This document shows positions 1 through 64,000 of a stretch of DNA of 64,000 nucleotides, in pieces. Source of the DNA: a virus. How positions within the stretch are numbered: position 1 is the first letter of the stretch; each line of letters opens with the position of its first letter. The position numbers and the translations under genes are program-made. A model generated the notes under the pieces. That model did not search any database. It had not been told where the DNA came from and was given only the letters and a program-made list of their open reading frames with translations. The stretch covers positions 62,001 to 126,000 of IMG/VR virus record IMGVR_UViG_3300023179_000025. One strand, written 5' to 3'.

Positions 1-1
1 T

Positions 2-148
2 TTCACCCGACAGCGTAGTGCCGTAGAAATGGCTTTGACTACGATTGGTCTTAGTAAGATTGCAAAAAAGCCAATTACAGGCTTTGCAAGCAACTATGAC
101 TTTGCAGGTACCTCACAACCTGTTGAAGTTCAAGTTGACCTAATCTAA
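2..148 (+). CDS. C-terminal end of an unidentified protein (partial)
   Basis: An open frame enters from the left edge of the window and stops with TAA at 146-148, leaving 48 residues ending in QVDLI. The fragment is too short to recognise. The stop lies within 11 bases of the next start, and the AAGGAG of the next gene overlaps the stop codon, so the two are co-transcribed. Confidence 0.6.
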   Translation, partial: FTRQRSAVEMALTTIGLSKIAKKPITGFASNYDFAGTSQPVEVQVDLI

Positions 149-158
149 GGAGTTGTAT

Positions 159-377
159 ATGGGATATAAGGTACTTGCCGATAAGTCTCAAATGGATGAA
201 ATGCGACAAAAGTATGGACCACGCAAAGGTTTAGAAGGTCCATTTAACTTTTCGGGTAGAGTGTTGTATTATGACAACAAAGAAGGGTTGTACTACGATC
301 CTAAAACGGACTTTTATGTTGAGCAATCAGAAATGGATCTAATCCATAATGGTTTAGTCCAAAAACTAATCAAATAA
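159..377 (+). CDS. hypothetical protein (72 aa)
   Basis: I do not recognise this small charged protein. ATG at 159 is chosen over a TTG six bases upstream because AAGGAG at 147-152 sits six bases before it. The protein is rich in Tyr, Lys and Asp and has no signal peptide or membrane segment. It lies in a run of short same-strand genes typical of early regions of T4-like phages. Confidence 0.6.
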   Translation: MGYKVLADKSQMDEMRQKYGPRKGLEGPFNFSGRVLYYDNKEGLYYDPKTDFYVEQSEMDLIHNGLVQKLIK

Positions 378-385
378 GGAAACTT

Positions 386-655
386 ATGGCATTTATTGTA
401 CGTGACAATGAAATAGTCCCAATCGCTATTCCCTTGGGAAAACGTATAAAGATTGGGTCCAATTACACTGCGCCTTATGAAAATTATGTAGCCAATGACC
501 AACTTTGGATACAGGACGTATTTACATTTAAGAATATTCCATGGTATGCCATACGTAATCGCTTTGAAAAATATTTGGTTGTTGGGGTTATCTATTGTGC
601 AATCGTATTGATCCTATCAATGATAGGACGGTATTATTTGGGTGCTCCAAGTTGA
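386..655 (+). CDS. small membrane protein, C-terminal helix (89 aa)
   Basis: The function is unknown. A hydrophobic stretch near residues 64-83 (VVGVIYCAIVLILSMIG) predicts one C-terminal transmembrane helix behind a soluble N-terminal domain. AAGGAA lies just before the start. Its TGA stop (653-655) is embedded in the TTGACA -35 box of the next promoter (652-657), an arrangement repeated elsewhere in the window. Confidence 0.6.
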   Translation: MAFIVRDNEIVPIAIPLGKRIKIGSNYTAPYENYVANDQLWIQDVFTFKNIPWYAIRNRFEKYLVVGVIYCAIVLILSMIGRYYLGAPS

Positions 656-680
656 CAATAAATGGACTTGGTAGTATACT
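652..680 (+). promoter_or_regulatory. sigma70-type promoter for the 711 gene
   Basis: TTGACA at 652-657, a 17-base spacer, and TATACT at 675-680. The bases after the -35 box read ATAAAT, shared with the promoters at 975 and 32781. It lies 30 bases before an ATG with a good ribosome binding site. Confidence 0.8.
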
Positions 681-710
681 ATATGTATGTTGAATAACAA
701 GGAGTTGCAA

Positions 711-971
711 ATGGAATACGTAGTTTATCACAAAGCAAGTACAAAGATTCTTAAAGTGTTCAATGCAAAGGCTTCAGCCAAGCGTAGTGCTACTTGTATG
801 AATCGTAAAGCAGGTGATGTATACTACACTTTTGCTGATCGTGAAACCTACGAACGCCGTGTTGTAACCCGTAAAACTGTAAAAAATTTGTTGACTGGGC
901 AGGATGTTGAAATTGATAGTAACACTCCACATTGTTGTGATCCTTCCAGCGAAACCTATTGGTCAATGTAG
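711..971 (+). CDS. hypothetical early protein (86 aa)
   Basis: An unrecognised basic protein with several Cys residues near the C terminus (HCCDPSS). ATG 711 is preferred over the in-frame ATG at 687 because AAGGAG (699-704) is correctly spaced before 711 and because 687 would lie nearly on top of the promoter -10 box (675-680). It is flanked on both sides by strong sigma70-type promoters, suggesting early, individually controlled expression. Confidence 0.6.
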   Translation: MEYVVYHKASTKILKVFNAKASAKRSATCMNRKAGDVYYTFADRETYERRVVTRKTVKNLLTGQDVEIDSNTPHCCDPSSETYWSM

Positions 972-974
972 TGT

Positions 975-1003
975 TTGACAATAAATCACATATTTTGTAC
1001 AAT
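975..1003 (+). promoter_or_regulatory. sigma70-type promoter for the MoxR-like ATPase gene
   Basis: TTGACA at 975-980, 17 bases, TACAAT at 998-1003. It carries the same extended TTGACAATAAAT start as neighbouring promoters. The leader to the 1036 ATG contains a GGAG ribosome binding site. Confidence 0.8.
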
Positions 1004-1035
1004 AGAATTTCTTAAATAATTCGATAGGAGTTTAT

Positions 1036-2133
1036 ATGACTAAAGTTTCTGATAACCACACTGTAACTAGTGTTCAAGCACGTAAGGCTTTGCTTAAGGC
1101 TTTTGATGCTAAACGCCCCATTTTCTTGTGGGGTCCTCCCGGTATCGGTAAATCTGAGGTAGTTGCAGAGGTTACTGAGGAACTTGGCGGTTTTATGATT
1201 GATTTGCGTATGGCGCAAATGGAGCCTACTGACATTCGAGGCATTCCGTTCTTCAATCGTGACCTTAACAAAATGGATTGGGCTCCACCGATTGATCTTC
1301 CCGATGAGGAGCTTGCAAGTCAATATCCACTGATTGTGTTGTTCCTTGATGAAATGAACAGTGCACCGCCCGCAGTACAGGCTGCAGGTTATCAACTTGT
1401 TTTAAATCGCCGTGTGGGCAAGTATGTGTTACCTGACAATGTTGTGATTGTTGCGGCAGGTAATCGTGATAGCGACAAGGGTGTTACTTATCGTATGCCA
1501 ATGCCCCTTGCTAATCGTTTCATTCACCTTGAAATGCGAGCCGACTTTGCAAGTTGGCAGAACTGGGCAGTAAACAAAGGCATTCATAAAGATGTGGTTG
1601 GTTACTTGTCATTCAGTAAACAGGACTTGTACGAGTTTGATAACAAAAGTTCTAGCCGTGCATTTGCTACTCCGCGTAGTTGGGTCTTTGTTTCAGATTT
1701 ACTCAATGATGAGGAAAGCGATTACGATACCCTGTACAACTTGGTAGCAGGTAGTGTCGGTGACGGATTGGCTGTAAAGTTTATGGCACACCGTAAGGTT
1801 GCAGGTAGCATGCCTGAACCAAGTGACATTCTTAGCGGTAAAGTTAAGGATCTCAAAGTTAAAGAAATTAGTGCTATGTATTCGCTAACCATCTCAATGT
1901 GTTACGAATTGCGTGATGCATTGGATAACAAGAAAGTGGATAACAAGAAATTCCACGATATGGCAAACAATTTCTTTACTTACATTATGGCTAACTTTGA
2001 GACTGAGTTGGTTGTAATGGGTGCAAAGATTGCTTTAAAAACTTACAAGCTTCCAATTGAACCCAGTCAATTGAAGAACTTTGATGAGTTTCACAAGCGT
2101 TATGGTAAATACATTGTAGAGGCAGGTAACTAA
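1036..2133 (+). CDS. MoxR-like AAA+ ATPase
   Basis: The protein has an AAA+ core of the MoxR/dynein-related type: Walker A GPPGIGKS at residues 33-40, Walker B VLFLDEM near 101-107, and a sensor-1-like AAGNR segment after it. At 365 residues it is typical in size. MoxR ATPases act as chaperones that remodel or activate a partner carrying a von Willebrand A domain, and such a partner is encoded 215 bases downstream (2349-3614). The client in the infected cell is unknown. It has its own sigma70-type promoter and a clear GGAG site. The family assignment is firm; the role is inferred from context. Confidence 0.85.
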   Translation: MTKVSDNHTVTSVQARKALLKAFDAKRPIFLWGPPGIGKSEVVAEVTEELGGFMIDLRMAQMEPTDIRGIPFFNRDLNKMDWAPPIDLPDEELASQYPLIVLFLDEMNSAPPAVQAAGYQLVLNRRVGKYVLPDNVVIVAAGNRDSDKGVTYRMPMPLANRFIHLEMRADFASWQNWAVNKGIHKDVVGYLSFSKQDLYEFDNKSSSRAFATPRSWVFVSDLLNDEESDYDTLYNLVAGSVGDGLAVKFMAHRKVAGSMPEPSDILSGKVKDLKVKEISAMYSLTISMCYELRDALDNKKVDNKKFHDMANNFFTYIMANFETELVVMGAKIALKTYKLPIEPSQLKNFDEFHKRYGKYIVEAGN

Positions 2134-2134
2134 A

Positions 2135-2302
2135 ATGAAGAAACAACTAGGGGGTAAAAAGTATTTTTATGCCCTTGGTCAGTGGGCCCGTAGTAAAGGG
2201 CTCACCAAGGATCAAGGTATGAGTGTTTTAGGTCTTAAAGAAGGGACCTATGCTAGTATTGCGTATGACAAAGGTTATCGTGGACTATCAACTAAAGGTT
2301 GA
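2135..2302 (+). CDS. small hypothetical protein (55 aa)
   Basis: A short open frame starts one base after the MoxR-like stop and ends in a TGA that is part of the next TTGACA box (2299-2304). It is basic, starts MKKQLGGKKYFYALGQ, and ends STKG. There is no recognisable domain. Tight spacing and the shared stop/-35 arrangement seen after other genes support it as real. It may be a cofactor of the ATPase/VWA pair. Confidence 0.5.
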   Translation: MKKQLGGKKYFYALGQWARSKGLTKDQGMSVLGLKEGTYASIAYDKGYRGLSTKG

Positions 2303-2327
2303 CAGTAATTCTTTGTATTGCTATACT
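2299..2327 (+). promoter_or_regulatory. sigma70-type promoter for the VWA gene
   Basis: TTGACA at 2299-2304, 17 bases, TATACT at 2322-2327. The -35 box overlaps the stop codon of the preceding small gene. A TAAGGAG site follows before the ATG at 2349. Confidence 0.8.
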
Positions 2328-2348
2328 AGTAAAAATTAAGGAGCTTAT

Positions 2349-3614
2349 ATGTCTGATGTAATTGGTCGCAAGAGTAAAAAACGTAGTAGCAAGTTTGATA
2401 ACTTGATTGGTGTCACTGATCCTAAAATTGATAATTTGGCACGTGAGAAGTTAGTAACTGCTAGAATTGGTTTGTTACTGCGCCATAGTTTTTTCGGTAA
2501 TCTTGCTACCCGTCTCAGACTAATTAACGCGGATGAGTGGTGTAGCACTGCGGCCACTGACGGATTAAAATTCTATTACAATTCACGTTTCATTAATATG
2601 CTCAAGCCTAAGGAAGTAGAATTCCTAGTAGGGCATGAAGTGTTACACGTGGTCTATGATCACATGGGCCGTCGCAATAATCGTGATCCGCAGATTTGGA
2701 ACATTGCTGATGACTATGCAGTTAACGCAGACCTAAAACGTCATCGTGTTGGCGAGTTTATCAAAACTGTTCCGTGCTTATACGAGGCAAAATATGACGG
2801 CAAGGCAGCTGAGGAAATCTATGATGACCTGATGAAAAATGTTCAAAAGATTAATATTGAGGACCTCATCGACCAAATGATTGATGATCATATGGACGGA
2901 GAAGGTGATGGAGAAAGTGACGGAGAAGGTAATAGTAATCGTCCTAAGATGAGTGCCGAGGAGCGTGAACGTGTCCGTCAAGAAGTAAGGCAAGCAATTC
3001 TTAATGCCGCACAGGGTGCTGAAGCAGGAACTATTCCCAAAGGTGTTGAACGTCTTATTAAACAGCATACGAATCCAGTTATGCCGTGGCGTGAGTTAAT
3101 TCAAACTAACCTGACTAGTGCTATTCGCACTGATTTTAGTTGGATACGTCCTAGTCGGCGTGGTTGGCATAGTGACGCAATCATGCCTGGTATGACCCCA
3201 GGTGAAGAAATTGATGTAACTGTTGCTATTGACATGAGTGGATCAATCAGTGACAAACAGGCTCAAGCATTTTTGGGTGAAATTGCAGGCATGATGGCAA
3301 GTTTTGATGGGTACAAAGTACATGTATTTTGCTTTGATACTGATGTATACAATCCTGCTGATTTTAATTCAGAGAATATGGATACGATTGAATCGTATGA
3401 GCCAGCAGGTGGAGGTGGTACTGACTTTGATGTAATCTTTAGCTATCTTAAGGAACATGCAATTGATCCCAAACGATTGATTGTTTTTACTGATGGATAT
3501 CCCTGTGGTAGTTGGGGTGATCCTGATTATTGCGATACTACTTGGATCATTCACGGTGACAAGGATCCGAATCCTCCTTTCGGTACTTTCGCACTCTATG
3601 ATGAAAAGTCATAA
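2349..3614 (+). CDS. VWA-domain protein with metallopeptidase-like N-terminal domain
   Basis: This 421-residue protein has two parts. The N-terminal part carries HEVLH (residues 96-100), an HExxH zinc-protease signature as in the DUF2201-type putative metallopeptidase domain. The C-terminal part is a von Willebrand A fold with the MIDAS motif DMSGS (295-299), a GGGGTDFD segment and FTDGYP. A Gly/Asp/Glu-rich linker (about 180-198) joins the two. Such proteins are classic partners of MoxR ATPases, one of which is encoded just upstream. It may be a metal-dependent protease or adaptor switched by the ATPase. Family calls are good; activity is unproven. Confidence 0.8.
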   Translation: MSDVIGRKSKKRSSKFDNLIGVTDPKIDNLAREKLVTARIGLLLRHSFFGNLATRLRLINADEWCSTAATDGLKFYYNSRFINMLKPKEVEFLVGHEVLHVVYDHMGRRNNRDPQIWNIADDYAVNADLKRHRVGEFIKTVPCLYEAKYDGKAAEEIYDDLMKNVQKINIEDLIDQMIDDHMDGEGDGESDGEGNSNRPKMSAEERERVRQEVRQAILNAAQGAEAGTIPKGVERLIKQHTNPVMPWRELIQTNLTSAIRTDFSWIRPSRRGWHSDAIMPGMTPGEEIDVTVAIDMSGSISDKQAQAFLGEIAGMMASFDGYKVHVFCFDTDVYNPADFNSENMDTIESYEPAGGGGTDFDVIFSYLKEHAIDPKRLIVFTDGYPCGSWGDPDYCDTTWIIHGDKDPNPPFGTFALYDEKS

Positions 3615-3852
3615 TAATGATGTAGTTTACGAAAGTCCAGATGGAGGTAAGACGGTGTACGCACGTAAGATTGGCGACACCGTCCGTACTTTACATCAAG
3701 TTGATCCAAATTGGTTTAAAGAAACACAAATTTATGAACGTTGGGAAAGACTAAAACCAGCAGTCTATATGGCTGAGAACGATAAAAGTTTAGATGATGC
3801 CATTAAAACAGTAGAGATTTTATATGCCCTCAAGAAAAAAGAAAACACATAA
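3598..3852 (+). CDS. hypothetical protein (84 aa)
   Basis: Unrecognised. It starts inside the end of the VWA gene (17-base overlap, stop at 3612-3614), so translational coupling is likely. Tandem ATGs at 3598 and 3601 are both possible starts. The sequence includes ESPDGGKTVYARKIGD, WERLKP and a helical C-terminal end. There is no signal or membrane segment. It overlaps the next gene as well, consistent with a compact operon with the MoxR/VWA pair. Confidence 0.55.
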   Translation: MMKSHNNDVVYESPDGGKTVYARKIGDTVRTLHQVDPNWFKETQIYERWERLKPAVYMAENDKSLDDAIKTVEILYALKKKENT

Positions 3853-4195
3853 TTTTTTAGTTGTTTGGGATGTACTTGGTTTAGAAAGTATATTTGATGT
3901 TGATGATGCCATGTGTATCATTGAGGATTATGAAAAAGAAAAAACATGGAAGTTACTAAAAGGGGAACCAGTATCCAAACGACCAAATCCTATACCATTA
4001 CAAACGATATTGATGAGGGCTAGAGTAAACACACAACGTAGTTATGAAATATTTACGTTTAATAGTGAATTTACAATGAACGAGGTCAGAAAATTATTTG
4101 CTGATGATCCACAACCGATTGTGGATTGGATCCGTGAAAACGGTAATAAAATATACAGCGATTATTCTAAGACTAAAAAGAATTTGATTACATGA
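3824..4195 (+). CDS. hypothetical protein (123 aa)
   Basis: I do not recognise this soluble protein of mixed charge. It overlaps the preceding gene by 29 bases. The N terminus is lysine-rich (SRKKKTHN), followed by a predicted alpha/beta region. No catalytic motif is visible. It is probably the last gene of the MoxR/VWA operon, because about 90 non-coding bases follow. Confidence 0.5.
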   Translation: MPSRKKKTHNFLVVWDVLGLESIFDVDDAMCIIEDYEKEKTWKLLKGEPVSKRPNPIPLQTILMRARVNTQRSYEIFTFNSEFTMNEVRKLFADDPQPIVDWIRENGNKIYSDYSKTKKNLIT

Positions 4196-4286
4196 TGTAT
4201 ATATCAACAAAGTGTCCGAGGTGAAGCTATTATAATTATTACCTGAACAGCATGAGATAAGTACAAAGTATTAATAATATTAATTC

Positions 4287-4535
4287 ATGAATGAAATTAA
4301 CCTACATACTTGGTATCAACAAAGAGAGGTACCATATTGCCCACAACATTTTGTAAAAACACGCACTGTTATTAGTAAAGAATCTTTACAATGGATTAAA
4401 CAAAAGTTAGTTGGTCGCTATGCTTTTGTACCTGCAATAGACGGAGAATATGCTTCAGTGCATGGTCAACTGGATAACGCACCTGCCTTTGAGGATCCTA
4501 CAGAAGCAATTTTATACGAATTAAAATGGTCGTAG
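4287..4535 (+). CDS. hypothetical protein (82 aa)
   Basis: Unrecognised small soluble protein, acidic toward the C terminus. It has no clear ribosome binding site. TAATAT at 4275-4280 lies six bases before the ATG, resembling the leaderless arrangement described in the findings, but no good -35 box is visible. The 91 bases upstream (4196-4286) hold no other gene that I can see. Confidence 0.5.
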   Translation: MNEINLHTWYQQREVPYCPQHFVKTRTVISKESLQWIKQKLVGRYAFVPAIDGEYASVHGQLDNAPAFEDPTEAILYELKWS

Positions 4536-4562
4536 TAAAAATTAAATTCATACAATTTACAC

Positions 4563-4570
4563 ATTAAATA
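4563..4570 (+). promoter_or_regulatory. possible T4-late-type promoter
   Basis: ATTAAATA, one base different from TATAAATA at each of two positions, lies 22 bases before the next ATG. Between them is an AGGAG site. This is a short AT-rich motif in an AT-rich genome, so the call rests on repeated occurrence before virion-type genes. Confidence 0.4.
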
Positions 4571-4592
4571 GACAATAGACAGGAGAAAATAA

Positions 4593-5264
4593 ATGGCTTT
4601 TTTAAGACATGTTGGAAAGCATGGTGACAGGAAAGTTGCTGTAGTTTTTAGAGAAATTCCAGGTGAAGAACATATGTGTTTAGTCACTTATACTGAATTG
4701 TTAAATCAAAACATTCATGATCCAATGATTAAATGTATTGAAAGTGATATTGGACAACATAGTGAAAACTTAGCGGATGCACTTAATCGTACACATACAA
4801 AAGATGGAAGAATTATCCTACAAGTATTGCATGGAGAAGCACAATTAAAGAAAGTTAATACAGAACAAGTTGTAATGACTCCTCAACCTAATGTTAAAAT
4901 TAAATTAAGTGAACTAAACAAAATTTTAGATGAAATGAAACAAGGTGAGGCTGCTGTTAAGAAGTTAGCAGAGATGGATGCAAGTATGGGTATGCAAAAT
5001 CCTGTTGATGTTGCTAAACGTTTACGTGGAAATCAAAATCAACCAGTTGTATCTAGTGGTGACACATTGAGTGATGGGCATTTAGCAAATCAATTACGTG
5101 ACCAAGCTAATCGTATGAGCATGGAAGCAAAAGGATTAATGGCAGAAGCAGAACGGTTATTAAAAGAAGCCTCAAACTTAGACCCAATTGCTAAAGAATT
5201 AGTAACAGAGGGTATACCTGCAACAGTTAGTAAACGAGGTAGAAAGCCAAAAATTAAAGTGTAA
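4593..5264 (+). CDS. hypothetical protein with coiled coil and basic tail (223 aa)
   Basis: The N-terminal 90 residues look like a small alpha/beta domain. The rest is strongly helical, Ala/Glu/Lys-rich coiled coil. The C terminus SKRGRKPKIKV contains an RGRKP core like an AT-hook, which binds the minor groove of AT-rich DNA. The ribosome binding site (AGGAG) is good. It heads a set of overlapping genes with DHFR and thymidylate synthase. DNA binding is an inference from the tail only; I do not recognise the family. Confidence 0.55.
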   Translation: MAFLRHVGKHGDRKVAVVFREIPGEEHMCLVTYTELLNQNIHDPMIKCIESDIGQHSENLADALNRTHTKDGRIILQVLHGEAQLKKVNTEQVVMTPQPNVKIKLSELNKILDEMKQGEAAVKKLAEMDASMGMQNPVDVAKRLRGNQNQPVVSSGDTLSDGHLANQLRDQANRMSMEAKGLMAEAERLLKEASNLDPIAKELVTEGIPATVSKRGRKPKIKV

Positions 5265-5268
5265 AACT

Positions 5269-5565
5269 ATGTCACCTGATTTCATTAAAAAATGGGAACA
5301 CATTCTCGAGGATGTGGAAAAACAAAAGATTCCAATTCAATTCATTAAAAAATTGGTAATTAAATTGGATAGTAAACGTCAACAAACAATTAATATACAA
5401 CGGTTACTTAATCAAGGATTAGATCCTGAACAAGTTGAGGTGGCAGTAAGTAAAAAATTGCATGAATTGGATGATGAAATAGCAAGTGTAGAATTTATAT
5501 TAAATGTAGAAGGAATAGCACAAATTGTTCAGCCTGAAACTGACAAATTACTTAATAAGTTATGA
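5269..5565 (+). CDS. hypothetical helical protein (98 aa)
   Basis: Unrecognised, almost entirely helical (for example NIQRLLNQGLDPEQVEVAVS). It starts five bases after the preceding stop and overlaps the DHFR start by four bases (ATGA), so the three genes are probably translated together. There is no membrane segment. Confidence 0.55.
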   Translation: MSPDFIKKWEHILEDVEKQKIPIQFIKKLVIKLDSKRQQTINIQRLLNQGLDPEQVEVAVSKKLHELDDEIASVEFILNVEGIAQIVQPETDKLLNKL

Positions 5566-6029
5566 AGTTAATTGTTGCTTGTGATGTAAATGGCGGTATA
5601 GGATATAAAAATAGTTTACCATGGAATAAAATAAAAGATGATTTGCCTAGATTTAGAAATTTGACAGAAGGAGGAGTGGTTATAATGGGACGTAATACTT
5701 GGGAAAGTCTTCCTATAAAACCTCTCCCAAATCGTATCAATTTTATAGTCACAAGCAAAACTGGTTTTTTTCCTAGAAGTTGTTTTACTATCCCAAATTT
5801 AAATTACCTAAGTAATTTTAAAAATGGTTGGATAATAGGCGGAGCTAAACTAATTAATACAAGTTGGGATTTAATTGATGAAGTGCACCTTACCAAAACA
5901 ATAATTAACTATGATTGTGATTCTTATATCAACTTATTCCAGTTAAAACAAAATTACAAGATTAAAACTATACAAAATAATGAAGATCATACCTATGAGG
6001 TTTATGTAAAAAATGCAACAATATCATGA
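5562..6029 (+). CDS. folA: dihydrofolate reductase
   Basis: It reduces dihydrofolate to tetrahydrofolate with NADPH, regenerating the folate that thymidylate synthase oxidises. Family features in order: an N-terminal strand IVACDVNGGIGYKNSLPW (substrate loop with the NSLPW motif), VIMGRNTWESLP (NADPH-binding GR.TWES), and IIGGAKLI (the GGA motif). The length of 155 residues is normal. It overlaps the upstream gene by four bases and thymidylate synthase by 17 bases, the same folA-thyA pairing found in T4 and relatives (frd-td). Confidence 0.93.
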   Translation: MKLIVACDVNGGIGYKNSLPWNKIKDDLPRFRNLTEGGVVIMGRNTWESLPIKPLPNRINFIVTSKTGFFPRSCFTIPNLNYLSNFKNGWIIGGAKLINTSWDLIDEVHLTKTIINYDCDSYINLFQLKQNYKIKTIQNNEDHTYEVYVKNATIS

Positions 6030-6861
6030 TTTATTAAAAGACATTTTAGAAAACGGAGAAGATAAAGATGATAGAACTGGTGTGGGTACCATTAGTGTTT
6101 TTGGTCGTAATCTTCGCTTTGATTTGCGTAGAGGATTCCCTGCCATTACCACTAAGAAACTTGCTTGGAAAGCTATCGTTGGCGAGTTACTTTGGTTTAT
6201 TGAAGGTTCAAAAGATGAAAGACGATTGGCAGAAATAATCTATGGAACCAGAGAAGGAGTAGTTACTATTTGGACTCCTAATTCTTTAGCAGGGTATTGG
6301 AAAAATAAAGCTAAATTTGATGGTGATGTTGGACGTATTTACGGCGTACAGTGGCGACGTTGGCGTAAACCCTTTAATGAAGGATATGTAGACCAATTAC
6401 AAAATTTAATTGATGGATTAATACAAGATCCTAATGGGCGTAGACATATTATATCTGCTTGGAACCCAGGTGAATTACATGAAATGGTATTACCACCCTG
6501 TCATATATTGGCACAATTTTATGTTAATAAAAATAAAGAATTAAGTTGTCAAATGTATCAACGTAGTGTGGATGTTTTTCTTGGATTGCCATTTAATATT
6601 GCAAGTTATGCATTATTTACACATATGATTGCACAAGTTACAGATTTAAAAGTAGGTGAATTAATTATTAATATGGGTGACACCCATATATACAAAACTC
6701 ATATTGAACAAACTAAGCAACAACTTACAAGAGATGTATTATCAAGTCCTTTACTAGTTTTAAATCCTGAAATAAAGGATATAACAAAATTTACATTCAA
6801 AGATATTAGTTTATTAAATTATACACATCATGGCATAATAAAAGCTGAAATGGCAGTATGA
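6013..6861 (+). CDS. thyA: thymidylate synthase
   Basis: It converts dUMP to dTMP with methylene-tetrahydrofolate. The catalytic Cys163 lies in LPPCHI, and Asn195 in GLPFNIASY is the residue that selects dUMP over dCMP, so this reads as a true thymidylate synthase rather than a dCMP hydroxymethylase. The segment SVDVFLGLPFN is diagnostic. It has 282 residues, close to bacterial ThyA. It overlaps DHFR by 17 bases and the next gene by four. There is no intron, unlike the T4 td gene. Confidence 0.95.
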   Translation: MQQYHDLLKDILENGEDKDDRTGVGTISVFGRNLRFDLRRGFPAITTKKLAWKAIVGELLWFIEGSKDERRLAEIIYGTREGVVTIWTPNSLAGYWKNKAKFDGDVGRIYGVQWRRWRKPFNEGYVDQLQNLIDGLIQDPNGRRHIISAWNPGELHEMVLPPCHILAQFYVNKNKELSCQMYQRSVDVFLGLPFNIASYALFTHMIAQVTDLKVGELIINMGDTHIYKTHIEQTKQQLTRDVLSSPLLVLNPEIKDITKFTFKDISLLNYTHHGIIKAEMAV

Positions 6862-7103
6862 ATACATTTAATACAGTTGTTTTTAAATTCAGCATGGGTG
6901 ACGTTGATGATCCTGATATATATGCAGCTCAATCTATAATGCAATGGCAAAGTACTGAAAGTGGTAAATGGATAATGGACCATGCTCTTTACTTACCAAA
7001 GTGGGAACGTTACGCAGATCCTTACCAACATGGTTGGACTTTCACAGTAAGAGCAACTCTAAGTCCTGAAAATTACACATTTTGGAAATTGAAGTATGCA
7101 TGA
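6858..7103 (+). CDS. hypothetical protein (81 aa)
   Basis: A small Trp/Tyr-rich protein (MQWQSTESGKW, KWERYADPYQHGW, TFWKLKYA) resembling short conserved proteins of T4-like phages whose function is unknown. It starts four bases inside thyA, so it belongs to the nucleotide operon. No domain is recognised. Confidence 0.55.
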   Translation: MNTFNTVVFKFSMGDVDDPDIYAAQSIMQWQSTESGKWIMDHALYLPKWERYADPYQHGWTFTVRATLSPENYTFWKLKYA

Positions 7104-7118
7104 TAAATATGATAAATA
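7102..7118 (+). promoter_or_regulatory. tandem T4-late-type promoter boxes
   Basis: GATAAATA occurs twice, at 7102-7109 and 7111-7118. The second ends four bases before the ATG of the inner-membrane spanin gene, which has no ribosome binding site, suggesting a leaderless late transcript. Confidence 0.6.
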
Positions 7119-7122
7119 AGCG

Positions 7123-7587
7123 ATGTGGATATTTACTGTTTTATCTGAATTATATATACATATAATATTTTTTGCAGGTTTTATATTAACACTTGCAGGG
7201 TTTGTGCTAGGCTTTATACCTTTTATAAAAACTTATAAAATACCTATACAGGTTCTAGGTGTACTAACCTTAATATTAGGCACATATTTGGAAGGTGGTT
7301 TAGCAGATAATAAAGAATGGCAATTAAAAGTTAAAGAATTAGAAATACAAGCCGCTAAAGTTGAAACAAAATCAGCCGAAAAAAACATAGAAATACAAGA
7401 AAAAATTGTCACAAAAACAAAAGTAATTAAAGAAAAGGGTGACGATGTAATAAAATACATTGACCGTGAGATTATTAAAAAAGAAGAAGTAATTAAATAT
7501 ATTGAGAATTGTCCGGTTCCTAAGGATATTATTGATGCACACAATGCTGCTGCTAAACTAAATGATACGGCAAAGGATAGAAAATGA
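7123..7587 (+). CDS. putative inner-membrane spanin (Rz-like)
   Basis: The protein has hydrophobic helices near residues 9-33 and 40-58, then a long charged coiled coil (about 65-135) and a C-terminal segment with one Cys. It overlaps by four bases an outer-membrane lipoprotein gene of 92 residues. This is the usual architecture of an i-spanin/o-spanin pair, which fuses inner and outer membranes in the last step of lysis of Gram-negative hosts. Two N-terminal helices rather than one is less usual. Assignment rests on topology and gene order, not on sequence identity. Confidence 0.6.
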   Translation: MWIFTVLSELYIHIIFFAGFILTLAGFVLGFIPFIKTYKIPIQVLGVLTLILGTYLEGGLADNKEWQLKVKELEIQAAKVETKSAEKNIEIQEKIVTKTKVIKEKGDDVIKYIDREIIKKEEVIKYIENCPVPKDIIDAHNAAAKLNDTAKDRK

Positions 7588-7862
7588 GACTGTTATCAAT
7601 ATTTTTTTTTACAATATTTGTGACAGGGTGTTCATTGTTTAAGCAGCCTGTTACAGTTGTGCCAAAGTTTCCTAACGCCACTCCCGAATTAATGAAAAAA
7701 TGTGAGAATCTTAAGCAAATAGAAGGTGACAAAGTGTCTATAGCGGATATGTTAAAAGTGGTAGTAAATAATTACACATTGTACTATGAATGTTCTACTA
7801 AAGTTGATGGTTGGCAAGACTGGTATTATGAACAAAAGAAAATATATGAAACTAAAAAATAG
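7584..7862 (+). CDS. putative outer-membrane spanin lipoprotein (Rz1-like)
   Basis: The N terminus MRLLSIFFFTIFVTGCS is a lipoprotein signal with lipobox VTGC at about residues 13-16. The mature part is about 75 residues, with a Pro-containing start (KQPVTVVPKFP) and a helical C-terminal end with two further Cys. Paired with the upstream coiled-coil membrane protein, it fits an o-spanin. Rz1-type lipoproteins are usually proline-rich and short, as here. Confidence 0.6.
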   Translation: MRLLSIFFFTIFVTGCSLFKQPVTVVPKFPNATPELMKKCENLKQIEGDKVSIADMLKVVVNNYTLYYECSTKVDGWQDWYYEQKKIYETKK

Positions 7863-7870
7863 GAGTTACC

Positions 7871-8752
7871 ATGAAAAAAAAATTACTTGTAACGATTTTA
7901 GCTAGTTTAAGTTTAATTGGGTGTGCATCCACACAAACTGCATATCAATTATATGCAGAAACACAAGCAAAAATAGCTCAGGCCAATGCGGTTGCTGAAA
8001 CAGCAAGATATAATGCACTTGCAGAAATTGCTAAAACTGGGGATAGTGCTGCCAAAGTTGCTGCTGTTTTAAGCATTCAAATAAATAATGGTACTTCACA
8101 ACGAAATCATTTACAAATGGTTCCACCAGAATCTTTTGAAGATAAAGCATTAAAATGGACAAGTGTGTTATTGCCTAACTTTGTACAGTTTTATACAATT
8201 AATAGAAATACAAGCGTGGCAATGAGACAAAGTGATAATCAGGCAGCTATAGCTATTAGTACAAATAAAGCATTTACTGATATATCTAATGCAGGTCATG
8301 CTGCAAATAGTAGTATTGCAAATAACGGATTTAGTGCTATGAATACATCTACTATTGCAGGTCATGCTGCAAATAGTAGTATTGCAAATAACGGATTTAG
8401 TGCTATGAATACATCTACTATTGCAGGATTTAACGCTTTGGGTACACAAAGCACAGCAGCGTTTAACACTTTACAAAACATAGGTGTGGCTGGGTTTAAT
8501 TCTCTTAAGGATGTTGCACCAACCGTTACGGTACAAGGAAACTATAATATAGGCGAAAACAGCGGTAACAGTGGTAAGTTAGCTGGTTATGGATTAAATG
8601 ACAATACTTCTACCCCAACAGTTGTTACACAGCCTGCTCCAACTATTGTTAATCCTACTGTTGTTACACAGCCTACGCCTACTATTGTTAATCCTACTGT
8701 TGTTACACAACCTGCTCCTACTATTGTAAATCCAGTCATAGTTAGACCTTAA
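7871..8752 (+). CDS. repeat-bearing lipoprotein (293 aa)
   Basis: The signal peptide ends in lipobox LIGC (residues 15-18). Next comes an Ala-rich helical region, a middle section with two identical 22-residue repeats (GHAANSSIANNGFSAMNTST core) encoded by an exact 66-base duplication, and a C-terminal region with three 13-residue repeats built on PTVVTQPAPTIVN. It has an AGGAG site nine bases after the o-spanin stop, so it is co-expressed with the spanins. Function is unknown; an envelope or lysis-associated role is inferred from signal and position. Confidence 0.6.
   Translation: MKKKLLVTILASLSLIGCASTQTAYQLYAETQAKIAQANAVAETARYNALAEIAKTGDSAAKVAAVLSIQINNGTSQRNHLQMVPPESFEDKALKWTSVLLPNFVQFYTINRNTSVAMRQSDNQAAIAISTNKAFTDISNAGHAANSSIANNGFSAMNTSTIAGHAANSSIANNGFSAMNTSTIAGFNALGTQSTAAFNTLQNIGVAGFNSLKDVAPTVTVQGNYNIGENSGNSGKLAGYGLNDNTSTPTVVTQPAPTIVNPTVVTQPTPTIVNPTVVTQPAPTIVNPVIVRP
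8291..8422 (+). repeat. exact 66-base tandem duplication
   Basis: Two adjacent copies, 8291-8356 and 8357-8422, are identical over 66 bases and add 22 residues in frame inside the lipoprotein gene. Perfect identity implies a recent slippage or duplication. Confidence 0.9.
8612..8737 (+). repeat. 39-base tandem repeats, three copies
   Basis: Three in-frame units encode PTVVTQPxPTIVN at the C terminus of the lipoprotein. They differ by a few silent bases and one Ala/Thr exchange, so they are older than the 66-base duplication. Boundaries are approximate. Confidence 0.75.
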
Positions 8753-8756
8753 TAGT

Positions 8757-8764
8757 GATAAATA
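8757..8764 (+). promoter_or_regulatory. T4-late-type promoter box
   Basis: GATAAATA, 16 bases before the ATG of the next structural gene, with AGGA between them. It fits the late consensus TATAAATA with one mismatch. Confidence 0.55.
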
Positions 8765-8780
8765 CACTATAGGATAAATT

Positions 8781-9689
8781 ATGTCTGAGCAACAAGTTAT
8801 TAATTTGGGTACTTTATCAATTGAGGAAACTTTAAGCACTTCAAATGCTAATATTGTTTTGGCAAATATTAATGTTGGAACTTTACCTAATGATGGTTTA
8901 GGTGATCCATTAAGAATTGCATTTAGTAAAATCAACAATAATTTTAGTAATTTAATAAGTACGCTTGGTGGTAACCTAAGTAGTACAATAGAACTGACAC
9001 AAGTAGAGGATTTTAGAGAAACTACTAGTATAGAAAACAATTTATATATTAACCAACTCAGTATTTTTAATAATAACGTAAGCACTGTAACAAGCACTCC
9101 TTTACCCATAGTAAGTACTCCTATTAATTCTGCAAATCTTGCTACCCAAATAGGTCCGTTTGGAAATCAGTTGTATATTAATATTGGTAATACCCCAAAT
9201 GATGGACAGGGAGATCCCTTACGTGTTGCCTTTGGCAAAATCAATAATAATTTTAGTAATTTATTTTTTACTACAACTAATACCACATTAAGTTATACTG
9301 TTGGAGTATTGGATCAAATTATTTTTGAAGCAGATGCTAATAAATTTACACAGGCAGAATTTAAAATTCAAACTTCCGATAGTGAAGGACCCAATAGTCA
9401 AAATATAACTATATCTGCTCAAATGAAAAATAGTGGAACAAATGTTAGATGGACGGGATATGCTACAATATTTGATGGATCTCCGCTTACAAATTACAAT
9501 TTAGAAGTAATTGGAGGAAATGTAGTAATTATTGCTAAACCTATTGCAAATACTACAATGACACATTTTATTGCTAGCTCTATTACATGGCAAGGTGATC
9601 CTTTACCTGGATTAGACATTGAACTTGATGGATACATGAACTCAGTAATGTCTACACAAAATAATTTAAATATCACTACAGAAAATTAA
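8781..9689 (+). CDS. tail-fibre/structural-type protein (302 aa)
   Basis: It contains two copies of a motif found in many tail fibre or neck proteins of T4-like phages: NVGTLPNDGLGDPLRIAF (about residues 31-48) and its second copy near residue 136, each followed by a KINNNFSNL segment. The C-terminal part is beta-rich. No catalytic motif is seen. The late-type promoter and length fit a virion component. The exact location in the virion is not deducible. Confidence 0.6.
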   Translation: MSEQQVINLGTLSIEETLSTSNANIVLANINVGTLPNDGLGDPLRIAFSKINNNFSNLISTLGGNLSSTIELTQVEDFRETTSIENNLYINQLSIFNNNVSTVTSTPLPIVSTPINSANLATQIGPFGNQLYINIGNTPNDGQGDPLRVAFGKINNNFSNLFFTTTNTTLSYTVGVLDQIIFEADANKFTQAEFKIQTSDSEGPNSQNITISAQMKNSGTNVRWTGYATIFDGSPLTNYNLEVIGGNVVIIAKPIANTTMTHFIASSITWQGDPLPGLDIELDGYMNSVMSTQNNLNITTEN

Positions 9690-10090
9690 TGAGAGCAAAA
9701 GAATTTATTAAAGAACAAAAATTAAGTGATGTCCATGATGGATTGGATGTAGCTGCTAAAGCATTACCCAATACATTTGTTATTCCTGAATTAAAAAATC
9801 AAGACTTTTATGATTTGTACAGATTTGGTGTGGCGATAGCTGATGTTCGTGGTAATTCAGGTGATGTAAAAAATATTGACCCTTATAAACCAAAATTTCG
9901 TCCTGAAACAAGATGGGGTGAAAATCAAATTATAAGTAGTTTTGATCCTAATATAGGAAAAATTATTGACCAAGCACTTAAGAAAGTTAAAAAAACAGGA
10001 AAACGTGCAGTAAGTAGTCCAGGTAGTGATGAATTTGATGATACCTTAAAAAATAGTCCTATTAAACCTTTTAAAGGGTATAAACGATGA
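9689..10090 (+). CDS. internal-protein-like protein with EFIxE N terminus (133 aa)
   Basis: The N terminus MRAKEFIKEQ resembles the capsid-targeting sequence of T4 internal proteins (MKTYQEFIAEA type), which the prohead protease gp21 cuts after (L/I)xE. The C terminus KPFKGYKR is shared with the next gene. The body is not recognised. It starts with ATGA overlap on the preceding stop. Role as a packaged internal protein is inferred from the N-terminal motif alone. Confidence 0.45.
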   Translation: MRAKEFIKEQKLSDVHDGLDVAAKALPNTFVIPELKNQDFYDLYRFGVAIADVRGNSGDVKNIDPYKPKFRPETRWGENQIISSFDPNIGKIIDQALKKVKKTGKRAVSSPGSDEFDDTLKNSPIKPFKGYKR

Positions 10091-10464
10091 GAGCAAATGA
10101 GTTTATATCTGAGGCTAAAAAGAACGGAAAAATTAGAAAAAGTCATAGGTTTGCAACAAGAGGGTTACATAAGTTTAGAGATGAAACTTTAGCAGATAGA
10201 ATATATGAATTAAATAGAATTATGATGGCAGCTGCATCAACTGATGGCACATTTATGCCAGATATGAATCATGAAAGTTGGGCAGGAAGATATGATATCG
10301 CTGCCCCCTACACTAAACAAGAGCATGATATGTTAAAAATGGCTTATGCTGTAAACGGTACAGAATATAAAGATTTAAATAATGGCGATTTGCGTAGTCA
10401 AGAATTACCTGGGACAAATACAACAAGTATAGTAAAGCCATTTAAAGGCTACAAGAAAAAATAA
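10087..10464 (+). CDS. internal-protein-like protein with EFIsEA N terminus (125 aa)
   Basis: The N terminus MRANEFISEA matches the T4-type prohead protease cleavage consensus I-x-E|A. The C terminus KPFKGYKKK matches that of the previous protein, while the bodies differ. It overlaps the previous gene by four bases. The basic residues after the presumed cut (KKNGKIRKSHRF) would suit DNA contact. A small packaged protein ejected with DNA is plausible but unproven. Confidence 0.45.
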   Translation: MRANEFISEAKKNGKIRKSHRFATRGLHKFRDETLADRIYELNRIMMAAASTDGTFMPDMNHESWAGRYDIAAPYTKQEHDMLKMAYAVNGTEYKDLNNGDLRSQELPGTNTTSIVKPFKGYKKK

Positions 10465-10491
10465 CATATTCATAAATTTAAATAAGTAATA

Positions 10492-10499
10492 TTTAAATA
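10492..10499 (+). promoter_or_regulatory. possible T4-late-type promoter box
   Basis: TTTAAATA, ten bases before the ATG of the methyltransferase gene, followed by GAGGG. It is a weaker match than the GATAAATA boxes. Confidence 0.35.
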
Positions 10500-10509
10500 G
10501 AGGGTAATT

Positions 10510-11205
10510 ATGGAAGTTATAGATATTAATAAAACATTAGACTTAGTAAAAATAAAGTTTTATAATGAATGGTTATATACTGCACACATATACGACGAGG
10601 GTGATAGTCAATTTCATAAAGAATTAACAAAGCAAGTTGTTACAAAATATGTTGATCCATTAAATTTGTCAAAAGATGCTAAAATTTTAGATTTAGGTTG
10701 TGGTCCTGGATATTTTTTAGATGAAATGAAGGCACGTGATTATACTGATATTATTGGAGTTACATTAAGTCCTGGAGATATAAAAATTTGTGAAAATAAA
10801 GGTCATAAAATTAAAAAATATGATCTAAGTTTCTTGCCACAACAAGAAGGATATTACGATGAATCAGTAGATTTTTTATTTATCCGTCATGCTTTAGAAC
10901 ATAGTCCTTATCCAATTTTTAGTCTTATTGAATATAATCGTGTATTAAAACAAAATGCTAAAATGTATATAGAAGTACCTGCCCCAGATTGTGAGCGTCA
11001 GCATGAATTTAATGCTAATCACTATAGTATACTTGGGTCAATGCAATTAGGGGCATTGCTTGTAAGAACAGGTTTTAAAATTGATATTTTTAATAATTTA
11101 GAATTTGACCTAAACGCTCCTGATAATAACGGCGAATTAAGAACTTATAAAGAAAAATATTATTGTATAATTGCAACAAAGGTTCAACCACTTGATATAA
11201 AATAA
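10510..11205 (+). CDS. class I SAM-dependent methyltransferase
   Basis: The glycine-rich SAM motif ILDLGCGPGYF (about residues 58-68) is followed by an acidic/hydrophobic post-I segment, FLFIRHALEHSPYP and an ExPAPD segment. This is the Methyltransf_11/23-type fold usual in small-molecule or sugar methyltransferases. It shows none of the DPPY/NPPY motifs of DNA adenine or N4-cytosine methylases, so DNA modification is less likely. The substrate is unknown; sugar or glycan methylation would fit the nucleotide-sugar genes at 20.6-22.2 kb. Confidence 0.75.
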   Translation: MEVIDINKTLDLVKIKFYNEWLYTAHIYDEGDSQFHKELTKQVVTKYVDPLNLSKDAKILDLGCGPGYFLDEMKARDYTDIIGVTLSPGDIKICENKGHKIKKYDLSFLPQQEGYYDESVDFLFIRHALEHSPYPIFSLIEYNRVLKQNAKMYIEVPAPDCERQHEFNANHYSILGSMQLGALLVRTGFKIDIFNNLEFDLNAPDNNGELRTYKEKYYCIIATKVQPLDIK

Positions 11206-11206
11206 T

Positions 11207-11214
11207 TATAAATA
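11207..11214 (+). promoter_or_regulatory. T4-late-type promoter box (exact)
   Basis: TATAAATA is an exact match to the T4 late promoter core, 25 bases before the nitroreductase-like start, with AAAGG in between. Confidence 0.6.
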
Positions 11215-11239
11215 CTTTTAACAATGTTAAAGGTATTAT

Positions 11240-11881
11240 ATGCTCAAAGACCATTTAAAAAGAAGATATACAGCTAAATGGTGGGATGACAAGGAAGTTG
11301 AACAAGAAAAACTAAACAATGTTTTAGAAACCACATATCTTGCACCAAGTAAACAAGGTATTTACCCCTATACTGTGATTGTTGCTACAAATAGTATAGA
11401 GGGTAAAACTTTTAAAAATTGGTTATTCTATGATCACACATGGTGTGTCGATGGAATCCGTGGAAAAAAATCCGATAATCTTAAAGTTTATAATGGACAA
11501 GTATTAGCTCCTATACTACTAGTTTATCTTTGTCATTCTCAAAATATTTCTAATCAACAATTGATTTTAGAATATACTATGGATACTATAGTAAGTGCAA
11601 CAATAGCAATGTGTGCAGCAGAAGAGCAAGGATTACAAACAGGTTTTTGTGCCTGTCTTCATGGATTGACGATAGCAGAAAAATTAAAAGTTTCTGATGC
11701 AACCTGTACAGTTTTATTAGGTATAGGATATGCAACTCATGATTTGAGAATTAGACGTGGATTATATGATAGTAATGATAAATTGTATGGAATGGATAGA
11801 TCAAATACAGATCCTAGATTAAAAATAAGTAGTAATAGACTACAAAAAAAAGAATATGAAAACTTTTATAAAGTATTATGA
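11240..11881 (+). CDS. nitroreductase-family protein
   Basis: The protein shows the FMN-dependent nitroreductase pattern: an N-terminal RRYTAKWWDDKEV segment, APSKQGIYPY (the Ser/Gln flavin contact), a central helix VSATIAMCAAEEQGLQTGFC, and a C-terminal LLGIGYA strand. At 213 residues it has the family length. Such enzymes reduce nitro or quinone compounds with NAD(P)H; the phage role is unknown. It overlaps the next gene by four bases. Confidence 0.75.
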   Translation: MLKDHLKRRYTAKWWDDKEVEQEKLNNVLETTYLAPSKQGIYPYTVIVATNSIEGKTFKNWLFYDHTWCVDGIRGKKSDNLKVYNGQVLAPILLVYLCHSQNISNQQLILEYTMDTIVSATIAMCAAEEQGLQTGFCACLHGLTIAEKLKVSDATCTVLLGIGYATHDLRIRRGLYDSNDKLYGMDRSNTDPRLKISSNRLQKKEYENFYKVL

Positions 11882-12198
11882 TTAAAGAAATTAGTTTAAG
11901 ATTATTACATAATAAGAATACAGTAAACTTTGAAGATGAACTTGATAAAGTTTTTGTAAATGAAAAAGCTATTATTTTAGCTGATTGGGAAAAATTAATT
12001 TGGGATATGGAACTTAGGGGAGTTTTCCTACATAGGAAATTAAATTCTTTAAATAATGGTTTTGAATGCATATTTGTTACGGATAAATCTGATAACTTTT
12101 TAAGCTATTTTAATAACTCACTTTTTCAAAAATTATTTACCATATTAAAAAATAATAATTGGACAATAGAACACAGAGTAGAGGATTGGTCCATTTAA
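11878..12198 (+). CDS. hypothetical protein (106 aa)
   Basis: Unrecognised soluble protein beginning in the nitroreductase stop (ATGA overlap). It is rich in Leu, Asn and Phe and ends HRVEDWSI. No motif is seen. It probably belongs to the same late transcript as the nitroreductase and lies just before the terminase gene. Confidence 0.5.
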   Translation: MIKEISLRLLHNKNTVNFEDELDKVFVNEKAIILADWEKLIWDMELRGVFLHRKLNSLNNGFECIFVTDKSDNFLSYFNNSLFQKLFTILKNNNWTIEHRVEDWSI

Positions 12199-12227
12199 TA
12201 AAGATTGTTTAAATATTACAAGAGATT

Positions 12228-12235
12228 TATAAATA
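12228..12235 (+). promoter_or_regulatory. T4-late-type promoter box (exact) before the terminase
   Basis: TATAAATA ends five bases before ATG 12241. The predicted transcription start then coincides with the start codon. No ribosome binding site is present. Confidence 0.55.
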
Positions 12236-12240
12236 ATTTT

Positions 12241-13794
12241 ATGAATAAGTCAGGATCAGTAACATTAATTAAAGATCCATATGTAAAAACTGTTTTTAAA
12301 ACACAACAAGAACTTGATGACTTTATCAAATGTTGTGATCCAAAAACTGGTTATTTGCATTTTATGGATAATTTCTTTTATATACAACATCCTACCAAAG
12401 GTAGCATGGTGTATCACCCATATCCATATCAAAAACGTTTAATTGAAACCTATCATAACTATCGTTTTAGTATATCATTGATGCCAAGACAAAGTGGTAA
12501 ATCTACCAGTGCAGCAGGGTATTTATTATGGTATGCAATGTTTGTACCAGATAGTACGATATTGATTGCTGCACACAAATACACAGGTGCTCAAGAAATT
12601 ATGCAACGTATTCGTTATGCTTATGAAAATTGTCCTATGCATATAAAAGCTGGTGTTACAACATATAATAAAGGTAGTCTAGATTTTGAGAATGGTAGTA
12701 GAATTGTAAGTGCAACTACAACAGAAAATACAGGTCGTGGTATGTCTATATCGTTACTGTACTTAGACGAATTTGCATTCGTTAGACCAACCATTGCTGA
12801 ATTGTTTTGGACATCAATAACACCAACATTAGCGACTGGTGGTAAAGCTATTATTACCAGCACACCAAATAGTGATGAAGATCAATTTGCATTAATTTGG
12901 AAACAGGCTACCAAAACAGAGGATGAATATGGAAATCAAACAGAATTAGGTAAGAATGGTTTCAGAGCTTATCGTGCTAATTGGTGGGAACAACCAGGAC
13001 GTGATGAAGCTTGGGCAAAAGAAATCAGAGCACAACTAGGTGAAGATCGTTTTAGGCGTGAGATTGGTTGTGAATTTATTATTGCAGAAGAAACTTTGAT
13101 CGCACCTACTACATTGGTAGATATGGAAGGCATTGAACCTGTACAACGTATGGGACAAGTTCGTTGGTATAAGAAACCAGAGAAAGGTAATATATATGTT
13201 GTTGGATTAGATCCTAGTTTAGGTACAGGAAGTGATCCTGCAGCTATACAAATATACGAAGCTAACACTACCATACAAATAGGTGAGTGGAAACATAATC
13301 AAACAGATATCCCAAATCAAGTTAAATTATTAGCACAAATAAACAAATATATTGAAGAATGCACTAATGAACCAAATAATATATATTACAGTATTGAAAA
13401 TAATACGATAGGAGAAGCCGCATTAATTTCATTAGCAGAATACAGTGAAAGTAATATACCTGGTATATTTTTAAGTGAGCATGGGAAGAAAAGAAAAGGA
13501 TTTAATACAACTCATAAGGTAAAATTAGCAGCGTGTGCTAAATTTAAAACCTTAATTGAAAGTAGAAAAATGAAAGTAAATAGCCGTAGTTTGGTAAGTG
13601 AATTAAAAACTTTTGTAGCAACAGATGGAAGTTATAGAGCGAAAATAGGCGAAACAGATGATTTGGTTATGGCAAGTTTATTAGTAATTAGAATGTTACA
13701 ACATTTAAGTGATTATCATGTAGATTTAGAGACACAAATTCGTGACCATGACGAATACATTCCACCATTGCCATTCTTTGCAGTACTGAACTAG
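12241..13794 (+). CDS. terminase large subunit (gp17-like)
   Basis: It is the ATPase/nuclease motor that packages DNA into proheads. Walker A is MPRQSGKST (residues 81-89) and Walker B LLYLDEFAF (about 170-178). The C-terminal RNase H-like nuclease keeps acidic residues in GLDPSLGTGSD, SIENN and GETDDLVMA. Length 517 is near the family norm. ATG 12241 is chosen because it lies five bases after a perfect late box; an in-frame TTG at 12205 would add 12 residues and has no well-placed ribosome binding site. No intein or intron is seen. Confidence 0.93.
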   Translation: MNKSGSVTLIKDPYVKTVFKTQQELDDFIKCCDPKTGYLHFMDNFFYIQHPTKGSMVYHPYPYQKRLIETYHNYRFSISLMPRQSGKSTSAAGYLLWYAMFVPDSTILIAAHKYTGAQEIMQRIRYAYENCPMHIKAGVTTYNKGSLDFENGSRIVSATTTENTGRGMSISLLYLDEFAFVRPTIAELFWTSITPTLATGGKAIITSTPNSDEDQFALIWKQATKTEDEYGNQTELGKNGFRAYRANWWEQPGRDEAWAKEIRAQLGEDRFRREIGCEFIIAEETLIAPTTLVDMEGIEPVQRMGQVRWYKKPEKGNIYVVGLDPSLGTGSDPAAIQIYEANTTIQIGEWKHNQTDIPNQVKLLAQINKYIEECTNEPNNIYYSIENNTIGEAALISLAEYSESNIPGIFLSEHGKKRKGFNTTHKVKLAACAKFKTLIESRKMKVNSRSLVSELKTFVATDGSYRAKIGETDDLVMASLLVIRMLQHLSDYHVDLETQIRDHDEYIPPLPFFAVLN

Positions 13795-13800
13795 GTTTGG

Positions 13801-13808
13801 ACTAAATA
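13801..13808 (+). promoter_or_regulatory. T4-late-type promoter box
   Basis: ACTAAATA ends four bases before ATG 13813, which has no ribosome binding site. It lies directly after the terminase stop. Confidence 0.45.
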
Positions 13809-13812
13809 ATAA

Positions 13813-16629
13813 ATGCCACTAGACAAAAATTCTTACAATCTTAAATTATATAACCTGTTAAAGACACGAGGTTATCGTCCTATTCCATTAGATAGTAAAG
13901 GCGAACGTTCAGAAGCACCACAGGAAGCAGATGTTTTCAAGTTTACTTTTTCAAAAGCTGATGAAAAAGTAGGCACAATGTATGCAACTGTAGAAGAAGG
14001 TGACATAGTCCTTTATTATGATGAAGATGAAGTTAGTAAATCAAGCGATGCTAATACATCAGGAACAGAGTTTACTGATAGTTTTACAGGATTGATAAGA
14101 CATTTAAAGCATTGGGCAATGACAAGACAATTAGGTTTTAGAACTGAACCTGATGACAAATTAGGTAGTGATATGGCGCAAAGGGAATATATGAAAAAGA
14201 AAGAAAACATTAGCGAGGGATATTATCCCATGGGTAAATCAGCAAGTTACAATGATGCTGTACCTACAGTAAAAATTATTTTACAACATACTCGCCAAAT
14301 ACAAGAGGGTGAACAACGTTTTCGCCATGTAAGTAAGATATTTTTAGAAAACACTTTAGGTGAAAGAATTCTTGCACCAACTATTCGTCCTGGCATTGCC
14401 CAAGTATATGCCAGACATATTGCTGAAGGTGGAGTTCCTAATGATGAGCGTTGGAATCATATTAAAAGCCTTTGTGAAGATTATAGTAAAATGGCAGGTT
14501 TTGTTCGTGCTGTAAAAAATAATCAATTTAATGAATCAGCACAACAATTAGTTAATGAAGGTGTTAATCATTATCAAAGTTTGCGTGAAACCTTAGGAAG
14601 AATGCGTGGTCATCGTGGGTATAACGCTTATTTTGAAAGTTGGACGCCAACATTAATGGAAGAGGAAAATTCTGATAATACATTAAATGAATTATTTGTC
14701 CAAGAAACATTAGATCCTAGAATTGAAAGTGTTCTTCCAATATTAAGTAAATTAAGAAAAACAGTTGGTGAAATGAAAGAAGTTAATGAATTAGCGGAAT
14801 GGGCTGAAGAATTAACTGAAGCGCCTGGTGCCGAAACATTAGCACATAATGAAAAAACAGAAAAGTCACGTTTGGATGCATTTGACCTAGAGGAAAGTGA
14901 TGATGCAGTAAAAGCAGGTCAAGTAGCCCGTGATAAAATTAAGAAGCCTGCGTTTATGCGTAAAGCAGCAGGCGAGAGGCCAGCCACATTAGGTGATGTT
15001 GAAAGATCACAGCAGCATCGTAGTAGCCAAGCAATGGTTGGTCAAAAAGGTGAAGAAGTTGAAGAAAGTGGATTACAAGCATATCTTGGTAATAAGAAGT
15101 ATGGCAAAGATGGTATGGATGCTTTACGCAAAGCAGGGCGTGATGGTGCAAGCAAAGAAAAAATGGCTAAGATTCGTGCCAAGTATGACAAATTAGATGA
15201 AGAAGGTGTGGCGGAAGCAGCCAAATGGCGTGATCCAAAGTATAAAGATAAACTCTATACACAAGAACCCGGTGATAGTGATGACTATGACAATATTGGC
15301 TATGGATACGATTTTCCAGAACGGCCAGAAAATGACCCAGGTCAGAAACGTAGAATGGGTGGTGTAGGCAGTGAATTTGATCGCAATGACCCTTTGGTCA
15401 AGGGGCAGGGCATTGGTCGTAGCGGCATCAAGCACAGCCTCAATCTTGCTGGCAAGAGAAAAGGTCTGCCGTCAAGAGATCAAATCACCAGCCTTAAAGG
15501 CAGTATCAAAGATGCACATGGAAAACATCGCAAGCCCAATTTGCCAGAGCAAGGTGTGGCGGAAGGCTGGAATGACCATTTAGATGATCCTGATGATTAT
15601 GAAGGACATTTGGAAAGATTGCGTGATTTAGCAGACCTAAAGCGTATGCAGGATAGAGAAAAAGAATCTACGGATAAAGAAGATAATAGTAAAAAAAAAG
15701 TAGATGAGGTTAATCCACATTATTACGATAGTGATTTAGATTATTATGATGCTGTTAGGCGTAGTAAATTACCTAAAATGCCTCGTCCTGGAGATGAGGA
15801 CTTTGAAAAATACGATACCTTTGATAAACCATATGATGACTATGACGACGATGATAAAGATTTAAAGGAAGGTGTAACAAAAAGGTCATTATCAGAAATG
15901 GATTCTCAAGGTTATAAAGGATACAGGGACAATGAAGATAAAGGTAAAGGTCCAGAGAAAGTAGTCAAGCCAGCTAAGGCAAAAGATGTTGCTAAAGATG
16001 CTGAAAAAGAATTGACCAAGGTAATGGATAAAGCACACAAGAAAGATGTGGCAGAAGGCAGTGGCTCAAAATACAAAGTTAAATCTATTGGTAAAGATAG
16101 TAAAGGTGATTATTATATAAGTCCAGTCACTGGTAAAAAAGTATATAAGTCAGGAGTTAATAAAGGTGATCACGAAAATCCTAAAACAGGAGAAATTAAA
16201 AAAGGTGTGGCGGAAGGCTCGCTGCGTGAATTCGCACCCGATGATGGGGGTGACGGTGGCGATGATGGGTTCAGTGAAGAAACACTAAAGCGATTTGCGG
16301 CACAATGGTACAACGGTGATGAAGATCCCAGGATCGAACGTGCCCTAGCAGCAGCTGGTTGGGAGATCGGACAGGATGAGGGCTACGACGATGAGCCCGG
16401 TGTGTTCGTGGTACAGGTTGGTGATGTCAACGGCAATAGCTATCTAAGTTGGCCAGCACACGAATTGAAGCAAGGTGTCTCGGAAGACCTAGATGCTAAT
16501 CAAAAGCGTGTAGGTCAATTGGGCCCAACTGAAAAAGTCAAAAATAATAATATTGGTAAATTGGTTGGAGCAAGTGAATCAATACAACATGATCCATTAA
16601 AAGATATTTTAAGATTATCGGGTAAATAA
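13813..16629 (+). CDS. large modular protein with VAEG-type joints (938 aa)
   Basis: Residues 1-about 330 form a unique N-terminal domain. The remainder is highly charged, low-complexity and built from unrelated blocks separated by near-identical joints: EEGVAEA, EQGVAEG, KDVAEG, KGVAEG and QGVSED. Two blocks (about 15340-15550 and 16219-16470) are visibly richer in G+C than their surroundings. The joints resemble the (L/I)xE|(A/G) cut site of T4-type prohead proteases; the N-terminal part also has HIAEGG and ELTEAPG. It may be a head core or internal protein cut into packaged peptides. I recognise no enzyme. A leaderless late start is likely. Confidence 0.6.
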   Translation: MPLDKNSYNLKLYNLLKTRGYRPIPLDSKGERSEAPQEADVFKFTFSKADEKVGTMYATVEEGDIVLYYDEDEVSKSSDANTSGTEFTDSFTGLIRHLKHWAMTRQLGFRTEPDDKLGSDMAQREYMKKKENISEGYYPMGKSASYNDAVPTVKIILQHTRQIQEGEQRFRHVSKIFLENTLGERILAPTIRPGIAQVYARHIAEGGVPNDERWNHIKSLCEDYSKMAGFVRAVKNNQFNESAQQLVNEGVNHYQSLRETLGRMRGHRGYNAYFESWTPTLMEEENSDNTLNELFVQETLDPRIESVLPILSKLRKTVGEMKEVNELAEWAEELTEAPGAETLAHNEKTEKSRLDAFDLEESDDAVKAGQVARDKIKKPAFMRKAAGERPATLGDVERSQQHRSSQAMVGQKGEEVEESGLQAYLGNKKYGKDGMDALRKAGRDGASKEKMAKIRAKYDKLDEEGVAEAAKWRDPKYKDKLYTQEPGDSDDYDNIGYGYDFPERPENDPGQKRRMGGVGSEFDRNDPLVKGQGIGRSGIKHSLNLAGKRKGLPSRDQITSLKGSIKDAHGKHRKPNLPEQGVAEGWNDHLDDPDDYEGHLERLRDLADLKRMQDREKESTDKEDNSKKKVDEVNPHYYDSDLDYYDAVRRSKLPKMPRPGDEDFEKYDTFDKPYDDYDDDDKDLKEGVTKRSLSEMDSQGYKGYRDNEDKGKGPEKVVKPAKAKDVAKDAEKELTKVMDKAHKKDVAEGSGSKYKVKSIGKDSKGDYYISPVTGKKVYKSGVNKGDHENPKTGEIKKGVAEGSLREFAPDDGGDGGDDGFSEETLKRFAAQWYNGDEDPRIERALAAAGWEIGQDEGYDDEPGVFVVQVGDVNGNSYLSWPAHELKQGVSEDLDANQKRVGQLGPTEKVKNNNIGKLVGASESIQHDPLKDILRLSGK
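15205..16487 (+). repeat. dispersed 15-base repeats encoding GVAEG-like joints
   Basis: The sequence GGTGTGGCGGAAGGC or a close variant occurs in frame at 15205-15218, 15553-15567, 16045-16059 (GATGTGGCAGAAGGC), 16204-16218 and 16473-16487 (GGTGTCTCGGAAGAC). Codon choice is conserved across copies, which is unexpected if only the peptide were selected. Confidence 0.75.
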
Positions 16630-16638
16630 ACTTACAAA

Positions 16639-16665
16639 AAACCGCACAAAAAAGTGCGGTTTACC
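16639..16665 (+). terminator. intrinsic terminator after the modular protein gene
   Basis: AAACCGCAC at 16639-16647 pairs with GTGCGGTTT at 16654-16662 around an A6 loop. The stem carries A and T tracts on its two sides, so it could work in both directions. It separates the late 13.8-16.6 kb unit from gp32. Confidence 0.75.
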
Positions 16666-16673
16666 ATATTTGG

Positions 16674-16681
16674 GATAAATA
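16674..16681 (+). promoter_or_regulatory. T4-late-type promoter box before gp32
   Basis: GATAAATA ends five bases before the TTGACA of the gp32 sigma70-type promoter, giving gp32 both an early/middle and a possible late promoter. Confidence 0.45.
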
Positions 16682-16685
16682 TATA

Positions 16686-16714
16686 TTGACACAGCGTATT
16701 ATGTAGTTTATAAT
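16686..16714 (+). promoter_or_regulatory. sigma70-type promoter for gp32
   Basis: TTGACA at 16686-16691, 17 bases, consensus TATAAT at 16709-16714. A leader of roughly 60 bases with AAGGAG follows, which could carry translational autoregulation as in T4 gp32. Confidence 0.8.
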
Positions 16715-16782
16715 CATTCTGTGTTTAGGCAAATTTTTAGGCACAAAACAAAGACCATCTTAATGAAATAAGGAGAAACATT

Positions 16783-17799
16783 ATGGCAAGTTTAGCAGAT
16801 ATCCGCGCAAGAATCGCAGCGCAAGAAAACAAAACACAAAAAGGTCAAATCACGACCGACAACGCAGTATATCCTCACTGGAATATGGAAGAAGGTACAG
16901 TTGCTACTATTCGTTTCCTACCAGATGCAGATTCAAACAATACGTTCTTTTGGGTAGAACGTCAAATCATCAAGCTTCCCTTCAATGGGCTTAAGGGTGA
17001 TCCTAATGTAAAACAAATTACTGTACAAGTACCTTGTGCTGAGATGTATGGCGATACTTGCCCAGTACTAACTGAAGTTCGTCCTTGGTATAAAGATGAA
17101 ACACTAAAAGAAATGGCAAATAAATATTGGAAAAAGCGTAGTTATCTATTCCAAGCTTTTGTTCGTCAAAATCCAATTGGTGATGATAAGACACCAGCTA
17201 ATCCAATTCGTAGACTTGTGATAAGTCCACAGATTTTCACAATTATCAAATCAAGTTTGATGGATCCTGAAATGGAAGAATTACCCACTGATTATGTACG
17301 TGGGTTGGATTTTAATATTAAGAAAACTAGTAAAGGTGGTTATGCTGATTATTCAACAAGTAACTGGGCACGTAAAGAAAGTCCATTGACTGAAGCAGAG
17401 CAAGCAGCAATTGAAGCACATGGATTATTTAATCTAGCAGATTTCTTACCAAAGCGTCCTAATGAAGCAGAATTGAATATTATTAAAGAAATGTTTGAAG
17501 CTTCGGTAGATGGGCAACCTTATGACAATGATCGTTGGGGTTCGTATTATCGTCCCTTTGGAGTTGATGCTCCGCAACATCAGGTAGATAGTGATAGCGA
17601 AACTGTTACAGAAAAGAAAGTATCAGTTTCAGTTTCAAAGCCTGCTGTTTCGAAGCCTGATGTTAAAGAAGAAACTGCTCCATGGGAAGATGAACCAGCT
17701 GAGGCAAGTCAACCTGTTAATATTCCAAAGTCAACATCAAGTGATAAGGCACAAGATATTTTAGCAATGATTCGTGCCCGTCAAAACAAGACAGCCTAA
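16783..17799 (+). CDS. single-stranded DNA-binding protein (gp32-like)
   Basis: It coats ssDNA at the fork and during recombination. The N terminus MASLADIRARIAAQENK is the basic cooperativity segment. The core contains PVLTEVRPWYKDE and the Cys residues of the zinc-binding region (CAEMYGDTCP). The C-terminal tail is acidic and flexible (DEPAEASQP), ending in a helical ILAMIRARQNKTA. It has 338 residues, near T4 gp32 (301). It heads the recombination block with UvsX and UvsY and has the strongest promoter in the window. Confidence 0.88.
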   Translation: MASLADIRARIAAQENKTQKGQITTDNAVYPHWNMEEGTVATIRFLPDADSNNTFFWVERQIIKLPFNGLKGDPNVKQITVQVPCAEMYGDTCPVLTEVRPWYKDETLKEMANKYWKKRSYLFQAFVRQNPIGDDKTPANPIRRLVISPQIFTIIKSSLMDPEMEELPTDYVRGLDFNIKKTSKGGYADYSTSNWARKESPLTEAEQAAIEAHGLFNLADFLPKRPNEAELNIIKEMFEASVDGQPYDNDRWGSYYRPFGVDAPQHQVDSDSETVTEKKVSVSVSKPAVSKPDVKEETAPWEDEPAEASQPVNIPKSTSSDKAQDILAMIRARQNKTA

Positions 17800-17807
17800 G
17801 GTAACAC

Positions 17808-17826
17808 GGGAGGATTAATTCCTCCC
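17808..17826 (+). terminator. hairpin after gp32
   Basis: GGGAGGA (17808-17814) pairs with TCCTCCC (17820-17826) around TTAAT. The T tract after it is short, so termination may be partial, giving high gp32 and lower UvsX/UvsY expression. Confidence 0.5.
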
Positions 17827-17846
17827 TATTCAATTAGGAGAATACA

Positions 17847-18083
17847 ATGACGTTACCAGACGAAAGATACAGAGCCTTAAAACAGGGCAAAAAGTTATTA
17901 GAGGAATTGTGCGACCCAGGTCGCACACCACGTGTTCCTAGTTTAATCAGAGATAGGGCAAGGGCAGCATTACGACATTACCCGAGTGATTATGAATTGG
18001 ATCGTATTGCTGATAGTTGTCCAGATATGCTTGATAAGATAAGTTTTTCTGATAAACTATACATGAAAATAGCAAACAAATAA
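17847..18083 (+). CDS. BPSL0761-like small protein (78 aa)
   Basis: The start MTLPDERYRALKQGKKLLEE and the following LLCDP/GRTPRVP and RARAALRHYPSDYEL pattern resemble the BPSL0761 family, small proteins common in Burkholderiales and their mobile elements with no known function. It has TAGGAG before the ATG. Its position between gp32 and uvsX is unusual. If the match holds, it points to a betaproteobacterial host or gene source. Confidence 0.55.
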   Translation: MTLPDERYRALKQGKKLLEELCDPGRTPRVPSLIRDRARAALRHYPSDYELDRIADSCPDMLDKISFSDKLYMKIANK

Positions 18084-18093
18084 GGAGAGACCC

Positions 18094-19161
18094 TTGGGGA
18101 AACCGTTCGATGTTAGTAAATTTAGAAAAGATATTACCAAGTCCATTGAGGGACTTAGTATCGGGTTTAACGATCCAACAGATTGGATTAGTACAGGAAA
18201 TCACGCACTTAATTATCTCATTAGTGGTGATTTTAATAAAGGCGTACCTCTTGGTAAAGTTACTGTCTTTGCCGGAGAGTCAGGATCAGGAAAAAGTTAT
18301 ATCTGTGCAGGAAATCTCGTCCGTCACGCACAACAACAAGGGATCTTTGTCGTATTGGTCGATACTGAAAATGCGCTTGATGAAGATTGGTTACATAACT
18401 TGGGAGTTGATACGTCAGAAGAAAAACTATTAAAACTTAATATGGCAATGATTGATGATGTTGCCAAAACTATTAGCGAGTTTATGAAAGGATATCGCAC
18501 TATTCCTAGTGAAGATCGTCCTAAAGTACTTTTTATTATTGATAGCTTAGGAATGTTACTTACTCCTACTGATGTTAATCAATTTGAAGGCGGTGATTTA
18601 AAAGGTGATATGGGTCGTAAACCAAAAGCACTAACCGCACTAGTACGTAATTGTGTAAATATGTTTGGTAGTCACAATGTTGGATTGGTAGCTACAAATC
18701 ATACCTACGCAAGTCAGGATATGTTTGATCCTGACGATAAAATCTCAGGTGGGCAAGGCTTTATCTATGCAAGTTCAATTGTTGTAGCAATGAAAAAATT
18801 GAAACTTAAAGAAGATGAAGATGGTAATAAAACAAGTGAAGTCCTTGGTATTCGTAGTGCTTGTAAAGTAATGAAAACACGTTATGCTAAACCTTTTGAA
18901 AGTGTACAAGTAAAGATTCCATATAGTACAGGAATGAATCCATATAGTGGGTTGTTAGATTTATTTGAAAAATCAGGGCTGCTTGTAAAAGAAGGCAATC
19001 GTTTAAGCTACACTACGTTAGATGGTGAAGTTATCAAACATTTCCGTAAAGGTTGGGAAACTAATACTGATAATTGTTTAGATACGGTTATGAGTGAGTA
19101 TAGTAAAAGAAACGAAAATAAACTAAGTAATGTAACAACTGAGGAGGAAGTTACAGAATGA
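18094..19161 (+). CDS. uvsX: RecA-like recombinase (UvsX-like)
   Basis: It forms filaments on ssDNA and carries out strand exchange for recombination-dependent replication. Walker A is GESGSGKS (about residues 62-69), Walker B VLFIIDSLG, and an SGGQG loop follows. The start is TTG at 18094, supported by AAGGAG six bases before it; no nearby ATG fits. Length is 355 residues. It overlaps the next gene by four bases and is flanked by gp32 and UvsY, its functional partners. Confidence 0.93.
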   Translation: MGKPFDVSKFRKDITKSIEGLSIGFNDPTDWISTGNHALNYLISGDFNKGVPLGKVTVFAGESGSGKSYICAGNLVRHAQQQGIFVVLVDTENALDEDWLHNLGVDTSEEKLLKLNMAMIDDVAKTISEFMKGYRTIPSEDRPKVLFIIDSLGMLLTPTDVNQFEGGDLKGDMGRKPKALTALVRNCVNMFGSHNVGLVATNHTYASQDMFDPDDKISGGQGFIYASSIVVAMKKLKLKEDEDGNKTSEVLGIRSACKVMKTRYAKPFESVQVKIPYSTGMNPYSGLLDLFEKSGLLVKEGNRLSYTTLDGEVIKHFRKGWETNTDNCLDTVMSEYSKRNENKLSNVTTEEEVTE

Positions 19162-19403
19162 GTTTAACATTGATTAGTGAAGCATGGGATGCATTACGCC
19201 AACATATCCAAATGGCAGATAAAAGTGACGCTGCCGATACTTTGGTTAATTTGTTAATTGATAACGGGTATGATGTAGATGAGATTAAAGAAAATTTTCG
19301 TGGGGATAAAGACATTGCTAATGCTCTAGTTTATTTTAGTGAACAGGACGATTATATAGAAGATTATGAGGATGACAATTTAACCGACGATGATGAATGG
19401 TGA
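19158..19403 (+). CDS. acidic hypothetical protein (81 aa)
   Basis: A short protein with a strongly acidic C-terminal tail (DDYIEDYEDDNLTDDDEW). The N-terminal part is helical. It starts in the uvsX stop (four-base overlap) and ends four bases before uvsY, so it is inside the recombination operon. The acidic tail might mimic DNA or contact UvsX or gp32, but this is speculation. Confidence 0.6.
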   Translation: MSLTLISEAWDALRQHIQMADKSDAADTLVNLLIDNGYDVDEIKENFRGDKDIANALVYFSEQDDYIEDYEDDNLTDDDEW

Positions 19404-19407
19404 TTAA

Positions 19408-19866
19408 GTGAGTTGGTATTCACAGATAACAGGTGACTTATCTGTTATCCCTGATTTTATTACGCACTATGAGTCTGAGTTAAACTCAGCCAAAAAAGAT
19501 GTAAAAATATTTGGTAATGTTGAAAAGAACATTTCAGCATTACCTGGTATTACTGAACATCGTTTTAATCAACTACAAGAAATTGAAGCAGTATTAAATT
19601 TCTTAAATGTACAGCTAAGAAAAATTCGCCGAAAACATTTTCAAAAATATCTTGAGGCGTATAATAGAGTTTTAACAAGTCGTGATGCTGAAAAATATGT
19701 TGATGGGGAGGGTGAAGTTATTGACTTTGAGACAATCATCAATGATGTAGCATTGTTAAGAAACAAGTGGTTGGGCGTAATGAAAGGTCTAGATAGTAAA
19801 AACTTTATGCTAGGTCATATTGTAAGATTACGTTCAGCTGGTATGGAAGATATAACCGTAAGTTAA
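19408..19866 (+). CDS. uvsY: recombination mediator UvsY-like
   Basis: UvsY loads UvsX on gp32-coated ssDNA. This 152-residue protein is helical, with a basic central patch (RKIRRKHFQKY), a length near T4 UvsY (137), and a position right after uvsX. It has a GTG start (M-SWYSQITGD). The sequence identity with T4 UvsY is not obvious by eye, so position and fold pattern carry the call. Confidence 0.75.
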   Translation: MSWYSQITGDLSVIPDFITHYESELNSAKKDVKIFGNVEKNISALPGITEHRFNQLQEIEAVLNFLNVQLRKIRRKHFQKYLEAYNRVLTSRDAEKYVDGEGEVIDFETIINDVALLRNKWLGVMKGLDSKNFMLGHIVRLRSAGMEDITVS

Positions 19867-19874
19867 GGAATAGT

Positions 19875-20585
19875 ATGGCTAAGATTCAAAATCTTTTTAA
19901 TGATATATTAAATGATACAATATCTGAGGGGACGAATAATATATATATTACAGATTATCCATTATTAGTATTAAGTGCATGTAATTACAGGTTAAAACAA
20001 GAAGATCCTGAATTTAATTCTAATTCTTTACTAGGCAATATTATTATAAATCATGTAACAGATATTGATATAGAGTTTGCAAATAAAATTGGTGACTACT
20101 ATAGTAAAAAATTAATGTTACTTAAATTAAAAGGTAAAGAGTTGACAAAGTTTCGCAAAGAATTAATTACTTTTTTACATGACAATTTTAACCATCAAGA
20201 TGGTAGGTACCATACCCCTGAGAAATTTGCAGGTATGGCTTATAAATTACCTTATTTTTACACATATGACACAACATTAGATATGTTATTTGATTTGAAA
20301 AGTATTCCATATAAGCCTTTTAAAGGTGTTAAGCAATTAAAGTTTGTTACAAAACTTTTTACATCAAGAAAACATTGGGGAAATATTATAGAATATTGGT
20401 TTGTAGATATTGACAATAATAAATATCTTTTAGACTTTAACAAAGAAAATATGTTATGTAGTTTATTAGAAAAGGTAATTGAAAAAAATCAAATTATAGT
20501 ATCAGGTGTATTTGGTGTAAATAGGAAAGACTATGAGTTTTTTGTACCAAGCAAATATACAATGGACTTCAAAAATATTATTTAA
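19875..20585 (+). CDS. hypothetical protein (236 aa)
   Basis: Unrecognised soluble protein with predicted helical N-terminal half (VTDIDIEFANKIGDYYSKK) and a beta-rich C-terminal half. It contains PYKPFKGVKQ, a local echo of the KPFKGYK motif of the 9.7-10.5 kb proteins. Its last eight bases overlap the end of the convergent gene on the minus strand. Confidence 0.55.
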   Translation: MAKIQNLFNDILNDTISEGTNNIYITDYPLLVLSACNYRLKQEDPEFNSNSLLGNIIINHVTDIDIEFANKIGDYYSKKLMLLKLKGKELTKFRKELITFLHDNFNHQDGRYHTPEKFAGMAYKLPYFYTYDTTLDMLFDLKSIPYKPFKGVKQLKFVTKLFTSRKHWGNIIEYWFVDIDNNKYLLDFNKENMLCSLLEKVIEKNQIIVSGVFGVNRKDYEFFVPSKYTMDFKNII

Positions 20586-21336
20586 ATTTTTTGTTATCTT
20601 TATCAACTGCTTTAAATAAAGAAATATTAAGCCCCAATTGTTTAGTAAGTTTATTAAAACTTTTCACATCTTTAGGAAGACAGGTTCCACCGTATCCACG
20701 TAAATTTTTATTCACTTCTAAATAATCAGAAGTGGGTGTTCCTCTCAAAATATATGTGTCTTTTATTTTGCTATAATTTGAATTTAATTTTTTACAAATT
20801 TCATACATGCTATTAGCAAAAACTATTTTGGTAGCATTGTATACATTGGAATAATATTTTAGTATTTCTGCCTCAGTTGGTGTAAGACTTACTATGTTTT
20901 TTGGTAAGAACCCATGGCTGGCAACAATTTTTTTAAAAATTTCTTTTCTATGACACCCAATGGCAAGTAAATTGTGATTTATTATAAAATCTTTTTCAGC
21001 ATGAACTTCACGTAAAAATTCAGGAACAAAACAAATATTTAAATTGGTTTCTTTTATTAATTTTTCTGTAGTACCAGGTACTAAGGTAGACTTAATAGCT
21101 ATTATTCCATCAAAGGATATTTTTTGTAAATCTTTTAAAACATTTTTAATTATTTTGTCTGTATACTTATTACCTTTATGTGTAGGAACACAAATATAAA
21201 TAATTTCTGTTTTTTTTAAGGATTTAATATCAGTTTTGTATTTAATATCATGTACAATAACTTTATGACCTAGTAATGTGAAACCTTGTTTACATGCATT
21301 ACCTACAACACCAGCACCTATTATACCAATTTTCAT
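20578..21336 (-). CDS. short nucleotide-sugar dehydrogenase (UDP-glucose 6-dehydrogenase family)
   Basis: The N-terminal Rossmann motif is GIIGAGVVGNA. Catalytic features are IKSTLVPGT, FVPEFLREVHAE and the nucleophile Cys in GGTCLPKD. The family normally has about 400 residues with a C-terminal UDP-binding domain; this one is 252 and ends shortly after the central helix, so the third domain is missing. It would oxidise a UDP-hexose to the uronic acid if active. It is co-transcribed with the epimerase/decarboxylase (four-base overlap) and convergent with the 19875 gene. Confidence 0.8.
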   Translation of the reverse strand: MKIGIIGAGVVGNACKQGFTLLGHKVIVHDIKYKTDIKSLKKTEIIYICVPTHKGNKYTDKIIKNVLKDLQKISFDGIIAIKSTLVPGTTEKLIKETNLNICFVPEFLREVHAEKDFIINHNLLAIGCHRKEIFKKIVASHGFLPKNIVSLTPTEAEILKYYSNVYNATKIVFANSMYEICKKLNSNYSKIKDTYILRGTPTSDYLEVNKNLRGYGGTCLPKDVKSFNKLTKQLGLNISLFKAVDKDNKKFK

Positions 21337-22211
21337 AATGAGTCCAAAGTTAACTTTATCCCTTGTTCTAATGAAATTTTAGGTTTAAAATTAATTATTT
21401 TTTTTAGTTTGTTAGTATCACACAACCGTCTTGATACACTTCCAATAGGAGCATTATTAAGAATAAGATTTTTATTTATTTTTGCATATCTACAAATTAG
21501 TTCTGCAACTTCTTTAATTGTTCTTTCGTCACTGACCCCTATATTTATAATTTCATTATTACAATTTTGAGTTTCTAGAATATTTACAGTGGCATCAACA
21601 GCATCACTTACATACATAAAACTTCTTGTATTAGAGTGTCCGTACAAATTTAAATCTCCTTTTTTAATTCTGCCATAAAACTCTGGTATAAAGTGATTAA
21701 TTTGTCTTGGTCCATAAACATTATGATACCTCAATATAATAAAGTTTTGTTTTGTTTGATGATATGCAGCATTTACTTGTACCTCATTAGCAATTTTGCT
21801 AGCAGCATAGCTCCAGCGTGGATTAGTTACATCACTTATTGATAAAGGAACTTGTTCGTCTGTAGGAATTTTATAATTAAATGTATCAATTGTGCCTGCA
21901 TAGGTTTCACAGCTACTTGAAAATATAAATTTTTCTATCTTACCTGCATATCTATCAAGTAAATATTGAGTTGGCAATAAATTATTTCTAATTACATCAA
22001 AAGGACGCTGGTAAAAAAATTTGGTACCATTTAATGCTGCTAAATGCACAACAATTTCAACATCGGGTAAATTCTTAACATTTTCCCAATTAGATAAATC
22101 AAGACCTGTTTTAATATCTGCCTTGTGTAAATTATATCCTAAATTTTCTAATTTGTCACACAGATGACTTCCAATGAATCCACAACTGCCTGTAACTAAA
22201 ATTGATTTCAT
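21333..22211 (-). CDS. NAD-dependent sugar epimerase/dehydratase (SDR family)
   Basis: The Rossmann motif GSCGFIGSHL is at residues 7-16. The catalytic set is Ser in FSSSCETYAG and YAASK for Tyr/Lys. It then follows the extended SDR pattern (RYHNVYGPRQ). The relatives are UDP-glucose 4-epimerases and UDP-glucuronate decarboxylases. With the neighbouring dehydrogenase it could produce an unusual UDP-sugar, perhaps for virion or host surface glycans. Exact substrate cannot be read from sequence. Confidence 0.8.
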   Translation of the reverse strand: MKSILVTGSCGFIGSHLCDKLENLGYNLHKADIKTGLDLSNWENVKNLPDVEIVVHLAALNGTKFFYQRPFDVIRNNLLPTQYLLDRYAGKIEKFIFSSSCETYAGTIDTFNYKIPTDEQVPLSISDVTNPRWSYAASKIANEVQVNAAYHQTKQNFIILRYHNVYGPRQINHFIPEFYGRIKKGDLNLYGHSNTRSFMYVSDAVDATVNILETQNCNNEIINIGVSDERTIKEVAELICRYAKINKNLILNNAPIGSVSRRLCDTNKLKKIINFKPKISLEQGIKLTLDSL

Positions 22212-22219
22212 ATATAAAT

Positions 22220-22231
22220 TATTTATAAATA
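22220..22231. promoter_or_regulatory. palindromic bidirectional late-type promoter
   Basis: TATTTATAAATA reads as TATAAATA on both strands (plus 22224-22231, minus 22227-22220). It sits between divergent genes starting at 22211 (minus) and 22257 (plus). Confidence 0.5.
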
Positions 22232-22242
22232 TAAATCGACGC

Positions 22243-22250
22243 TTTAAATA
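22243..22250 (+). promoter_or_regulatory. late-type promoter box before the GATase-like gene
   Basis: TTTAAATA ends six bases before ATG 22257, with no ribosome binding site. Confidence 0.4.
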
Positions 22251-22256
22251 AGTGTA

Positions 22257-22892
22257 ATGAAACCTAAGATAAAAATATTTTTAAATCATCCTGAGTGTAG
22301 TATAGAGTGTGGTGCAGGAATGTACCATGCTCTTAATAAAGATTTTCGTATAGACTTTTTTACAAAAGACGATATTAAACCCAAATTATTTAGAAACTTA
22401 GAAATTATTGCCTTCCCTGGCGGTATTGGTGATAGTGATAAATTTGATAAAATTCTTAAACACAACCAAGATTACATTATTGAATTTGTAAAAAATAATG
22501 GAAGATACTTAGGTATTTGTATGGGTGCTTATTGGGCGGGTAGTCATTATTTTAATATACTTAAAAATGTAGAACCTGTACAATATATTAAAAGACCTAG
22601 GGCAAATATTAAAAGAAGTTACGGTACCACAACAAAAATAAATTGGCTAGGTAACGAACATAAAATGTATTTTTATGATGGCTGTGCATTGATTGGCAAT
22701 GAAAGTAAATTTAAAGTAATAGCAAGATATAGTAATAAAGATCCAATGGCTATCATTCAGAAAAACATTGGGTTAATAGGTTGTCATCCTGAAAGTATGC
22801 CAACTTGGTATAATAAAAAATATCTTTCAGATAAATGGCACAATTACCATCATCATTATTTGTTATTAGACTTCACAAAACGATTATTGTAA
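22257..22892 (+). CDS. class I glutamine amidotransferase-like protein (BPL_N-type)
   Basis: The nucleophile elbow GICMGAY places a Cys at about residue 88, and GCHPES provides the His/Glu of a GATase-like triad. The segment IAFPGGIGD is the preceding oxyanion-type loop. Such folds are seen in the N-terminal domain of biotin-protein ligase-like proteins (BPL_N) and glutamine amidotransferases. It has 211 residues and no synthetase partner domain. It could hydrolyse an amide or peptide; the substrate is unknown. Confidence 0.65.
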   Translation: MKPKIKIFLNHPECSIECGAGMYHALNKDFRIDFFTKDDIKPKLFRNLEIIAFPGGIGDSDKFDKILKHNQDYIIEFVKNNGRYLGICMGAYWAGSHYFNILKNVEPVQYIKRPRANIKRSYGTTTKINWLGNEHKMYFYDGCALIGNESKFKVIARYSNKDPMAIIQKNIGLIGCHPESMPTWYNKKYLSDKWHNYHHHYLLLDFTKRLL

Positions 22893-22920
22893 TACTTTTG
22901 TAATAATAATATGATAGTAT
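22887..22920 (+). promoter_or_regulatory. Pho-box-like promoter of phoX
   Basis: TTGTAATA occurs at 22887-22894 and 22898-22905, a direct repeat of period 11. This is the spacing of PhoB boxes (7-mer, 4-base spacer, 7-mer) although the 7-mer differs from CTGTCAT. TAGTAT at 22915-22920 is a possible -10 box ten bases later. It lies upstream of the alkaline phosphatase gene, where host PhoB control would be expected. Confidence 0.5.
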
Positions 22921-22957
22921 ATATGTAAATACGACAACATATAAAAGGAGAATGCGT

Positions 22958-25168
22958 ATGTTACAACAAGTAGTACAAGAAGAAAACACTTCTAACAATG
23001 AGCATATTAATGACATTGTAAATCAAATATTACAAGATCCCAAACGCCGAACTTTTTTAAAAACAGGTTCGGCGTTTTTAACTGCTGCCACAGGCGCAAC
23101 TTTAGCAGGTTGTGCTAGTGGAGATGACACCTTAACTGTGTCACATCTCAATTTTCCTGCTGTAGCTAAAAATATAGCAGATAAAATTACATTACCACCA
23201 GGTTATCAATATTCAATAGTACATGCTACCGGAGATAGACTGACTAGTAGTGTAGGTGCTTATACCAATAAAGGAACTGAAACTGATGATTGGTCTAACA
23301 GAGTAGGTGACCATCATGATGGTGTAGAATTATTTCACCTAGATAGTGCAGGTAAACGTACAAATCAAATGACTGATCGTGCTTTATTAGTTATGAATCA
23401 TGAAAGTTCAGCAGACGCACACTTCTTTCACCCAAATGGACAAACCAGTAATGGAACTACCGGCAAAAAGTACGACCAATTTGGAAGTTGGGATTTAGGG
23501 GTTCGTCCTGGACTTGAAGCATTAAAAGAAATAAATCATCACGGCGTTAGTGTTGTTGAAATTAATAAGAGTAGCAATGGTTGGTCTTATAAATTAGATA
23601 GCGGGTTTAATAGACGTATTACTCCTCAAACAGTAATGAAAATTGCTGGACCTGTTAATGAACTTAGTAACATTAAAGCATTATTAGCAACCAAATATGA
23701 TCCAACAGGTGCTACAAGTCGTGGTACATTAAACAATTGTGGTACAGGCATTACACCATGGGGTACTTTCTTAACATGCGAAGAAAATTGGGCTACCTAT
23801 TTCGCTATGCCTAAAGGTAGCGTTGCTCCAGATGCACGTATGGCGCAGAGCCGTGCTAGATATGGTGTTCGTAACGCAGCTATTGCCGATACTGCCACAA
23901 CAAGTAATACACAAGGATGGCACACTGTAACCGACATGCCCGATACCGCACAAAGATTTAGTCGTTGGGATGTAAGTGTAAAGGGAGCTACAGACAAAGA
24001 TGATTTTCGTAATGAACCACATACGTTTGGTTACATCGTAGAAATTGATCCAACTAACCCAACAAGTCAACCAGTAAAGCGTATTGCTTTAGGTCGTACA
24101 GCACATGAAGCAGCAGTATATGGAAAATTAGTTGCAGGTCAACCAGTAACTTTTTACATGGGATGTGACAGTCGAAATGAGTATATCTATAAGTGGGTAA
24201 GTAATCAACCATGGAATCCAGCCGATGCTAACGGTGGTTTGGCAGCAGGTGACAAATATTTAAATGATGGCAAACTGTACGCAGCTAAATTTAATAATGA
24301 TGGAACTGGTGTATGGTTAGAATTAAGCATTACAAATCCTCTTATTGCAGGATATTCAACTTTTGTATTTAAAAACCAAGCTGAAGTTTATGTTTTTACT
24401 AGACTTGCTGCTGACGCAGTTGGTGCCACCAAAATGGATCGCCCAGAATGGGGTGCTGTAAATCCTGCTAATGGTGAAGTGTATTTTGCTTTAACAAATA
24501 ATAGTTCTGCAAATCGTACGCCTTCTACAGTTAATGCAGCTAACCCACGTAGTTATGCTGATCCAGATGGCAAAAAAGGTTCAGGCAATCCTAATGGGCA
24601 CATTATTCGTTGGCGTGAAGAAACTAGTGGATTTAAGTGGGATATTTTCTTATTTGGTTCAGAAGAGGATAATTCTCAAAGTAATGTCAGCAAACTGACT
24701 GCCAATAATAGTTTTAGTAGCCCAGATGGATTATGGTTTAGTCGTGCTACTGGCTTATGCTGGATTCAAACTGACGATGGTGCATATACTGATGAAGTTC
24801 ATAATCAATTACTTGTTGCTATCCCTGGTAAAGTTGGCGATGGTCAGGCAATTACAGTCAATAACAGTCTAAGTGGTGCTACTGGCACACAAGCAACATT
24901 TGTTGGTGCTGAATTAGGGGAAACTAAATTACGTAGATTCATGACTGGTCCTGCTGGTTGCGAAATTACTGGTATTACTGAATCAGCAGATGGTCGTGCT
25001 ATCTTTGTAAATGTTCAGCATCCTGGCGAAGATACTTCGGCAGCATTTTGGACAGGAGGAGCGCCACAAAGTCAATGGCCAGGTAATGCTAATTATGGGA
25101 TAACTGGTCGTCCTCGCTCAGCCACAATTTGTATTACAAGGGTTGACGGAGGCCTAATAGGCGTATAA
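22958..25168 (+). CDS. phoX: PhoX-type alkaline phosphatase, Tat-exported lipoprotein
   Basis: PhoX is a calcium/iron-dependent phosphatase that releases phosphate from organic esters outside the cytoplasm. The N terminus has a twin-arginine signal (RRTFLK, residues 30-35) followed by a hydrophobic stretch and lipobox LAGC (49-52). The diagnostic PhoX/DUF839 segment is NCGTGITPWGTFLTCEEN. Length is 736 residues. ATG 22958 is chosen over 22952 because AAAGGAG ends seven bases before it. It is followed 28 bases later by pstS, so both are probably induced together in phosphate-starved hosts. Confidence 0.92.
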   Translation: MLQQVVQEENTSNNEHINDIVNQILQDPKRRTFLKTGSAFLTAATGATLAGCASGDDTLTVSHLNFPAVAKNIADKITLPPGYQYSIVHATGDRLTSSVGAYTNKGTETDDWSNRVGDHHDGVELFHLDSAGKRTNQMTDRALLVMNHESSADAHFFHPNGQTSNGTTGKKYDQFGSWDLGVRPGLEALKEINHHGVSVVEINKSSNGWSYKLDSGFNRRITPQTVMKIAGPVNELSNIKALLATKYDPTGATSRGTLNNCGTGITPWGTFLTCEENWATYFAMPKGSVAPDARMAQSRARYGVRNAAIADTATTSNTQGWHTVTDMPDTAQRFSRWDVSVKGATDKDDFRNEPHTFGYIVEIDPTNPTSQPVKRIALGRTAHEAAVYGKLVAGQPVTFYMGCDSRNEYIYKWVSNQPWNPADANGGLAAGDKYLNDGKLYAAKFNNDGTGVWLELSITNPLIAGYSTFVFKNQAEVYVFTRLAADAVGATKMDRPEWGAVNPANGEVYFALTNNSSANRTPSTVNAANPRSYADPDGKKGSGNPNGHIIRWREETSGFKWDIFLFGSEEDNSQSNVSKLTANNSFSSPDGLWFSRATGLCWIQTDDGAYTDEVHNQLLVAIPGKVGDGQAITVNNSLSGATGTQATFVGAELGETKLRRFMTGPAGCEITGITESADGRAIFVNVQHPGEDTSAAFWTGGAPQSQWPGNANYGITGRPRSATICITRVDGGLIGV

Positions 25169-25196
25169 AATATCAATCACACACAAAGGAAAAACA

Positions 25197-26201
25197 ATGA
25201 AAAAATTTATATTGGCTCTTGCGACCATATTTTTCGCAATTTCAGCACAGGCACAAATTACAGGTGCAGGTGCTACATTCCCTTATCCGATCTATGCTAA
25301 ATGGGCAGAAGCCTATCAAAAGCAAACAAGCGTCGGTCTTAATTATCAAAGCATTGGTAGTTCGGGGGGAATCCGTCAAATTAATGCCAAGACTGTAACA
25401 TTTGGAGCAACAGATGCGCCAGTTAAAGGTGAAGACCTTGATAAGAACGGTCAAGTTCAATTTCCTGTTATCATTGGCGGTACTGTGCCCGTTATTAATC
25501 TTGACGGTTTTAAGCCAAGTGAACTTCGCATTACAGGTGCTGTCTTGGCAGAAGTTTTTATGGGAAACATTGTTAAATGGAATGATCCGAAATTATCACA
25601 ATTAAACCCAGGTAAAAATTTACCTGATCTTAATATAACGGTAGTGCATCGTGCTGATGGTTCTGGTACAACATTTAATTTTACTGATTATCTAACTGAA
25701 GTAAGTCCTGCTTGGAAGGACAAGGTTGGTAAAGGTGCAGCAGTTAAATGGCCTGCTAATAGTTCTGTTGGTGGAAAAGGTAACGAAGGTGTTGCAGCTA
25801 ATGTTAATAGAGTTAAAGGTGCAATTGGATATGTTGAATATGCTTATGTTAAAAAGAATAACATGAATTATATGAAACTACAAAACAAAGCAGGTAACTT
25901 TGTTGACCCTGATGATACAACATTTGCTGCCGCAGCAGCAGGTGCAGATTGGTTCTCAGTTCCAGGAATGGGATTGAGTATTGTAAATCAAGGCGGCAAA
26001 GATACTTGGCCCATAACAACAGCTAGCTTTATTATAATGCATAAAGATCCTGCTGATAAAAAGGCTAGCCAAGAAGTCATCAAGTTCTTTGACTGGGCAT
26101 TTAGGAATGGTGCCAAAATGAGTGCGGATCTTGATTATGTTCATTTACCAGAGAAATTACAGAATGAAATACGTACAAAAGTATGGACTCAAATTAAGTA
26201 A
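25197..26201 (+). CDS. pstS: phosphate-binding periplasmic protein PstS
   Basis: It binds phosphate in the periplasm and delivers it to the host PstCAB importer. A Sec signal (MKKFILALATIFFAISAQAQ) is followed by ITGAGATFPYPIYAKW, SSGGIRQI, FGATDAPV and RADGSGTTFNF, which hold the phosphate ligands. The length of 334 and sequence style match proteobacterial PstS. No PstC, A or B genes are present, so it must work with the host transporter, as known for cyanophage pstS. Confidence 0.95.
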   Translation: MKKFILALATIFFAISAQAQITGAGATFPYPIYAKWAEAYQKQTSVGLNYQSIGSSGGIRQINAKTVTFGATDAPVKGEDLDKNGQVQFPVIIGGTVPVINLDGFKPSELRITGAVLAEVFMGNIVKWNDPKLSQLNPGKNLPDLNITVVHRADGSGTTFNFTDYLTEVSPAWKDKVGKGAAVKWPANSSVGGKGNEGVAANVNRVKGAIGYVEYAYVKKNNMNYMKLQNKAGNFVDPDDTTFAAAAAGADWFSVPGMGLSIVNQGGKDTWPITTASFIIMHKDPADKKASQEVIKFFDWAFRNGAKMSADLDYVHLPEKLQNEIRTKVWTQIK

Positions 26202-26219
26202 TGTAATAATACTGTAAAC
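26201..26219 (+). promoter_or_regulatory. second Pho-box-like direct repeat
   Basis: TGTAA at 26202-26206 and again at 26213-26217, again with period 11, just after pstS and upstream of the PlcP/Agt unit. No convincing -10 box follows, so it is weaker than the phoX site. Confidence 0.35.
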
Positions 26220-26246
26220 TAATCAAAAGTTAAATTTTGTAAATAG

Positions 26247-26273
26247 TTATAGAGAATCACAAATTCTCTATAA
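26247..26273 (+). terminator. perfect 11-bp hairpin after pstS
   Basis: TTATAGAGAAT (26247-26257) pairs with ATTCTCTATAA (26263-26273) around CACAA. There is no T run after it, so it may be an mRNA-end stabiliser, a processing signal or a weak terminator between pstS and the following genes. Confidence 0.5.
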
Positions 26274-26294
26274 CCCACATCAAGGAGTCACAAA

Positions 26295-26519
26295 ATGAAA
26301 CTAGAAATGAGAGCTTGGGATTTAGACGTAAAATTAGAATTACAGGATGATGATGCAGTAGACCAATTACAAGTTTTGGAAGTTGTTAAAAATTTATTAG
26401 ACACACTTTCACAATTTGAAAAAGTCAATGTAGTAATTAAACAAATTGAAGAAACAACAGAAGAATTAGATAATAATTCTGATAACGTTGAAGCAATTAC
26501 TCATACAACAGGTTACTAA
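26295..26519 (+). CDS. hypothetical protein in the lipid-remodelling unit (74 aa)
   Basis: A small acidic helical protein (VVKNLLDTLSQFEKVNVVIKQ) with no signal peptide or membrane segment. AAGGAG lies ahead of the start. It sits between pstS and the PlcP-like gene. I do not recognise it. Confidence 0.55.
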   Translation: MKLEMRAWDLDVKLELQDDDAVDQLQVLEVVKNLLDTLSQFEKVNVVIKQIEETTEELDNNSDNVEAITHTTGY

Positions 26520-26535
26520 AAGGTCCCCCAATGAA

Positions 26536-27306
26536 ATGGTTTATAATGCTATCTTTATATCAGATGTACACTTGGGCACAAAAGGATGTAAAGCCGAAGA
26601 ATTAATTAATTTTTTGAAAAACAACACCGCTTCAAAGTTATATCTTATAGGTGATATATTAGACGGCTGGAAAATACAACAAAATAAATGGGTCTGGAAA
26701 CAGACCCATTCCAATGTAATCCGTAGAATTTTAGGTCATGCTAAAAATGGTACAGAAGTTTTCTATGCTATAGGAAATCATGATGAATTTATACGTCCTT
26801 TACTTCCATATAAGATAAGTTTTGGCAAAATTAAACTTGCTAATCAGTTTACACATAATGGTATAGATGGGAAGAAATATTTAGTTGTTCACGGAGATTT
26901 ATTTGATGGAATAACAAGGCTCGCTCCTTGGATTAGTTTTTTGGGGGATAGAGCCTATGACATGCTTCTTTCACTTAATACCACATTTAATCGTATTCGC
27001 CATCGTTTTGGGTTCGGCTATTGGAGTCTTAGCAAATATCTTAAGCACAGAGTCAAACGGGCTATGGATTTTATGTTTAGATTTGAGAATAATATGGCTG
27101 ATTATTGTATTAAGCGTGGGTATGATGGAGTTATATGTGGTCATATACATTATGCCGAAATTAAAACAATAAAGGGTATAACATATATGAATGATGGTGA
27201 TTGGGTAGAAAGTTGTAGCGCACTAGTAGAAAATGTCAATGGAAGTTGGGAAATTATATATTGGACAAAAAAGCAAGATGTGGATATTGTTCCTAGTGGT
27301 AGTTAA
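26536..27306 (+). CDS. plcP: PlcP-like phospholipase C (metallophosphoesterase)
   Basis: The metal-binding motifs of calcineurin-type phosphoesterases are all present: SDVHLG (residues 9-14), GDILDGW (39-45), GNHDEF, HGDLFD and GHIHY. The segments SDVHLGTKGC, GFGYWSLS and MNDGDWVESC match the PlcP group, often annotated as UDP-2,3-diacylglucosamine pyrophosphatase, which removes head groups from phospholipids in phosphate-starved bacteria. It has 256 residues. The neighbouring glycosyltransferase matches the PlcP-Agt lipid-renovation pair. LpxH is the alternative, but context and motifs favour PlcP. Confidence 0.75.
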   Translation: MVYNAIFISDVHLGTKGCKAEELINFLKNNTASKLYLIGDILDGWKIQQNKWVWKQTHSNVIRRILGHAKNGTEVFYAIGNHDEFIRPLLPYKISFGKIKLANQFTHNGIDGKKYLVVHGDLFDGITRLAPWISFLGDRAYDMLLSLNTTFNRIRHRFGFGYWSLSKYLKHRVKRAMDFMFRFENNMADYCIKRGYDGVICGHIHYAEIKTIKGITYMNDGDWVESCSALVENVNGSWEIIYWTKKQDVDIVPSGS

Positions 27307-27463
27307 TACATTTGATACGAATGATGTACCTGGTAGAATCCAATTACAGTTTAAGGATCAACAAAGTTGTGAATTCGCACTGGCTAATATGACAAGTTAT
27401 GTTAAATTTCCTTGGTTTAAAGTAGAGGGTAAATGTGAAAAAAATATTAATAATAACAGATAA
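27278..27463 (+). CDS. small hypothetical protein between plcP and agt (61 aa)
   Basis: It overlaps the end of the PlcP-like gene by 29 bases and the start of the glycosyltransferase gene by 29. It has a hydrophobic start (MWILFLVVVNTF) and two Cys spaced as in small phage proteins (QSCEFA, GKCEKN). The tight double overlap supports it, though it could be spurious. Confidence 0.45.
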   Translation: MWILFLVVVNTFDTNDVPGRIQLQFKDQQSCEFALANMTSYVKFPWFKVEGKCEKNINNNR

Positions 27464-28430
27464 TTTACAGGATCAAATAAATGGTGTGGTTACCACTTAC
27501 AAAAATCTTGAAGCGTGTGCGGTTCGTGACAACTATAACATTGTTTATATTACTCCCGATGAGTTCCGCCACTTTGATTGCCCTATCTATAACGAAGTCA
27601 AGATTGCCTTTCCGAGGAAAATGGGCGAGAAGATTGAGGAGATATCTCCACATCATATCCACATCGCCACAGAAGGTCCTGTGGGTCTGTGGGCTAGAGC
27701 ATATCTTACAAAACATAATTATAATTACAATACTGCTTATCATACTAAATTTCCTGAAGGATTACATACCTTGGTTGGACTTCCTGAGTCTATTACTTGG
27801 CGCTATATAAAATGGTTTCATAAACATACAGGAAAAGTTCTTACAACCACTAATTCTATGGTTGAACAATTACAACAAAAAGGATTAAAAAATCTTGTAC
27901 CATGGACTAGAGGTGTTGATAGAGAAATATTTTCTTCTAAATTACGAACAAAAACAGCGGAAAAACTTAATCTTGTCTGTGTAAGTCGAATTAGTAAAGA
28001 AAAAAACTTAGACGATTTTTGTAGTATCGATTATTTTCATGCACATAAAATAATGGTAGGTGATGGTCCTTATCGTAGGGAATTAGAAAAGAAATATCCT
28101 AACGTAGAATTTGTAGGATTTAAAACAGGAGTAGAATTGGCTACATATTTTGCAAACGCCGATGTATTTGTTTTTCCAAGTCGTTGGGAAACATTTGGTA
28201 TCGTTATGATTGAGGCTATGGCGTGTGGTACACCTGTTGCGGCATATCCCTGTCAAGGACCACTGGATGTTGTAGATCATGGGATAACAGGGTTCTTACG
28301 AGATAATCTTAAACAGGCTATTACAGAATGTTTAACATTAGATAGGTATACAGTTGAAAAGCATAGTTTAAAATACAGCTGGGATAAAGCTTGGGAAATT
28401 TTTAAAAATAATTTAATACCATTAAAGTAA
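27435..28430 (+). CDS. agt: Agt-like glycolipid glycosyltransferase (GT4)
   Basis: The fold is GT4: N-terminal NGVVTTYKNLE and HIATEGPVGLWAR, a nucleotide-binding EX7E-like region with VFPSRWETFGIVMIEAMACG, and PYHTKFPE-type features (AYHTKFPEG). This pattern matches the Agt group that transfers sugar to diacylglycerol to make phosphate-free glycolipids, usually encoded beside plcP. It has 331 residues. GTG start at 27435 with GAGGG before it. Other GT4 mannosyltransferases look similar, so lipid specificity rests on adjacency to PlcP. Confidence 0.7.
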   Translation: MKKILIITDNLQDQINGVVTTYKNLEACAVRDNYNIVYITPDEFRHFDCPIYNEVKIAFPRKMGEKIEEISPHHIHIATEGPVGLWARAYLTKHNYNYNTAYHTKFPEGLHTLVGLPESITWRYIKWFHKHTGKVLTTTNSMVEQLQQKGLKNLVPWTRGVDREIFSSKLRTKTAEKLNLVCVSRISKEKNLDDFCSIDYFHAHKIMVGDGPYRRELEKKYPNVEFVGFKTGVELATYFANADVFVFPSRWETFGIVMIEAMACGTPVAAYPCQGPLDVVDHGITGFLRDNLKQAITECLTLDRYTVEKHSLKYSWDKAWEIFKNNLIPLK

Positions 28431-28467
28431 TTAAAAATTAACAATAAAACAATAATTTTTAAATATA

Positions 28468-28496
28468 TTGACTTTCTAATATAAATATTGTACAAT
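28468..28496 (+). promoter_or_regulatory. sigma70-type promoter for the ahpC-ahpD unit
   Basis: TTGACT at 28468-28473, 17 bases, TACAAT at 28491-28496. AAGGAG lies before the ATG at 28518. Confidence 0.7.
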
Positions 28497-28517
28497 TACA
28501 CACACAAGGAGAAAACT

Positions 28518-29111
28518 ATGAAAACAGTTGGAGATGTACTTAAGCCTTTCGCAATGACAGGCGTAAAACCAGGAGCGTTAACCTTAGATAATGCTTTTGA
28601 AACAATCACAGAAAAATCTTTTGAAGGTAAGTGGAAAGTAATCGTTTACTATCCTAAAGATTTTACTTTTGTATGCCCCACAGAAATTGTAGCATATGAT
28701 AAACTTAACAGTGACTTTGCTGACCGTGATGCTGTATTATTAATTGGTAGCACAGATAATGAGTTTTGTAAATTAGCATGGCGTAATGCACATGAAGATT
28801 TGAAAAAAACTAATAGCTGGATGTTTGCTGATACAGCAAGAGAAGCAGATGAGAGTTATAACGTTGAAAGTGATAAATGGGAGCATAAGCTTCCAGAAGG
28901 TTTAGCTCAACAACTTGGTATTTTTTACAAACCTGCAGGAGCAGCATTAAGAGCTACATTTATTGTTGATCCTAATAATGTTATTCAACATGTTACTGTA
29001 AACAATTTAGATGTTGGTCGTAACCCAGATGAAACACTACGCATTTTAGATGCACTACAAACTGGTGAACTTTGCCCATGTAGTCGTCCAATAGGCGGTG
29101 AAACACTTTAA
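28518..29111 (+). CDS. ahpC: alkyl hydroperoxide reductase AhpC (peroxiredoxin)
   Basis: It reduces H2O2 and organic peroxides. The peroxidatic Cys53 is in FVCPTE, preceded by YYPKDFTF. The C-terminal CPCSRP (Cys186 and Cys188) supplies the resolving Cys, as in the AhpC type that is recycled by AhpD instead of AhpF. Length is 197. Start at ATG 28518 fits AAGGAG at 28506-28511. A gene for an AhpD-like protein follows with one small gene between. Confidence 0.92.
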   Translation: MKTVGDVLKPFAMTGVKPGALTLDNAFETITEKSFEGKWKVIVYYPKDFTFVCPTEIVAYDKLNSDFADRDAVLLIGSTDNEFCKLAWRNAHEDLKKTNSWMFADTAREADESYNVESDKWEHKLPEGLAQQLGIFYKPAGAALRATFIVDPNNVIQHVTVNNLDVGRNPDETLRILDALQTGELCPCSRPIGGETL

Positions 29112-29278
29112 TGTTTAAGTATGAAACTCTTTGGGATTTTTACAAAGTAAAATTTTTATTTCTTTTAATTTCTTTTGTAGTAGCAATAATTTTATCAAAC
29201 TATTTGTATAACCATGATAAAGATAAAAAGATGATTGAGTTTCATAAAACATTTATTAAAAAATATTATGGAGAATGA
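29111..29278 (+). CDS. small single-helix membrane protein (55 aa)
   Basis: It starts on the last base of the ahpC stop and ends ten bases inside ahpD. A hydrophobic segment at about residues 14-30 (FLFLLISFVVAIILSNY) predicts one transmembrane helix with a basic C-terminal tail. The tight fit between two functional partners suggests it is translated, perhaps tethering them to the membrane. Confidence 0.5.
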   Translation: MFKYETLWDFYKVKFLFLLISFVVAIILSNYLYNHDKDKKMIEFHKTFIKKYYGE

Positions 29279-29795
29279 GTTGAACTGGATAGATCAAATT
29301 AAAGCAAGCATTCCTGAACATTGTAAGGATAATAAACTTAACCTTGATAGTGTAATGAACCGTAGTGGTTTGGATGAGATAGATGCTCATGGGTGTGCGT
29401 TAGCCGCAGCGATATCTGCAGGCAATGGAGAATTAGCTTATGACATTCAATTAAATGGTCCTTTAAAAGGCACTAAAGAATCTGAGGCAGCAAAAACGGC
29501 AGCAGCGTTAATGGGTATTAATAATGTATTTTATCCATTTATTGAAATGTGTAATGATCCTGATTTAAAAGGATTGCCACCTGGATTGCGTATGAATGCT
29601 TATGCTAACCATGGCGGAGTCAGTAAAAAGCAATTTGAAATGTATGCGTTAGCAGCAAGTATTGTTGGTAAATGTCATTTTTGTGTAAAAAATCATTATG
29701 ACACATTAAAGAAAGAAGGTCTTACCGTTCAGCAATTACAAGCAATCGGTAAGATTGCTAGTGTAATTGCTAGTATTAATAAGATAGCAGTATAA
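29268..29795 (+). CDS. ahpD: AhpD-like alkylhydroperoxidase (carboxymuconolactone decarboxylase family)
   Basis: The redox motif is CHFC (Cys136, Cys139) followed by His143, in the segment GKCHFCVKNHYD, as in AhpD of mycobacteria. AhpD passes electrons to AhpC. It has 175 residues, the usual length. ATG 29268 is preferred to the upstream in-frame ATG at 29235 because homologues start just before the LNWIDQIKA-type helix. It is coupled to ahpC through the small gene between them. Confidence 0.85.
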   Translation: MENELNWIDQIKASIPEHCKDNKLNLDSVMNRSGLDEIDAHGCALAAAISAGNGELAYDIQLNGPLKGTKESEAAKTAAALMGINNVFYPFIEMCNDPDLKGLPPGLRMNAYANHGGVSKKQFEMYALAASIVGKCHFCVKNHYDTLKKEGLTVQQLQAIGKIASVIASINKIAV

Positions 29796-29918
29796 TTAAA
29801 TTATCCACCACTTACTGGCACGATAAACACAGTTTACACCGTCTAATACATTTATAAAATCACCTACTTCAACAACACCATATTCGGTAGTTGATGCTGG
29901 TACTGATAAATAACTCAT
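29796..29918 (-). CDS. small hypothetical protein (40 aa)
   Basis: Forty residues (start MSYLSVPASTTEYGVVEVGD, end SKWWII) with AAGGAG correctly placed upstream on the minus strand. It resembles a minimal beta-structured virion or coat piece, but I do not recognise it. It follows the collagen-like gene in the same direction by 16 bases and ends next to the ahpD stop. Confidence 0.5.
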   Translation of the reverse strand: MSYLSVPASTTEYGVVEVGDFINVLDGVNCVYRASKWWII

Positions 29919-29933
29919 TTATTATTCTCCTTA

Positions 29934-30611
29934 TCAAATTATATACCAATTACTTGAACCGCTATAAATCAAATGAACTGCTTGCCATGGAACTTCTATA
30001 ATATATTGTGTTTCACCATCAATAAATGATCCATCACTAGTGGTTATTGTAATTTTTCGATTACCTAAAGGTGGACCCATTTCAGCTTTTATAATAATTT
30101 CATCACAACCTGAAGGATTTGGGGGAAGTGTAACAGTAACCGGTCCATCACTATTAACGCCAATATAATAATCATCCATCGTAGCAGTGTAGTCTTGGTA
30201 AACCAAAACAGCTTGGCATTTGCAATCACACTGCCCAGGCGGTCCAATAGGTCCTGGAGGCCCTTGTTCACCAGGAGGGCCTGGCTCTCCAGCAGGTCCA
30301 GTCGAGCCTTGTGGGCCCTCAGGTCCAGGTGGTCCTGGTGGACCTTGTTCTCCAATTGGTCCAGGCGGACCTTCAGGACCTTGGGGTCCTGCTGGGCCTG
30401 GTGGTCCAGGGGGGCATTCATCGCATGGATCTCCTTTATCATTATTATTAATTACAATAGTATCATTACCTGGGCCAGTATTAATTGGAATTCTTCCGCC
30501 TGCTAATTGTAATTGAGCATGTTGTAACAGTTTTGGGTCTACTGGTTTACCCATACTCATAGTTAATAATGCCTGTTGCAATTCTACTAATCTTCTATCA
30601 TGTCCGTCCAT
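29934..30611 (-). CDS. collagen-like protein with Cys-framed triple-helix stretch (225 aa)
   Basis: Residues 69-127 are about 19 uninterrupted Gly-X-Y triplets rich in Pro, predicting a collagen triple helix. Cys63 and Cys66 precede and Cys128, 130 and 132 follow the stretch, which could lock three chains. The N-terminal part is helical and the C-terminal 90 residues are beta-rich with [15 protein letters not shown] and ending SSNWYII. Phage collagen-like proteins are typically trimeric fibre or decoration proteins. It is on the minus strand with a GAGGAT site. Confidence 0.8.
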
Positions 30612-30631
30612 ATCATGATCCTCATTTGAAA

Positions 30632-30662
30632 TAAGGTAATTTCCTTGTGAGAAATTACCTTA
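30632..30662 (-). terminator. perfect 12-bp hairpin ahead of the collagen-like gene
   Basis: TAAGGTAATTTC (30632-30643) pairs with GAAATTACCTTA (30651-30662). It lies between the 30697 gene and the collagen-like gene on the minus strand. A short T stretch follows on that strand, so it may attenuate rather than fully terminate. Confidence 0.5.
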
Positions 30663-30678
30663 TAGTTTATACAACTAT

Positions 30679-30696
30679 TGTGAGTTTTATCTCACA
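30679..30696 (-). other. second small hairpin
   Basis: TGTGAG (30679-30684) pairs with CTCACA (30691-30696) just after the 30697 gene stop on the minus strand. It is a short stem without a T run. Confidence 0.35.
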
Positions 30697-31287
30697 TTAT
30701 TGTACATTATTGCTTGTTGCTCTTTGACCAACACCTAATTGTGTACCAAAATTGACCATGCTTGCTTGTGCTTGGCCTAATTGGCTACCAAATGCTTGGA
30801 TTTGTGACTGAAGTGATGCCCACTGAGCTTGGTCAGCGTGGTGTCTCCAGTGACGACCTTCTACAACTTCAGCATTACGCTCAATTAGCATACGATTTAA
30901 ATCTTGTGTTTTCAAATCGTTAATTAATGCACGAGTTTTTTCACCATCAGCATCAATCTTATCGCTAATATAAGTTGATTGTCTAGCAATTTCAGCTTGT
31001 GTTTTAAGAGCAGTAATTTCTGTATCTTTGCTCACACCTGAAAATCCTGCTGCCATTTGCTGCTGTTGTGCAACTACTTGAGCACGTAGGTCAGCGGAAT
31101 CACGACCCACTGTAAAAAAACGGTCGTCAACATTTACTTCAAATGCATTAATACGACTGTTAATATCAAAACGTGCGTCTTTAATTGCACCTAATGTAGC
31201 GTAGCTTTCTTTTAAACCTTCTTTAATTATTTCTGTGTGACCATTTTCTAACATCATTACATCATTTTTGTCTGCTGGATCAGCCAT
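30697..31287 (-). CDS. helical coiled-coil protein, probably structural (196 aa)
   Basis: Mostly helical, with heptad-like Ala/Gln-rich regions (RAQVVAQQQQMAAGF) and a Gln-rich C-terminal part. An AGGAG site lies before ATG 31287 (protein start MADPADKNDV); a longer frame upstream lacks such a site. It precedes the collagen-like gene on the same strand and may form a stalk with it. I do not recognise it. Confidence 0.55.
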   Translation of the reverse strand: MADPADKNDVMMLENGHTEIIKEGLKESYATLGAIKDARFDINSRINAFEVNVDDRFFTVGRDSADLRAQVVAQQQQMAAGFSGVSKDTEITALKTQAEIARQSTYISDKIDADGEKTRALINDLKTQDLNRMLIERNAEVVEGRHWRHHADQAQWASLQSQIQAFGSQLGQAQASMVNFGTQLGVGQRATSNNVQ

Positions 31288-31399
31288 TGTTTTTTTCTCC
31301 TGAAAATTATAGAGGGGCAATTCATCATCACCCTTCATATAATACTTAAAAGAAAAACCTTTACTTTTACCTATGTTTTGGTATAGTATATACTTCAGC

Positions 31400-32110
31400 T
31401 TATGTTTCCAAAGAATTTGCAAACACTGCGAGTTGTGTTCTATTTCTTAACCCATATTTGCGTAATATTGCACCCATGTGTAGTTTTACAGTGCTTTCAG
31501 CAATTTTTAATGTCTTTGCTATAACTTTATTAGTAGCACCACGTTTTGCTACCATTGTAAACACTTGTTTTTGCCTTGGCGTTAACTCTACTTCTGTACT
31601 TTTTTCTTTTTTTGATTTGCGTTTTAACATGTTTTGTATTGGTTTAGGTGTGCTTAAATCACCCGAAACTAATTTTATTTGATCCTCTACTAACATATCC
31701 ATTGTAAACTTATCACACATACTCATTTGTAAACCATCAACTAATTTGCTAATTTCTTTAATATCACTTATTTTTGACTCACTATTGGCACAGGCTAAAA
31801 TCTTAGTAGTTCGCTTTTTGGTTTTATCTTCATCAATAAACAATGTAGATATTGCTAAAATTTTCAATGTATTAATTAAAGCAATTGGGTCCCCGTGTTC
31901 AAAATTACTCAATTCATCAACATCAATAAGAATATAATCAACATCAAATTTTGGATCACTTAATTTTGGAAAAAGTGACTCAATATTTGGATAACTGCAA
32001 TAAGACGCATTGGGAATTTTTTCCTTTGCTAAAGGTATCCAAACATCGTAAAACATTCTGTCAGGATATTTGCCATTATTTACATAAACAATTTTTGTAG
32101 TATGGGGCAT
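31400..32110 (-). CDS. LuxR-type transcription regulator with degenerate receiver domain
   Basis: The C-terminal 65 residues form a GerE/LuxR helix-turn-helix: LTPRQKQVFTMVAKRG, then NKVIAKTLKIAESTVKLHMG and ILRKYGLRNRTQLAVFA. The N-terminal 140 residues resemble a response-regulator receiver (YILIDVDELS with an acidic pocket) though the canonical pattern is divergent. AAGGAA precedes the ATG. It is on the minus strand upstream of the coiled-coil and collagen-like genes and may control these or host genes. The 213 bases before it (32111-32323) hold no other gene; I see no confident promoter. Confidence 0.75.
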   Translation of the reverse strand: MPHTTKIVYVNNGKYPDRMFYDVWIPLAKEKIPNASYCSYPNIESLFPKLSDPKFDVDYILIDVDELSNFEHGDPIALINTLKILAISTLFIDEDKTKKRTTKILACANSESKISDIKEISKLVDGLQMSMCDKFTMDMLVEDQIKLVSGDLSTPKPIQNMLKRKSKKEKSTEVELTPRQKQVFTMVAKRGATNKVIAKTLKIAESTVKLHMGAILRKYGLRNRTQLAVFANSLET

Positions 32111-32289
32111 AGAACTTCCTTTATTTGTAGTACTTAATTTTTTTAATACAAGGGGTTTAGATAGGTAAGTTGTGGGTGTACTAGGGTATATGTTTTGTCT
32201 ATTTTTAAATATAAGCTATTGTACAAATGATTTGAATTATTGTCTTGCGTATAGGACACAACATTCCATTTATTTTTTGCCCAATGAAG

Positions 32290-32318
32290 TTTACAATAAT
32301 TAAGAGTAAGCATAGATT
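32290..32318 (+). promoter_or_regulatory. sigma70-type promoter for the 32324 gene
   Basis: TTTACA at 32290-32295, followed by ATAATT as in other promoters here, 17 bases, TAGATT at 32313-32318. The ATG lies five bases after the -10 box and has no ribosome binding site. Confidence 0.5.
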
Positions 32319-32323
32319 ATTTT

Positions 32324-32578
32324 ATGGAACCTTGTACAGCACTACAATATAGGCAAAAAGTTGAGACTATTAGAGCAAACCTTCGCACAATAAGGTTCAA
32401 CATGGACTTACATACTATGTTACGCAACATTGATAAAATGGTTACAGAATATGGTAAACTTGAAGTACAATGTAGACACCATACCAAACGTTATCAATTA
32501 GAAGAACCTAGCAAAAAGATAGCAAACAGCATAGACCACTTGGAAAAATTGATGCTCATGGCTAAATTGATGGATTGA
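32324..32578 (+). CDS. hypothetical helical protein (84 aa)
   Basis: Almost wholly helical, basic and Leu/Lys/Met-rich, with Cys5 and Cys48. No family is recognised. It appears to be translated from a leaderless message. Its TGA stop (32576-32578) is part of the next TTGACA. Confidence 0.55.
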   Translation: MEPCTALQYRQKVETIRANLRTIRFNMDLHTMLRNIDKMVTEYGKLEVQCRHHTKRYQLEEPSKKIANSIDHLEKLMLMAKLMD

Positions 32579-32603
32579 CAATAATTAGAAAATCAACTAT
32601 ACT
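32575..32603 (+). promoter_or_regulatory. sigma70-type promoter for the 32633 gene
   Basis: TTGACA at 32575-32580, then ATAATT, 17 bases in total to TATACT at 32598-32603. The -35 overlaps the previous stop codon. Confidence 0.75.
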
Positions 32604-32632
32604 ATGGGTATTGTAAATAAAAGGAATGTGAA

Positions 32633-32779
32633 ATGTTCCAATTTGAGTTTAGATTTATTGATGGCGAGTCTTTACCCCATGCTATGACCGTGTTTAATGC
32701 TGATAGTTTGGAACAGGCTATTGCTAAATTCCGTCGTTTTTATACAACAAATCGAATTATTCAGGTGATTGCACACTAG
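32633..32779 (+). CDS. small protein (48 aa)
   Basis: AAGGAA (32621-32626) is six bases before ATG 32633. The protein begins MFQFEFRFIDGESLP and ends IIQVIAH. No homologue is recognised. It sits between two strong promoters and thus has its own transcript, as with the small genes at 0.4-1.0 kb. Confidence 0.55.
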   Translation: MFQFEFRFIDGESLPHAMTVFNADSLEQAIAKFRRFYTTNRIIQVIAH

Positions 32780-32780
32780 G

Positions 32781-32809
32781 TTGACAATAAATCAGCTTGG
32801 GTGTATAAT
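32781..32809 (+). promoter_or_regulatory. sigma70-type promoter for the AAA ATPase gene
   Basis: TTGACA at 32781-32786 followed by ATAAAT, 17 bases, consensus TATAAT at 32804-32809. It is the best match in the window along with the gp32 promoter. Confidence 0.8.
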
Positions 32810-32843
32810 ACGTAGTATTGAAACTGATTAACAGGGATAGCAA

Positions 32844-33875
32844 ATGAGCACTGTACGAGTGATTTCAGGAACTTATCGTAATCTTCCCGTCATAAATACA
32901 ACTTTCAAGTTAGTCAAGGGCTTTACAAAAGGCGCTAAAGGCAACTATATTACTGTTAAAAACGACGGACAGTTTGCCATTAACATTGACAGTGTTAAAG
33001 TAAAAGTAGATAATATTAGTGATTTTGAATTCGTAGATGGAGAACCAATGTTAGAAAATACTGTGAAATTTACTAAACCTGTTGTAACCGAATCCGATGA
33101 AGATGCAATGAATCGGATTGCAACTCGGTTCGCAATTTTGGACGAGATGAGCAAGGCATGTATTGCAGGCGATATCCGTGCTATGATCGTATCTGGTCCT
33201 CCAGGTGTCGGTAAATCGTTTGGCGTTGAAACGCAACTTGAAAAGGCAGCAATGTTTGACAAGATTGCAGGTAAACGTGTTCGCTTTGAAATTGTAAAAG
33301 GTGCAATGACCCCTATCGGGTTGTATTGTACGCTTTACAAATACAGCGACCCAAAAAATGTGTTGGTGTTTGATGATTGCGATTCAGTGTTTCAAGATGA
33401 CCTAGCACTTAACATCCTTAAGGCAGCACTTGACTCAGGCAAGCGTCGGCGTATCTGCTGGAACAGCGATAGTGCTATGTTACGCCGTGAAGGAGTTCCC
33501 GATACTTTTGAGTTTAAAGGTTCGGCAATCTTCATCACTAACTTGAAGTTTGAAAACCTCAAGTCTAAAAAGTTGCAGGATCACTTAGAAGCATTGCAAA
33601 GCCGTTGTCACTTTCTTGACCTTACTATTGATAGTGAGCGTGATAAGATTTTACGCATCAAACAAGTACACCGTGATACCGATGGTGGGTTGTTTAAAGA
33701 TTACACCTTTGACGATGCTAATACTGCCGAATATATTTTGGACTTCATGCAGACCAATAAAAACAAATTGCGTGAGTTGTCGCTACGTATGGCACTAAAA
33801 ATTGCCGACTTAGTAAAAGTGTCTCCCAGTAACTGGAGAATTCTTGCTGAGTCTACGGTAATGAAACGTAGCTAG
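32844..33875 (+). CDS. AAA-family ATPase
   Basis: Walker A GPPGVGKS (residues 118-125) and Walker B VLVFDDCD (173-180) define the ATPase core; the N-terminal 80 residues form a separate beta-rich domain. The segment SAIFITNLKF fits sensor 1. It has 343 residues. It does not look like gp44 (clamp loader), which has a different sensor and length. Function is unknown; it may be a remodeller of a phage or host complex. It ends at an intrinsic terminator. Confidence 0.75.
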   Translation: MSTVRVISGTYRNLPVINTTFKLVKGFTKGAKGNYITVKNDGQFAINIDSVKVKVDNISDFEFVDGEPMLENTVKFTKPVVTESDEDAMNRIATRFAILDEMSKACIAGDIRAMIVSGPPGVGKSFGVETQLEKAAMFDKIAGKRVRFEIVKGAMTPIGLYCTLYKYSDPKNVLVFDDCDSVFQDDLALNILKAALDSGKRRRICWNSDSAMLRREGVPDTFEFKGSAIFITNLKFENLKSKKLQDHLEALQSRCHFLDLTIDSERDKILRIKQVHRDTDGGLFKDYTFDDANTAEYILDFMQTNKNKLRELSLRMALKIADLVKVSPSNWRILAESTVMKRS

Positions 33876-33888
33876 GTTGTAGTACTTT

Positions 33889-33915
33889 TAAAGGGAGCAT
33901 ATGCTCCCTTTTTTT
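33889..33915 (+). terminator. intrinsic terminator after the AAA ATPase gene
   Basis: AAAGGGAGCAT and ATGCTCCCTTT form a perfect stem with almost no loop, followed by a seven-T run ending at 33915. It is the clearest terminator in the window. Confidence 0.85.
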
Positions 33916-33925
33916 GCCTTATAAC

Positions 33926-33953
33926 TTGCATAAGTAACTGTATATTATACAAT
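33926..33953 (+). promoter_or_regulatory. promoter for the 33960-UvsW unit
   Basis: TTGCAT at 33926-33931, 16 bases, TACAAT at 33948-33953. The ATG is six bases later and has no ribosome binding site. Confidence 0.5.
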
Positions 33954-33959
33954 ACTACA

Positions 33960-34997
33960 ATGAAATCCTACAAGAATAAAGAGGAAATACTTGTCCAATT
34001 TCTAACCTTAGAGCTAAGACTAAACAAGTATGATAACAAGTTCATAAGTAATTTGGCAATGTTATTGTCTAAAAACAGATATGTAACAACTAATCAAAAC
34101 AACCTTTTTAACAAACTACTAGTGAAATACAAAAGACAATTATCCAAACATAAAATTAACGTTGATGAAGTTCTACAATTAGAATGGAATACTAAAGTCA
34201 TTGAAAGTTTACCTGAATTTACAGAGGCTCATCTTTCAATCGAGAATGATAAGCTCAAGTTAAGGTTACCCTTTAACAAAAAACTAATTGAAAACTTACG
34301 ACAAGTAGAGCCTTATTTTAATATAACTTGGAACGTCACAAAGAAATGTTATTATTCTAATTTCTGTACTGATATACTTAAAATAATTATTAACATAATT
34401 CCACATTATTATAAACTTAATCTTTCAGGTGAAATTAAACAATATTTACATGTATTAAATGATTACAATGATTGCAAATATTGGGACCCAACTTTAATTA
34501 AGCAACCTTCAGGCTACTATATTGTGGCTGCCAATCAATATTTACTTAATGCTATTGAACATATAACCCTTAATAATGAACCACAAACATTGGTTGAACT
34601 AAGCAAACATGCTATAATTATTGCTCCCGAGATAACAACTAATGATGATTTTTTAAAGTTTTGTGCAACATATGATGTTAAAATGGAACTTGACAAGTTA
34701 CCATTATTACATGATTATTGTAGTATATTGAAAATTAAAAACATTATTTGTAATTACCGTATTGCAAGAATAAGAGAAGTAAGAAACGAAATCGAAAAAG
34801 TGTTTGGTACAACCTATAACATTTACTATGAGAAATCAATCAACAATATTACAATGCCACATAATAAAAAAAGTTACCATGGTAAAACAATTGGTTTATA
34901 TTATGGTAGTGCAAATGTAGCTATTGATTTAGTACGGTATTACCCAATTGAAAAAATAATAAACATAGTTAACAATAGACCTGTTAATATTAAATGA
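33960..34997 (+). CDS. hypothetical protein upstream of UvsW (345 aa)
   Basis: Unrecognised. A segment near residues 95-135 (LKLRLPFNKKLIENLRQVE then WNVTKKCYYSNF) recalls the HARP-like substrate-recognition module of annealing helicases (NxxLixxlR...Wdxxxk.W), but similarity is slight. It overlaps uvsW by four bases, so it may assist that helicase. It is predicted to be leaderless. Confidence 0.55.
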   Translation: MKSYKNKEEILVQFLTLELRLNKYDNKFISNLAMLLSKNRYVTTNQNNLFNKLLVKYKRQLSKHKINVDEVLQLEWNTKVIESLPEFTEAHLSIENDKLKLRLPFNKKLIENLRQVEPYFNITWNVTKKCYYSNFCTDILKIIINIIPHYYKLNLSGEIKQYLHVLNDYNDCKYWDPTLIKQPSGYYIVAANQYLLNAIEHITLNNEPQTLVELSKHAIIIAPEITTNDDFLKFCATYDVKMELDKLPLLHDYCSILKIKNIICNYRIARIREVRNEIEKVFGTTYNIYYEKSINNITMPHNKKSYHGKTIGLYYGSANVAIDLVRYYPIEKIINIVNNRPVNIK

Positions 34998-36448
34998 AAA
35001 AATGTAAAATAATCATCAAGGATGAAGTCAATGCTAAGATACAGGATCTTGAATTAGACACACGGAAATTGCTTGTAAAAAAATTTGAGTTTGAAGTACC
35101 AGGTGCAAGATTTCTTCCTAGTGTAAAACTAGGGCGTTGGAATGGCAAATCAAGTTATTTCAGTATATCAGGTGCTACATACATCAACTTGCTACAAGAC
35201 ATTTTGCCTGTACTTGACCAACATGGATACGATATTGATTTAGAGGATTTACGTACCTACTCAACTAATTTCAAATTTGGTCAAGTGTCCGACAACACGT
35301 TTGCCGATAGAAATTGGCCCAAAGGACATACACAAGAAGGCAACCCTATCGTATTACGTGACTATCAGGTAGAAATTATAAACAACTTTTTACAGAATCC
35401 ACAGGCATTGCAAGAAGTAGCGACCGGGGCAGGCAAAACAATTATGACTGCTGCCTTAAGTAAAACAGTAGAACAATATGGCAGGTCTATTGTTATTGTA
35501 CCCAATAAAAGTTTAGTTACACAAACCGAAGAAGATTACATTAACATGGGATTAGATGCAGGTGTATACTTTGGTGATCGTAAAGAGTTTGGGAAACAGC
35601 ATACCATATGTACTTGGCAAAGCTTAAACAACCTACTTAAAGACACTAAAAATGGAAATGCAGATATTACTATTGCTGAATTTTTAGAAGATGTAATTTG
35701 TGTGATTGTTGATGAGGTGCATATGGCAAAAGCTGATGCCCTAAAACAATTGTTGACTAGTGTGATGAGTCATATTCCTATAAGATGGGGGTTGACAGGT
35801 ACAGTACCAAAAGCAGACCATGATAGATTAAGCATAGTTGTAAGTTTGGGACCTGTTATTAATAAATTAGCAGCTGCCGAGTTACAAGAAAAAGGTGTGT
35901 TGGCACGATGCCATGTTAATATCGTGCAGTTTAAGGATGATGTAGAGTTTAAAAACTACCAAAGTGAATTAAAATATCTATTAGAAAATGAAAAACGATT
36001 AGACACCATAGCAAATTTAGTAAATAAAATAAGTGAATCTGGAAATACATTGGTGTTGGTGGATAGGGTATTACCAGGCAAACAGTTAGTAGAGAAAATT
36101 ACTGACAGTGTGTTTATCAGTGGCGAAACCAAACTTGTAGAAAGGAAAGAAGAATATGACCAAGTGGCGACGGCATCAAATAAAGTTATTGTTGCCACCT
36201 ACGGTGTGGCAGCAGTTGGGATCAATATTCCTCGCATTTTTAATTTGGTTCTTATTGAGCCTGGCAAGTCCTTTGTACGTGTTATACAAAGTATTGGAAG
36301 AGGCATACGTAAAGCGGAAGATAAAGACTTTGTACAAATTTGGGACGTAACCAGTAATTGTAAGTTTAGCAAACGTCATTTAACACAACGTAAAACATTT
36401 TACAATGAAGCCAATTATCCTTTCTCATTGGAAAAATTAAGCTATTGA
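34994..36448 (+). CDS. uvsW: UvsW-like superfamily 2 helicase
   Basis: Motif I ATGAGKTI (about residues 143-150), DEVH (240-243) as motif II, GLTGT (motif III), QSIGRGIRK (motif VI). UvsW unwinds branched DNA and R-loops, moving the phage from origin-dependent to recombination-dependent replication. The N-terminal 110 residues form the UvsW-specific domain. It has 484 residues (T4 503). Its TGA stop is inside a TTGACA box. Confidence 0.92.
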   Translation: MKKCKIIIKDEVNAKIQDLELDTRKLLVKKFEFEVPGARFLPSVKLGRWNGKSSYFSISGATYINLLQDILPVLDQHGYDIDLEDLRTYSTNFKFGQVSDNTFADRNWPKGHTQEGNPIVLRDYQVEIINNFLQNPQALQEVATGAGKTIMTAALSKTVEQYGRSIVIVPNKSLVTQTEEDYINMGLDAGVYFGDRKEFGKQHTICTWQSLNNLLKDTKNGNADITIAEFLEDVICVIVDEVHMAKADALKQLLTSVMSHIPIRWGLTGTVPKADHDRLSIVVSLGPVINKLAAAELQEKGVLARCHVNIVQFKDDVEFKNYQSELKYLLENEKRLDTIANLVNKISESGNTLVLVDRVLPGKQLVEKITDSVFISGETKLVERKEEYDQVATASNKVIVATYGVAAVGINIPRIFNLVLIEPGKSFVRVIQSIGRGIRKAEDKDFVQIWDVTSNCKFSKRHLTQRKTFYNEANYPFSLEKLSY

Positions 36449-36473
36449 CAAACATATACAAACATGTTAATAT
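36445..36473 (+). promoter_or_regulatory. sigma70-type promoter for the 36480 gene
   Basis: TTGACA at 36445-36450 overlaps the uvsW stop. At 17-base spacing the -10 is TAATAT (36468-36473); TATAAT (36471-36476) lies three bases further on. The ATG at 36480 follows with no ribosome binding site. Confidence 0.55.
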
Positions 36474-36479
36474 AATACT

Positions 36480-36980
36480 ATGAGAATACTATTACTTGAT
36501 GACAACAGTTACAACCTAGAAACATTACCAGAAGAAATTGATGACTTACGATTTGCGATATTAGATAATAGCAACCCAAATAATGTTGATTATTACTTTA
36601 TTCCATTAGTATTTTTGGAATCGTTTAACAGTCCTGCATTAGTTCTACAGATTGGTGATCGTACTATAAAAATGCCCGTTGATTGGCAAATATTAATTGG
36701 AGAAAAAGATCATGGTGACTTAGAAACATTACCATTGTCAAGTTTAAATGATCGTGGATTCAGCGCATTTCAATTTAACCCAATAAGCAGTTTTAGCCCA
36801 GGTTTCTTGCCTGTAGAAATCATTGACATTTACAATGATGTTACTTGGTATGCACCTAGGCTACGTAATGGGCAATTTTTAAGCGTACCTATTGAAGATG
36901 GGCCTAAACCCCGATGTATATATTTTGTAAAAGAAATAAGCAGAAATTGTGAAATTGTAGATTATAGTCAAGTGTTTTAA
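36480..36980 (+). CDS. hypothetical protein (166 aa)
   Basis: Unrecognised soluble protein, beta-rich (VLQIGDRTIKMPVDW, RCIYFVKEI), acidic. It is followed by a gene starting on its last base, so it belongs to the same operon as the putative clamp-loader subunit. A transcription or replication accessory role fits the context only. Confidence 0.55.
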   Translation: MRILLLDDNSYNLETLPEEIDDLRFAILDNSNPNNVDYYFIPLVFLESFNSPALVLQIGDRTIKMPVDWQILIGEKDHGDLETLPLSSLNDRGFSAFQFNPISSFSPGFLPVEIIDIYNDVTWYAPRLRNGQFLSVPIEDGPKPRCIYFVKEISRNCEIVDYSQVF

Positions 36981-37561
36981 TGAAAAAAACAATACCAACT
37001 GATGAAAAGTTAGAGAAACAAGACTTTGACTTGTTTGAAGCTGTTACTGCCATAGATAAAAAAGACTATGGTTATTACGATAGATTGAATGAAGAACAAA
37101 AGAAAAAGTTTGTGCCCTTTATGTTGTTACATTGGATCAGTGCGGTAAAAGGTAATAGAGATTTACAAGGGTATTATTTAATGAGTACCGAGCATCATGC
37201 AAACAAATATCTTTTTAATGAGAACATACAAAAGAACCCAAAATTACAATGGTTGATGCTATGTGCAAGTAGTCCAGGTATTGGAAAACAATTCCATCAA
37301 TATATTCCGCATATTAAAGATCGTGTTGCAAAACTACGTGATATAGCAAAACAAAAAGATATAGAGGAATATTTCAAAAAAATCTACAAAACAGATGATA
37401 ATACGTTAAAAGAAATGTCTGAGTTATATGTACAAAATCAAAAACGTAAGGTTTATTTGGCTAACAAATTTCCTCATCTAAAAATAGATGATATTGATTT
37501 ATTAAATGAACTAATTACAGACAATGAAATAGAGCAGTATGAGCGAGACAGTGGAAATTAA
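36980..37561 (+). CDS. possible clamp-loader small subunit (gp62-like)
   Basis: The pattern KKKFVPFMLLHWISAVKG followed by KLQWLMLCASSPG recalls the FM..ALS motif and short length of T4 gp62 (187 residues; this one has 193), which with gp44 loads the sliding clamp. Identity is low, so this is a tentative call. It is flanked by uvsW and a zinc-finger protein. The gp44 partner is not in this window. Confidence 0.4.
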   Translation: MKKTIPTDEKLEKQDFDLFEAVTAIDKKDYGYYDRLNEEQKKKFVPFMLLHWISAVKGNRDLQGYYLMSTEHHANKYLFNENIQKNPKLQWLMLCASSPGIGKQFHQYIPHIKDRVAKLRDIAKQKDIEEYFKKIYKTDDNTLKEMSELYVQNQKRKVYLANKFPHLKIDDIDLLNELITDNEIEQYERDSGN

Positions 37562-38231
37562 ATTCGGGTGTGAATTTTGTAATCGTACTTTTTTACGTGA
37601 AAGTACGATTGCCAAACATATCTGTGAATATAAACATCGTTGGCAAGAAAAAGATAAACGAGGTAACCAAATTGGTTTTCAGGGTTGGCTACATTTTTAC
37701 AAAAGAAATACTGCTACAACAAAACAAAGAACCTATTTAGACTTTATTAAAAGCAGTTATTATATTGCATTCGCTAAGTTTGGTAACTATTGCGTTGACG
37801 TAAACGTAATTAATGTACAACGGTATATAGATTGGCTACTAAAAAATAAAATACGTATTGATGTTTGGAACCACGATACCAATTACAGTAAATTTTTAAT
37901 TGAATATTTGCGTAATGAAGATCCATTAGATGCAATACATCGTAGTGTAGAATCTACTATTCTACTAGCAAGTGAAGAAAGGGTATTGCCTAAGGATATA
38001 TTAAGATATGGTAATAAAAATAAAATATGTTATCATGTTACTACAGGAAAGATTAGTCCATGGATGTTATACCAATGTGACAGCGGACTAAAGTTTATAG
38101 ATAGTTTAGATGAATCACAAGTAAAAATGATTATTAACTATATTGATCCTGAAAAATGGGCTATAAAATTTAAAAGAAATTCTGATATTGTAACATCAGT
38201 AAAGGAAATTTTAAATGCAGGGCAGTACTAA
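37539..38231 (+). CDS. zinc-finger protein of T4-like phages (230 aa)
   Basis: The N terminus CEFCNRTFLRESTIAKHICE is a C2H2/C2HC-type finger. The body is helical and ends near MIINYIDPEKWAIKFKR. Conserved small domains of this type occur in marine T4-like phages without known function. It overlaps the preceding and following genes (23 and 17 bases). DNA or RNA binding is inferred from the finger. Confidence 0.6.
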   Translation: MSETVEIKFGCEFCNRTFLRESTIAKHICEYKHRWQEKDKRGNQIGFQGWLHFYKRNTATTKQRTYLDFIKSSYYIAFAKFGNYCVDVNVINVQRYIDWLLKNKIRIDVWNHDTNYSKFLIEYLRNEDPLDAIHRSVESTILLASEERVLPKDILRYGNKNKICYHVTTGKISPWMLYQCDSGLKFIDSLDESQVKMIINYIDPEKWAIKFKRNSDIVTSVKEILNAGQY

Positions 38232-38427
38232 TAATTTTCCACATACTATAAGATTACATTGGAGACTAGGTGACAAAATAGAAGATTGGGATACTAAGTG
38301 TATTTGGGTAATAGAAACATTTGGCAAACCTGGAGTTAATTATATTACCCACGCAACTGATGATTTTATGGATTTTATGTTTAAATACGAAAAGGATGCT
38401 ATATTTTTTTCGTTAAAATGTTTATAG
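38215..38427 (+). CDS. small paralogue 1 of a five-gene row (70 aa)
   Basis: The pattern TIRLHWRLGDKIEDW, WVIETFGKPG, DFMDFMFK and C-terminal DAIFFSLKCL defines a family with the following four genes. Each is 66-103 residues and has a central W/C-x-x-FG or similar turn, then an aromatic segment and an LRW-like end. Function is unknown. It overlaps both neighbours. Confidence 0.6.
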   Translation: MQGSTNNFPHTIRLHWRLGDKIEDWDTKCIWVIETFGKPGVNYITHATDDFMDFMFKYEKDAIFFSLKCL

Positions 38428-38618
38428 AAAAAGCTAGAGTAAGATTAATTAATCATAATCAATTTACTGAGATAATATTATGGTGTACACAATTTATTGG
38501 CGAAGAAAACACAAACTGGTATTGGACATACGTAAATGATAGTGTATTTGATTCAATGATTGATTTTGTTTTTAGTAAAGAAGAATATGCCAATTTATTT
38601 GCATTAAGATGGCTATGA
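38418..38618 (+). CDS. small paralogue 2 (66 aa)
   Basis: It has EIILWCTQFIGEENTNWYW and ends ANLFALRWL, the same layout as paralogue 1. It overlaps the neighbours by ten bases on each side, so the row is probably translated by coupling. Confidence 0.6.
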   Translation: MFIEKARVRLINHNQFTEIILWCTQFIGEENTNWYWTYVNDSVFDSMIDFVFSKEEYANLFALRWL

Positions 38619-38866
38619 TGCTACATTACTTTGATTTTAGACGAGGGTTCGACAATGATAAACCAAATTGGTTTATTTGCAACATTGAAAACTACAATAA
38701 TGACATGTTTGAATTTATGGATAGATGTGAGACAATGATAGATTGGGTATATAGTGAGTTAGATATGCCTGAACGTCATTGTCGTTGGACTTGTCACAGT
38801 AATAATTTTACAATAAAGTTTAGATATTTACATCATTTGAATTGGTTTAATTTACGTTGGAAATAA
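38609..38866 (+). CDS. small paralogue 3 (85 aa)
   Basis: A longer variant with CETMIDWVYSELD, RWTCHSNNFTIKF and C-terminal WFNLRWK. Its end abuts the next ATG exactly. The family layout is recognisable but more divergent. Confidence 0.6.
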   Translation: MAMMLHYFDFRRGFDNDKPNWFICNIENYNNDMFEFMDRCETMIDWVYSELDMPERHCRWTCHSNNFTIKFRYLHHLNWFNLRWK

Positions 38867-39178
38867 ATGAAAAATTTTAAGATAATTAAGTTAGATAAAC
38901 GTTTTAAAGGATATGGTCACTTTAAATACGGTGTGACCACTAATTTCGAGTATACATTCTGTGAAATGCGTGAATGGTGTTGGACTACATTTGGACCAAG
39001 CAAAGAAATTGGGTATTGGCTAGATGATACAGACTTTAGAATTCATTATATGGCTAAACCAAAAACTATAGTACATCATAATGAACATTGGTCTTGGCAC
39101 AGTGAAGATTTAAATTTTAATAAGATTTTTTTACGATCAGAAAAAGAACTTGTATTGTTTAAGCTAAGGTTTGAATAA
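38867..39178 (+). CDS. small paralogue 4 (103 aa)
   Basis: Features are CEMREWCWTTFGPSKEIGYW and C-terminal LVLFKLRFE. The N-terminal part is extended. It overlaps paralogue 5 by one base. Confidence 0.6.
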   Translation: MKNFKIIKLDKRFKGYGHFKYGVTTNFEYTFCEMREWCWTTFGPSKEIGYWLDDTDFRIHYMAKPKTIVHHNEHWSWHSEDLNFNKIFLRSEKELVLFKLRFE

Positions 39179-39396
39179 TGGTTGATACTTCTTTTAAAAC
39201 AAGAAAAGGCACAGGATATACCTACGATTGCAAAGGTAGAAAAGAAAATCCAACACATATTGTTAAATGGTGTAGAAATAATTTCGGTGAGCGTGGTAAA
39301 GGTTGGGACTTTTACACGGTACAAGGGAATGTCCATATTGAAATTTGGGATAGCAAATATAAAATGATGTATGAACTTTGGAAATATAATGTATAA
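39178..39396 (+). CDS. small paralogue 5 (72 aa)
   Basis: It has HIVKWCRNNFGERGKGWDFY, the clearest WC..NFG turn of the set, then MMYELWKYN at the end in place of LRW. It overlaps the exonuclease gene. Confidence 0.6.
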   Translation: MVDTSFKTRKGTGYTYDCKGRKENPTHIVKWCRNNFGERGKGWDFYTVQGNVHIEIWDSKYKMMYELWKYNV

Positions 39397-39952
39397 TCAT
39401 GTAATGATTGATATGGAAACGTTAAGCACAGATCCAAACTGTGTAATATTAACAATAGGTGCTGTAAAATTTAATCCAAGGAGTACAGGTGTAATTAAAA
39501 AATTAGAATTAAGACCTACTGTTGATGAACAAATTGAAATTCATAATAGGACAATTAACGATGATACTTTACGCTGGTGGTCTGAGCAAAGCCCTGAAGC
39601 ACTTGAAGAAGCATTGGGAGACAGGGGAAGGCAATCATTTAAAGAGTGCATGGATATACTTTACAAGTTTTGTTGGAACTGTGATGCTGTTTGGAGCAAT
39701 GGTGCATCATTTGATATTGTTGTTGCTGAAACCGCATTTAGGCAAACTCTCATTGATCGCCCTAATCCTATTCCTTGGCCTTTTTATGCTATTAGAGATA
39801 CTAGGACTTTATACGAAATTGCGGGAGTCAAACTTAAAGATGGAGGTTACGTTACCACACACAAAGCAGTAGAAGATGCAGAACGTCAAGCAATTGTTGT
39901 ACAACAAGCGTATACTAAGTTAATTAAAGCAGGATTGTATGCGAATAAGTAG
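39389..39952 (+). CDS. DnaQ-like 3'-5' exonuclease
   Basis: DEDD-family motifs: MIDMETL (DxE, motif I), NGASFDIV (motif II) and HKAVEDAERQA (motif III, DEDDh-like). It belongs near the Rv2179c/DexA-type exonucleases. ATG 39389 is selected; an earlier in-frame ATG at 39371 would lengthen the overlap with paralogue 5. It overlaps the following mini-DnaE gene by 14 bases, which suggests a proofreading-type partnership. Confidence 0.75.
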   Translation: MYNHVMIDMETLSTDPNCVILTIGAVKFNPRSTGVIKKLELRPTVDEQIEIHNRTINDDTLRWWSEQSPEALEEALGDRGRQSFKECMDILYKFCWNCDAVWSNGASFDIVVAETAFRQTLIDRPNPIPWPFYAIRDTRTLYEIAGVKLKDGGYVTTHKAVEDAERQAIVVQQAYTKLIKAGLYANK

Positions 39953-40523
39953 TGATATTGATATTGATTTGGCAGATCGTGAGTCACTATTAAAATTAAT
40001 AGAACATATTCCTGCATCAATAAGAAAAAACAATACAGTAAAAAAACATCCAACTGGTGTTTATGTAACAGATATACCATATGATCCAATTAACAACATG
40101 TCAGCATTGGATTATGAAATAGCAGAAAATAGAGGATATTTTAAACTTGATTTTTTAAATGTACATGTATATGGAAAAATTAAAGATGAGCAACATTTAA
40201 TAAACTTAATGTGCGAACCTAATTGGACAAATTTGTATAAAAAAGATTTTGTTGAAAAATTAATACATATTAATAATCAATTTGACATATTATTAAAAAT
40301 GCCAGAGCCTATCGATAGTATACCTAAATTAGCTATGTTTTTGGCAATTATTCGACCTGGTAAACGACATTTAATTGGTAAAACATTTGATGTAATTGAA
40401 AAAAGTGTTTGGGATAAAGTAGATGATAGTTATTATTTCAAAAAAAGTCATAGTTACAGTTATGCACAATTAGTTGTTGTGCATATGAATTTGCTTGATG
40501 AATCAAATAACTTTTTTAACTAG
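39939..40523 (+). CDS. miniature DnaE-like polymerase III alpha domain (194 aa)
   Basis: Motifs of the C-family polymerase palm and fingers occur in the same order as in DnaE, at much shorter spacing: SDIDIDLADR (residues 5-14; Asp8 and Asp10 match the catalytic pair), HPTGVYVT (37-44), YFKLDFL (67-73; Asp71 matches the third catalytic Asp), IRPGK (138-142), and FKKSHSYSYAQ (167-177). No PHP, OB or tau-binding regions are present. It overlaps the exonuclease gene. It may be an active minimal polymerase or a regulator; this is inference. Confidence 0.6.
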   Translation: MRISSDIDIDLADRESLLKLIEHIPASIRKNNTVKKHPTGVYVTDIPYDPINNMSALDYEIAENRGYFKLDFLNVHVYGKIKDEQHLINLMCEPNWTNLYKKDFVEKLIHINNQFDILLKMPEPIDSIPKLAMFLAIIRPGKRHLIGKTFDVIEKSVWDKVDDSYYFKKSHSYSYAQLVVVHMNLLDESNNFFN

Positions 40524-40883
40524 TGTTATACTACGCCTTTTTAATCTACGCTTATTTAAATCTTGTAAAGAACAAACAGGACCATGTAAAATAGTAAGAC
40601 TTTTTGTATTAAATGTGCGTAAAAATATTTTAAATGATGTCCATTCATCCTTTAAAAAAAGATTAATTGGTATTAATCTATTACTTTCCCACCACCAAAC
40701 CTCACCTAGCATTAAAAATCTGCTTTTTTCATCTCTATCAATTATTGCACCATAATCATACAATGTAGTCACAATGTCATCACTATTTTGGATTATTCCA
40801 ACATATTCTTGATTTGCATAGGATACAACAGACATAAAAGGGTGTGTATCACTTAATTTTTTTAAAAAATCATTATTAATCAT
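40503..40883 (-). CDS. hypothetical protein of T4-like phages (126 aa)
   Basis: The segments VGIIQN, LYDYGAIID, LGEVWWWESNRLIPI and LHGPVCSLQDL form a conserved-looking pattern in short T4-like phage proteins of unknown function. It is convergent with the mini-DnaE gene and overlaps it by 21 bases. Its start is near the divergent 40968 gene. There is no domain I can name. Confidence 0.6.
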   Translation of the reverse strand: MINNDFLKKLSDTHPFMSVVSYANQEYVGIIQNSDDIVTTLYDYGAIIDRDEKSRFLMLGEVWWWESNRLIPINLFLKDEWTSFKIFLRTFNTKSLTILHGPVCSLQDLNKRRLKRRSITLVKKVI

Positions 40884-40941
40884 TATTTTATAAGTCCAAA
40901 TATATTTACACCAATTTTACCATATTTTATATTTTGATAAT

Positions 40942-40949
40942 CATAAATA
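40942..40949 (+). promoter_or_regulatory. T4-late-type promoter box
   Basis: CATAAATA, 18 bases before the GTG start of the next gene, with AGGAG between. Confidence 0.5.
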
Positions 40950-40967
40950 AGTATAGGAGCATTAAAT

Positions 40968-41750
40968 GTGTATTCAACATCTGTTTTTTATTATACTCAA
41001 CGTCAAATCGTTGTTTTATTATCAGGATATTCACCGAGAAGATATATGCCAGTTTATGCCAAACCATTAACCCTTAATAAGGGTGTAGATAATCAAATAC
41101 AATTTCAATTTTTAAATCAAGAACAAAAGCCGATTGATATTACTGGCAAAACAATTACGTGTAGAATATTAAACAATGCTGGAAATAAGGTTTTATTACG
41201 AAAGTCACTTACATTACAATTACCAGCTACAGGTATAGCAGCATTGATGTTAAATGCAGCGGAGCTTGAAAACATCGATGCACAAAAAGGTTATTATAGT
41301 TTGGAAATTCCAGTTGGTGAATTTGATTATCCTGTATTTGTTGATCAAAATGCGGGTGCACGTGGCGATGTGAATATTGTTAATAGTGTATTACCAAATT
41401 TTGTTCCAAGTCAAGAAGTTACAATACCAACTGGTCAACCTTTTCCAAATCTTGATGCCAATAATAGTATAAGTAATGTATTACCAAATGCTAATACATA
41501 TTACAGTAGTATTATTAATACACAGGATAATCCTATACTAACAATTCAAGCAAAATTAACTGAATATAACGGAGATGTTATAATTGAAGGTACTGTAAAT
41601 CAACAAGCCACAGATTGGTATCCAATTACAACATCTGTTTATTCAAATAATTCAAATACACATGGATGGACTATTCATGGATATCACCCATTTGTACGTA
41701 TGGTATTTATCAGCAATACAGGTATTGTTAGCGATATTTTAGCCAGATAA
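40968..41750 (+). CDS. baseplate/fibre-type structural protein (260 aa)
   Basis: The N-terminal domain KGVDNQIQFQFLNQEQKPID / ITGKTITCRILN resembles the BppU-type N-terminal domain of baseplate proteins. The C-terminal part is beta-rich with a possible carbohydrate-binding character (HGYHPFVRMVFIS). GTG at 40968 is the start, supported by AGGAG at 40955-40959; the overlapping ATG reads another frame. The late-type promoter fits a virion role. Confidence 0.55.
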   Translation: MYSTSVFYYTQRQIVVLLSGYSPRRYMPVYAKPLTLNKGVDNQIQFQFLNQEQKPIDITGKTITCRILNNAGNKVLLRKSLTLQLPATGIAALMLNAAELENIDAQKGYYSLEIPVGEFDYPVFVDQNAGARGDVNIVNSVLPNFVPSQEVTIPTGQPFPNLDANNSISNVLPNANTYYSSIINTQDNPILTIQAKLTEYNGDVIIEGTVNQQATDWYPITTSVYSNNSNTHGWTIHGYHPFVRMVFISNTGIVSDILAR

Positions 41751-41760
41751 GCCAACTTAG

Positions 41761-41789
41761 TTGTAATTAAGTCATATTTTTGTTAATAT
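41761..41789 (+). promoter_or_regulatory. sigma70-type promoter for the primase gene
   Basis: TTGTAA at 41761-41766, 17 bases, TAATAT at 41784-41789. The ATG at 41796 is six bases on, with no ribosome binding site. Confidence 0.45.
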
Positions 41790-41795
41790 TTTCAG

Positions 41796-42767
41796 ATGTT
41801 TGACATATTATCCTTTATTCCAAGTAAAAAAACGTTAAGTCAAAGTGGCTGGCATAGTTTTAATGCAATATGTTGTCAATATCGTGGACATAGACAAGAT
41901 ACTCGAAAACGCGGAGGCATACGTTTAGCTAATAACAGTTGGCAATATCATTGTTTTAATTGTGGATTTAAAGCTGGTTTCTTTCTAGGTAAAAGCATAA
42001 CAAAAAATGCAAGACAGCTATTTAAATGGTTAAACATTGATGAGCAACAAATAAATCGTTGGAATCTAGAGAGTATACAACATCGAGATTTATTAGAAAT
42101 AATAAAAGTTCGTAAAGAAAATAAAAAAATAAAGTTTAAAGATTATAAAATAGAAGATGGAGAAATTTTAGATATTAAAAATAGTCAACACAAAAAGTAC
42201 ATAGAATATTTAAATAAAAGAGGATTGAAGCATGATTGCTATCCTTTTTTGGTAACTCCAAATTTAATTGGAAGAAAGGCAAATAGAATAATAATTCCTT
42301 TTACCTTTGAAGGAAAAATTGTAGGACAAACGTCAAGATTTTTAGATGATAAAAAACCTAAGTTTATTAATGATCAACAACCTGGTTATGTATTTGGTTA
42401 TGATTTACAAAAACCAAATTGGGAAATTTGTATTTTGTGCGAAGGTATTTTTGACGCATTAAGTATTGACGGGTGTGCCATAACACATAATGTTATAAAT
42501 AATGACCAAGTCGAAATAATTAGTAGATTAAATAGACGAATTATATTTGTTCCAGATCAAGATAAAACAGGATTATCTCTTTGTGATCAAGCACTTGAAT
42601 TAGGATATGAGGTAAGTATACCTGAATGGGATAATAATATCAAAGATATAAATGATGCAGTGGTAAGTTATGGTAAATTTAGTACTTTGCTAAGTATTAT
42701 ACAGGCATCGACAAATAATAAAATAAAAGTTGAGATGAGGAGAAAGGCTATTGCTAAAAGATTATAA
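41796..42767 (+). CDS. DNA primase (gp61-like, Toprim)
   Basis: The primase makes RNA primers for lagging-strand synthesis. The N-terminal zinc site has Cys26/27, His32, Cys53 and Cys56 (YHCFNCGF). The Toprim part shows ILCEGIFDA (acidic motif 1) and VPDQDKTG (DxD motif 2). 323 residues, close to T4 gp61 (342). It overlaps the helicase gene by 17 bases, mirroring the gp61-gp41 pairing. Confidence 0.85.
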   Translation: MFDILSFIPSKKTLSQSGWHSFNAICCQYRGHRQDTRKRGGIRLANNSWQYHCFNCGFKAGFFLGKSITKNARQLFKWLNIDEQQINRWNLESIQHRDLLEIIKVRKENKKIKFKDYKIEDGEILDIKNSQHKKYIEYLNKRGLKHDCYPFLVTPNLIGRKANRIIIPFTFEGKIVGQTSRFLDDKKPKFINDQQPGYVFGYDLQKPNWEICILCEGIFDALSIDGCAITHNVINNDQVEIISRLNRRIIFVPDQDKTGLSLCDQALELGYEVSIPEWDNNIKDINDAVVSYGKFSTLLSIIQASTNNKIKVEMRRKAIAKRL

Positions 42768-44157
42768 TAATGATGTGCAATTGTTATTTTTGCGTATGAT
42801 GGTAACTAATTCAGAATTATATACAAGAATTATGAATATAATGAATGTAAAAAACTTTAATAAAAATTTGTTGCCTGTAGCAGAATTTATAGTTGAGCAT
42901 AGTAAAAAGTATAATGTAATGCCTGAATCAATACAAATAAAGGCTACTACAGGTATTGAAGTAGAAGTTATACAAGATTTAGATGAAGGACATTATGAAT
43001 GGTTTCTTGAGGAATTTGAAGCATTTACTAAAAGACAAGAACTAGAACGAGCTATCTTAAAAAGTGCTGACCTATTAGAGAAAGGAGAATACGATCCTGT
43101 AGAAAAACTAATTAAAGATGCTGTGCAGATTAGTTTACAGCGTGATATGGGTACAGATTATTTTGCTGACCCAAAAGCTAGATTAATGGCATTAAAATCA
43201 AATAACGGACAAAACAGCACAGGTTGGCCTAGTATGGATCAAAAACTATATGGTGGCTTTAATCGTGGTGAATTACAAATCTTTGCAGGTGGTAGTGGAT
43301 CTGGTAAATCGTTGTTTATGCAAAATCTTGCGGTGAATTGGGCACAAGCAGGGCTATCAGGAGTTTATATTACGTTAGAACTTAGTGAAGGTTTATGTAG
43401 TATGCGTATTGATAGTATGATGACGGATACAAGTAGTCGTGAAATTTTCAAAGACATTGATAACGTTGAAATGAAAGTTAAAATGGCAGCTAGAAAAGCA
43501 GGAAAATTACGTATTAAATATATGCCTGCACAATCTACTGTAAATGATCTTCGTGCTTATTGTAAAGAATTACAAATACAAACAGGCATGAAGATTGACT
43601 TTTTGTGTGTAGATTATTTAGATTTATTAATGCCTGTCAGTGCAAAGGTTAGCCCTAGTGATTTATTTGTCAAGGACAAATATGTTAGTGAAGAATTACG
43701 TAATTTAAGTAAAGAATTAAATGTATTATTTGTAACTGCCAGTCAATTAAATCGTACAGCAGTAGATGAGATTGAATTTGATCATAGTCATATAAGCGGT
43801 GGTATTAGTAAAATCAACACAGCAGATAATGTATTTGGTATTTTCACAAGTCGTAGTATGAGAGAGCGTGGTCAATATCAGTTACAATTAATGAAAACTA
43901 GGAGTAGCAGTGGTGTAGGACAAAAAATTGAATTAGATTTTAACATTGAAACATTAAGGATAACTGATAGTAATGAAGAAGTAAAACAATATTCACAACC
44001 AAGTCCAACTGAAATTTTAAATAAAATTCGTCCAAACAATACAGTTAATGACGTTATACAGAACACTGTACAGCCTCAAACAGGCAAAGTTGTTGCGGAT
44101 GTTCAGAGTAGCAAACTAAAGTCTTTGTTAAATAGTTTACAGAAACAAAATCAATAA
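42751..44157 (+). CDS. replicative DNA helicase (gp41/DnaB-like)
   Basis: The RecA-like core has Walker A GGSGSGKS (about residue 185), a Walker B-type VDYLDLL segment, and DnaB-type TASQLNR with the HISGG and TRS elements. It translocates 5'-3' and works with the primase. Its start is TTG at 42751 with GAGGAG eight bases before it. It has 468 residues, near T4 gp41 (475). The C-terminal tail is flexible. Confidence 0.92.
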   Translation: MLKDYNNDVQLLFLRMMVTNSELYTRIMNIMNVKNFNKNLLPVAEFIVEHSKKYNVMPESIQIKATTGIEVEVIQDLDEGHYEWFLEEFEAFTKRQELERAILKSADLLEKGEYDPVEKLIKDAVQISLQRDMGTDYFADPKARLMALKSNNGQNSTGWPSMDQKLYGGFNRGELQIFAGGSGSGKSLFMQNLAVNWAQAGLSGVYITLELSEGLCSMRIDSMMTDTSSREIFKDIDNVEMKVKMAARKAGKLRIKYMPAQSTVNDLRAYCKELQIQTGMKIDFLCVDYLDLLMPVSAKVSPSDLFVKDKYVSEELRNLSKELNVLFVTASQLNRTAVDEIEFDHSHISGGISKINTADNVFGIFTSRSMRERGQYQLQLMKTRSSSGVGQKIELDFNIETLRITDSNEEVKQYSQPSPTEILNKIRPNNTVNDVIQNTVQPQTGKVVADVQSSKLKSLLNSLQKQNQ

Positions 44158-44161
44158 CCCG

Positions 44162-44169
44162 AATAAATA
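44162..44169 (+). promoter_or_regulatory. T4-late-type promoter box
   Basis: AATAAATA, 18 bases before the next ATG, with ACGGGA between. Confidence 0.45.
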
Positions 44170-44187
44170 CATACGGGAAATAATCTT

Positions 44188-44436
44188 ATGCAAAAGAAAA
44201 CCAAAAGTTTACTAGAAGAATTAGAAGCAATCGGTAATAATAGAGACATGAATCTAGTGATAGAAAATAGAGCAGTAAACATTATAACCAGTGCTATTAA
44301 TTTAATAGAACTTATGAATAGACATTATCAAAAAGATAAGGCTGATGTTTTGGAGCGTAGACTATTAAGTGCTATTAAAAATAAAGATAGAAATAAATTT
44401 TCTAAGTCATTAAGGAAGAAAGATGAAAATAGTTGA
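44188..44436 (+). CDS. hypothetical helical protein (82 aa)
   Basis: Mostly helical and basic (SLLEELEAIG, NRHYQKDKADVLERR). No family recognised. It overlaps the next gene by 14 bases and has a late-type box upstream. Confidence 0.5.
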   Translation: MQKKTKSLLEELEAIGNNRDMNLVIENRAVNIITSAINLIELMNRHYQKDKADVLERRLLSAIKNKDRNKFSKSLRKKDENS

Positions 44437-45694
44437 ATTTAAGGACATGCAAAAGTTAGACGAGTTACGTTTGGACCAAGTTGTTGGTGATTATGGGGCA
44501 GCGGCCTTAAAACAGTTAGGTAATAGATTGACTGGCAGAGCAGTTGGGCAGGCAAGTGTGGATCAAAGACAATTAATGGACAAATGGATTAATAACTTTG
44601 TAGGAGATGCGGTATTAAATATCAACCAAGCTATTGAAACTGGGTTAGTTGATCCAAACCAAACTACACAAAATACAACTCAAGTAGATCCTAGTCAAGT
44701 TCAACAAACTGCACCTACAACCCAAGCTGTACCTGCAGCAGCAGGACGAGTTAGAGATCCGGATGCAGGCGCTAAAGCACGAGGCAAATATAAAGCACAA
44801 CAAGAAACTAGTCAAAATATTAATAATTATGTAAGACAAATCTCTGCTGAATTAAACGCTACTACTGATAAACGACAGAAAATGGCGTTAACTAAAGAAA
44901 TTGTAAATTTTATGGCAGATAGAAAAAATTACCCTGAGTGGCAAAATGCTGTTGCCACTGTACAACAAGTTATTAAAAAACAAAACCAAGATCCTAATTT
45001 TGCTAACGCGGCTATTGAAAGATTAAAAACAGGCAAAGTAATGGCTGAAGCATGGCAAATTTATTGGATTAACAAATTATTAGAGAGTGTTAATATAAGT
45101 TGGAAAGAGTTAGGATTTGTTGTATTAAAAGAAAATAAGCGTAAAAACTATTATATTGCAGAAACCAAATATAACAAGTTAAACAGTTTATTTGAGGGTT
45201 TGCTTAAAGAAGCACTTAGTATTAGTGATTTTATCAAAACACGTTGGTTACCTGCATATGCAAAAAGAAAAGGTAATTTAGATTATAGTTCAGACATGGC
45301 AAGTGTTGAAAAGGCTGCTGACGAAATACAAGCAAGTTATAGCAAAGATCAAGGACAACAAGCTTTAAGAAAATTAGGTAGTATGATGTTTACAATTGGT
45401 AATTTAGCTGGCACAGGCGGTTCGGCAGGCGGCACTGGTACATCAGGTGCAGGTACCTCTGCACAAGCTTCAGCTACACAACCAAGTTCTACTGCACAAG
45501 CTCCAGCTACACAACCAAGTTCTACTGCACAAGCTCCAGCTACTCAAAGTACTGCACCAGTAACTTCAGCACAAATGTCAAGTATAATTGAAAAATATGC
45601 TGAAAAATTAAAAGCTACTGATGCAGCAATGTATGAAAAATTAATGAAAAAGTTATTAGAAAAGTATAGAATGTGGGATGAATTACAAAGGTGA
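44423..45694 (+). CDS. phage protein with Ala/Thr/Pro/Gln linkers (423 aa)
   Basis: An N-terminal helical domain is followed by a Gln/Thr/Pro-rich linker (about residues 80-115), a middle helical region, and a Gly/Ala/Thr/Ser/Pro/Gln linker with 11-residue repeats (AQAPATQPSST), then a C-terminal coiled coil. The layout resembles head or scaffold-associated proteins of T4-like phages, but I cannot name it. Its stop overlaps the ligase-like gene by four bases. Confidence 0.55.
   Translation: MKIVEFKDMQKLDELRLDQVVGDYGAAALKQLGNRLTGRAVGQASVDQRQLMDKWINNFVGDAVLNINQAIETGLVDPNQTTQNTTQVDPSQVQQTAPTTQAVPAAAGRVRDPDAGAKARGKYKAQQETSQNINNYVRQISAELNATTDKRQKMALTKEIVNFMADRKNYPEWQNAVATVQQVIKKQNQDPNFANAAIERLKTGKVMAEAWQIYWINKLLESVNISWKELGFVVLKENKRKNYYIAETKYNKLNSLFEGLLKEALSISDFIKTRWLPAYAKRKGNLDYSSDMASVEKAADEIQASYSKDQGQQALRKLGSMMFTIGNLAGTGGSAGGTGTSGAGTSAQASATQPSSTAQAPATQPSSTAQAPATQSTAPVTSAQMSSIIEKYAEKLKATDAAMYEKLMKKLLEKYRMWDELQR
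45473..45538 (+). repeat. 33-base tandem repeat, two copies
   Basis: Two adjacent copies encode ATQPSSTAQAP in frame in the flexible linker of the 44423 gene. A third, diverged start follows. Confidence 0.8.
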
Positions 45695-46827
45695 ATATAG
45701 CATTATTGCGTGATAAGTTAATAAATTTAACGGTTATTAACGAAGCTAAAGGTCATTTGGATCATCCTGAAGATTTAATATTTCTACAGGGTTCTAGTGG
45801 TGCAAACACTGCGATTAATGCAACACTTGCTACAGCGAAAAATCCTAAAACAGTAACTATTAAATGGGATGGATATCCTGCATTGATATTTGGTAGGGGT
45901 ACTAATAATAAGTTTAGTATAATGGATAAACATATGTTTAATAAACGTGATTTATCTGGTAGACAAGTATATAGTCCTGAACAATTTGTTCAATATGATC
46001 AGGCACGGGGAGTAGACAGATCAGGGTTACATCAATTAATTGCTAATATTTGGCCTGATTTAGAAAAAGCAGACAGAGGTTTAGGTTATTATTGGGGTGA
46101 TGTATTATTTTTTAGTCCATTACAAGAAAAGAATGGCTTATATACATTTAGAGCTAATCCAAATGGTATTACATATACTGTTGAAACTAATAGTGAAATA
46201 GGTAACTTTTTACGTGGCAAAAAAGCAGGAATTGTTGTACATCAATATATTGCACCAAATGCTGAAAGTACAGATGAAGCTACACCATTAAATGGAACTA
46301 TAGGTAAACTTAAAAATAACACAGACGTAGCAATTGTACCTGCTAAAATGCCTATTACCCCTAAGTTAAAGATAGATAATAAATTAATAAGTGCTGCTAA
46401 AAATGAAATAGCAAGATACGGAGAAGATGTTGACAGACTATTAGATACAGCTCCACAAGCAAGAAACACATTTGTACAGCTTTTTACAACATATATTAAT
46501 AAAAAAATTGTTGAAGGAAATTTGTCTAATTTAGTTAAAGGTTTTTATGAATATTTTAATAATAAGCTTATGACAGATCCTATGCGTAAAAAGTTAACTC
46601 AGCATTTCCAAGAGAATCAAAAAGGTGTATTAGGTGCCTTTGCCATATGGATTGCATTATATAATTTAAAAATGAGTTTAGTTACACAATTAAACACTGC
46701 TGCTGAAGCCAGTCCTGTAAAAGGGTATTTACAAACTGGACAACAAACACAAGAAGGCTTTGTTAGTCAAGGGTTAAAATTTGTTGATAGAATGGGTTTT
46801 AGCCGTCAAAATTTAGCTGCTAGATAA
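45691..46827 (+). CDS. KxDG-containing protein, possible nucleotidyltransferase/ligase fold (DUF6267-like)
   Basis: TIKWDGYPALIFGR (Lys58-Trp-Asp-Gly61) matches motif I (KxDG) of DNA/RNA ligases and capping enzymes, followed at ligase-like distance by YYWGDVLFF (motif III-like) and AGIVVHQY (motif IV-like). The overall sequence resembles a conserved family of T4-like phages that I recall as DUF6267. The N terminus has TVINEAKG, a possible prohead-protease-type I-x-E|A site. Ligase activity is inferred from motifs, not established. Confidence 0.55.
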   Translation: MNIALLRDKLINLTVINEAKGHLDHPEDLIFLQGSSGANTAINATLATAKNPKTVTIKWDGYPALIFGRGTNNKFSIMDKHMFNKRDLSGRQVYSPEQFVQYDQARGVDRSGLHQLIANIWPDLEKADRGLGYYWGDVLFFSPLQEKNGLYTFRANPNGITYTVETNSEIGNFLRGKKAGIVVHQYIAPNAESTDEATPLNGTIGKLKNNTDVAIVPAKMPITPKLKIDNKLISAAKNEIARYGEDVDRLLDTAPQARNTFVQLFTTYINKKIVEGNLSNLVKGFYEYFNNKLMTDPMRKKLTQHFQENQKGVLGAFAIWIALYNLKMSLVTQLNTAAEASPVKGYLQTGQQTQEGFVSQGLKFVDRMGFSRQNLAAR

Positions 46828-46830
46828 CTC

Positions 46831-46847
46831 AAAACCAAGTTTTTTTG
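46831..46847 (+). terminator. weak terminator-like hairpin
   Basis: AAAAC and GTTTT around CAA form a 5-bp stem followed by a T run. The stem is AT-rich, so termination would be modest. Confidence 0.35.
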
Positions 46848-46854
46848 TATTTGG

Positions 46855-46862
46855 GATAAATA
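46855..46862 (+). promoter_or_regulatory. T4-late-type promoter box
   Basis: GATAAATA, 41 bases before the start of the next gene. The leader carries TGAGC/GCTCA (46869-46881) as a small hairpin. Confidence 0.55.
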
Positions 46863-46903
46863 ATAGTATGAGCAATGCTCAACTAACATAAGGAAATAGA
46901 AAA

Positions 46904-47293
46904 ATGGCACAATTTACAAGAGTCAATGGTGACTTTAAACCAGTAATGAACTATGACCAACCTGCGTATACAAACACAGGCGTTAATGCAGTAACATCAG
47001 GTGAAACAGTTCAACCACAAGGTCCAAAGCTACAATTTGGTACAGTAACATTTACAGGTGCAGCAACACCAAGTGGCACTGATATTTTAACTGCTATAAA
47101 CACAATTCAGCAATTAGCTACTATTTATATGTATGAATTCACAGAAGTTGGTGATAACACAGATACATTAGCAGTTGCAGTTTACCCAGTAAATGCATGG
47201 GACTTTACAAACGCTGGTAACTTAGATGCTGCCTTGACAACAGCATTAGGTTACGCTGTAACGACAGCAGCTACAGCAACATTTACGAACTAA
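46904..47293 (+). CDS. structural-type protein (129 aa)
   Basis: A beta-rich, Thr/Ala-rich protein (FGTVTFTGAATPSGTD, AVAVYPVNAWDF). It has its own late-type promoter, a structured leader, an AAGGAA site and an intrinsic terminator, the hallmark of a highly expressed monocistronic virion gene. Capsid decoration or a tail component is plausible; I cannot name it. Confidence 0.55.
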   Translation: MAQFTRVNGDFKPVMNYDQPAYTNTGVNAVTSGETVQPQGPKLQFGTVTFTGAATPSGTDILTAINTIQQLATIYMYEFTEVGDNTDTLAVAVYPVNAWDFTNAGNLDAALTTALGYAVTTAATATFTN

Positions 47294-47314
47294 TTAAAGG
47301 TCGTTTAAAAAATG

Positions 47315-47343
47315 AACCCGAGATTTTATTCTCGGGTTTTTTA
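47315..47343 (+). terminator. intrinsic terminator after the 46904 gene
   Basis: AACCCGAGA (47315-47323) pairs with TCTCGGGTT (47330-47338), followed by a T run. Strong GC stem. Confidence 0.85.
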
Positions 47344-47346
47344 TTG

Positions 47347-47354
47347 CTTAAATA
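47347..47354 (+). promoter_or_regulatory. late-type promoter box
   Basis: CTTAAATA ends four bases before ATG 47359, which lacks a ribosome binding site. It lies just after the terminator T run. Confidence 0.45.
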
Positions 47355-47358
47355 CGAA

Positions 47359-47799
47359 ATGTCACATAAAATTAAATGTTATACTTTGTTTGATATTACA
47401 CAAACAGATATACGACAAAGATCACGTATACCAGAAGGAATAGATTTAGTGAAATATGTATATCAAAGAAATACTCAAAATAATTTAGATACAATATTAC
47501 AAATTATTTCACTTAGATCCCAACCAGAGTTAGTTCAAAGCCCTAAAACATTAAAAATTAATTTAAATGATTCAGATTGGTTTGGTTTTTTATATATGGA
47601 TGAACAAGTAAATGTATGGTCTTTTGAATTTGAGGTTCATCATTCAAATGTCTTTAATGATGGTTACGAAGAATTTGGATATTTATATAGGGATTGTGAT
47701 GGTATTCCAATGATTAAATGTGAAACAGAATATAATCAATTAACCAATTTTTTAGATATAAACCCTGAAACAAAAAATATACATTTTATATTATGTTAA
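47359..47799 (+). CDS. conserved hypothetical protein of T4-like phages (147 aa)
   Basis: The start MSHKIKCYTLFDITQTDIRQ looks like a conserved family of T4-like phages that I cannot name functionally. ATG 47359 is chosen because a late box ends four bases earlier; an upstream in-frame TTG would lie in that box. It overlaps the next gene by seven bases. Confidence 0.55.
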   Translation: MSHKIKCYTLFDITQTDIRQRSRIPEGIDLVKYVYQRNTQNNLDTILQIISLRSQPELVQSPKTLKINLNDSDWFGFLYMDEQVNVWSFEFEVHHSNVFNDGYEEFGYLYRDCDGIPMIKCETEYNQLTNFLDINPETKNIHFILC

Positions 47800-48278
47800 A
47801 TACACAAGACAGAATAGATTTATTTATACATAAGGAATACAAAAAAGACCTTATAAATTGTTCAATTATAAAAGAAGGTCGTAGTATTTTACTATTTAAT
47901 AGGTATAAAATTTCACCTACTAATATAGGTTACAAAGTTGATATGTTAAGATCGTCAAGTAATATTACTTTTTTTGATATAAAAAATGCACTTACCTATT
48001 GTATATTTGAAAATTATCAAAATTATTCCGAAGCTAATCATGTAGTAAATTTGGATAGAATAATTAATAATTACGAATTTAATGTTAAGCTACAACAAAA
48101 AATGATTAATAATAAAATTTCTAAAGACCAAAAAACTATTCATTTATCTAAACTTTTAGAGAATTTATCAAAGAAAAAACAGGCAAAAGAACAAATGGAT
48201 AAATTAATAAATATATCAAGAACTTTGCTACTCAATAAATTTAATTCTAGTTTAAAAAGCAAAGATTTTGATAAATAG
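47793..48278 (+). CDS. hypothetical helical protein (161 aa)
   Basis: Lys/Asn/Ile-rich, mostly helical with a likely coiled coil in the C-terminal half (KLLENLSKKKQAKEQMDKL). No motif recognised. It is coupled to the previous gene and is followed by the scaffold-like gene. Confidence 0.5.
   Translation: MLNTQDRIDLFIHKEYKKDLINCSIIKEGRSILLFNRYKISPTNIGYKVDMLRSSSNITFFDIKNALTYCIFENYQNYSEANHVVNLDRIINNYEFNVKLQQKMINNKISKDQKTIHLSKLLENLSKKKQAKEQMDKLINISRTLLLNKFNSSLKSKDFDK
48270..48277 (+). promoter_or_regulatory. T4-late-type promoter box
   Basis: GATAAATA at the end of the preceding gene, 22 bases before ATG 48300. Confidence 0.5.
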
Positions 48279-48299
48279 TATATAAATTGGAAACAGACC

Positions 48300-49010
48300 A
48301 TGAAACTATATGATTTAGATACAAAAAAATATGCTAGTAAGGCTTTAAAAGAAAATTTTGATTTTGAATTTAATCCATCAAAATTATCAAAAAATGCCAC
48401 GCAAAGTATGCTTGCTAAAGTCAAAAAAATTATAGCTGAAACAAAACAAAATCCTGATTTTAGGAAACAACAACAAAATAAAAGTTATTTAAAATTGTTG
48501 TTTATGGAACAAGCTTTGAAAGACCACTACCGCGAATTATTAAGTAAATACAAATCACGTATTGTATTTGAAAATGAAGAAGTTGAAAAGTCTCAAGTTA
48601 TTTTAGCTGCCCAAGATATGGTTGACAGTATACAAAAGATGCTTGAAGATGTTGGACAAATGCAAGTTAAAGAATTACCTGCATTAGTTTCAAGTATTGA
48701 AAGTGAAATGGATGCACAAAAAGCACAGACCTTTAATGATAGTGTAAGCCAACAATTAACAACATTAAGTGAAGCGTTAAAGGCTAGCTATGATGGTGTT
48801 AAAGGTTCGTTAAATGCATTGACTGGCATGGGCGGTGATGCAATGGCTGCGTTTGATACAGGCGCAGATGCAGCAGCAGACCTAGGTGCAGAAGCAGGAG
48901 CTGAGATGGGAACAGACATGGCATCAGGCGTAGACGCTATGGCACCTGTGACACCCGAGGAAGAACCTGAGCAAATGCCTGTGGCAGGAGCCGGTAGACC
49001 TAAGAGATAA
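48300..49010 (+). CDS. prohead core/scaffold-like protein (236 aa)
   Basis: A helical protein with KALKENFDFEFNPSKLS and VFENEEVEKSQVILAAQDM, a pattern I associate with a conserved T4-like phage head-region protein. The C-terminal tail is rich in Ala, Gly, Glu and Asp and ends basic (GAGRPKR). Size and acidic tail fit a scaffold or core component. No enzyme motif. Confidence 0.5.
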   Translation: MKLYDLDTKKYASKALKENFDFEFNPSKLSKNATQSMLAKVKKIIAETKQNPDFRKQQQNKSYLKLLFMEQALKDHYRELLSKYKSRIVFENEEVEKSQVILAAQDMVDSIQKMLEDVGQMQVKELPALVSSIESEMDAQKAQTFNDSVSQQLTTLSEALKASYDGVKGSLNALTGMGGDAMAAFDTGADAAADLGAEAGAEMGTDMASGVDAMAPVTPEEEPEQMPVAGAGRPKR

Positions 49011-49012
49011 TT

Positions 49013-49330
49013 ATGCTCTTATGGGAATTTGAAGATGCGTTGGTTACTAAAATTGTAACAGTTAGTGACCAACTCAAATCTGATTTAGAAAGTGGTAAAA
49101 TTCAGGGTAATTGGACATTGGATCAATTATTGAATTATTTTCAAGATTATGATATTATCTTAGATCCTGATGATTTATATAATATGATACAAAAAGAACC
49201 ACTTAAAAAAGTAATTGCTAATATTCAAGGTGATGAAGTTGTTTGGAAAGGTACTGAAACTCCTGAGACACCAACAGATCAAAATCAAAAGGTTGTAAAA
49301 CAAATGGCTCAACGGGCAACAGACATATGA
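49013..49330 (+). CDS. hypothetical protein (105 aa)
   Basis: Acidic helical protein (VTVSDQLKSDLESGKI, LNYFQDYDIILDPDDLYNMI). It lies two bases after the scaffold-like gene and overlaps the IscA-like gene by four bases. Conserved position beside iscA-like genes in T4-like phages suggests a real gene. Function unknown. Confidence 0.55.
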   Translation: MLLWEFEDALVTKIVTVSDQLKSDLESGKIQGNWTLDQLLNYFQDYDIILDPDDLYNMIQKEPLKKVIANIQGDEVVWKGTETPETPTDQNQKVVKQMAQRATDI

Positions 49331-49647
49331 TAAGTTTAACTGAAAGAGCAGTAGATTCTATTAGACACAAAATTGAAAAAAGAGGTAAAGGTAAAGGAAT
49401 TAGAATTAGTGTAAAAACCACTGGTTGTTCTGGCTTAGCATATGTATTAGAATTTGTAGATAATCCATATATTGATGACCAAATAGTAGATTGCAATGGT
49501 TGTTTAGTTTATGTGGATCAAAAAAGCTGTCCATATTTGCAGGGTATGACAATTGATTATGTTAAAAAAGGATTAAATGAAGGATTTGAATTTATCAACC
49601 CAAACGAAAAAAATCGCTGCGGATGTGGCGAAAGTTTTAATGTATAA
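49327..49647 (+). CDS. IscA/HesB-type iron-sulfur cluster carrier
   Basis: The three conserved Cys are present: Cys34 in TTGCSG and Cys98/Cys100 in the C-terminal CGCGESF. It has 106 residues, the standard length. A-type carriers deliver Fe-S clusters to target enzymes. HesB-like genes are known in T4-like cyanophages. The overlapping nuclease gene downstream could be a client if it holds a cluster, but no Cys set is evident in it. Confidence 0.88.
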   Translation: MISLTERAVDSIRHKIEKRGKGKGIRISVKTTGCSGLAYVLEFVDNPYIDDQIVDCNGCLVYVDQKSCPYLQGMTIDYVKKGLNEGFEFINPNEKNRCGCGESFNV

Positions 49648-50326
49648 CCCACATAAGTTTCAATATACAAAAATAAATAAAATAGATACTATAAATGGTA
49701 GACGTTATGCGACTCCAGATGGACACAAGTTGCCTAGTGTTACAACTATTTTAGATGCTACAAAACCAGAAGAAGCCAAGAAAGCATTACAAGAATGGCG
49801 AAAACGCATAGGTCCTGAAAAAGCACAACAAATTACTACAGAAGCAGCAGGTCGTGGTACTAGAATGCATAAGTGGCTTGAGAATTATGTTAAGACTGGA
49901 GAGGCAGGGGAACCTGGTAGTAATCCATATAGTCAACAAAGTCATAAAATGGCAAAGACTATTATCAATGAAGGGTTAAGTAAATGTAATGAATTTTGGG
50001 GTACAGAAATCTCATTATATTTTCCTAAAATTTATGCAGGCACAACTGATTTGGTCGGGATACATAATGGCAGTGAAGCTATTATGGATCACAAACAATC
50101 AAACAAAATTAAAAAACGTGAATGGATAGAAGATTATTTTTTACAACTTGTAGCATATGCATTAGCTCACAATGAAATTTATAATACAAAAATTAACAAG
50201 GGAGTAATTTTTATGTGTACTTCTGACAATGTTTACCAAGAATTTATTATAGAAAATAAAGAATTTAAAGAATATGAACAAAAATGGTACACAAGGTTAG
50301 AGGAGTACTATACCAAGTTCATTTAA
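49640..50326 (+). CDS. PD-(D/E)XK nuclease (MGME1/RecB-like)
   Basis: Family pattern: LPSVTTIL near the start, a GTRMHKWLENY helix, GTTDLVGIHNGSEAIMDHKQ containing the active-site Asp and DxK-type motif, and YFLQLVAYALAHNE (QxxxY motif). This matches MGME1-like single-strand exonucleases of phages. ATG 49640 is chosen; the earlier ATG 49577 has a ribosome binding site but would overlap iscA by 71 bases and add residues absent from the family core. Confidence 0.8.
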   Translation: MYNPHKFQYTKINKIDTINGRRYATPDGHKLPSVTTILDATKPEEAKKALQEWRKRIGPEKAQQITTEAAGRGTRMHKWLENYVKTGEAGEPGSNPYSQQSHKMAKTIINEGLSKCNEFWGTEISLYFPKIYAGTTDLVGIHNGSEAIMDHKQSNKIKKREWIEDYFLQLVAYALAHNEIYNTKINKGVIFMCTSDNVYQEFIIENKEFKEYEQKWYTRLEEYYTKFI

Positions 50327-50331
50327 TAATA

Positions 50332-50339
50332 GATAAATA
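50332..50339 (+). promoter_or_regulatory. T4-late-type promoter box
   Basis: GATAAATA, 28 bases before the giant fibre gene. Confidence 0.45.
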
Positions 50340-50354
50340 GTTATATTAAATTTA

Positions 50355-50362
50355 ATTAAATA
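50355..50362 (+). promoter_or_regulatory. second late-type box next to the fibre start
   Basis: ATTAAATA ends five bases before ATG 50368, which has no ribosome binding site. With the box at 50332 it gives two possible late starts. Confidence 0.4.
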
Positions 50363-50367
50363 CATCT

Positions 50368-53300
50368 ATGGCTATTATTCAAATTTCCAAAATTCAACAA
50401 CGTACAGGTAATCTTATCGATTTACCTCAGTTAGATGAAGCTGAGTTCGGTTGGGCAAGTGATGAAAAAAAGTTATTTATAGGAAAAACCACTCCCAATG
50501 AAAACATTGAAATACTGACTTCGTATTCTACTGTAAATTTTGATGCTATTGCAGGAAGTTATGGAAATTTAAATATAAACCCGAACACTGTTGGTAATGG
50601 ACAAATTTTAACCTTTAATGGTGTAAATTGGGTAAATAGAGGTGGAAATGCAGGGGGAATAATAAATTTAGGTGATGTAGCTAATTTAAAAATATTAGGT
50701 GGCGGTATAGGCTACATCTTAGAAACTGACGGAACAGGAAATCTTTCATGGACTCCTAAAGGAACATTGATTGCTTTTATTGAAAATGCAACTCCAAGTA
50801 AAGTTCCTTTAAATCAAACTGTAGCCACAACTTCTTATGCATCAAATGGTAATATATTAATAGCCAATACATCAGGTTATTTGCAAGATACACCTATTGT
50901 GTTTACTGGAACAGGATTTGGTAACATTTCTACAAATACATTGTATTACGTAAATTCAGTAAGTTCTGGGGATAGTACAATAAAAATTACAGATGTATTA
51001 GGCGGAAGTGCAATAAGTTTAACTGACGCCAATGGTAATCTAGGCTTAAACATTGTAGGCACCATTGTCACTACAGTAGCAAATAATTTTTTTACTCAAG
51101 GTACGGAAATAACTGTAACCGATGCTGCTGGAATGGTACAGCTTAATGGAAATACATTTTTTATAGATGTAATTACAGCTAACACGTTTGCACTTTATAC
51201 TAACCCAGCACTTACGGATCCTGTTTATTCTAATAATTATAATAGTTATGCATACACAAGTGTTACTGCAACTGACTCAGCAACTAGCACTATTACAGTA
51301 GGAAATTCTTCTGAATTTACCTTGAATGCGCCTGTTATGTTTAAAGGAGATTTGGGAAATAGTGACCTGATTGATGGAGAAACTTATTATGTTAACAATA
51401 TTGTTTCAGGAACAGAAATTAAAGTAAGTAGTTTTTTATTTCCAAATGGCATTGCAGGTAATACGTTCCCTGTAGATACAGATTTAACAATTTTTAATAG
51501 TATTGTATTTCAACAAGGTGGTAGAATAATTTCCTCGATAGGTGGTTCAACTAGTACACAAGCATCTGGATCAAATACTACAATACAATTTAATAATAAT
51601 AATATTTTAGACGGTGACCCTGATTTTACTTTTGATTTTGGTACTACACCAAAACTGGTTACATTAAATGGTAATGCAAATGTCGGTAATCTTGTCGCAA
51701 ACGGTATAGTAAGTGGAACGCAATTAATTTCAAACATTCCAACTTTATCAGGACCTCCGTTAATAGTGACCTCTACTCTAAGAGTAAGTAATTTAAACGT
51801 AAACTATGCTAATGTAAGTGATTTCAGTAATGTAGTGTCTGAAACAACAGGAAATACATACTTAATACTTGCAAATAATAGTACAAGTGGTAATTACCAA
51901 TTAAGATCAAATTCTAATTTAAGTTTTAATGTAAGTACAGGTAACTTAATTGCCTCAATATTAACAGCTACAGGAAATATTAATGGTAATAATTTAATAA
52001 TTTCTAATCAGTCAACAACTGGTAATTTAATCGTTACAGGTAATTTATCATCTAATAATTGGGCAGCTAATGGTATAGCCTTTAGAACGACACCTCAAAC
52101 TTACACAGATTCTAACACTCCAGGTAATGCTATATTGTCTAGTACACATATAAGTGCTTTGTCTGCAAGTAATATTGATACAGCTAATGGCAATGTCACA
52201 ATAAGTAATGCTGCAACTTTGTATATTGCAGGTGCACCTTCTAACGCTAGTACAAATCTTACCATAACAAATACATATGCCTTGATGATAAATTCTGGTA
52301 ATGTTTTGATAGCAGGAAATGCAAATATAGGAAATATTTTAACAAATGTTGCCAACATTACAACTATCAATAGTGGTTTATTACAGAACGGTAATAGTAA
52401 TGTAACTATTGCAGCCAACGGAAATATTACACTAAATGCCAATGGTGGCGCAAGAATAATAGCTACCTCTACTGGTGCGAATGTATCGGGTACATTGGCA
52501 GTTTCTGGTAACGCAAATACCGCAAATTTAGGAACAACAAACTTATTTGCTAATAATTTATCATTATCAGGTACATCAAATGGTAACATAAATGTTGCTA
52601 CCATAGCTAATTCATTAGGTTTCAGAATAATCCCATCAACATATACAGATAATTTATCTGCACCATCATCTAATGTAAATGTTGCTGCCATTCATGCTAT
52701 AGGAAGACCAACTGTAACAGCTTCAAATACAGCTATTACAGCAAATAATTTAGCAACCTTTTATATAGAAAATGCTCCTAATGCAAGTACTAATATGGCT
52801 ATAACTAGTCCATGGGCCTTATACATTGCTAACGGAAATAGTTTCTTCGGACAAGGTATAATGTTTGGAGATGGAAGTGGTATAGGGAACGTAAGAACAA
52901 TTTCATTTGGAACCAGTAATGTAAGAGTTTATCAAAATGCAAATGTTGAGGTAAGTATAAATGGCATTTCAAATTTAGCTACATTCTTTTCTACTGGATT
53001 TAAGGTAGCAGGAACAATTGAAACTACTAATGGTAATATTCAAGCAAATGGCAACATAATTGCTAATGGAAATATTTCTGGCGGCAATGCATTTTTTACA
53101 GGTAATGCAAACGCAGCCTTAGTTGGAACAGCACAAATAACATCTCCAACAGGAAATTTAACAATCAGTGCATCAGGAAGTAATCAATCAATATTTTTAG
53201 TTCCTTCAGGTACAGGCACGGTAGACGTTGCAGGTAAAAGATTATCCCAAATTGGTTCAGTCATAAATCCAAATGACGCTACAAACAAGGAATATGTTGA

Positions 53301-55335
53301 TGCTCTTTCAGGTACAGGGTTAACAATTCATAGCCCTGCAAATGTAGCACAGACTACTAATTTAGCTGGCTCATATACTATTGGAGGCACAACACCCACA
53401 GTTACAACCATATCAGGCAATAATACAATTACATTTAATGCTACTCATGGACTATCAGTAAATGACGGAATCGTATTTACCAATACCTTTAACGGAATAG
53501 TAGGCGGAGAAGGGTATTGGGTGTCAAATATACCATCTGCTACACAAATTACAATAAAAAATGCATTTTTTGGTTCAGAAATTACAACATTAACAAATGC
53601 TACTGGATTAACTCAACCGGCTAGAGCCAATCCAGGCGTAGGTGCTACTTTAACTAATTCAGGACCTAATGCAGCTTTAGTAATAGATGGTATTACCTTA
53701 AGCGCCTCACAAAGAGTTTTACTTGTAGGGCAAACAACTGGTGGACAAAACGGTGTTTATGTTGTAACTAACCCTGGAAATGTAAGTGCAGCATGGGTTC
53801 TTACACGCTCTTCTGATATGAATAAGTATATACCAGGATCCGCATCTGGAATCGGCGCTGGAGATTATTTATTTGTTACACAAGGCTTAAATAATGCTGG
53901 TACAAGTTGGGTTTTATCGAATCCAACAGGTGAAATTATAATCGGTACTACAGCCATATCATTTAGTCAATTCAGTTCCGCAGGAGCCTATACAGCAGGA
54001 AATGGTATCACAATTACTGGCACTGTAATTACTGCTAATACAGATGGGGTTACGACTTCTATTGTTGGGGGTAATATAGTTGTTAAAACAAGTGCAAATT
54101 TGACCACACCAAATATTGGAGCAGCGTCAGGTACAAGTTTAACCGTATCAGGAAATATCACTGCTAATAATTTAAGCATAGGTAATTTAGCAAACATAGG
54201 CGGCAACATTACTACAGGTGGAAATTTATTTGCTAATTATAATATTCAGGCAAATGGAAATATTACAGCAAACAATGCTAATATTACTAACATATGTATT
54301 GCAAATATTTTCCAAGGAACATTTGCTAATGGAAATAGTTATATTTCTATTCCGACTGCCGGCGGTAGTATTGTTATGTATGTTAATGGTAATTCTAATG
54401 TAAGATTAAGTACTAATACATTAGGGGTAAATGTAAACCCAACCTTAACATTAGAAGGCGGTACTACAGCTTTGGGTTGGGGAAATGCTGGAATAGGTTT
54501 TAAAGTCTTAGCTGCTACATATACTGCAAATGGATATACTGGTAATAGTGTACAGAGCGAAAATCATATTCACGCTATTGCACAACCAACTATTGCCTCA
54601 AGCAATAGTAATGTAACTATTCAAAATTCATCAACATTTTATATTGCAGATAGACCTGCTGCAGGGACAAATATTACAATAGGCAATGCATATGCTTTGT
54701 ATGTTGCACAAGGTAATTCATATTTTGGTGGAAATTTAACTACTATAGGAAATATTACAGCAGGTAATTTTGTTGGAGCAGGTAATGGAGCACCTGCTAT
54801 TACAAGTAATAATACTTTAACTATTTCTGCTTCAAATGCACTTACAATTATTGGCAATAGCCTTGCATTAAGTAATGTAAATTCAATAAGTGCTGGGGCA
54901 AACACATCAAATTGCACATTAACTGGTAATTTTATATTGAGTGCAGGATCAAGGTTACAAGCTACTTATGCGGACTTAGCAGAATTTTATGAATCAGATT
55001 TTTTCTATGAACCTGGCACAGTGCTTGAATTTGGTGGTGACAAAGAGGTAACGATTGCGAAAAATGAAACCAACAAAGTTGCAGGAGTTGTAACCTCAAA
55101 TCCTGCATACATTATGAATGCAAATTGTTTAGGTATTGCTGTAGCAGTTGCACTACAAGGTAGAGTACCAGTTAAAGTAGAAGGAAATATCATAAAAGGA
55201 GATTTAATGGTTTCAAGTGGTAATGGATACGCTAAAGCATCATCAAGTCCTATTATAGGATCTGTATTAGGAAAAGCTCTTCAAAATTTTAAAGGAGCGA
55301 AAGGTATTATTGAAATAGCTATAGGAAGATTATAA
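50368..55335 (+). CDS. giant tail fibre protein (1655 aa)
   Basis: The N terminus (MAIIQISKIQQRTG, LPQLDEAEFGWASDE, KKLFIGKTT) is a common attachment domain of phage tail fibres. The central part is a long Asn/Gly/Thr/Ser-rich beta region with NGNITANGNI-type repeats and three copies of an about 85-residue module (near 52072-52328, 52614-52860 and 54490-54740). The C-terminal domain YADLAEFYESDFFYEPGTV is a conserved tip domain of fibres. It would bind host surface glycans. Its stop overlaps the next gene by one base. Confidence 0.8.
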   Translation: MAIIQISKIQQRTGNLIDLPQLDEAEFGWASDEKKLFIGKTTPNENIEILTSYSTVNFDAIAGSYGNLNINPNTVGNGQILTFNGVNWVNRGGNAGGIINLGDVANLKILGGGIGYILETDGTGNLSWTPKGTLIAFIENATPSKVPLNQTVATTSYASNGNILIANTSGYLQDTPIVFTGTGFGNISTNTLYYVNSVSSGDSTIKITDVLGGSAISLTDANGNLGLNIVGTIVTTVANNFFTQGTEITVTDAAGMVQLNGNTFFIDVITANTFALYTNPALTDPVYSNNYNSYAYTSVTATDSATSTITVGNSSEFTLNAPVMFKGDLGNSDLIDGETYYVNNIVSGTEIKVSSFLFPNGIAGNTFPVDTDLTIFNSIVFQQGGRIISSIGGSTSTQASGSNTTIQFNNNNILDGDPDFTFDFGTTPKLVTLNGNANVGNLVANGIVSGTQLISNIPTLSGPPLIVTSTLRVSNLNVNYANVSDFSNVVSETTGNTYLILANNSTSGNYQLRSNSNLSFNVSTGNLIASILTATGNINGNNLIISNQSTTGNLIVTGNLSSNNWAANGIAFRTTPQTYTDSNTPGNAILSSTHISALSASNIDTANGNVTISNAATLYIAGAPSNASTNLTITNTYALMINSGNVLIAGNANIGNILTNVANITTINSGLLQNGNSNVTIAANGNITLNANGGARIIATSTGANVSGTLAVSGNANTANLGTTNLFANNLSLSGTSNGNINVATIANSLGFRIIPSTYTDNLSAPSSNVNVAAIHAIGRPTVTASNTAITANNLATFYIENAPNASTNMAITSPWALYIANGNSFFGQGIMFGDGSGIGNVRTISFGTSNVRVYQNANVEVSINGISNLATFFSTGFKVAGTIETTNGNIQANGNIIANGNISGGNAFFTGNANAALVGTAQITSPTGNLTISASGSNQSIFLVPSGTGTVDVAGKRLSQIGSVINPNDATNKEYVDALSGTGLTIHSPANVAQTTNLAGSYTIGGTTPTVTTISGNNTITFNATHGLSVNDGIVFTNTFNGIVGGEGYWVSNIPSATQITIKNAFFGSEITTLTNATGLTQPARANPGVGATLTNSGPNAALVIDGITLSASQRVLLVGQTTGGQNGVYVVTNPGNVSAAWVLTRSSDMNKYIPGSASGIGAGDYLFVTQGLNNAGTSWVLSNPTGEIIIGTTAISFSQFSSAGAYTAGNGITITGTVITANTDGVTTSIVGGNIVVKTSANLTTPNIGAASGTSLTVSGNITANNLSIGNLANIGGNITTGGNLFANYNIQANGNITANNANITNICIANIFQGTFANGNSYISIPTAGGSIVMYVNGNSNVRLSTNTLGVNVNPTLTLEGGTTALGWGNAGIGFKVLAATYTANGYTGNSVQSENHIHAIAQPTIASSNSNVTIQNSSTFYIADRPAAGTNITIGNAYALYVAQGNSYFGGNLTTIGNITAGNFVGAGNGAPAITSNNTLTISASNALTIIGNSLALSNVNSISAGANTSNCTLTGNFILSAGSRLQATYADLAEFYESDFFYEPGTVLEFGGDKEVTIAKNETNKVAGVVTSNPAYIMNANCLGIAVAVALQGRVPVKVEGNIIKGDLMVSSGNGYAKASSSPIIGSVLGKALQNFKGAKGIIEIAIGRL

Positions 55336-57344
55336 TGCTGGAGAAAAAATATTATGTTATTGGCACTACTAATGAGCAAGCATGGGATTACGTTCATAGC
55401 GTATTGACTGAAGATGGAAGTTTAGACGATAATATTCCAACTAGAAAAATTGAATGCACAGATTTAATTGAACACAGTCCTACAAGATCAGTTTATTTAA
55501 TGACAGATGAAGAGGCTAAAAAATTAAGCAAACATCCTAATATTATATTTGTACATATAAATCCAGAAAATCATCCAGAATTATTTCCAACAAATGTGGC
55601 AGATGATTTACATTGTAATACAGAAAGTTATAGATATGATAATTCAGTAAAAAATTATATGAATTTTGCTAATAGTCTTCCTGCAACTCCTACTTCAACA
55701 GATCTGAATAGAACAGGATATCAATTATTACGTCCTGCACAGTTTCAAAATCCATGGCAAGATTATGCTACAACTACAATTATAATGAGCAGGATTCCAA
55801 ATTCATTTACAGGTCGTAATGTAGATTTAGTAGTGGGAGATGATGGTTGTTGGATAGGTCACGTTGAATTTCAAAGTAATCCTATTGCCACTGATGGGAC
55901 TACTATACCTAAGCCTAGAGATTATTTACCTGGTAATGTTTTAAATAGAAATGCTACTTGCAATATCTTAGATATGGTTCTTGATGGTCCATATTATATT
56001 GATCCTAACTATTTTAATCAATCCCCATCAACAAGACTTATTACAAGATGGGACGGAACATTAGTACCTGAAGAAAATACCGCACGAAATTGGTGGGGGT
56101 TCGGATCTAATAGATCACCACAATTCGCTAACATAGGTACAGTGTCTATTCCTTCAAGTTATACTCGACTTAATACCGGTGGGTCAAATATTGCTATGCC
56201 AGCTGGGAGTGACGGAACGCATGGTACTCCTTGTGCAGGACTGTCATATGGTAGGACAATGGGGATAGCGTATAATGCAAACAAATGGTTTATCGATGCA
56301 TATGGATTGTACTCATTTTGGCCTAGTATAGACAGATATTTTAATATAATGAAAATTTTTCATTTGAACAAACCAATAAATCCTTTATATGGAACTAGAG
56401 ATCCTACTGTTTCTAGTAATAGTTGGGGATTCAGAGCAACATTGTCTGTAACGTCAGGTCAATATTTTTTTCGACAAGGAACATCAGGAACAGGTGGAGT
56501 ATTTTATAATAGTACGTCTATACCTGCCTTTATTCAAAATTTAGGAACTCAAGGCGATGCTAATCGGTTTAAAGGTGAAATGGCTCCGAATACTTTTACA
56601 ACTGCAGGAGATGAATTAATTAATAGTGGTGTTATATTTGTTGTAGCAGCAGGGAATAGTAATCAACAACAGGTAGGATCTGATCATCCAAATTATGATA
56701 ATTACTATTCCTTTGGTCCTAATCCATTAGTAAGCTCAACACACACAGAATTTAACGTAACTTGTTATAATACCACAAGTAGGCGTGGTTTTCCACAACA
56801 ATTAGGAAAAAGAATAGAAAATGGACAAGTAGTATATCCAGCAATTAATATTGGGGCACTAGATGATAATTATTCGTTAAATGGACAAGAACAAAAAGTT
56901 AATTATAGCGACATGGGAACAGAAATTGATATGTATTTGCCTGCGGATGGTACACTAACCCCAAACGCTAAGTACACTCCTCAATATTTGAGATATGATA
57001 AGTTAAATAATGGTATGGCTAATTATTATGATTGCCGTTTTTCTGGGACAAGTGCTGCCTGTCCTGTAGCTGCAGGTTTAATTGCTGCTATGATGGAAAA
57101 TAATCGTTCATGGACTTGGAAAGAAGTACGTGATTGGATAAGATCATTACAATTACAACCAAGTTCTACCTTTTATATAGGACCTAATCCAAACACAGCC
57201 ACTACTAATGAATGGTTTGATTATAATAGTTTACGAGGCGGACCAAGTCGTGTTGGTTATATAACTGCTAGTGTCACGCCCTCATCTATTGGCATTTCGG
57301 GAAGTTTAAACATCTCTGGTGATGGATTAAAAATTAATTTTTAA
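55335..57344 (+). CDS. virion-associated subtilisin-like protease 1 (669 aa)
   Basis: The S8 triad is intact: Asp169/170 in VVGDDG, His296 in THGTPCAG, Ser573 in SGTSAACP, with oxyanion Asn441 in AAGNSN. The N-terminal 110 residues (AWDYVHSVLTEDGSLDDNIP) are shared with the second protease and may be a virion-attachment or inhibitory domain. No signal peptide, so it probably acts inside or on the virion or in the host cell. It starts on the last base of the fibre gene. Confidence 0.85.
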   Translation: MLEKKYYVIGTTNEQAWDYVHSVLTEDGSLDDNIPTRKIECTDLIEHSPTRSVYLMTDEEAKKLSKHPNIIFVHINPENHPELFPTNVADDLHCNTESYRYDNSVKNYMNFANSLPATPTSTDLNRTGYQLLRPAQFQNPWQDYATTTIIMSRIPNSFTGRNVDLVVGDDGCWIGHVEFQSNPIATDGTTIPKPRDYLPGNVLNRNATCNILDMVLDGPYYIDPNYFNQSPSTRLITRWDGTLVPEENTARNWWGFGSNRSPQFANIGTVSIPSSYTRLNTGGSNIAMPAGSDGTHGTPCAGLSYGRTMGIAYNANKWFIDAYGLYSFWPSIDRYFNIMKIFHLNKPINPLYGTRDPTVSSNSWGFRATLSVTSGQYFFRQGTSGTGGVFYNSTSIPAFIQNLGTQGDANRFKGEMAPNTFTTAGDELINSGVIFVVAAGNSNQQQVGSDHPNYDNYYSFGPNPLVSSTHTEFNVTCYNTTSRRGFPQQLGKRIENGQVVYPAINIGALDDNYSLNGQEQKVNYSDMGTEIDMYLPADGTLTPNAKYTPQYLRYDKLNNGMANYYDCRFSGTSAACPVAAGLIAAMMENNRSWTWKEVRDWIRSLQLQPSSTFYIGPNPNTATTNEWFDYNSLRGGPSRVGYITASVTPSSIGISGSLNISGDGLKINF

Positions 57345-57347
57345 ATA
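57340..57347 (+). promoter_or_regulatory. possible late-type promoter box
   Basis: TTTAAATA at the end of the first protease gene, 13 bases before the next ATG, with AGGAAA between. Confidence 0.35.
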
Positions 57348-57360
57348 TAGGAAATAAAAA

Positions 57361-57636
57361 ATGGCATCATATATCTATACGGCTACAGGATCAAGTCAAT
57401 TAAGTGATCAAATTGATACTGATAAAGTAAGAATATCAACTTCAAGTTCTGCCATAGCTATTGCTATTGGCAATGCAAATGTTACAGCAAATTTAACAGG
57501 GTGTGAGATAGTGCCTGCATTTACTGTCATGAATAGTGTAATAGTTGGTGAAGGAAATTATATAGCATATATAAATGTAGGAGGGGTGGCAAGTGCATTT
57601 AGTGTTACTGAGTTAGGCATGCCAATTGGTGTATAA
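57361..57636 (+). CDS. small structural-type protein between the proteases (91 aa)
   Basis: A small beta-rich protein (SYIYTATGSSQLSDQIDTDK, AIAIGNANVTANLTG) with an AGGAAA site. It lacks Cys active sites and a signal peptide. It sits exactly between the two paralogous proteases and may be a virion cap or chaperone for them. Not recognised. Confidence 0.5.
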   Translation: MASYIYTATGSSQLSDQIDTDKVRISTSSSAIAIAIGNANVTANLTGCEIVPAFTVMNSVIVGEGNYIAYINVGGVASAFSVTELGMPIGV

Positions 57637-57640
57637 TTAA

Positions 57641-60166
57641 ATGTCAGAAAAAAAGATATATCAAATTTGCTGTCATACTGAACAAGATTGGGACTTTATA
57701 CATGAGGTTTTGACAAAAGATGGCACATTAGAAGATAATATACCAACTAGGGCAGTTGAACTAGTTGATTACAAAGAACATAGTTCTACTAGATCCACTT
57801 ATCTTTTAAGCGATGACGAAGCCCAAGAACTTCAAAAAAATTCAAGAATAAAGTTTGTAAATATTGACTACGCAAGTTATCCTGAGTATAAACCGCCTAA
57901 AGATGAATTACACGCAGCTTTTTATAGATATCCCACTGATATTAAATGTTATAGAAATTTTTCAAATCCAAATATTATGCCAACAGATTTTACTGAGGCC
58001 GACAACAATCGTAGCGGATATCAATTATTACGTGTTACTCAAAAATTAGATCCATGGTATGGTGCAAGTAGTCAAACTGTTCTTGTAAATCGAATTGATA
58101 TGTCTGGTACAGGAAAAGATGTAGATGTGATTGTAGGCGATGAGGGTTGTGCTTTTGGGCATTGTGAATTTCAAACAAATACAGGATCAGGCCCAACCAG
58201 TTTAATTGGCGGTAATCCTCTTTCAACAACAGGTACGTGTATGTTGTTAGATTTAGTGCTTGAGGGTCCATATTACATTGATCCTGCTTATTTTAATGCA
58301 GAACCCTTATCCAGATTAACAACTAGATGGGACGGTACAACAGTTCCTGTCGAAACTGTAGCAAGAAATTGGTGGGGCAATAGTGCAGCTAGATCAAGTC
58401 AATTTAGTTCAATAGGTACTGTTACTATAACTTCATCTTATACTAGGGACAATTGTAACGGTGATAATCAATATTTTCCAAACGAAGGAGATCATGGTAC
58501 GTGTTGTGCAGCACTAACATATGGCAGAACACAAGGTTGGGCTTACAATGCTAATAAATGGTTCATTGATGCATATGGTTCTTACGGTGTTGGTTTAGAG
58601 CAATATTTTGACATTATGAAAATATTTCATTTAAATAAACCTATTAATTCAAAATATGGTACACGTAATCCTACTATTTCAAGTAACAGTTGGGGATATC
58701 GTGCTACATTGCCTATTTCAAGTGGTGCTTATTATTTTAGACAAGGTACTACTGGATCAGGCGGGGTGTCTTTTACAAGTAGTACTAAGCCTGAATTTAT
58801 GAAATATTTAGGAACAACAGGAGATGCTAATAGGTTCAAAGGTGAAATGTTAGATAATAGTTATACTGAAGCAGGCAATGAACTTATTGCATCAGGTGTA
58901 ATTTTTATAGCAGCAGCAGGGAATAGTAATCAACAACAGGTAGGATCTGATCAACCAGATTATAATAATTATTGGGCAACTGGTTTAAATGTAGCCCTTG
59001 CTAATGCAACACATTCAGAATTTGGATTAACATGTTATAATACTACAAGTAGACGTGGTTTCCCACAACAATTAGGTAAATATTTTGAGAATGGACAAGT
59101 AGTGTATCCAGCAATTAATATTGGTGCATTGGATGATCAATACATGTCTGATGGAAAAGAACGAAAAGTTAACTATAGTGATATGGGAAATCAAATTGAT
59201 GTTTATGCTCCAGCAGATGGTACAATGGCTGCAAATAGGAATTACAGTCCACAATATTTAAGACCTGACAGCTATCCAGGATCGGGGGTGCCAGAAGGAT
59301 TCGTTGGACTGTGTAATGCAGTTGCGTATTTAAATGGTACGTCAAGTTTTGATCCAGAACCAAATACAGGTTGGAGGTTAGTCACTAGTAATCAATCATC
59401 TGCGACATTGACTCCTATTCCCAGTGATTTAAAAGGAACTACAGGTTTAAGTTTATTATCACTGACAGGTGGAGACAATGATGATGGATATTATGGAGTT
59501 AATATATCAGGTGGCGGAGGATTTACAATTACCTTTGCAGGTACAACTTTTGGTAATGTCTACATAAACACCAATAGTTTAGTTACTTTTACAAGTGCAT
59601 ATATTCAACTTGTGTTTAATGTATCTACTCCAAATATGCGTAAAATTTGTATAAATGCAGACGATAATAGTTGCCAAAGATGTTGGGGTGGATTTGAAGG
59701 AACTGCTCCTAATAGAAGAATAAGATTTAGATATGAAGGTACTAATGATATAAGCGGAGTAGTTGGTAGTCCAAATATGGTTTGGGAATTAACCTTATAC
59801 GAAAATGCTAGAAACCAATTTGATATACAAATAGGTGTTAATGCTAGACAAACTTCACTATTTTATGATGCAGCATTTGGAGGCACTAGTGCTGCATGTC
59901 CTGTTGCTACTGGTTTTATTGCAACTGTTTTACAATATAATAGGAATTGGACTTGGAAAGAAGTGCGACAATATTTACAAAATTTAGAAGTACAAGATAC
60001 GACAAGGTTCTACCAAGGACCTACACCTGAAACTGCAAATAGTGTTTCTTGGGCAGATTTAAATAGTTTAATGGGGGGAGATAGACGAGTATTATATAAT
60101 AAGACAGATTATGTAAATATGTCAGGGAACAATTTGTCAATTACAGGAAGTAATTTTAGCTCCTAA
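57641..60166 (+). CDS. virion-associated subtilisin-like protease 2 with inserted domain (841 aa)
   Basis: A paralogue of the 55335 gene along almost its whole length, with the triad intact: Asp in VGDEG, His in GDHGTCC, Ser in GGTSAACP, Asn in AAGNSN. Between about residues 550 and 745, just before the Ser motif, there is an insertion absent from the first copy. It is beta-rich and contains YYGVNISGGGGFTITFAG and VYINTNSLVTF, recalling a nidogen-like sandwich. The insertion does not break the triad. Start has no strong ribosome binding site but is four bases after the previous gene's stop. Confidence 0.85.
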   Translation: MSEKKIYQICCHTEQDWDFIHEVLTKDGTLEDNIPTRAVELVDYKEHSSTRSTYLLSDDEAQELQKNSRIKFVNIDYASYPEYKPPKDELHAAFYRYPTDIKCYRNFSNPNIMPTDFTEADNNRSGYQLLRVTQKLDPWYGASSQTVLVNRIDMSGTGKDVDVIVGDEGCAFGHCEFQTNTGSGPTSLIGGNPLSTTGTCMLLDLVLEGPYYIDPAYFNAEPLSRLTTRWDGTTVPVETVARNWWGNSAARSSQFSSIGTVTITSSYTRDNCNGDNQYFPNEGDHGTCCAALTYGRTQGWAYNANKWFIDAYGSYGVGLEQYFDIMKIFHLNKPINSKYGTRNPTISSNSWGYRATLPISSGAYYFRQGTTGSGGVSFTSSTKPEFMKYLGTTGDANRFKGEMLDNSYTEAGNELIASGVIFIAAAGNSNQQQVGSDQPDYNNYWATGLNVALANATHSEFGLTCYNTTSRRGFPQQLGKYFENGQVVYPAINIGALDDQYMSDGKERKVNYSDMGNQIDVYAPADGTMAANRNYSPQYLRPDSYPGSGVPEGFVGLCNAVAYLNGTSSFDPEPNTGWRLVTSNQSSATLTPIPSDLKGTTGLSLLSLTGGDNDDGYYGVNISGGGGFTITFAGTTFGNVYINTNSLVTFTSAYIQLVFNVSTPNMRKICINADDNSCQRCWGGFEGTAPNRRIRFRYEGTNDISGVVGSPNMVWELTLYENARNQFDIQIGVNARQTSLFYDAAFGGTSAACPVATGFIATVLQYNRNWTWKEVRQYLQNLEVQDTTRFYQGPTPETANSVSWADLNSLMGGDRRVLYNKTDYVNMSGNNLSITGSNFSS

Positions 60167-60181
60167 AAAATCTAAAAAATT

Positions 60182-60189
60182 AATAAATA
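60182..60189 (+). promoter_or_regulatory. T4-late-type promoter box
   Basis: AATAAATA, followed by a leader of about 70 bases to ATG 60264, which has a strong AAGGAG. Confidence 0.5.
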
Positions 60190-60210
60190 CTTTATCATTT
60201 TATGATTTAT

Positions 60211-60243
60211 GCGGTTCCCGCCGCGTAGTGGAATAGAACCCAC
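60211..60243 (+). promoter_or_regulatory. GC-rich structured 5' leader
   Basis: Within an AT-rich genome this leader contains GCGG/CCGC (60211-60214 with 60221-60224), GTGG/CCAC (60228-60231 with 60240-60243) and an alternative GGTTC/GAACC pairing (60213-60217 with 60236-60240). The alternatives exclude each other, as in regulatory leaders. Confidence 0.45.
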
Positions 60244-60263
60244 ATATTATAAGGAGAAAACAA

Positions 60264-61493
60264 ATGGGCCGCCCTTTAAAAATTGCCAAAGCGCAAGCAA
60301 TTCTAACAATTACAGATACTACAGCAGCAACAGATTATGTAACAGTTAGTCAAAGTTTAACAAATTTAGGTGTAATTGCTGGTATGCCTTTTGTTACTGC
60401 AAGTTCAACAGGTGGATTAACAGCAGGTACAACATATTACATTTTGCAAGTAATTAATGCTAACAATTTTACAGTATCAGCAACTCAACTCAGTGCTAAT
60501 CCAACTTATGCTGTAGTTGCATTAAGTGATACATCAGGTACTACAGTAAGTGCAACAGTAGGTGTTGTTGATAGTGGATTTAACAATCCAGAAGGCACAG
60601 CAAATACATATGGCGTAGTTGGTGGTAATACTGCTATTATTGGAAAACAAGTTTTATGCCGTGTTGCGATAGGTGTAACTGGGACTGGCAATATATATAC
60701 TTCAAATGCAAGTGATATTGTAGTAGGACAAGGTACTGATTTTGGTAATGTAGCAGATTTAGCAGCAGGATCAGCAATTCAAGTTATTAACAGTCAAACA
60801 GGTGCTGTAACAAATATTGGATTTGTAAATGCTGTTGCAGCTATTACAGAGGCAGTAACTGATACAGTGGCTACAGGATCTTTTGTTGTAACAAGTGGTA
60901 ATGCTCAAAACTTTCTGCCAAATGCACCATTAACATTTGATGCAAACATTGGTGGTTTAACAACAGGCACAACATATTACATTAAAACAGTTGCAAACGC
61001 TACACACTTTACAGTTTCTACAACACAAGGTGGTGTAGCAGTTGCAGTTACAAATGATACTGATACAGCTAATGCAACACAAGATGCGTTTACATTAACT
61101 GCTAATTCCGTTGTTTCTACAAGTAATAGTGCATGGATTTACGCAAATGATGAAGCAGGGTTTATTGTTCGTCAAAAAGGTAAACAAAAATATCTAGTAA
61201 CAGGTGCTACAAGTGGTTTGACAGCACAATGTTACACAGCAAATTTGGCAAACACAGCATTAATACCTAACTCAATGAGTATACTTGCTACATATGCTAA
61301 TACAACAACTCAGCGTGTTCAAAGCTTAAGTGATATTAATTCTGAATTGTTTACAGCAACATCAGGACCAATTGCAACAGGTAATATTGTACTAGCAAAT
61401 GCGACTCCAGTATATGGAACATTTAACAGTGCAGTAGCAGCTAACACAGCAAATGGTTTAATTTACCCATTAGTACAAATTGCATCAGCATAA
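60264..61493 (+). CDS. virion structural protein with beta repeats (409 aa)
   Basis: Thr/Ala/Val-rich, beta-structured. Two copies of a module with GGLTAGTTYYILQVINANNF and GGLTTGTTYYIKTVANATHF also resemble segments of the giant fibre. The late-type promoter, structured leader and strong AAGGAG suggest very high expression. A head or tail coat component is likely; I cannot name it. Confidence 0.6.
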   Translation: MGRPLKIAKAQAILTITDTTAATDYVTVSQSLTNLGVIAGMPFVTASSTGGLTAGTTYYILQVINANNFTVSATQLSANPTYAVVALSDTSGTTVSATVGVVDSGFNNPEGTANTYGVVGGNTAIIGKQVLCRVAIGVTGTGNIYTSNASDIVVGQGTDFGNVADLAAGSAIQVINSQTGAVTNIGFVNAVAAITEAVTDTVATGSFVVTSGNAQNFLPNAPLTFDANIGGLTTGTTYYIKTVANATHFTVSTTQGGVAVAVTNDTDTANATQDAFTLTANSVVSTSNSAWIYANDEAGFIVRQKGKQKYLVTGATSGLTAQCYTANLANTALIPNSMSILATYANTTTQRVQSLSDINSELFTATSGPIATGNIVLANATPVYGTFNSAVAANTANGLIYPLVQIASA

Positions 61494-61497
61494 TATC

Positions 61498-61803
61498 ATG
61501 GCACAACCATTACAAGTTCATACAGAAACCGAGGTAGCTATCCTTCAAGTTCAATATAAAAATCTTGATGAAAAAGTCGATGATTTAAAAGTTGAAGTTA
61601 AAGATATGCGTGTATCTTTAGAAAGGCATTCCAAAGAACACACGGAAATGATGAAGTCTATGGAAGTTTCAGCATCCAATGCACATTCTGAGTTAAGTAA
61701 GAAAATTTCAGCTTTAGAAAAATGGCGTTGGATGTTAATGGGTGCAGGTGTAGTTATCGGAGCTTTAGGTTGGCCTACAATAGGTAAATTATTAGGTAAC
61801 TGA
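61498..61803 (+). CDS. coiled-coil protein with C-terminal membrane helix (101 aa)
   Basis: Residues 10-75 form a coiled coil (NLDEKVDDLKVEVKDMRVS), then KWRWMLMGAGVVIGALGW starts a transmembrane helix ending near the C terminus. The layout resembles XhlA-type or holin-associated phage membrane proteins, so a lysis role is possible. It is the last gene before the convergent Nudix gene and their ends overlap by 12 bases. Confidence 0.5.
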   Translation: MAQPLQVHTETEVAILQVQYKNLDEKVDDLKVEVKDMRVSLERHSKEHTEMMKSMEVSASNAHSELSKKISALEKWRWMLMGAGVVIGALGWPTIGKLLGN

Positions 61804-62217
61804 TAAAGTTGAGGGAATGTTTCCCTCAACTAATTTTAATTTTTCTTGTACTAATTCAAAATTAATTGTAGAAAATAAACCAGGATGTAGGGGTTTGGGA
61901 TATTGATCTTTCATTACCCAAGCATATCCACAATGTTCATTGTTTAAAATAGGAATAAATTCTATTCCTACATCACAAAAAAATGTATGATAAACAAAAG
62001 TTTTATTAACAAATTTTTGAATAGGAATTAATTTATATAAGGTTATATCGAAATTTATTTCTTCTAAACATTCTCTTTTTAAACCAGTAAACAGTGTTTC
62101 ATTTTTTTCAATTTTGCCACCTGGAATACCCCAAGACGCATTTTTGTCTGTTCTTAATAAAAAAAGATATCGATTTGTTGATTTACTGTAAAAAAAAATA
62201 CCTGCTGAATTACTCAT
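61792..62217 (-). CDS. Nudix hydrolase
   Basis: The Nudix box occupies residues 33-54 (GGKIEKNE, then RECLEEI), with all catalytic Glu positions. It has 141 residues. Nudix enzymes cleave nucleoside diphosphate derivatives; T4 has NudE.1, which hydrolyses ADP-ribose and similar compounds. Substrate unknown. Its 3' end contains an 11-bp hairpin that doubles as a bidirectional terminator. Confidence 0.85.
   Translation of the reverse strand: MSNSAGIFFYSKSTNRYLFLLRTDKNASWGIPGGKIEKNETLFTGLKRECLEEINFDITLYKLIPIQKFVNKTFVYHTFFCDVGIEFIPILNNEHCGYAWVMKDQYPKPLHPGLFSTINFELVQEKLKLVEGNIPSTLSVT
61807..61835. terminator. bidirectional terminator between convergent genes
   Basis: AGTTGAGGGAA (61807-61817) pairs with TTCCCTCAACT (61821-61831) around TGT. 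T-rich bases follow on the plus strand. On the minus strand it lies inside the Nudix coding end. Confidence 0.65.
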
Positions 62218-62235
62218 ATTAATAATTTATCTAAA

Positions 62236-63606
62236 TTAAATTACAATAGAATAATCTCCTTCACCATACCATCCTTCATAAGATTTATACCAGGCATTAT
62301 CATTAAAGCGATATTGCACATTATTAGTTAAATTTGTTACATATTCTATTGTAGTTGCAGTGTTTGAATTAAAAACAACGTTCCAAAGGCCAGTAGTCGA
62401 ATTATACTGTATTATATCATTTGCATTTGCAACAAGAGTTCCCCAGCCTTGTGTAGTTTCTCCAATACTTCCAATTTCTTCAACAAGTAAGTATCTTGTA
62501 TTATTAATAGGTCCTGGTAATCCAAAATTAGGTGACATTAATCTAGGATTTATAATTTTATTAACTGGCAGTAACGTATTTTGTGGCAGTGTGTCAGGGT
62601 CAATATTATACAATAAAATCCTATCATCTAAAGGATCAGGTACAATTGTTCCAACAATATCTTCATCCATATATGGATTTTCTAACCAAATTTGACTTAT
62701 ACCTGGTTTAAATTCGCCATAAACATTTAAAAAACTACTCCAGTATAATGAACTATTCGGTGGGATAGGTAATTCTATTTCTGTATTTGGTGGATAAAAT
62801 GGTTGATTTGCAGGCAATAGTTGTAAAGTATTATTAATTAACAAAATTTTATAACCAAATGGTGTAATTTTCTGTCTTGTCCCTAATAGTAAATCATCGT
62901 CTTGCATATCTTCTAAGGCTTTGCCTTGAAAAATACTTGTTATAATTTTATAAATTACTCCTGCCTTTTTAAGTTTACTAGAATTACTTAACCAAATAGG
63001 CATATAAAACTTCCATGTAAGTACATCAATAGGATTATTAGTACCTTGAGGAATTGAACGAGATGAAAAAGTAAGTCCATCCTGATATACAACAGATAGC
63101 GAAGTCCAATCTACGAAGTTATCAGTACTTTGTATCTCCAAACTTGGATTAAATAGTGTTCCCAGTTGTTCTATTAATTCTAATTTTTGATTATAATTTG
63201 TTGTCCAAAAGTCTACTGTAACTCTTAGAGTATATGGGACAGGCATAAGTCTTTCTATTGTAAATGCTTGTCCTTGGGTCTGCATGTATGACTCAGTTTG
63301 TTGATCATAAGTTCTTTGTCTTACATTAAGTTTATCAACATAATAAGGTTCTTGTGTTCTACTTTGATCATATTCCAATCCACTTATATAATATGTAATT
63401 AAAGGAGCACTGGGTAAATTACTACTTGAATTTTTTGCAATTATAGTTGCAGCTTGTCTACTACTATCTCCATACATTATAGGCACTCTAACTAATATAT
63501 TATGACCATTGGGATCTTTACCTTTGGTTACATACCAATTGCTAAAAATTTTAGCGAATTGTAACAAAAAACGTCTTATTTGTTGATCGTAAAAAAATTG
63601 TGCCAT
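62236..63606 (-). CDS. tail sheath stabiliser/tail completion protein (gp15-like)
   Basis: The N terminus FFYDQQIRRFLLQFAKIFSN / ILVRVPIMYGDSSRQ parallels T4 gp15 (YFYNSSFRRYATLMGDLFSN, then KFIRVPITYAS), which caps the tail tube and sheath and joins tail to head. The middle part (RLMPVPYTLRVTVDFWT, NPSLEIQSTDNF) is conserved in marine T4-like phages. It has 456 residues versus 272 in T4, the C-terminal extension being unexplained. Same strand as its neighbours at the window end. Confidence 0.65.
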   Translation of the reverse strand: MAQFFYDQQIRRFLLQFAKIFSNWYVTKGKDPNGHNILVRVPIMYGDSSRQAATIIAKNSSSNLPSAPLITYYISGLEYDQSRTQEPYYVDKLNVRQRTYDQQTESYMQTQGQAFTIERLMPVPYTLRVTVDFWTTNYNQKLELIEQLGTLFNPSLEIQSTDNFVDWTSLSVVYQDGLTFSSRSIPQGTNNPIDVLTWKFYMPIWLSNSSKLKKAGVIYKIITSIFQGKALEDMQDDDLLLGTRQKITPFGYKILLINNTLQLLPANQPFYPPNTEIELPIPPNSSLYWSSFLNVYGEFKPGISQIWLENPYMDEDIVGTIVPDPLDDRILLYNIDPDTLPQNTLLPVNKIINPRLMSPNFGLPGPINNTRYLLVEEIGSIGETTQGWGTLVANANDIIQYNSTTGLWNVVFNSNTATTIEYVTNLTNNVQYRFNDNAWYKSYEGWYGEGDYSIVI

Positions 63607-63609
63607 AAT

Positions 63610-64000
63610 TTAAGGTTTAGGTGGTAAATCAGGAAAAGGTAAATCAAGTATAGAAGATAAAGGTTGTGCACTAGGAATATAAGTTTGTGTTTGTTGGGTA
63701 AATATAACTTCTTTGTTATTTATAAAAGATGAACGTAAAGATTTATCTTCATCTGTAAATCCTGTTTCAGTACGAACTTTTTTAGAAATTCTAACCCAAA
63801 TTTTACCGTCCCATCTATATAAAATTTGCGGTAAATAATCAATTCGTAAAAAATAATCACCTACCTGAGGATTTTTAGGAAAACTTATGCCTGCACCTGA
63901 AGGTAACCCGTTAGGTGGTAGTCCTGTACCAGTCATATACCCTATGGCATAACCATAACTTCTAGGAGTAGCCCTCGCAATATATTGAAATCTAGGATCA
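63610..64000 (-). CDS. virion protein, N terminus outside the window (partial)
   Basis: The minus-strand frame is open from 63610 to the right edge. An ATG at 63936 exists, but the frame continues upstream with a plausible sequence (DPRFQYIARATPRSYGYAIG), so the true start is beyond 64000. The C-terminal part has YFLRIDYLPQILYRWDGKIW and a Pro-rich end. It is next to the gp15-like gene and is likely a tail or neck protein of T4-like phages. Confidence 0.6.
   Translation of the reverse strand, partial: DPRFQYIARATPRSYGYAIGYMTGTGLPPNGLPSGAGISFPKNPQVGDYFLRIDYLPQILYRWDGKIWVRISKKVRTETGFTDEDKSLRSSFINNKEVIFTQQTQTYIPSAQPLSSILDLPFPDLPPKP

What the first reader, a model, noticed from the sequence alone, without database searches (positions are those of the whole stretch)
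22887..28430. Phage-borne phosphate-starvation and lipid-remodelling cassette (PhoX, PstS, PlcP-like, Agt-like)
Seen: a Tat-lipoprotein PhoX, a PstS, a metallophosphoesterase with PlcP-type motifs and a GT4 glycosyltransferase run in the same direction, with one small gene between pstS and plcP and another overlapping plcP and agt. Known: PlcP and Agt together strip phosphate head groups from membrane lipids and replace them with glycolipids in phosphate-starved marine and soil bacteria; cyanophages carry pstS and phoA-like genes. Inferred: this phage not only takes up phosphate but may mine the host membrane for it while keeping the envelope supplied with glycolipid, freeing phosphate for a large genome. 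I know of no described phage with the PlcP-Agt step.
Basis: partly seen in the sequence, partly recalled or inferred. Interest (0 to 1): 0.92.

Follow-up and report, generated by a model that had tools for sequence, protein, structure and literature searches.

The report
Phage cassette remodelling host membrane lipids
A giant freshwater-type phage carries a phosphate-starvation cassette, with binding sites for the host's own low-phosphate switch, that includes a phospholipid-stripping enzyme and a glycolipid-making enzyme; the same pair recurs in many other giant phages, so viruses may rebuild the membranes of the bacteria they infect.

Summary
At 22952-28430 a T4-like jumbo-phage fragment encodes PhoX, PstS, a PlcP-type phosphoesterase and an Agt-derived GT4 glycosyltransferase. 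Trees put the phosphoesterase among bacterial PlcP, far from LpxH. The GT4 sits inside the PlcP-linked Agt clade (99/99), beside SAR11/SAR86 Agt, apart from other GT4s.

New findings:
(1) A perfect Pho box lies 47 nt before phoX. The box is conserved in ten relatives, and a second one precedes the plcP unit.
(2) A 61-aa protein, which I call sm2, bridges plcP and agt. It has two invariant cysteines and follows viral plcP in 80/80 sm2 loci; bacteria lack it.
(3) A glycosyltransferase follows in 68/71 viral plcP loci: 50 GT4, 18 an unrelated GT2.
(4) A phage Agt subclade swapped the catalytic Asp for Glu once. That change cost the SAR11 enzyme >90% of activity, so the sugar donor, or even the activity, is uncertain.
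(5) The cassette occupies a variable slot after uvsX. Modules also lie in 320-370 kb phages.

Membrane phosphorus would pay for only about 0.4-1.3 jumbo genomes, so phosphate-free membrane or an altered envelope is at least as likely a benefit. No lipid was measured. I found no paper describing this.

The parts
22887..22904 (+). Pho box TTGTAAT-ACTT-TTGTAAT, 47 nt before the phoX ATG
   Evidence: Only zero-mismatch match to YTGTMAYN4YTGTMAY in 64 kb, both strands; score 13.8 against a null 99.9th percentile of 12.2; box plus downstream block conserved in the ten relatives aligned
22952..25168 (+). phoX, Tat-exported lipoprotein alkaline phosphatase
   Evidence: PF05787 410.7 bits over 67-692; RRTFLK and LAGC in the sequence
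25197..26201 (+). pstS, periplasmic phosphate-binding protein
   Evidence: NF008171 397.6 bits and TIGR00975 366.7 bits, both over cut-off; PHROG 5385; 74% identical to a genome of the Undibacterium order
26201..26218 (+). second Pho-box-like site ATGTAAT-AATA-CTGTAAA upstream of the sm1-plcP-sm2-agt unit
   Evidence: Score 12.2 = null 99.9th percentile; a site at the same distance (89-94 nt before sm1) in most relatives
26295..26519 (+). sm1, small conserved ORF of unknown function (74 aa)
   Evidence: Recurs beside PlcP in related phages at 37-76% identity; no family match
26536..27306 (+). plcP, PlcP-type calcineurin-like phosphoesterase (256 aa)
   Evidence: 46-59% identical to bacterial PlcP, mostly Agt-linked; tree; metal-ligand motifs D10/H12, D40, N81/H82, H119, H203/H205 invariant
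27278..27463 (+). sm2, 61-aa phage-specific partner overlapping plcP and agt
   Evidence: 53-row alignment with invariant W2, D16, P18, C31, K43, C53; 80/80 best viral relatives sit directly behind PlcP; AF2 pLDDT 91, strand-strand-helix-strand
27435..28430 (+). agt-derived GT4 glycosyltransferase (331 aa, GTG start), Glu-for-Asp variant at the catalytic position (E252)
   Evidence: PF13692/PF00534; tree inside PlcP-linked Agt clade; residue test
28518..29111 (+). AhpC-type peroxiredoxin; frequent neighbour of viral PlcP, part of the cassette or a passenger
   Evidence: TIGR03137 107.7 bits, under its cut-off; near PlcP in L004, L025, L027, L055, L064, L069 and others
29268..29795 (+). AhpD-type carboxymuconolactone-decarboxylase-family protein
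   Evidence: PF02627 45 bits, TIGR00778 over cut-off; same neighbourhood recurrence

Best explanation
This is a phosphate-starvation cassette of a T4-like jumbo phage, probably switched on by the host's PhoB through Pho boxes the phage carries. During infection of a phosphate-starved host, PhoX releases phosphate from organic esters in the periplasm and PstS feeds it to the host's PstCAB transporter. PlcP removes phosphate-containing head groups from membrane phospholipids, leaving diacylglycerol. The Agt-derived GT4 (in sister phages an unrelated GT2) glycosylates the diacylglycerol so that the membrane is kept up with phosphate-free glycolipid. sm2 is an obligate phage partner of PlcP, perhaps an adaptor that docks or couples PlcP and the transferase. 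Shown by sequence: gene content, family placement, conserved active-site residues, overlap-coupled order, recurrence with a transferase swap, conserved Pho boxes, location in a variable slot of the phage genome. Inferred: PhoB control, both enzyme activities, the glycolipid's identity, the role of sm2, and the benefit to the phage.
For: PlcP: trees; LpxH-model score 40.5 bits, like bacterial PlcP (31-50) and unlike true LpxH (240-337). Agt: nested in the PlcP-linked Agt clade, sister to SAR11/SAR86; ten of eleven experimentally essential residues of the SAR11 enzyme kept. Linkage: 68/71 viral PlcP loci followed by GT4 or GT2, none of either in 850 kb of UvsX-centred control loci; sm2 behind PlcP in 80/80; the GT2 also matches the GT21 lipid-glucosyltransferase Pfam model over its cut-off. 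Regulation. Phage nature: TerL and UvsX in the same records as PlcP, up to 367 kb. Mobility: cassette absent from the uvsX-to-PHROG1250 slot in close relatives. Precedent: cyanophage pstS under host PhoBR control.
Against: No expression, lipid or enzyme data. The catalytic Asp of Agt is Glu here, and D256E cost the SAR11 enzyme over 90% of its activity. Only 39% of viral PlcP loci have a strong Pho box within 300 nt (2.4% expected), and the cultured Mosig phage has none of this type. The lipid phosphorus released is small against the need of a jumbo genome. The likely host order often encodes its own PlcP (4 of 7 genomes).
Confidence: 0.74

Rival explanations
1. The enzymes do make glycolipid, but the main benefit is a changed envelope (blocking superinfection, resisting host or competitor attack, holding the cell together in a long infection), with phosphate relief secondary.
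For: The PlcP-GT module is far commoner than PhoX (12 viral PhoX loci in one scan, 80+ PlcP loci). Two unrelated transferases fill the same place, and a fatty-acid desaturase follows in some. Phosphate budget. Published: glycolipids protect bacteria from polymyxin (PMC8528852); aminolipid loss lowers phage attachment (PMC9938194).
Against: Pho boxes and co-occurrence with PhoX/PstS tie the unit to phosphate in this phage.
Confidence: 0.3
2. The phosphoesterase is an LpxH-like or other phosphoesterase and the GT4 a capsule/LPS transferase; the pair modifies surface polysaccharide. Sugar-nucleotide genes (epimerase, UDP-sugar dehydrogenase) lie just upstream on the other strand.
For: Nearest solved structures are LpxH; nucleotide-sugar genes at 20578-22211.
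Against: LpxH model far below cut-off and LpxH a separate, fully supported clade; GT4 inside the PlcP-linked Agt clade; linkage matches bacterial plcP-agt operons (58 of 80).
Confidence: 0.06
3. The Agt variant lost activity or now uses another sugar or acceptor; only PlcP acts, and diacylglycerol goes to host enzymes.
For: Single D-to-E change on one phage branch (100/97 support); D256E in the SAR11 enzyme was nearly dead; W replaces T beside it.
Against: Every other essential residue nearly invariant in ~100 viral sequences and the gene kept in dozens of contigs, so it is under selection; Glu is the residue at this position in MshA, another GT4 enzyme.
Confidence: 0.15
4. The region is host DNA mis-assembled or mis-binned into a viral record.
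For: PhoX, PstS, PlcP and Agt all have bacterial homologues.
Against: TerL, UvsX, helicase and primase flank it in the same record; close phages share both sides and the order; similar modules in 320-370 kb phage contigs; phage-specific sm2 and phage-only Agt clade.
Confidence: 0.01

Closest known systems
PlcP-Agt membrane lipid remodelling of bacteria (Phaeobacter MED193, Pelagibacter HTCC7211, Pseudomonas aeruginosa; PMC4796936, PMC8231724, PMC8528852)
   Same: Same two enzyme lineages, adjacent in the same order, Pho box upstream, catalytic residues conserved except one
   Different: In a phage; with sm2 between the enzymes; Agt carries Glu at the catalytic Asp position; joined to PhoX and PstS; other phages replace Agt by a GT2
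Phosphate genes of cyanophages (pstS, phoA, under host PhoBR; PMC10976474)
   Same: Phage-borne PstS and alkaline phosphatase with a Pho box for the host regulator
   Different: PhoX instead of PhoA, a proteobacterial-type Pho box, and an added lipid-remodelling step not reported there
Pelagibacter phage Mosig EXVC030M (MT647606)
   Same: Cultured phage with PstS beside a 48.5% identical PlcP
   Different: Annotated as UDP-2,3-diacylglucosamine hydrolase; no Agt; its small overlapping ORF did not match sm2; no Pho box of this type
Terrestrial phage phosphorus-acquisition genes (PMC10987575)
   Same: Phage-borne phosphorus genes as a class
   Different: No PlcP, phospholipase, glycosyltransferase or lipid term in its text
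Rak2/CBB/Atu_ph07-like jumbo phages
   Same: UvsX 64-69% identical
   Different: No PlcP or PhoX hit in those deposited genomes

Membership tests
PlcP phospholipase C | Falls inside bacterial PlcP, outside LpxH | tested here: met
   Tree; LpxH one clade at 100; caution: long branches
PlcP phospholipase C | Calcineurin-type metal-binding motifs intact | tested here: met
   D10, H12, D40, N81, H82, H119, H203, H205 invariant in 23 sequences
PlcP phospholipase C | Operon with a lipid glycosyltransferase, Pho box upstream | tested here: met
PlcP phospholipase C | Hydrolyses phospholipids to diacylglycerol; low-phosphate induction | not testable with these tools
   Needs enzyme, lipid and transcript assays
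LpxH (UDP-2,3-diacylglucosamine diphosphatase) | Score over the TIGR01854/NF003743 cut-offs | tested here: not met
   40.5 of 190.35 bits; 46.3 of 134 bits; true LpxH 240-337 bits
Agt (DAG glycosyltransferase, GT4) | Inside the PlcP-linked Agt clade | tested here: met
   (99/99 with SAR11/SAR86 Agt); SqdX and Mgs not sampled
Agt (DAG glycosyltransferase, GT4) | Donor-site and catalytic residues G16, G82, G85, H104, R190, K195, T257, F258, G259, E264 (GTcp numbering) | tested here: met
   All conserved: window G17, G81, G84, H103, R185, K190, T253, F254, G255, E260
Agt (DAG glycosyltransferase, GT4) | Catalytic Asp256 | tested here: not met
   E252 in the window; E in 92% of viral, D in 52/53 bacterial sequences. 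Therefore called Agt-derived, not filed as a proven Agt
Agt (DAG glycosyltransferase, GT4) | Makes glycosyl-diacylglycerol | not testable with these tools
   Needs enzyme assay or lipidomics
PhoX | Full-length PF05787 and Tat signal | tested here: met
   and sequence
PstS | Over the NCBIfam PstS cut-off | tested here: met
Host Pho regulon | Two CTGTNAT-like repeats 11 nt apart upstream of the operon | tested here: met
Host Pho regulon | PhoB binding and low-phosphate induction | not testable with these tools
   Needs EMSA and transcript data

The most novel reading that the evidence does not exclude
Jumbo phages run their own version of membrane remodelling: a PlcP tied to a phage-only partner protein (sm2) and exchangeable transferases, of which one GT4 subclade changed its catalytic residue, so infected cells acquire a phage-specified, possibly new glycolipid membrane under host PhoB control.
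Probability: 0.35. Interest if true: 0.92.

Novelty: new variant of a known kind. Interest (0 to 1): 0.8.

Why it matters
Phage phosphate genes known so far bring phosphate in. This one would spare phosphate by rebuilding the host membrane, and the module is widespread (at least several hundred viral contigs encode a PlcP relative). If true, lipid make-up in phosphorus-poor waters is partly set by viruses, infected cells should carry a glycolipid signature that can be looked for, and gene annotations now reading 'UDP-2,3-diacylglucosamine hydrolase' in phages are wrong. It also gives a clean enzymology question: what a single Asp-to-Glu change and a small obligate partner do to a lipid glycosyltransferase system.

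Tried and rejected
PDB fold search with the sm2 model gave nothing (best E 0.34), so sm2's function stays open. The PlcP fold search only returned the superfamily (LpxH first, 18-20% identity). Simple Pho-box counting over the window is uninformative at two mismatches (30 found, 34 expected); only the exact match and its conservation in relatives carry weight. NCBIfam names for the GT4 are all far below cut-off, so names were not used. The HMM-based count of Agt behind bacterial PlcP (36/70) is an undercount from the frame and overlap limits; the tblastn count (58/80) is used instead. A gene resembling sm2 in Mosig: the overlapping small ORF there has a different sequence. Host contamination was considered and rejected. 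SqdX and mycoplasma-type Mgs references could not be fetched, so Agt was compared only with 24 GT4 rows from eight bacterial genomes.

Full report
What is there. The window is 64 kb of a 137,248-bp IMG/VR virus record, 33.7% G+C. It carries T4-type terminase, gp32-like SSB, UvsX, UvsW-like helicase, primase and DnaB. UvsX is 64-69% identical to those of jumbo phages of 337-490 kb such as Phosso, Vibrio 2.275.O, Atu_ph07 and CBB, so the record is probably part of a jumbo genome (inference). On the + strand follow phoX 22952-25168, pstS 25197-26201, a 74-aa ORF (sm1) 26295-26519, a metallophosphoesterase 26536-27306, a 61-aa ORF (sm2) 27278-27463, a GT4 glycosyltransferase 27435-28430, then ahpC-like and ahpD-like genes.

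The phosphoesterase is of the PlcP lineage. It scores 40.5 bits on the LpxH model (cut-off 190.35). In ten bacterial genomes true LpxH scored 240-337 bits and PlcP-lineage proteins 31-50. A profile of PlcP gives true LpxH 18-55 bits and bacterial PlcP 415-463. The tree puts all phage and bacterial PlcP on one side and LpxH on the other with full support, the viral sequences nested among bacterial ones (long branches make details uncertain). All metal-site motifs are intact. The AF2 model (pLDDT 80, weak in the helical insert) has LpxH as nearest solved fold at 18-20% identity, which shows superfamily only.

The glycosyltransferase is of the Agt lineage. In 58 of 80 bacterial PlcP loci the PlcP gene is accompanied by a homologue of it. 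The viral proteins form one clade (100/96), joined with Pelagibacter and SAR86 Agt (99/99), inside PlcP-linked bacterial Agt and apart from 24 other GT4 rows of the same genomes. Ten of eleven residues whose alanine mutants were inactive in the SAR11 enzyme GTcp (PMC8231724) are conserved. The exception is the catalytic Asp256: bacteria have D in 52 of 53, the window and 92% of viral sequences have E (motif WETFG instead of TDTFG). The viral sequences that keep D (L016, L030, L033, L041, L046, L047, L068, L081) lie outside one supported subclade (100/97) that holds the window, so the change most simply happened once within phages. In GTcp D256E cost over 90% of activity, while MshA naturally uses Glu there. 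I therefore call the protein Agt-derived and leave its donor open.

The pair belongs together. Of 71 with enough downstream sequence, 50 carry an Agt-type GT4 and 18 a GT2 of about 238 aa behind PlcP; three carry neither. Eighty UvsX-centred viral loci (850 kb) carry none of the three. In the reverse scan with Agt, nearly all of the 80 loci have PlcP upstream. The GT2 matches PF00535 and, over its cut-off, PF13506 (glycosyltransferase family 21); in L404 and L427 a fatty-acid desaturase follows. Two unrelated transferases in one slot suggest that glycosylation of the PlcP product is what is selected (inference).

sm2. The small overlapping gene is real: 73 distinct homologues among these loci, six invariant residues including two cysteines, more changes at third codon positions, and a confident small fold (pLDDT 91) without PDB match. 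A profile scan found 474 viral relatives, and all 80 best loci have PlcP directly upstream, 35 also Agt. None was detected behind bacterial PlcP. It is therefore a phage partner of PlcP more faithful than Agt itself; an adaptor or regulator role is a guess. Many viral loci, however, have Agt directly joined to PlcP without sm2.

Regulation. The only exact match to YTGTMAYN4YTGTMAY on either strand of 64 kb is TTGTAATACTTTTGTAAT at 22887-22904, just before phoX. Ten relatives carry (C/T)TGT(A/C)ATAATTCTGTAAT 53-73 nt before phoX, inside a conserved block of about 45 nt while the sequence further upstream does not align. A second site, 26201-26218, precedes sm1-plcP and has counterparts at the same distance in most relatives. 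Across 79 viral PlcP loci, 39% have a strong box within 300 nt upstream, against 2.4% of random stretches. Cyanophages are known to use host PhoBR in this way (PMC10976474).

Mobility and host. Close relatives (L257, L259, L260, L261, L265, L269, L273, L278) keep TerL-gp32-UvsX and PHROG1250-UvsW but have other DNA, or much less, between UvsX and PHROG1250, where the window carries the cassette. Modules also lie in other phage contigs, of which those of 323-367 kb have TerL and UvsX in the same record. PstS is up to 74% and PhoX up to 59% identical to one genome of the order that holds Undibacterium, which suggests, not proves, such a host. Four of seven such genomes have their own PlcP.

What it gains. 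In Phaeobacter and Dokdonia, phosphorus starvation lowered lipid phosphorus by 0.27 and 0.91 million atoms per cell (PMC4796936). A 350-kb genome holds 0.7 million, so remodelling pays for about 0.4-1.3 genomes. A 3-Mb host chromosome would pay for about 8.6. Keeping the membrane growing without phosphate, or changing the envelope, is at least as likely a benefit as genome synthesis.

Novelty. Paper searches for plcP with phage, lipid and auxiliary-gene terms found nothing; the Mosig announcement and a pelagiphage gene survey do not mention it. Among deposited phage records five have a PlcP relative and none has the PlcP-Agt pair in these searches. The library lacks most subscription papers, so absence is not proof.

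Noticed in passing
window 20578-22211 (-): A 252-aa UDP-glucose-dehydrogenase-like protein (N-terminal and central domains only) and an NAD-dependent sugar epimerase directly upstream; they could supply UDP-glucuronate to the transferase, but lie on the other strand and are not consistently linked to PlcP elsewhere.
   Followed up: partly
window 22257-22892: A class-I glutamine-amidotransferase/BPL_N-like protein before phoX whose homologues sit near PlcP in many other phage loci; role unknown.
   Followed up: partly
window 28518-29795: AhpC-like and AhpD-like genes recur near PlcP in other phage contigs; the AhpC protein is below the AhpC cut-off and may be a distinct phage peroxiredoxin group.
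   Followed up: partly
L404:6105-6806, L427:4244-4969: Fatty-acid desaturase genes just after the PlcP-sm2-GT2 unit in phage contigs (L404 lies in a 353-kb contig): further membrane-lipid genes.
   Followed up: partly
L084:3799-5705 (MT836169, human faeces): PlcP relative (41%) overlapping a 372-aa glycosyltransferase-like ORF of another type; the record is marked unverified and may be bacterial.
   Followed up: no
window 29934-30611 (-): Collagen-like repeat protein, probably tail fibre, on the opposite strand beside the cassette.
   Followed up: no
window 31400-32110 (-): Protein with a LuxR/NarL-type helix-turn-helix C terminus, resembling a response regulator; only weak PHROG sigma-factor matches.
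   Followed up: no
L104, L105: Solimonas genomes with two PlcP genes in tandem.
   Followed up: no
G017:73835-75403, G020:530-1834: Terminase matches interrupted by several in-frame stops, possibly introns, inteins or frameshifts.
   Followed up: no
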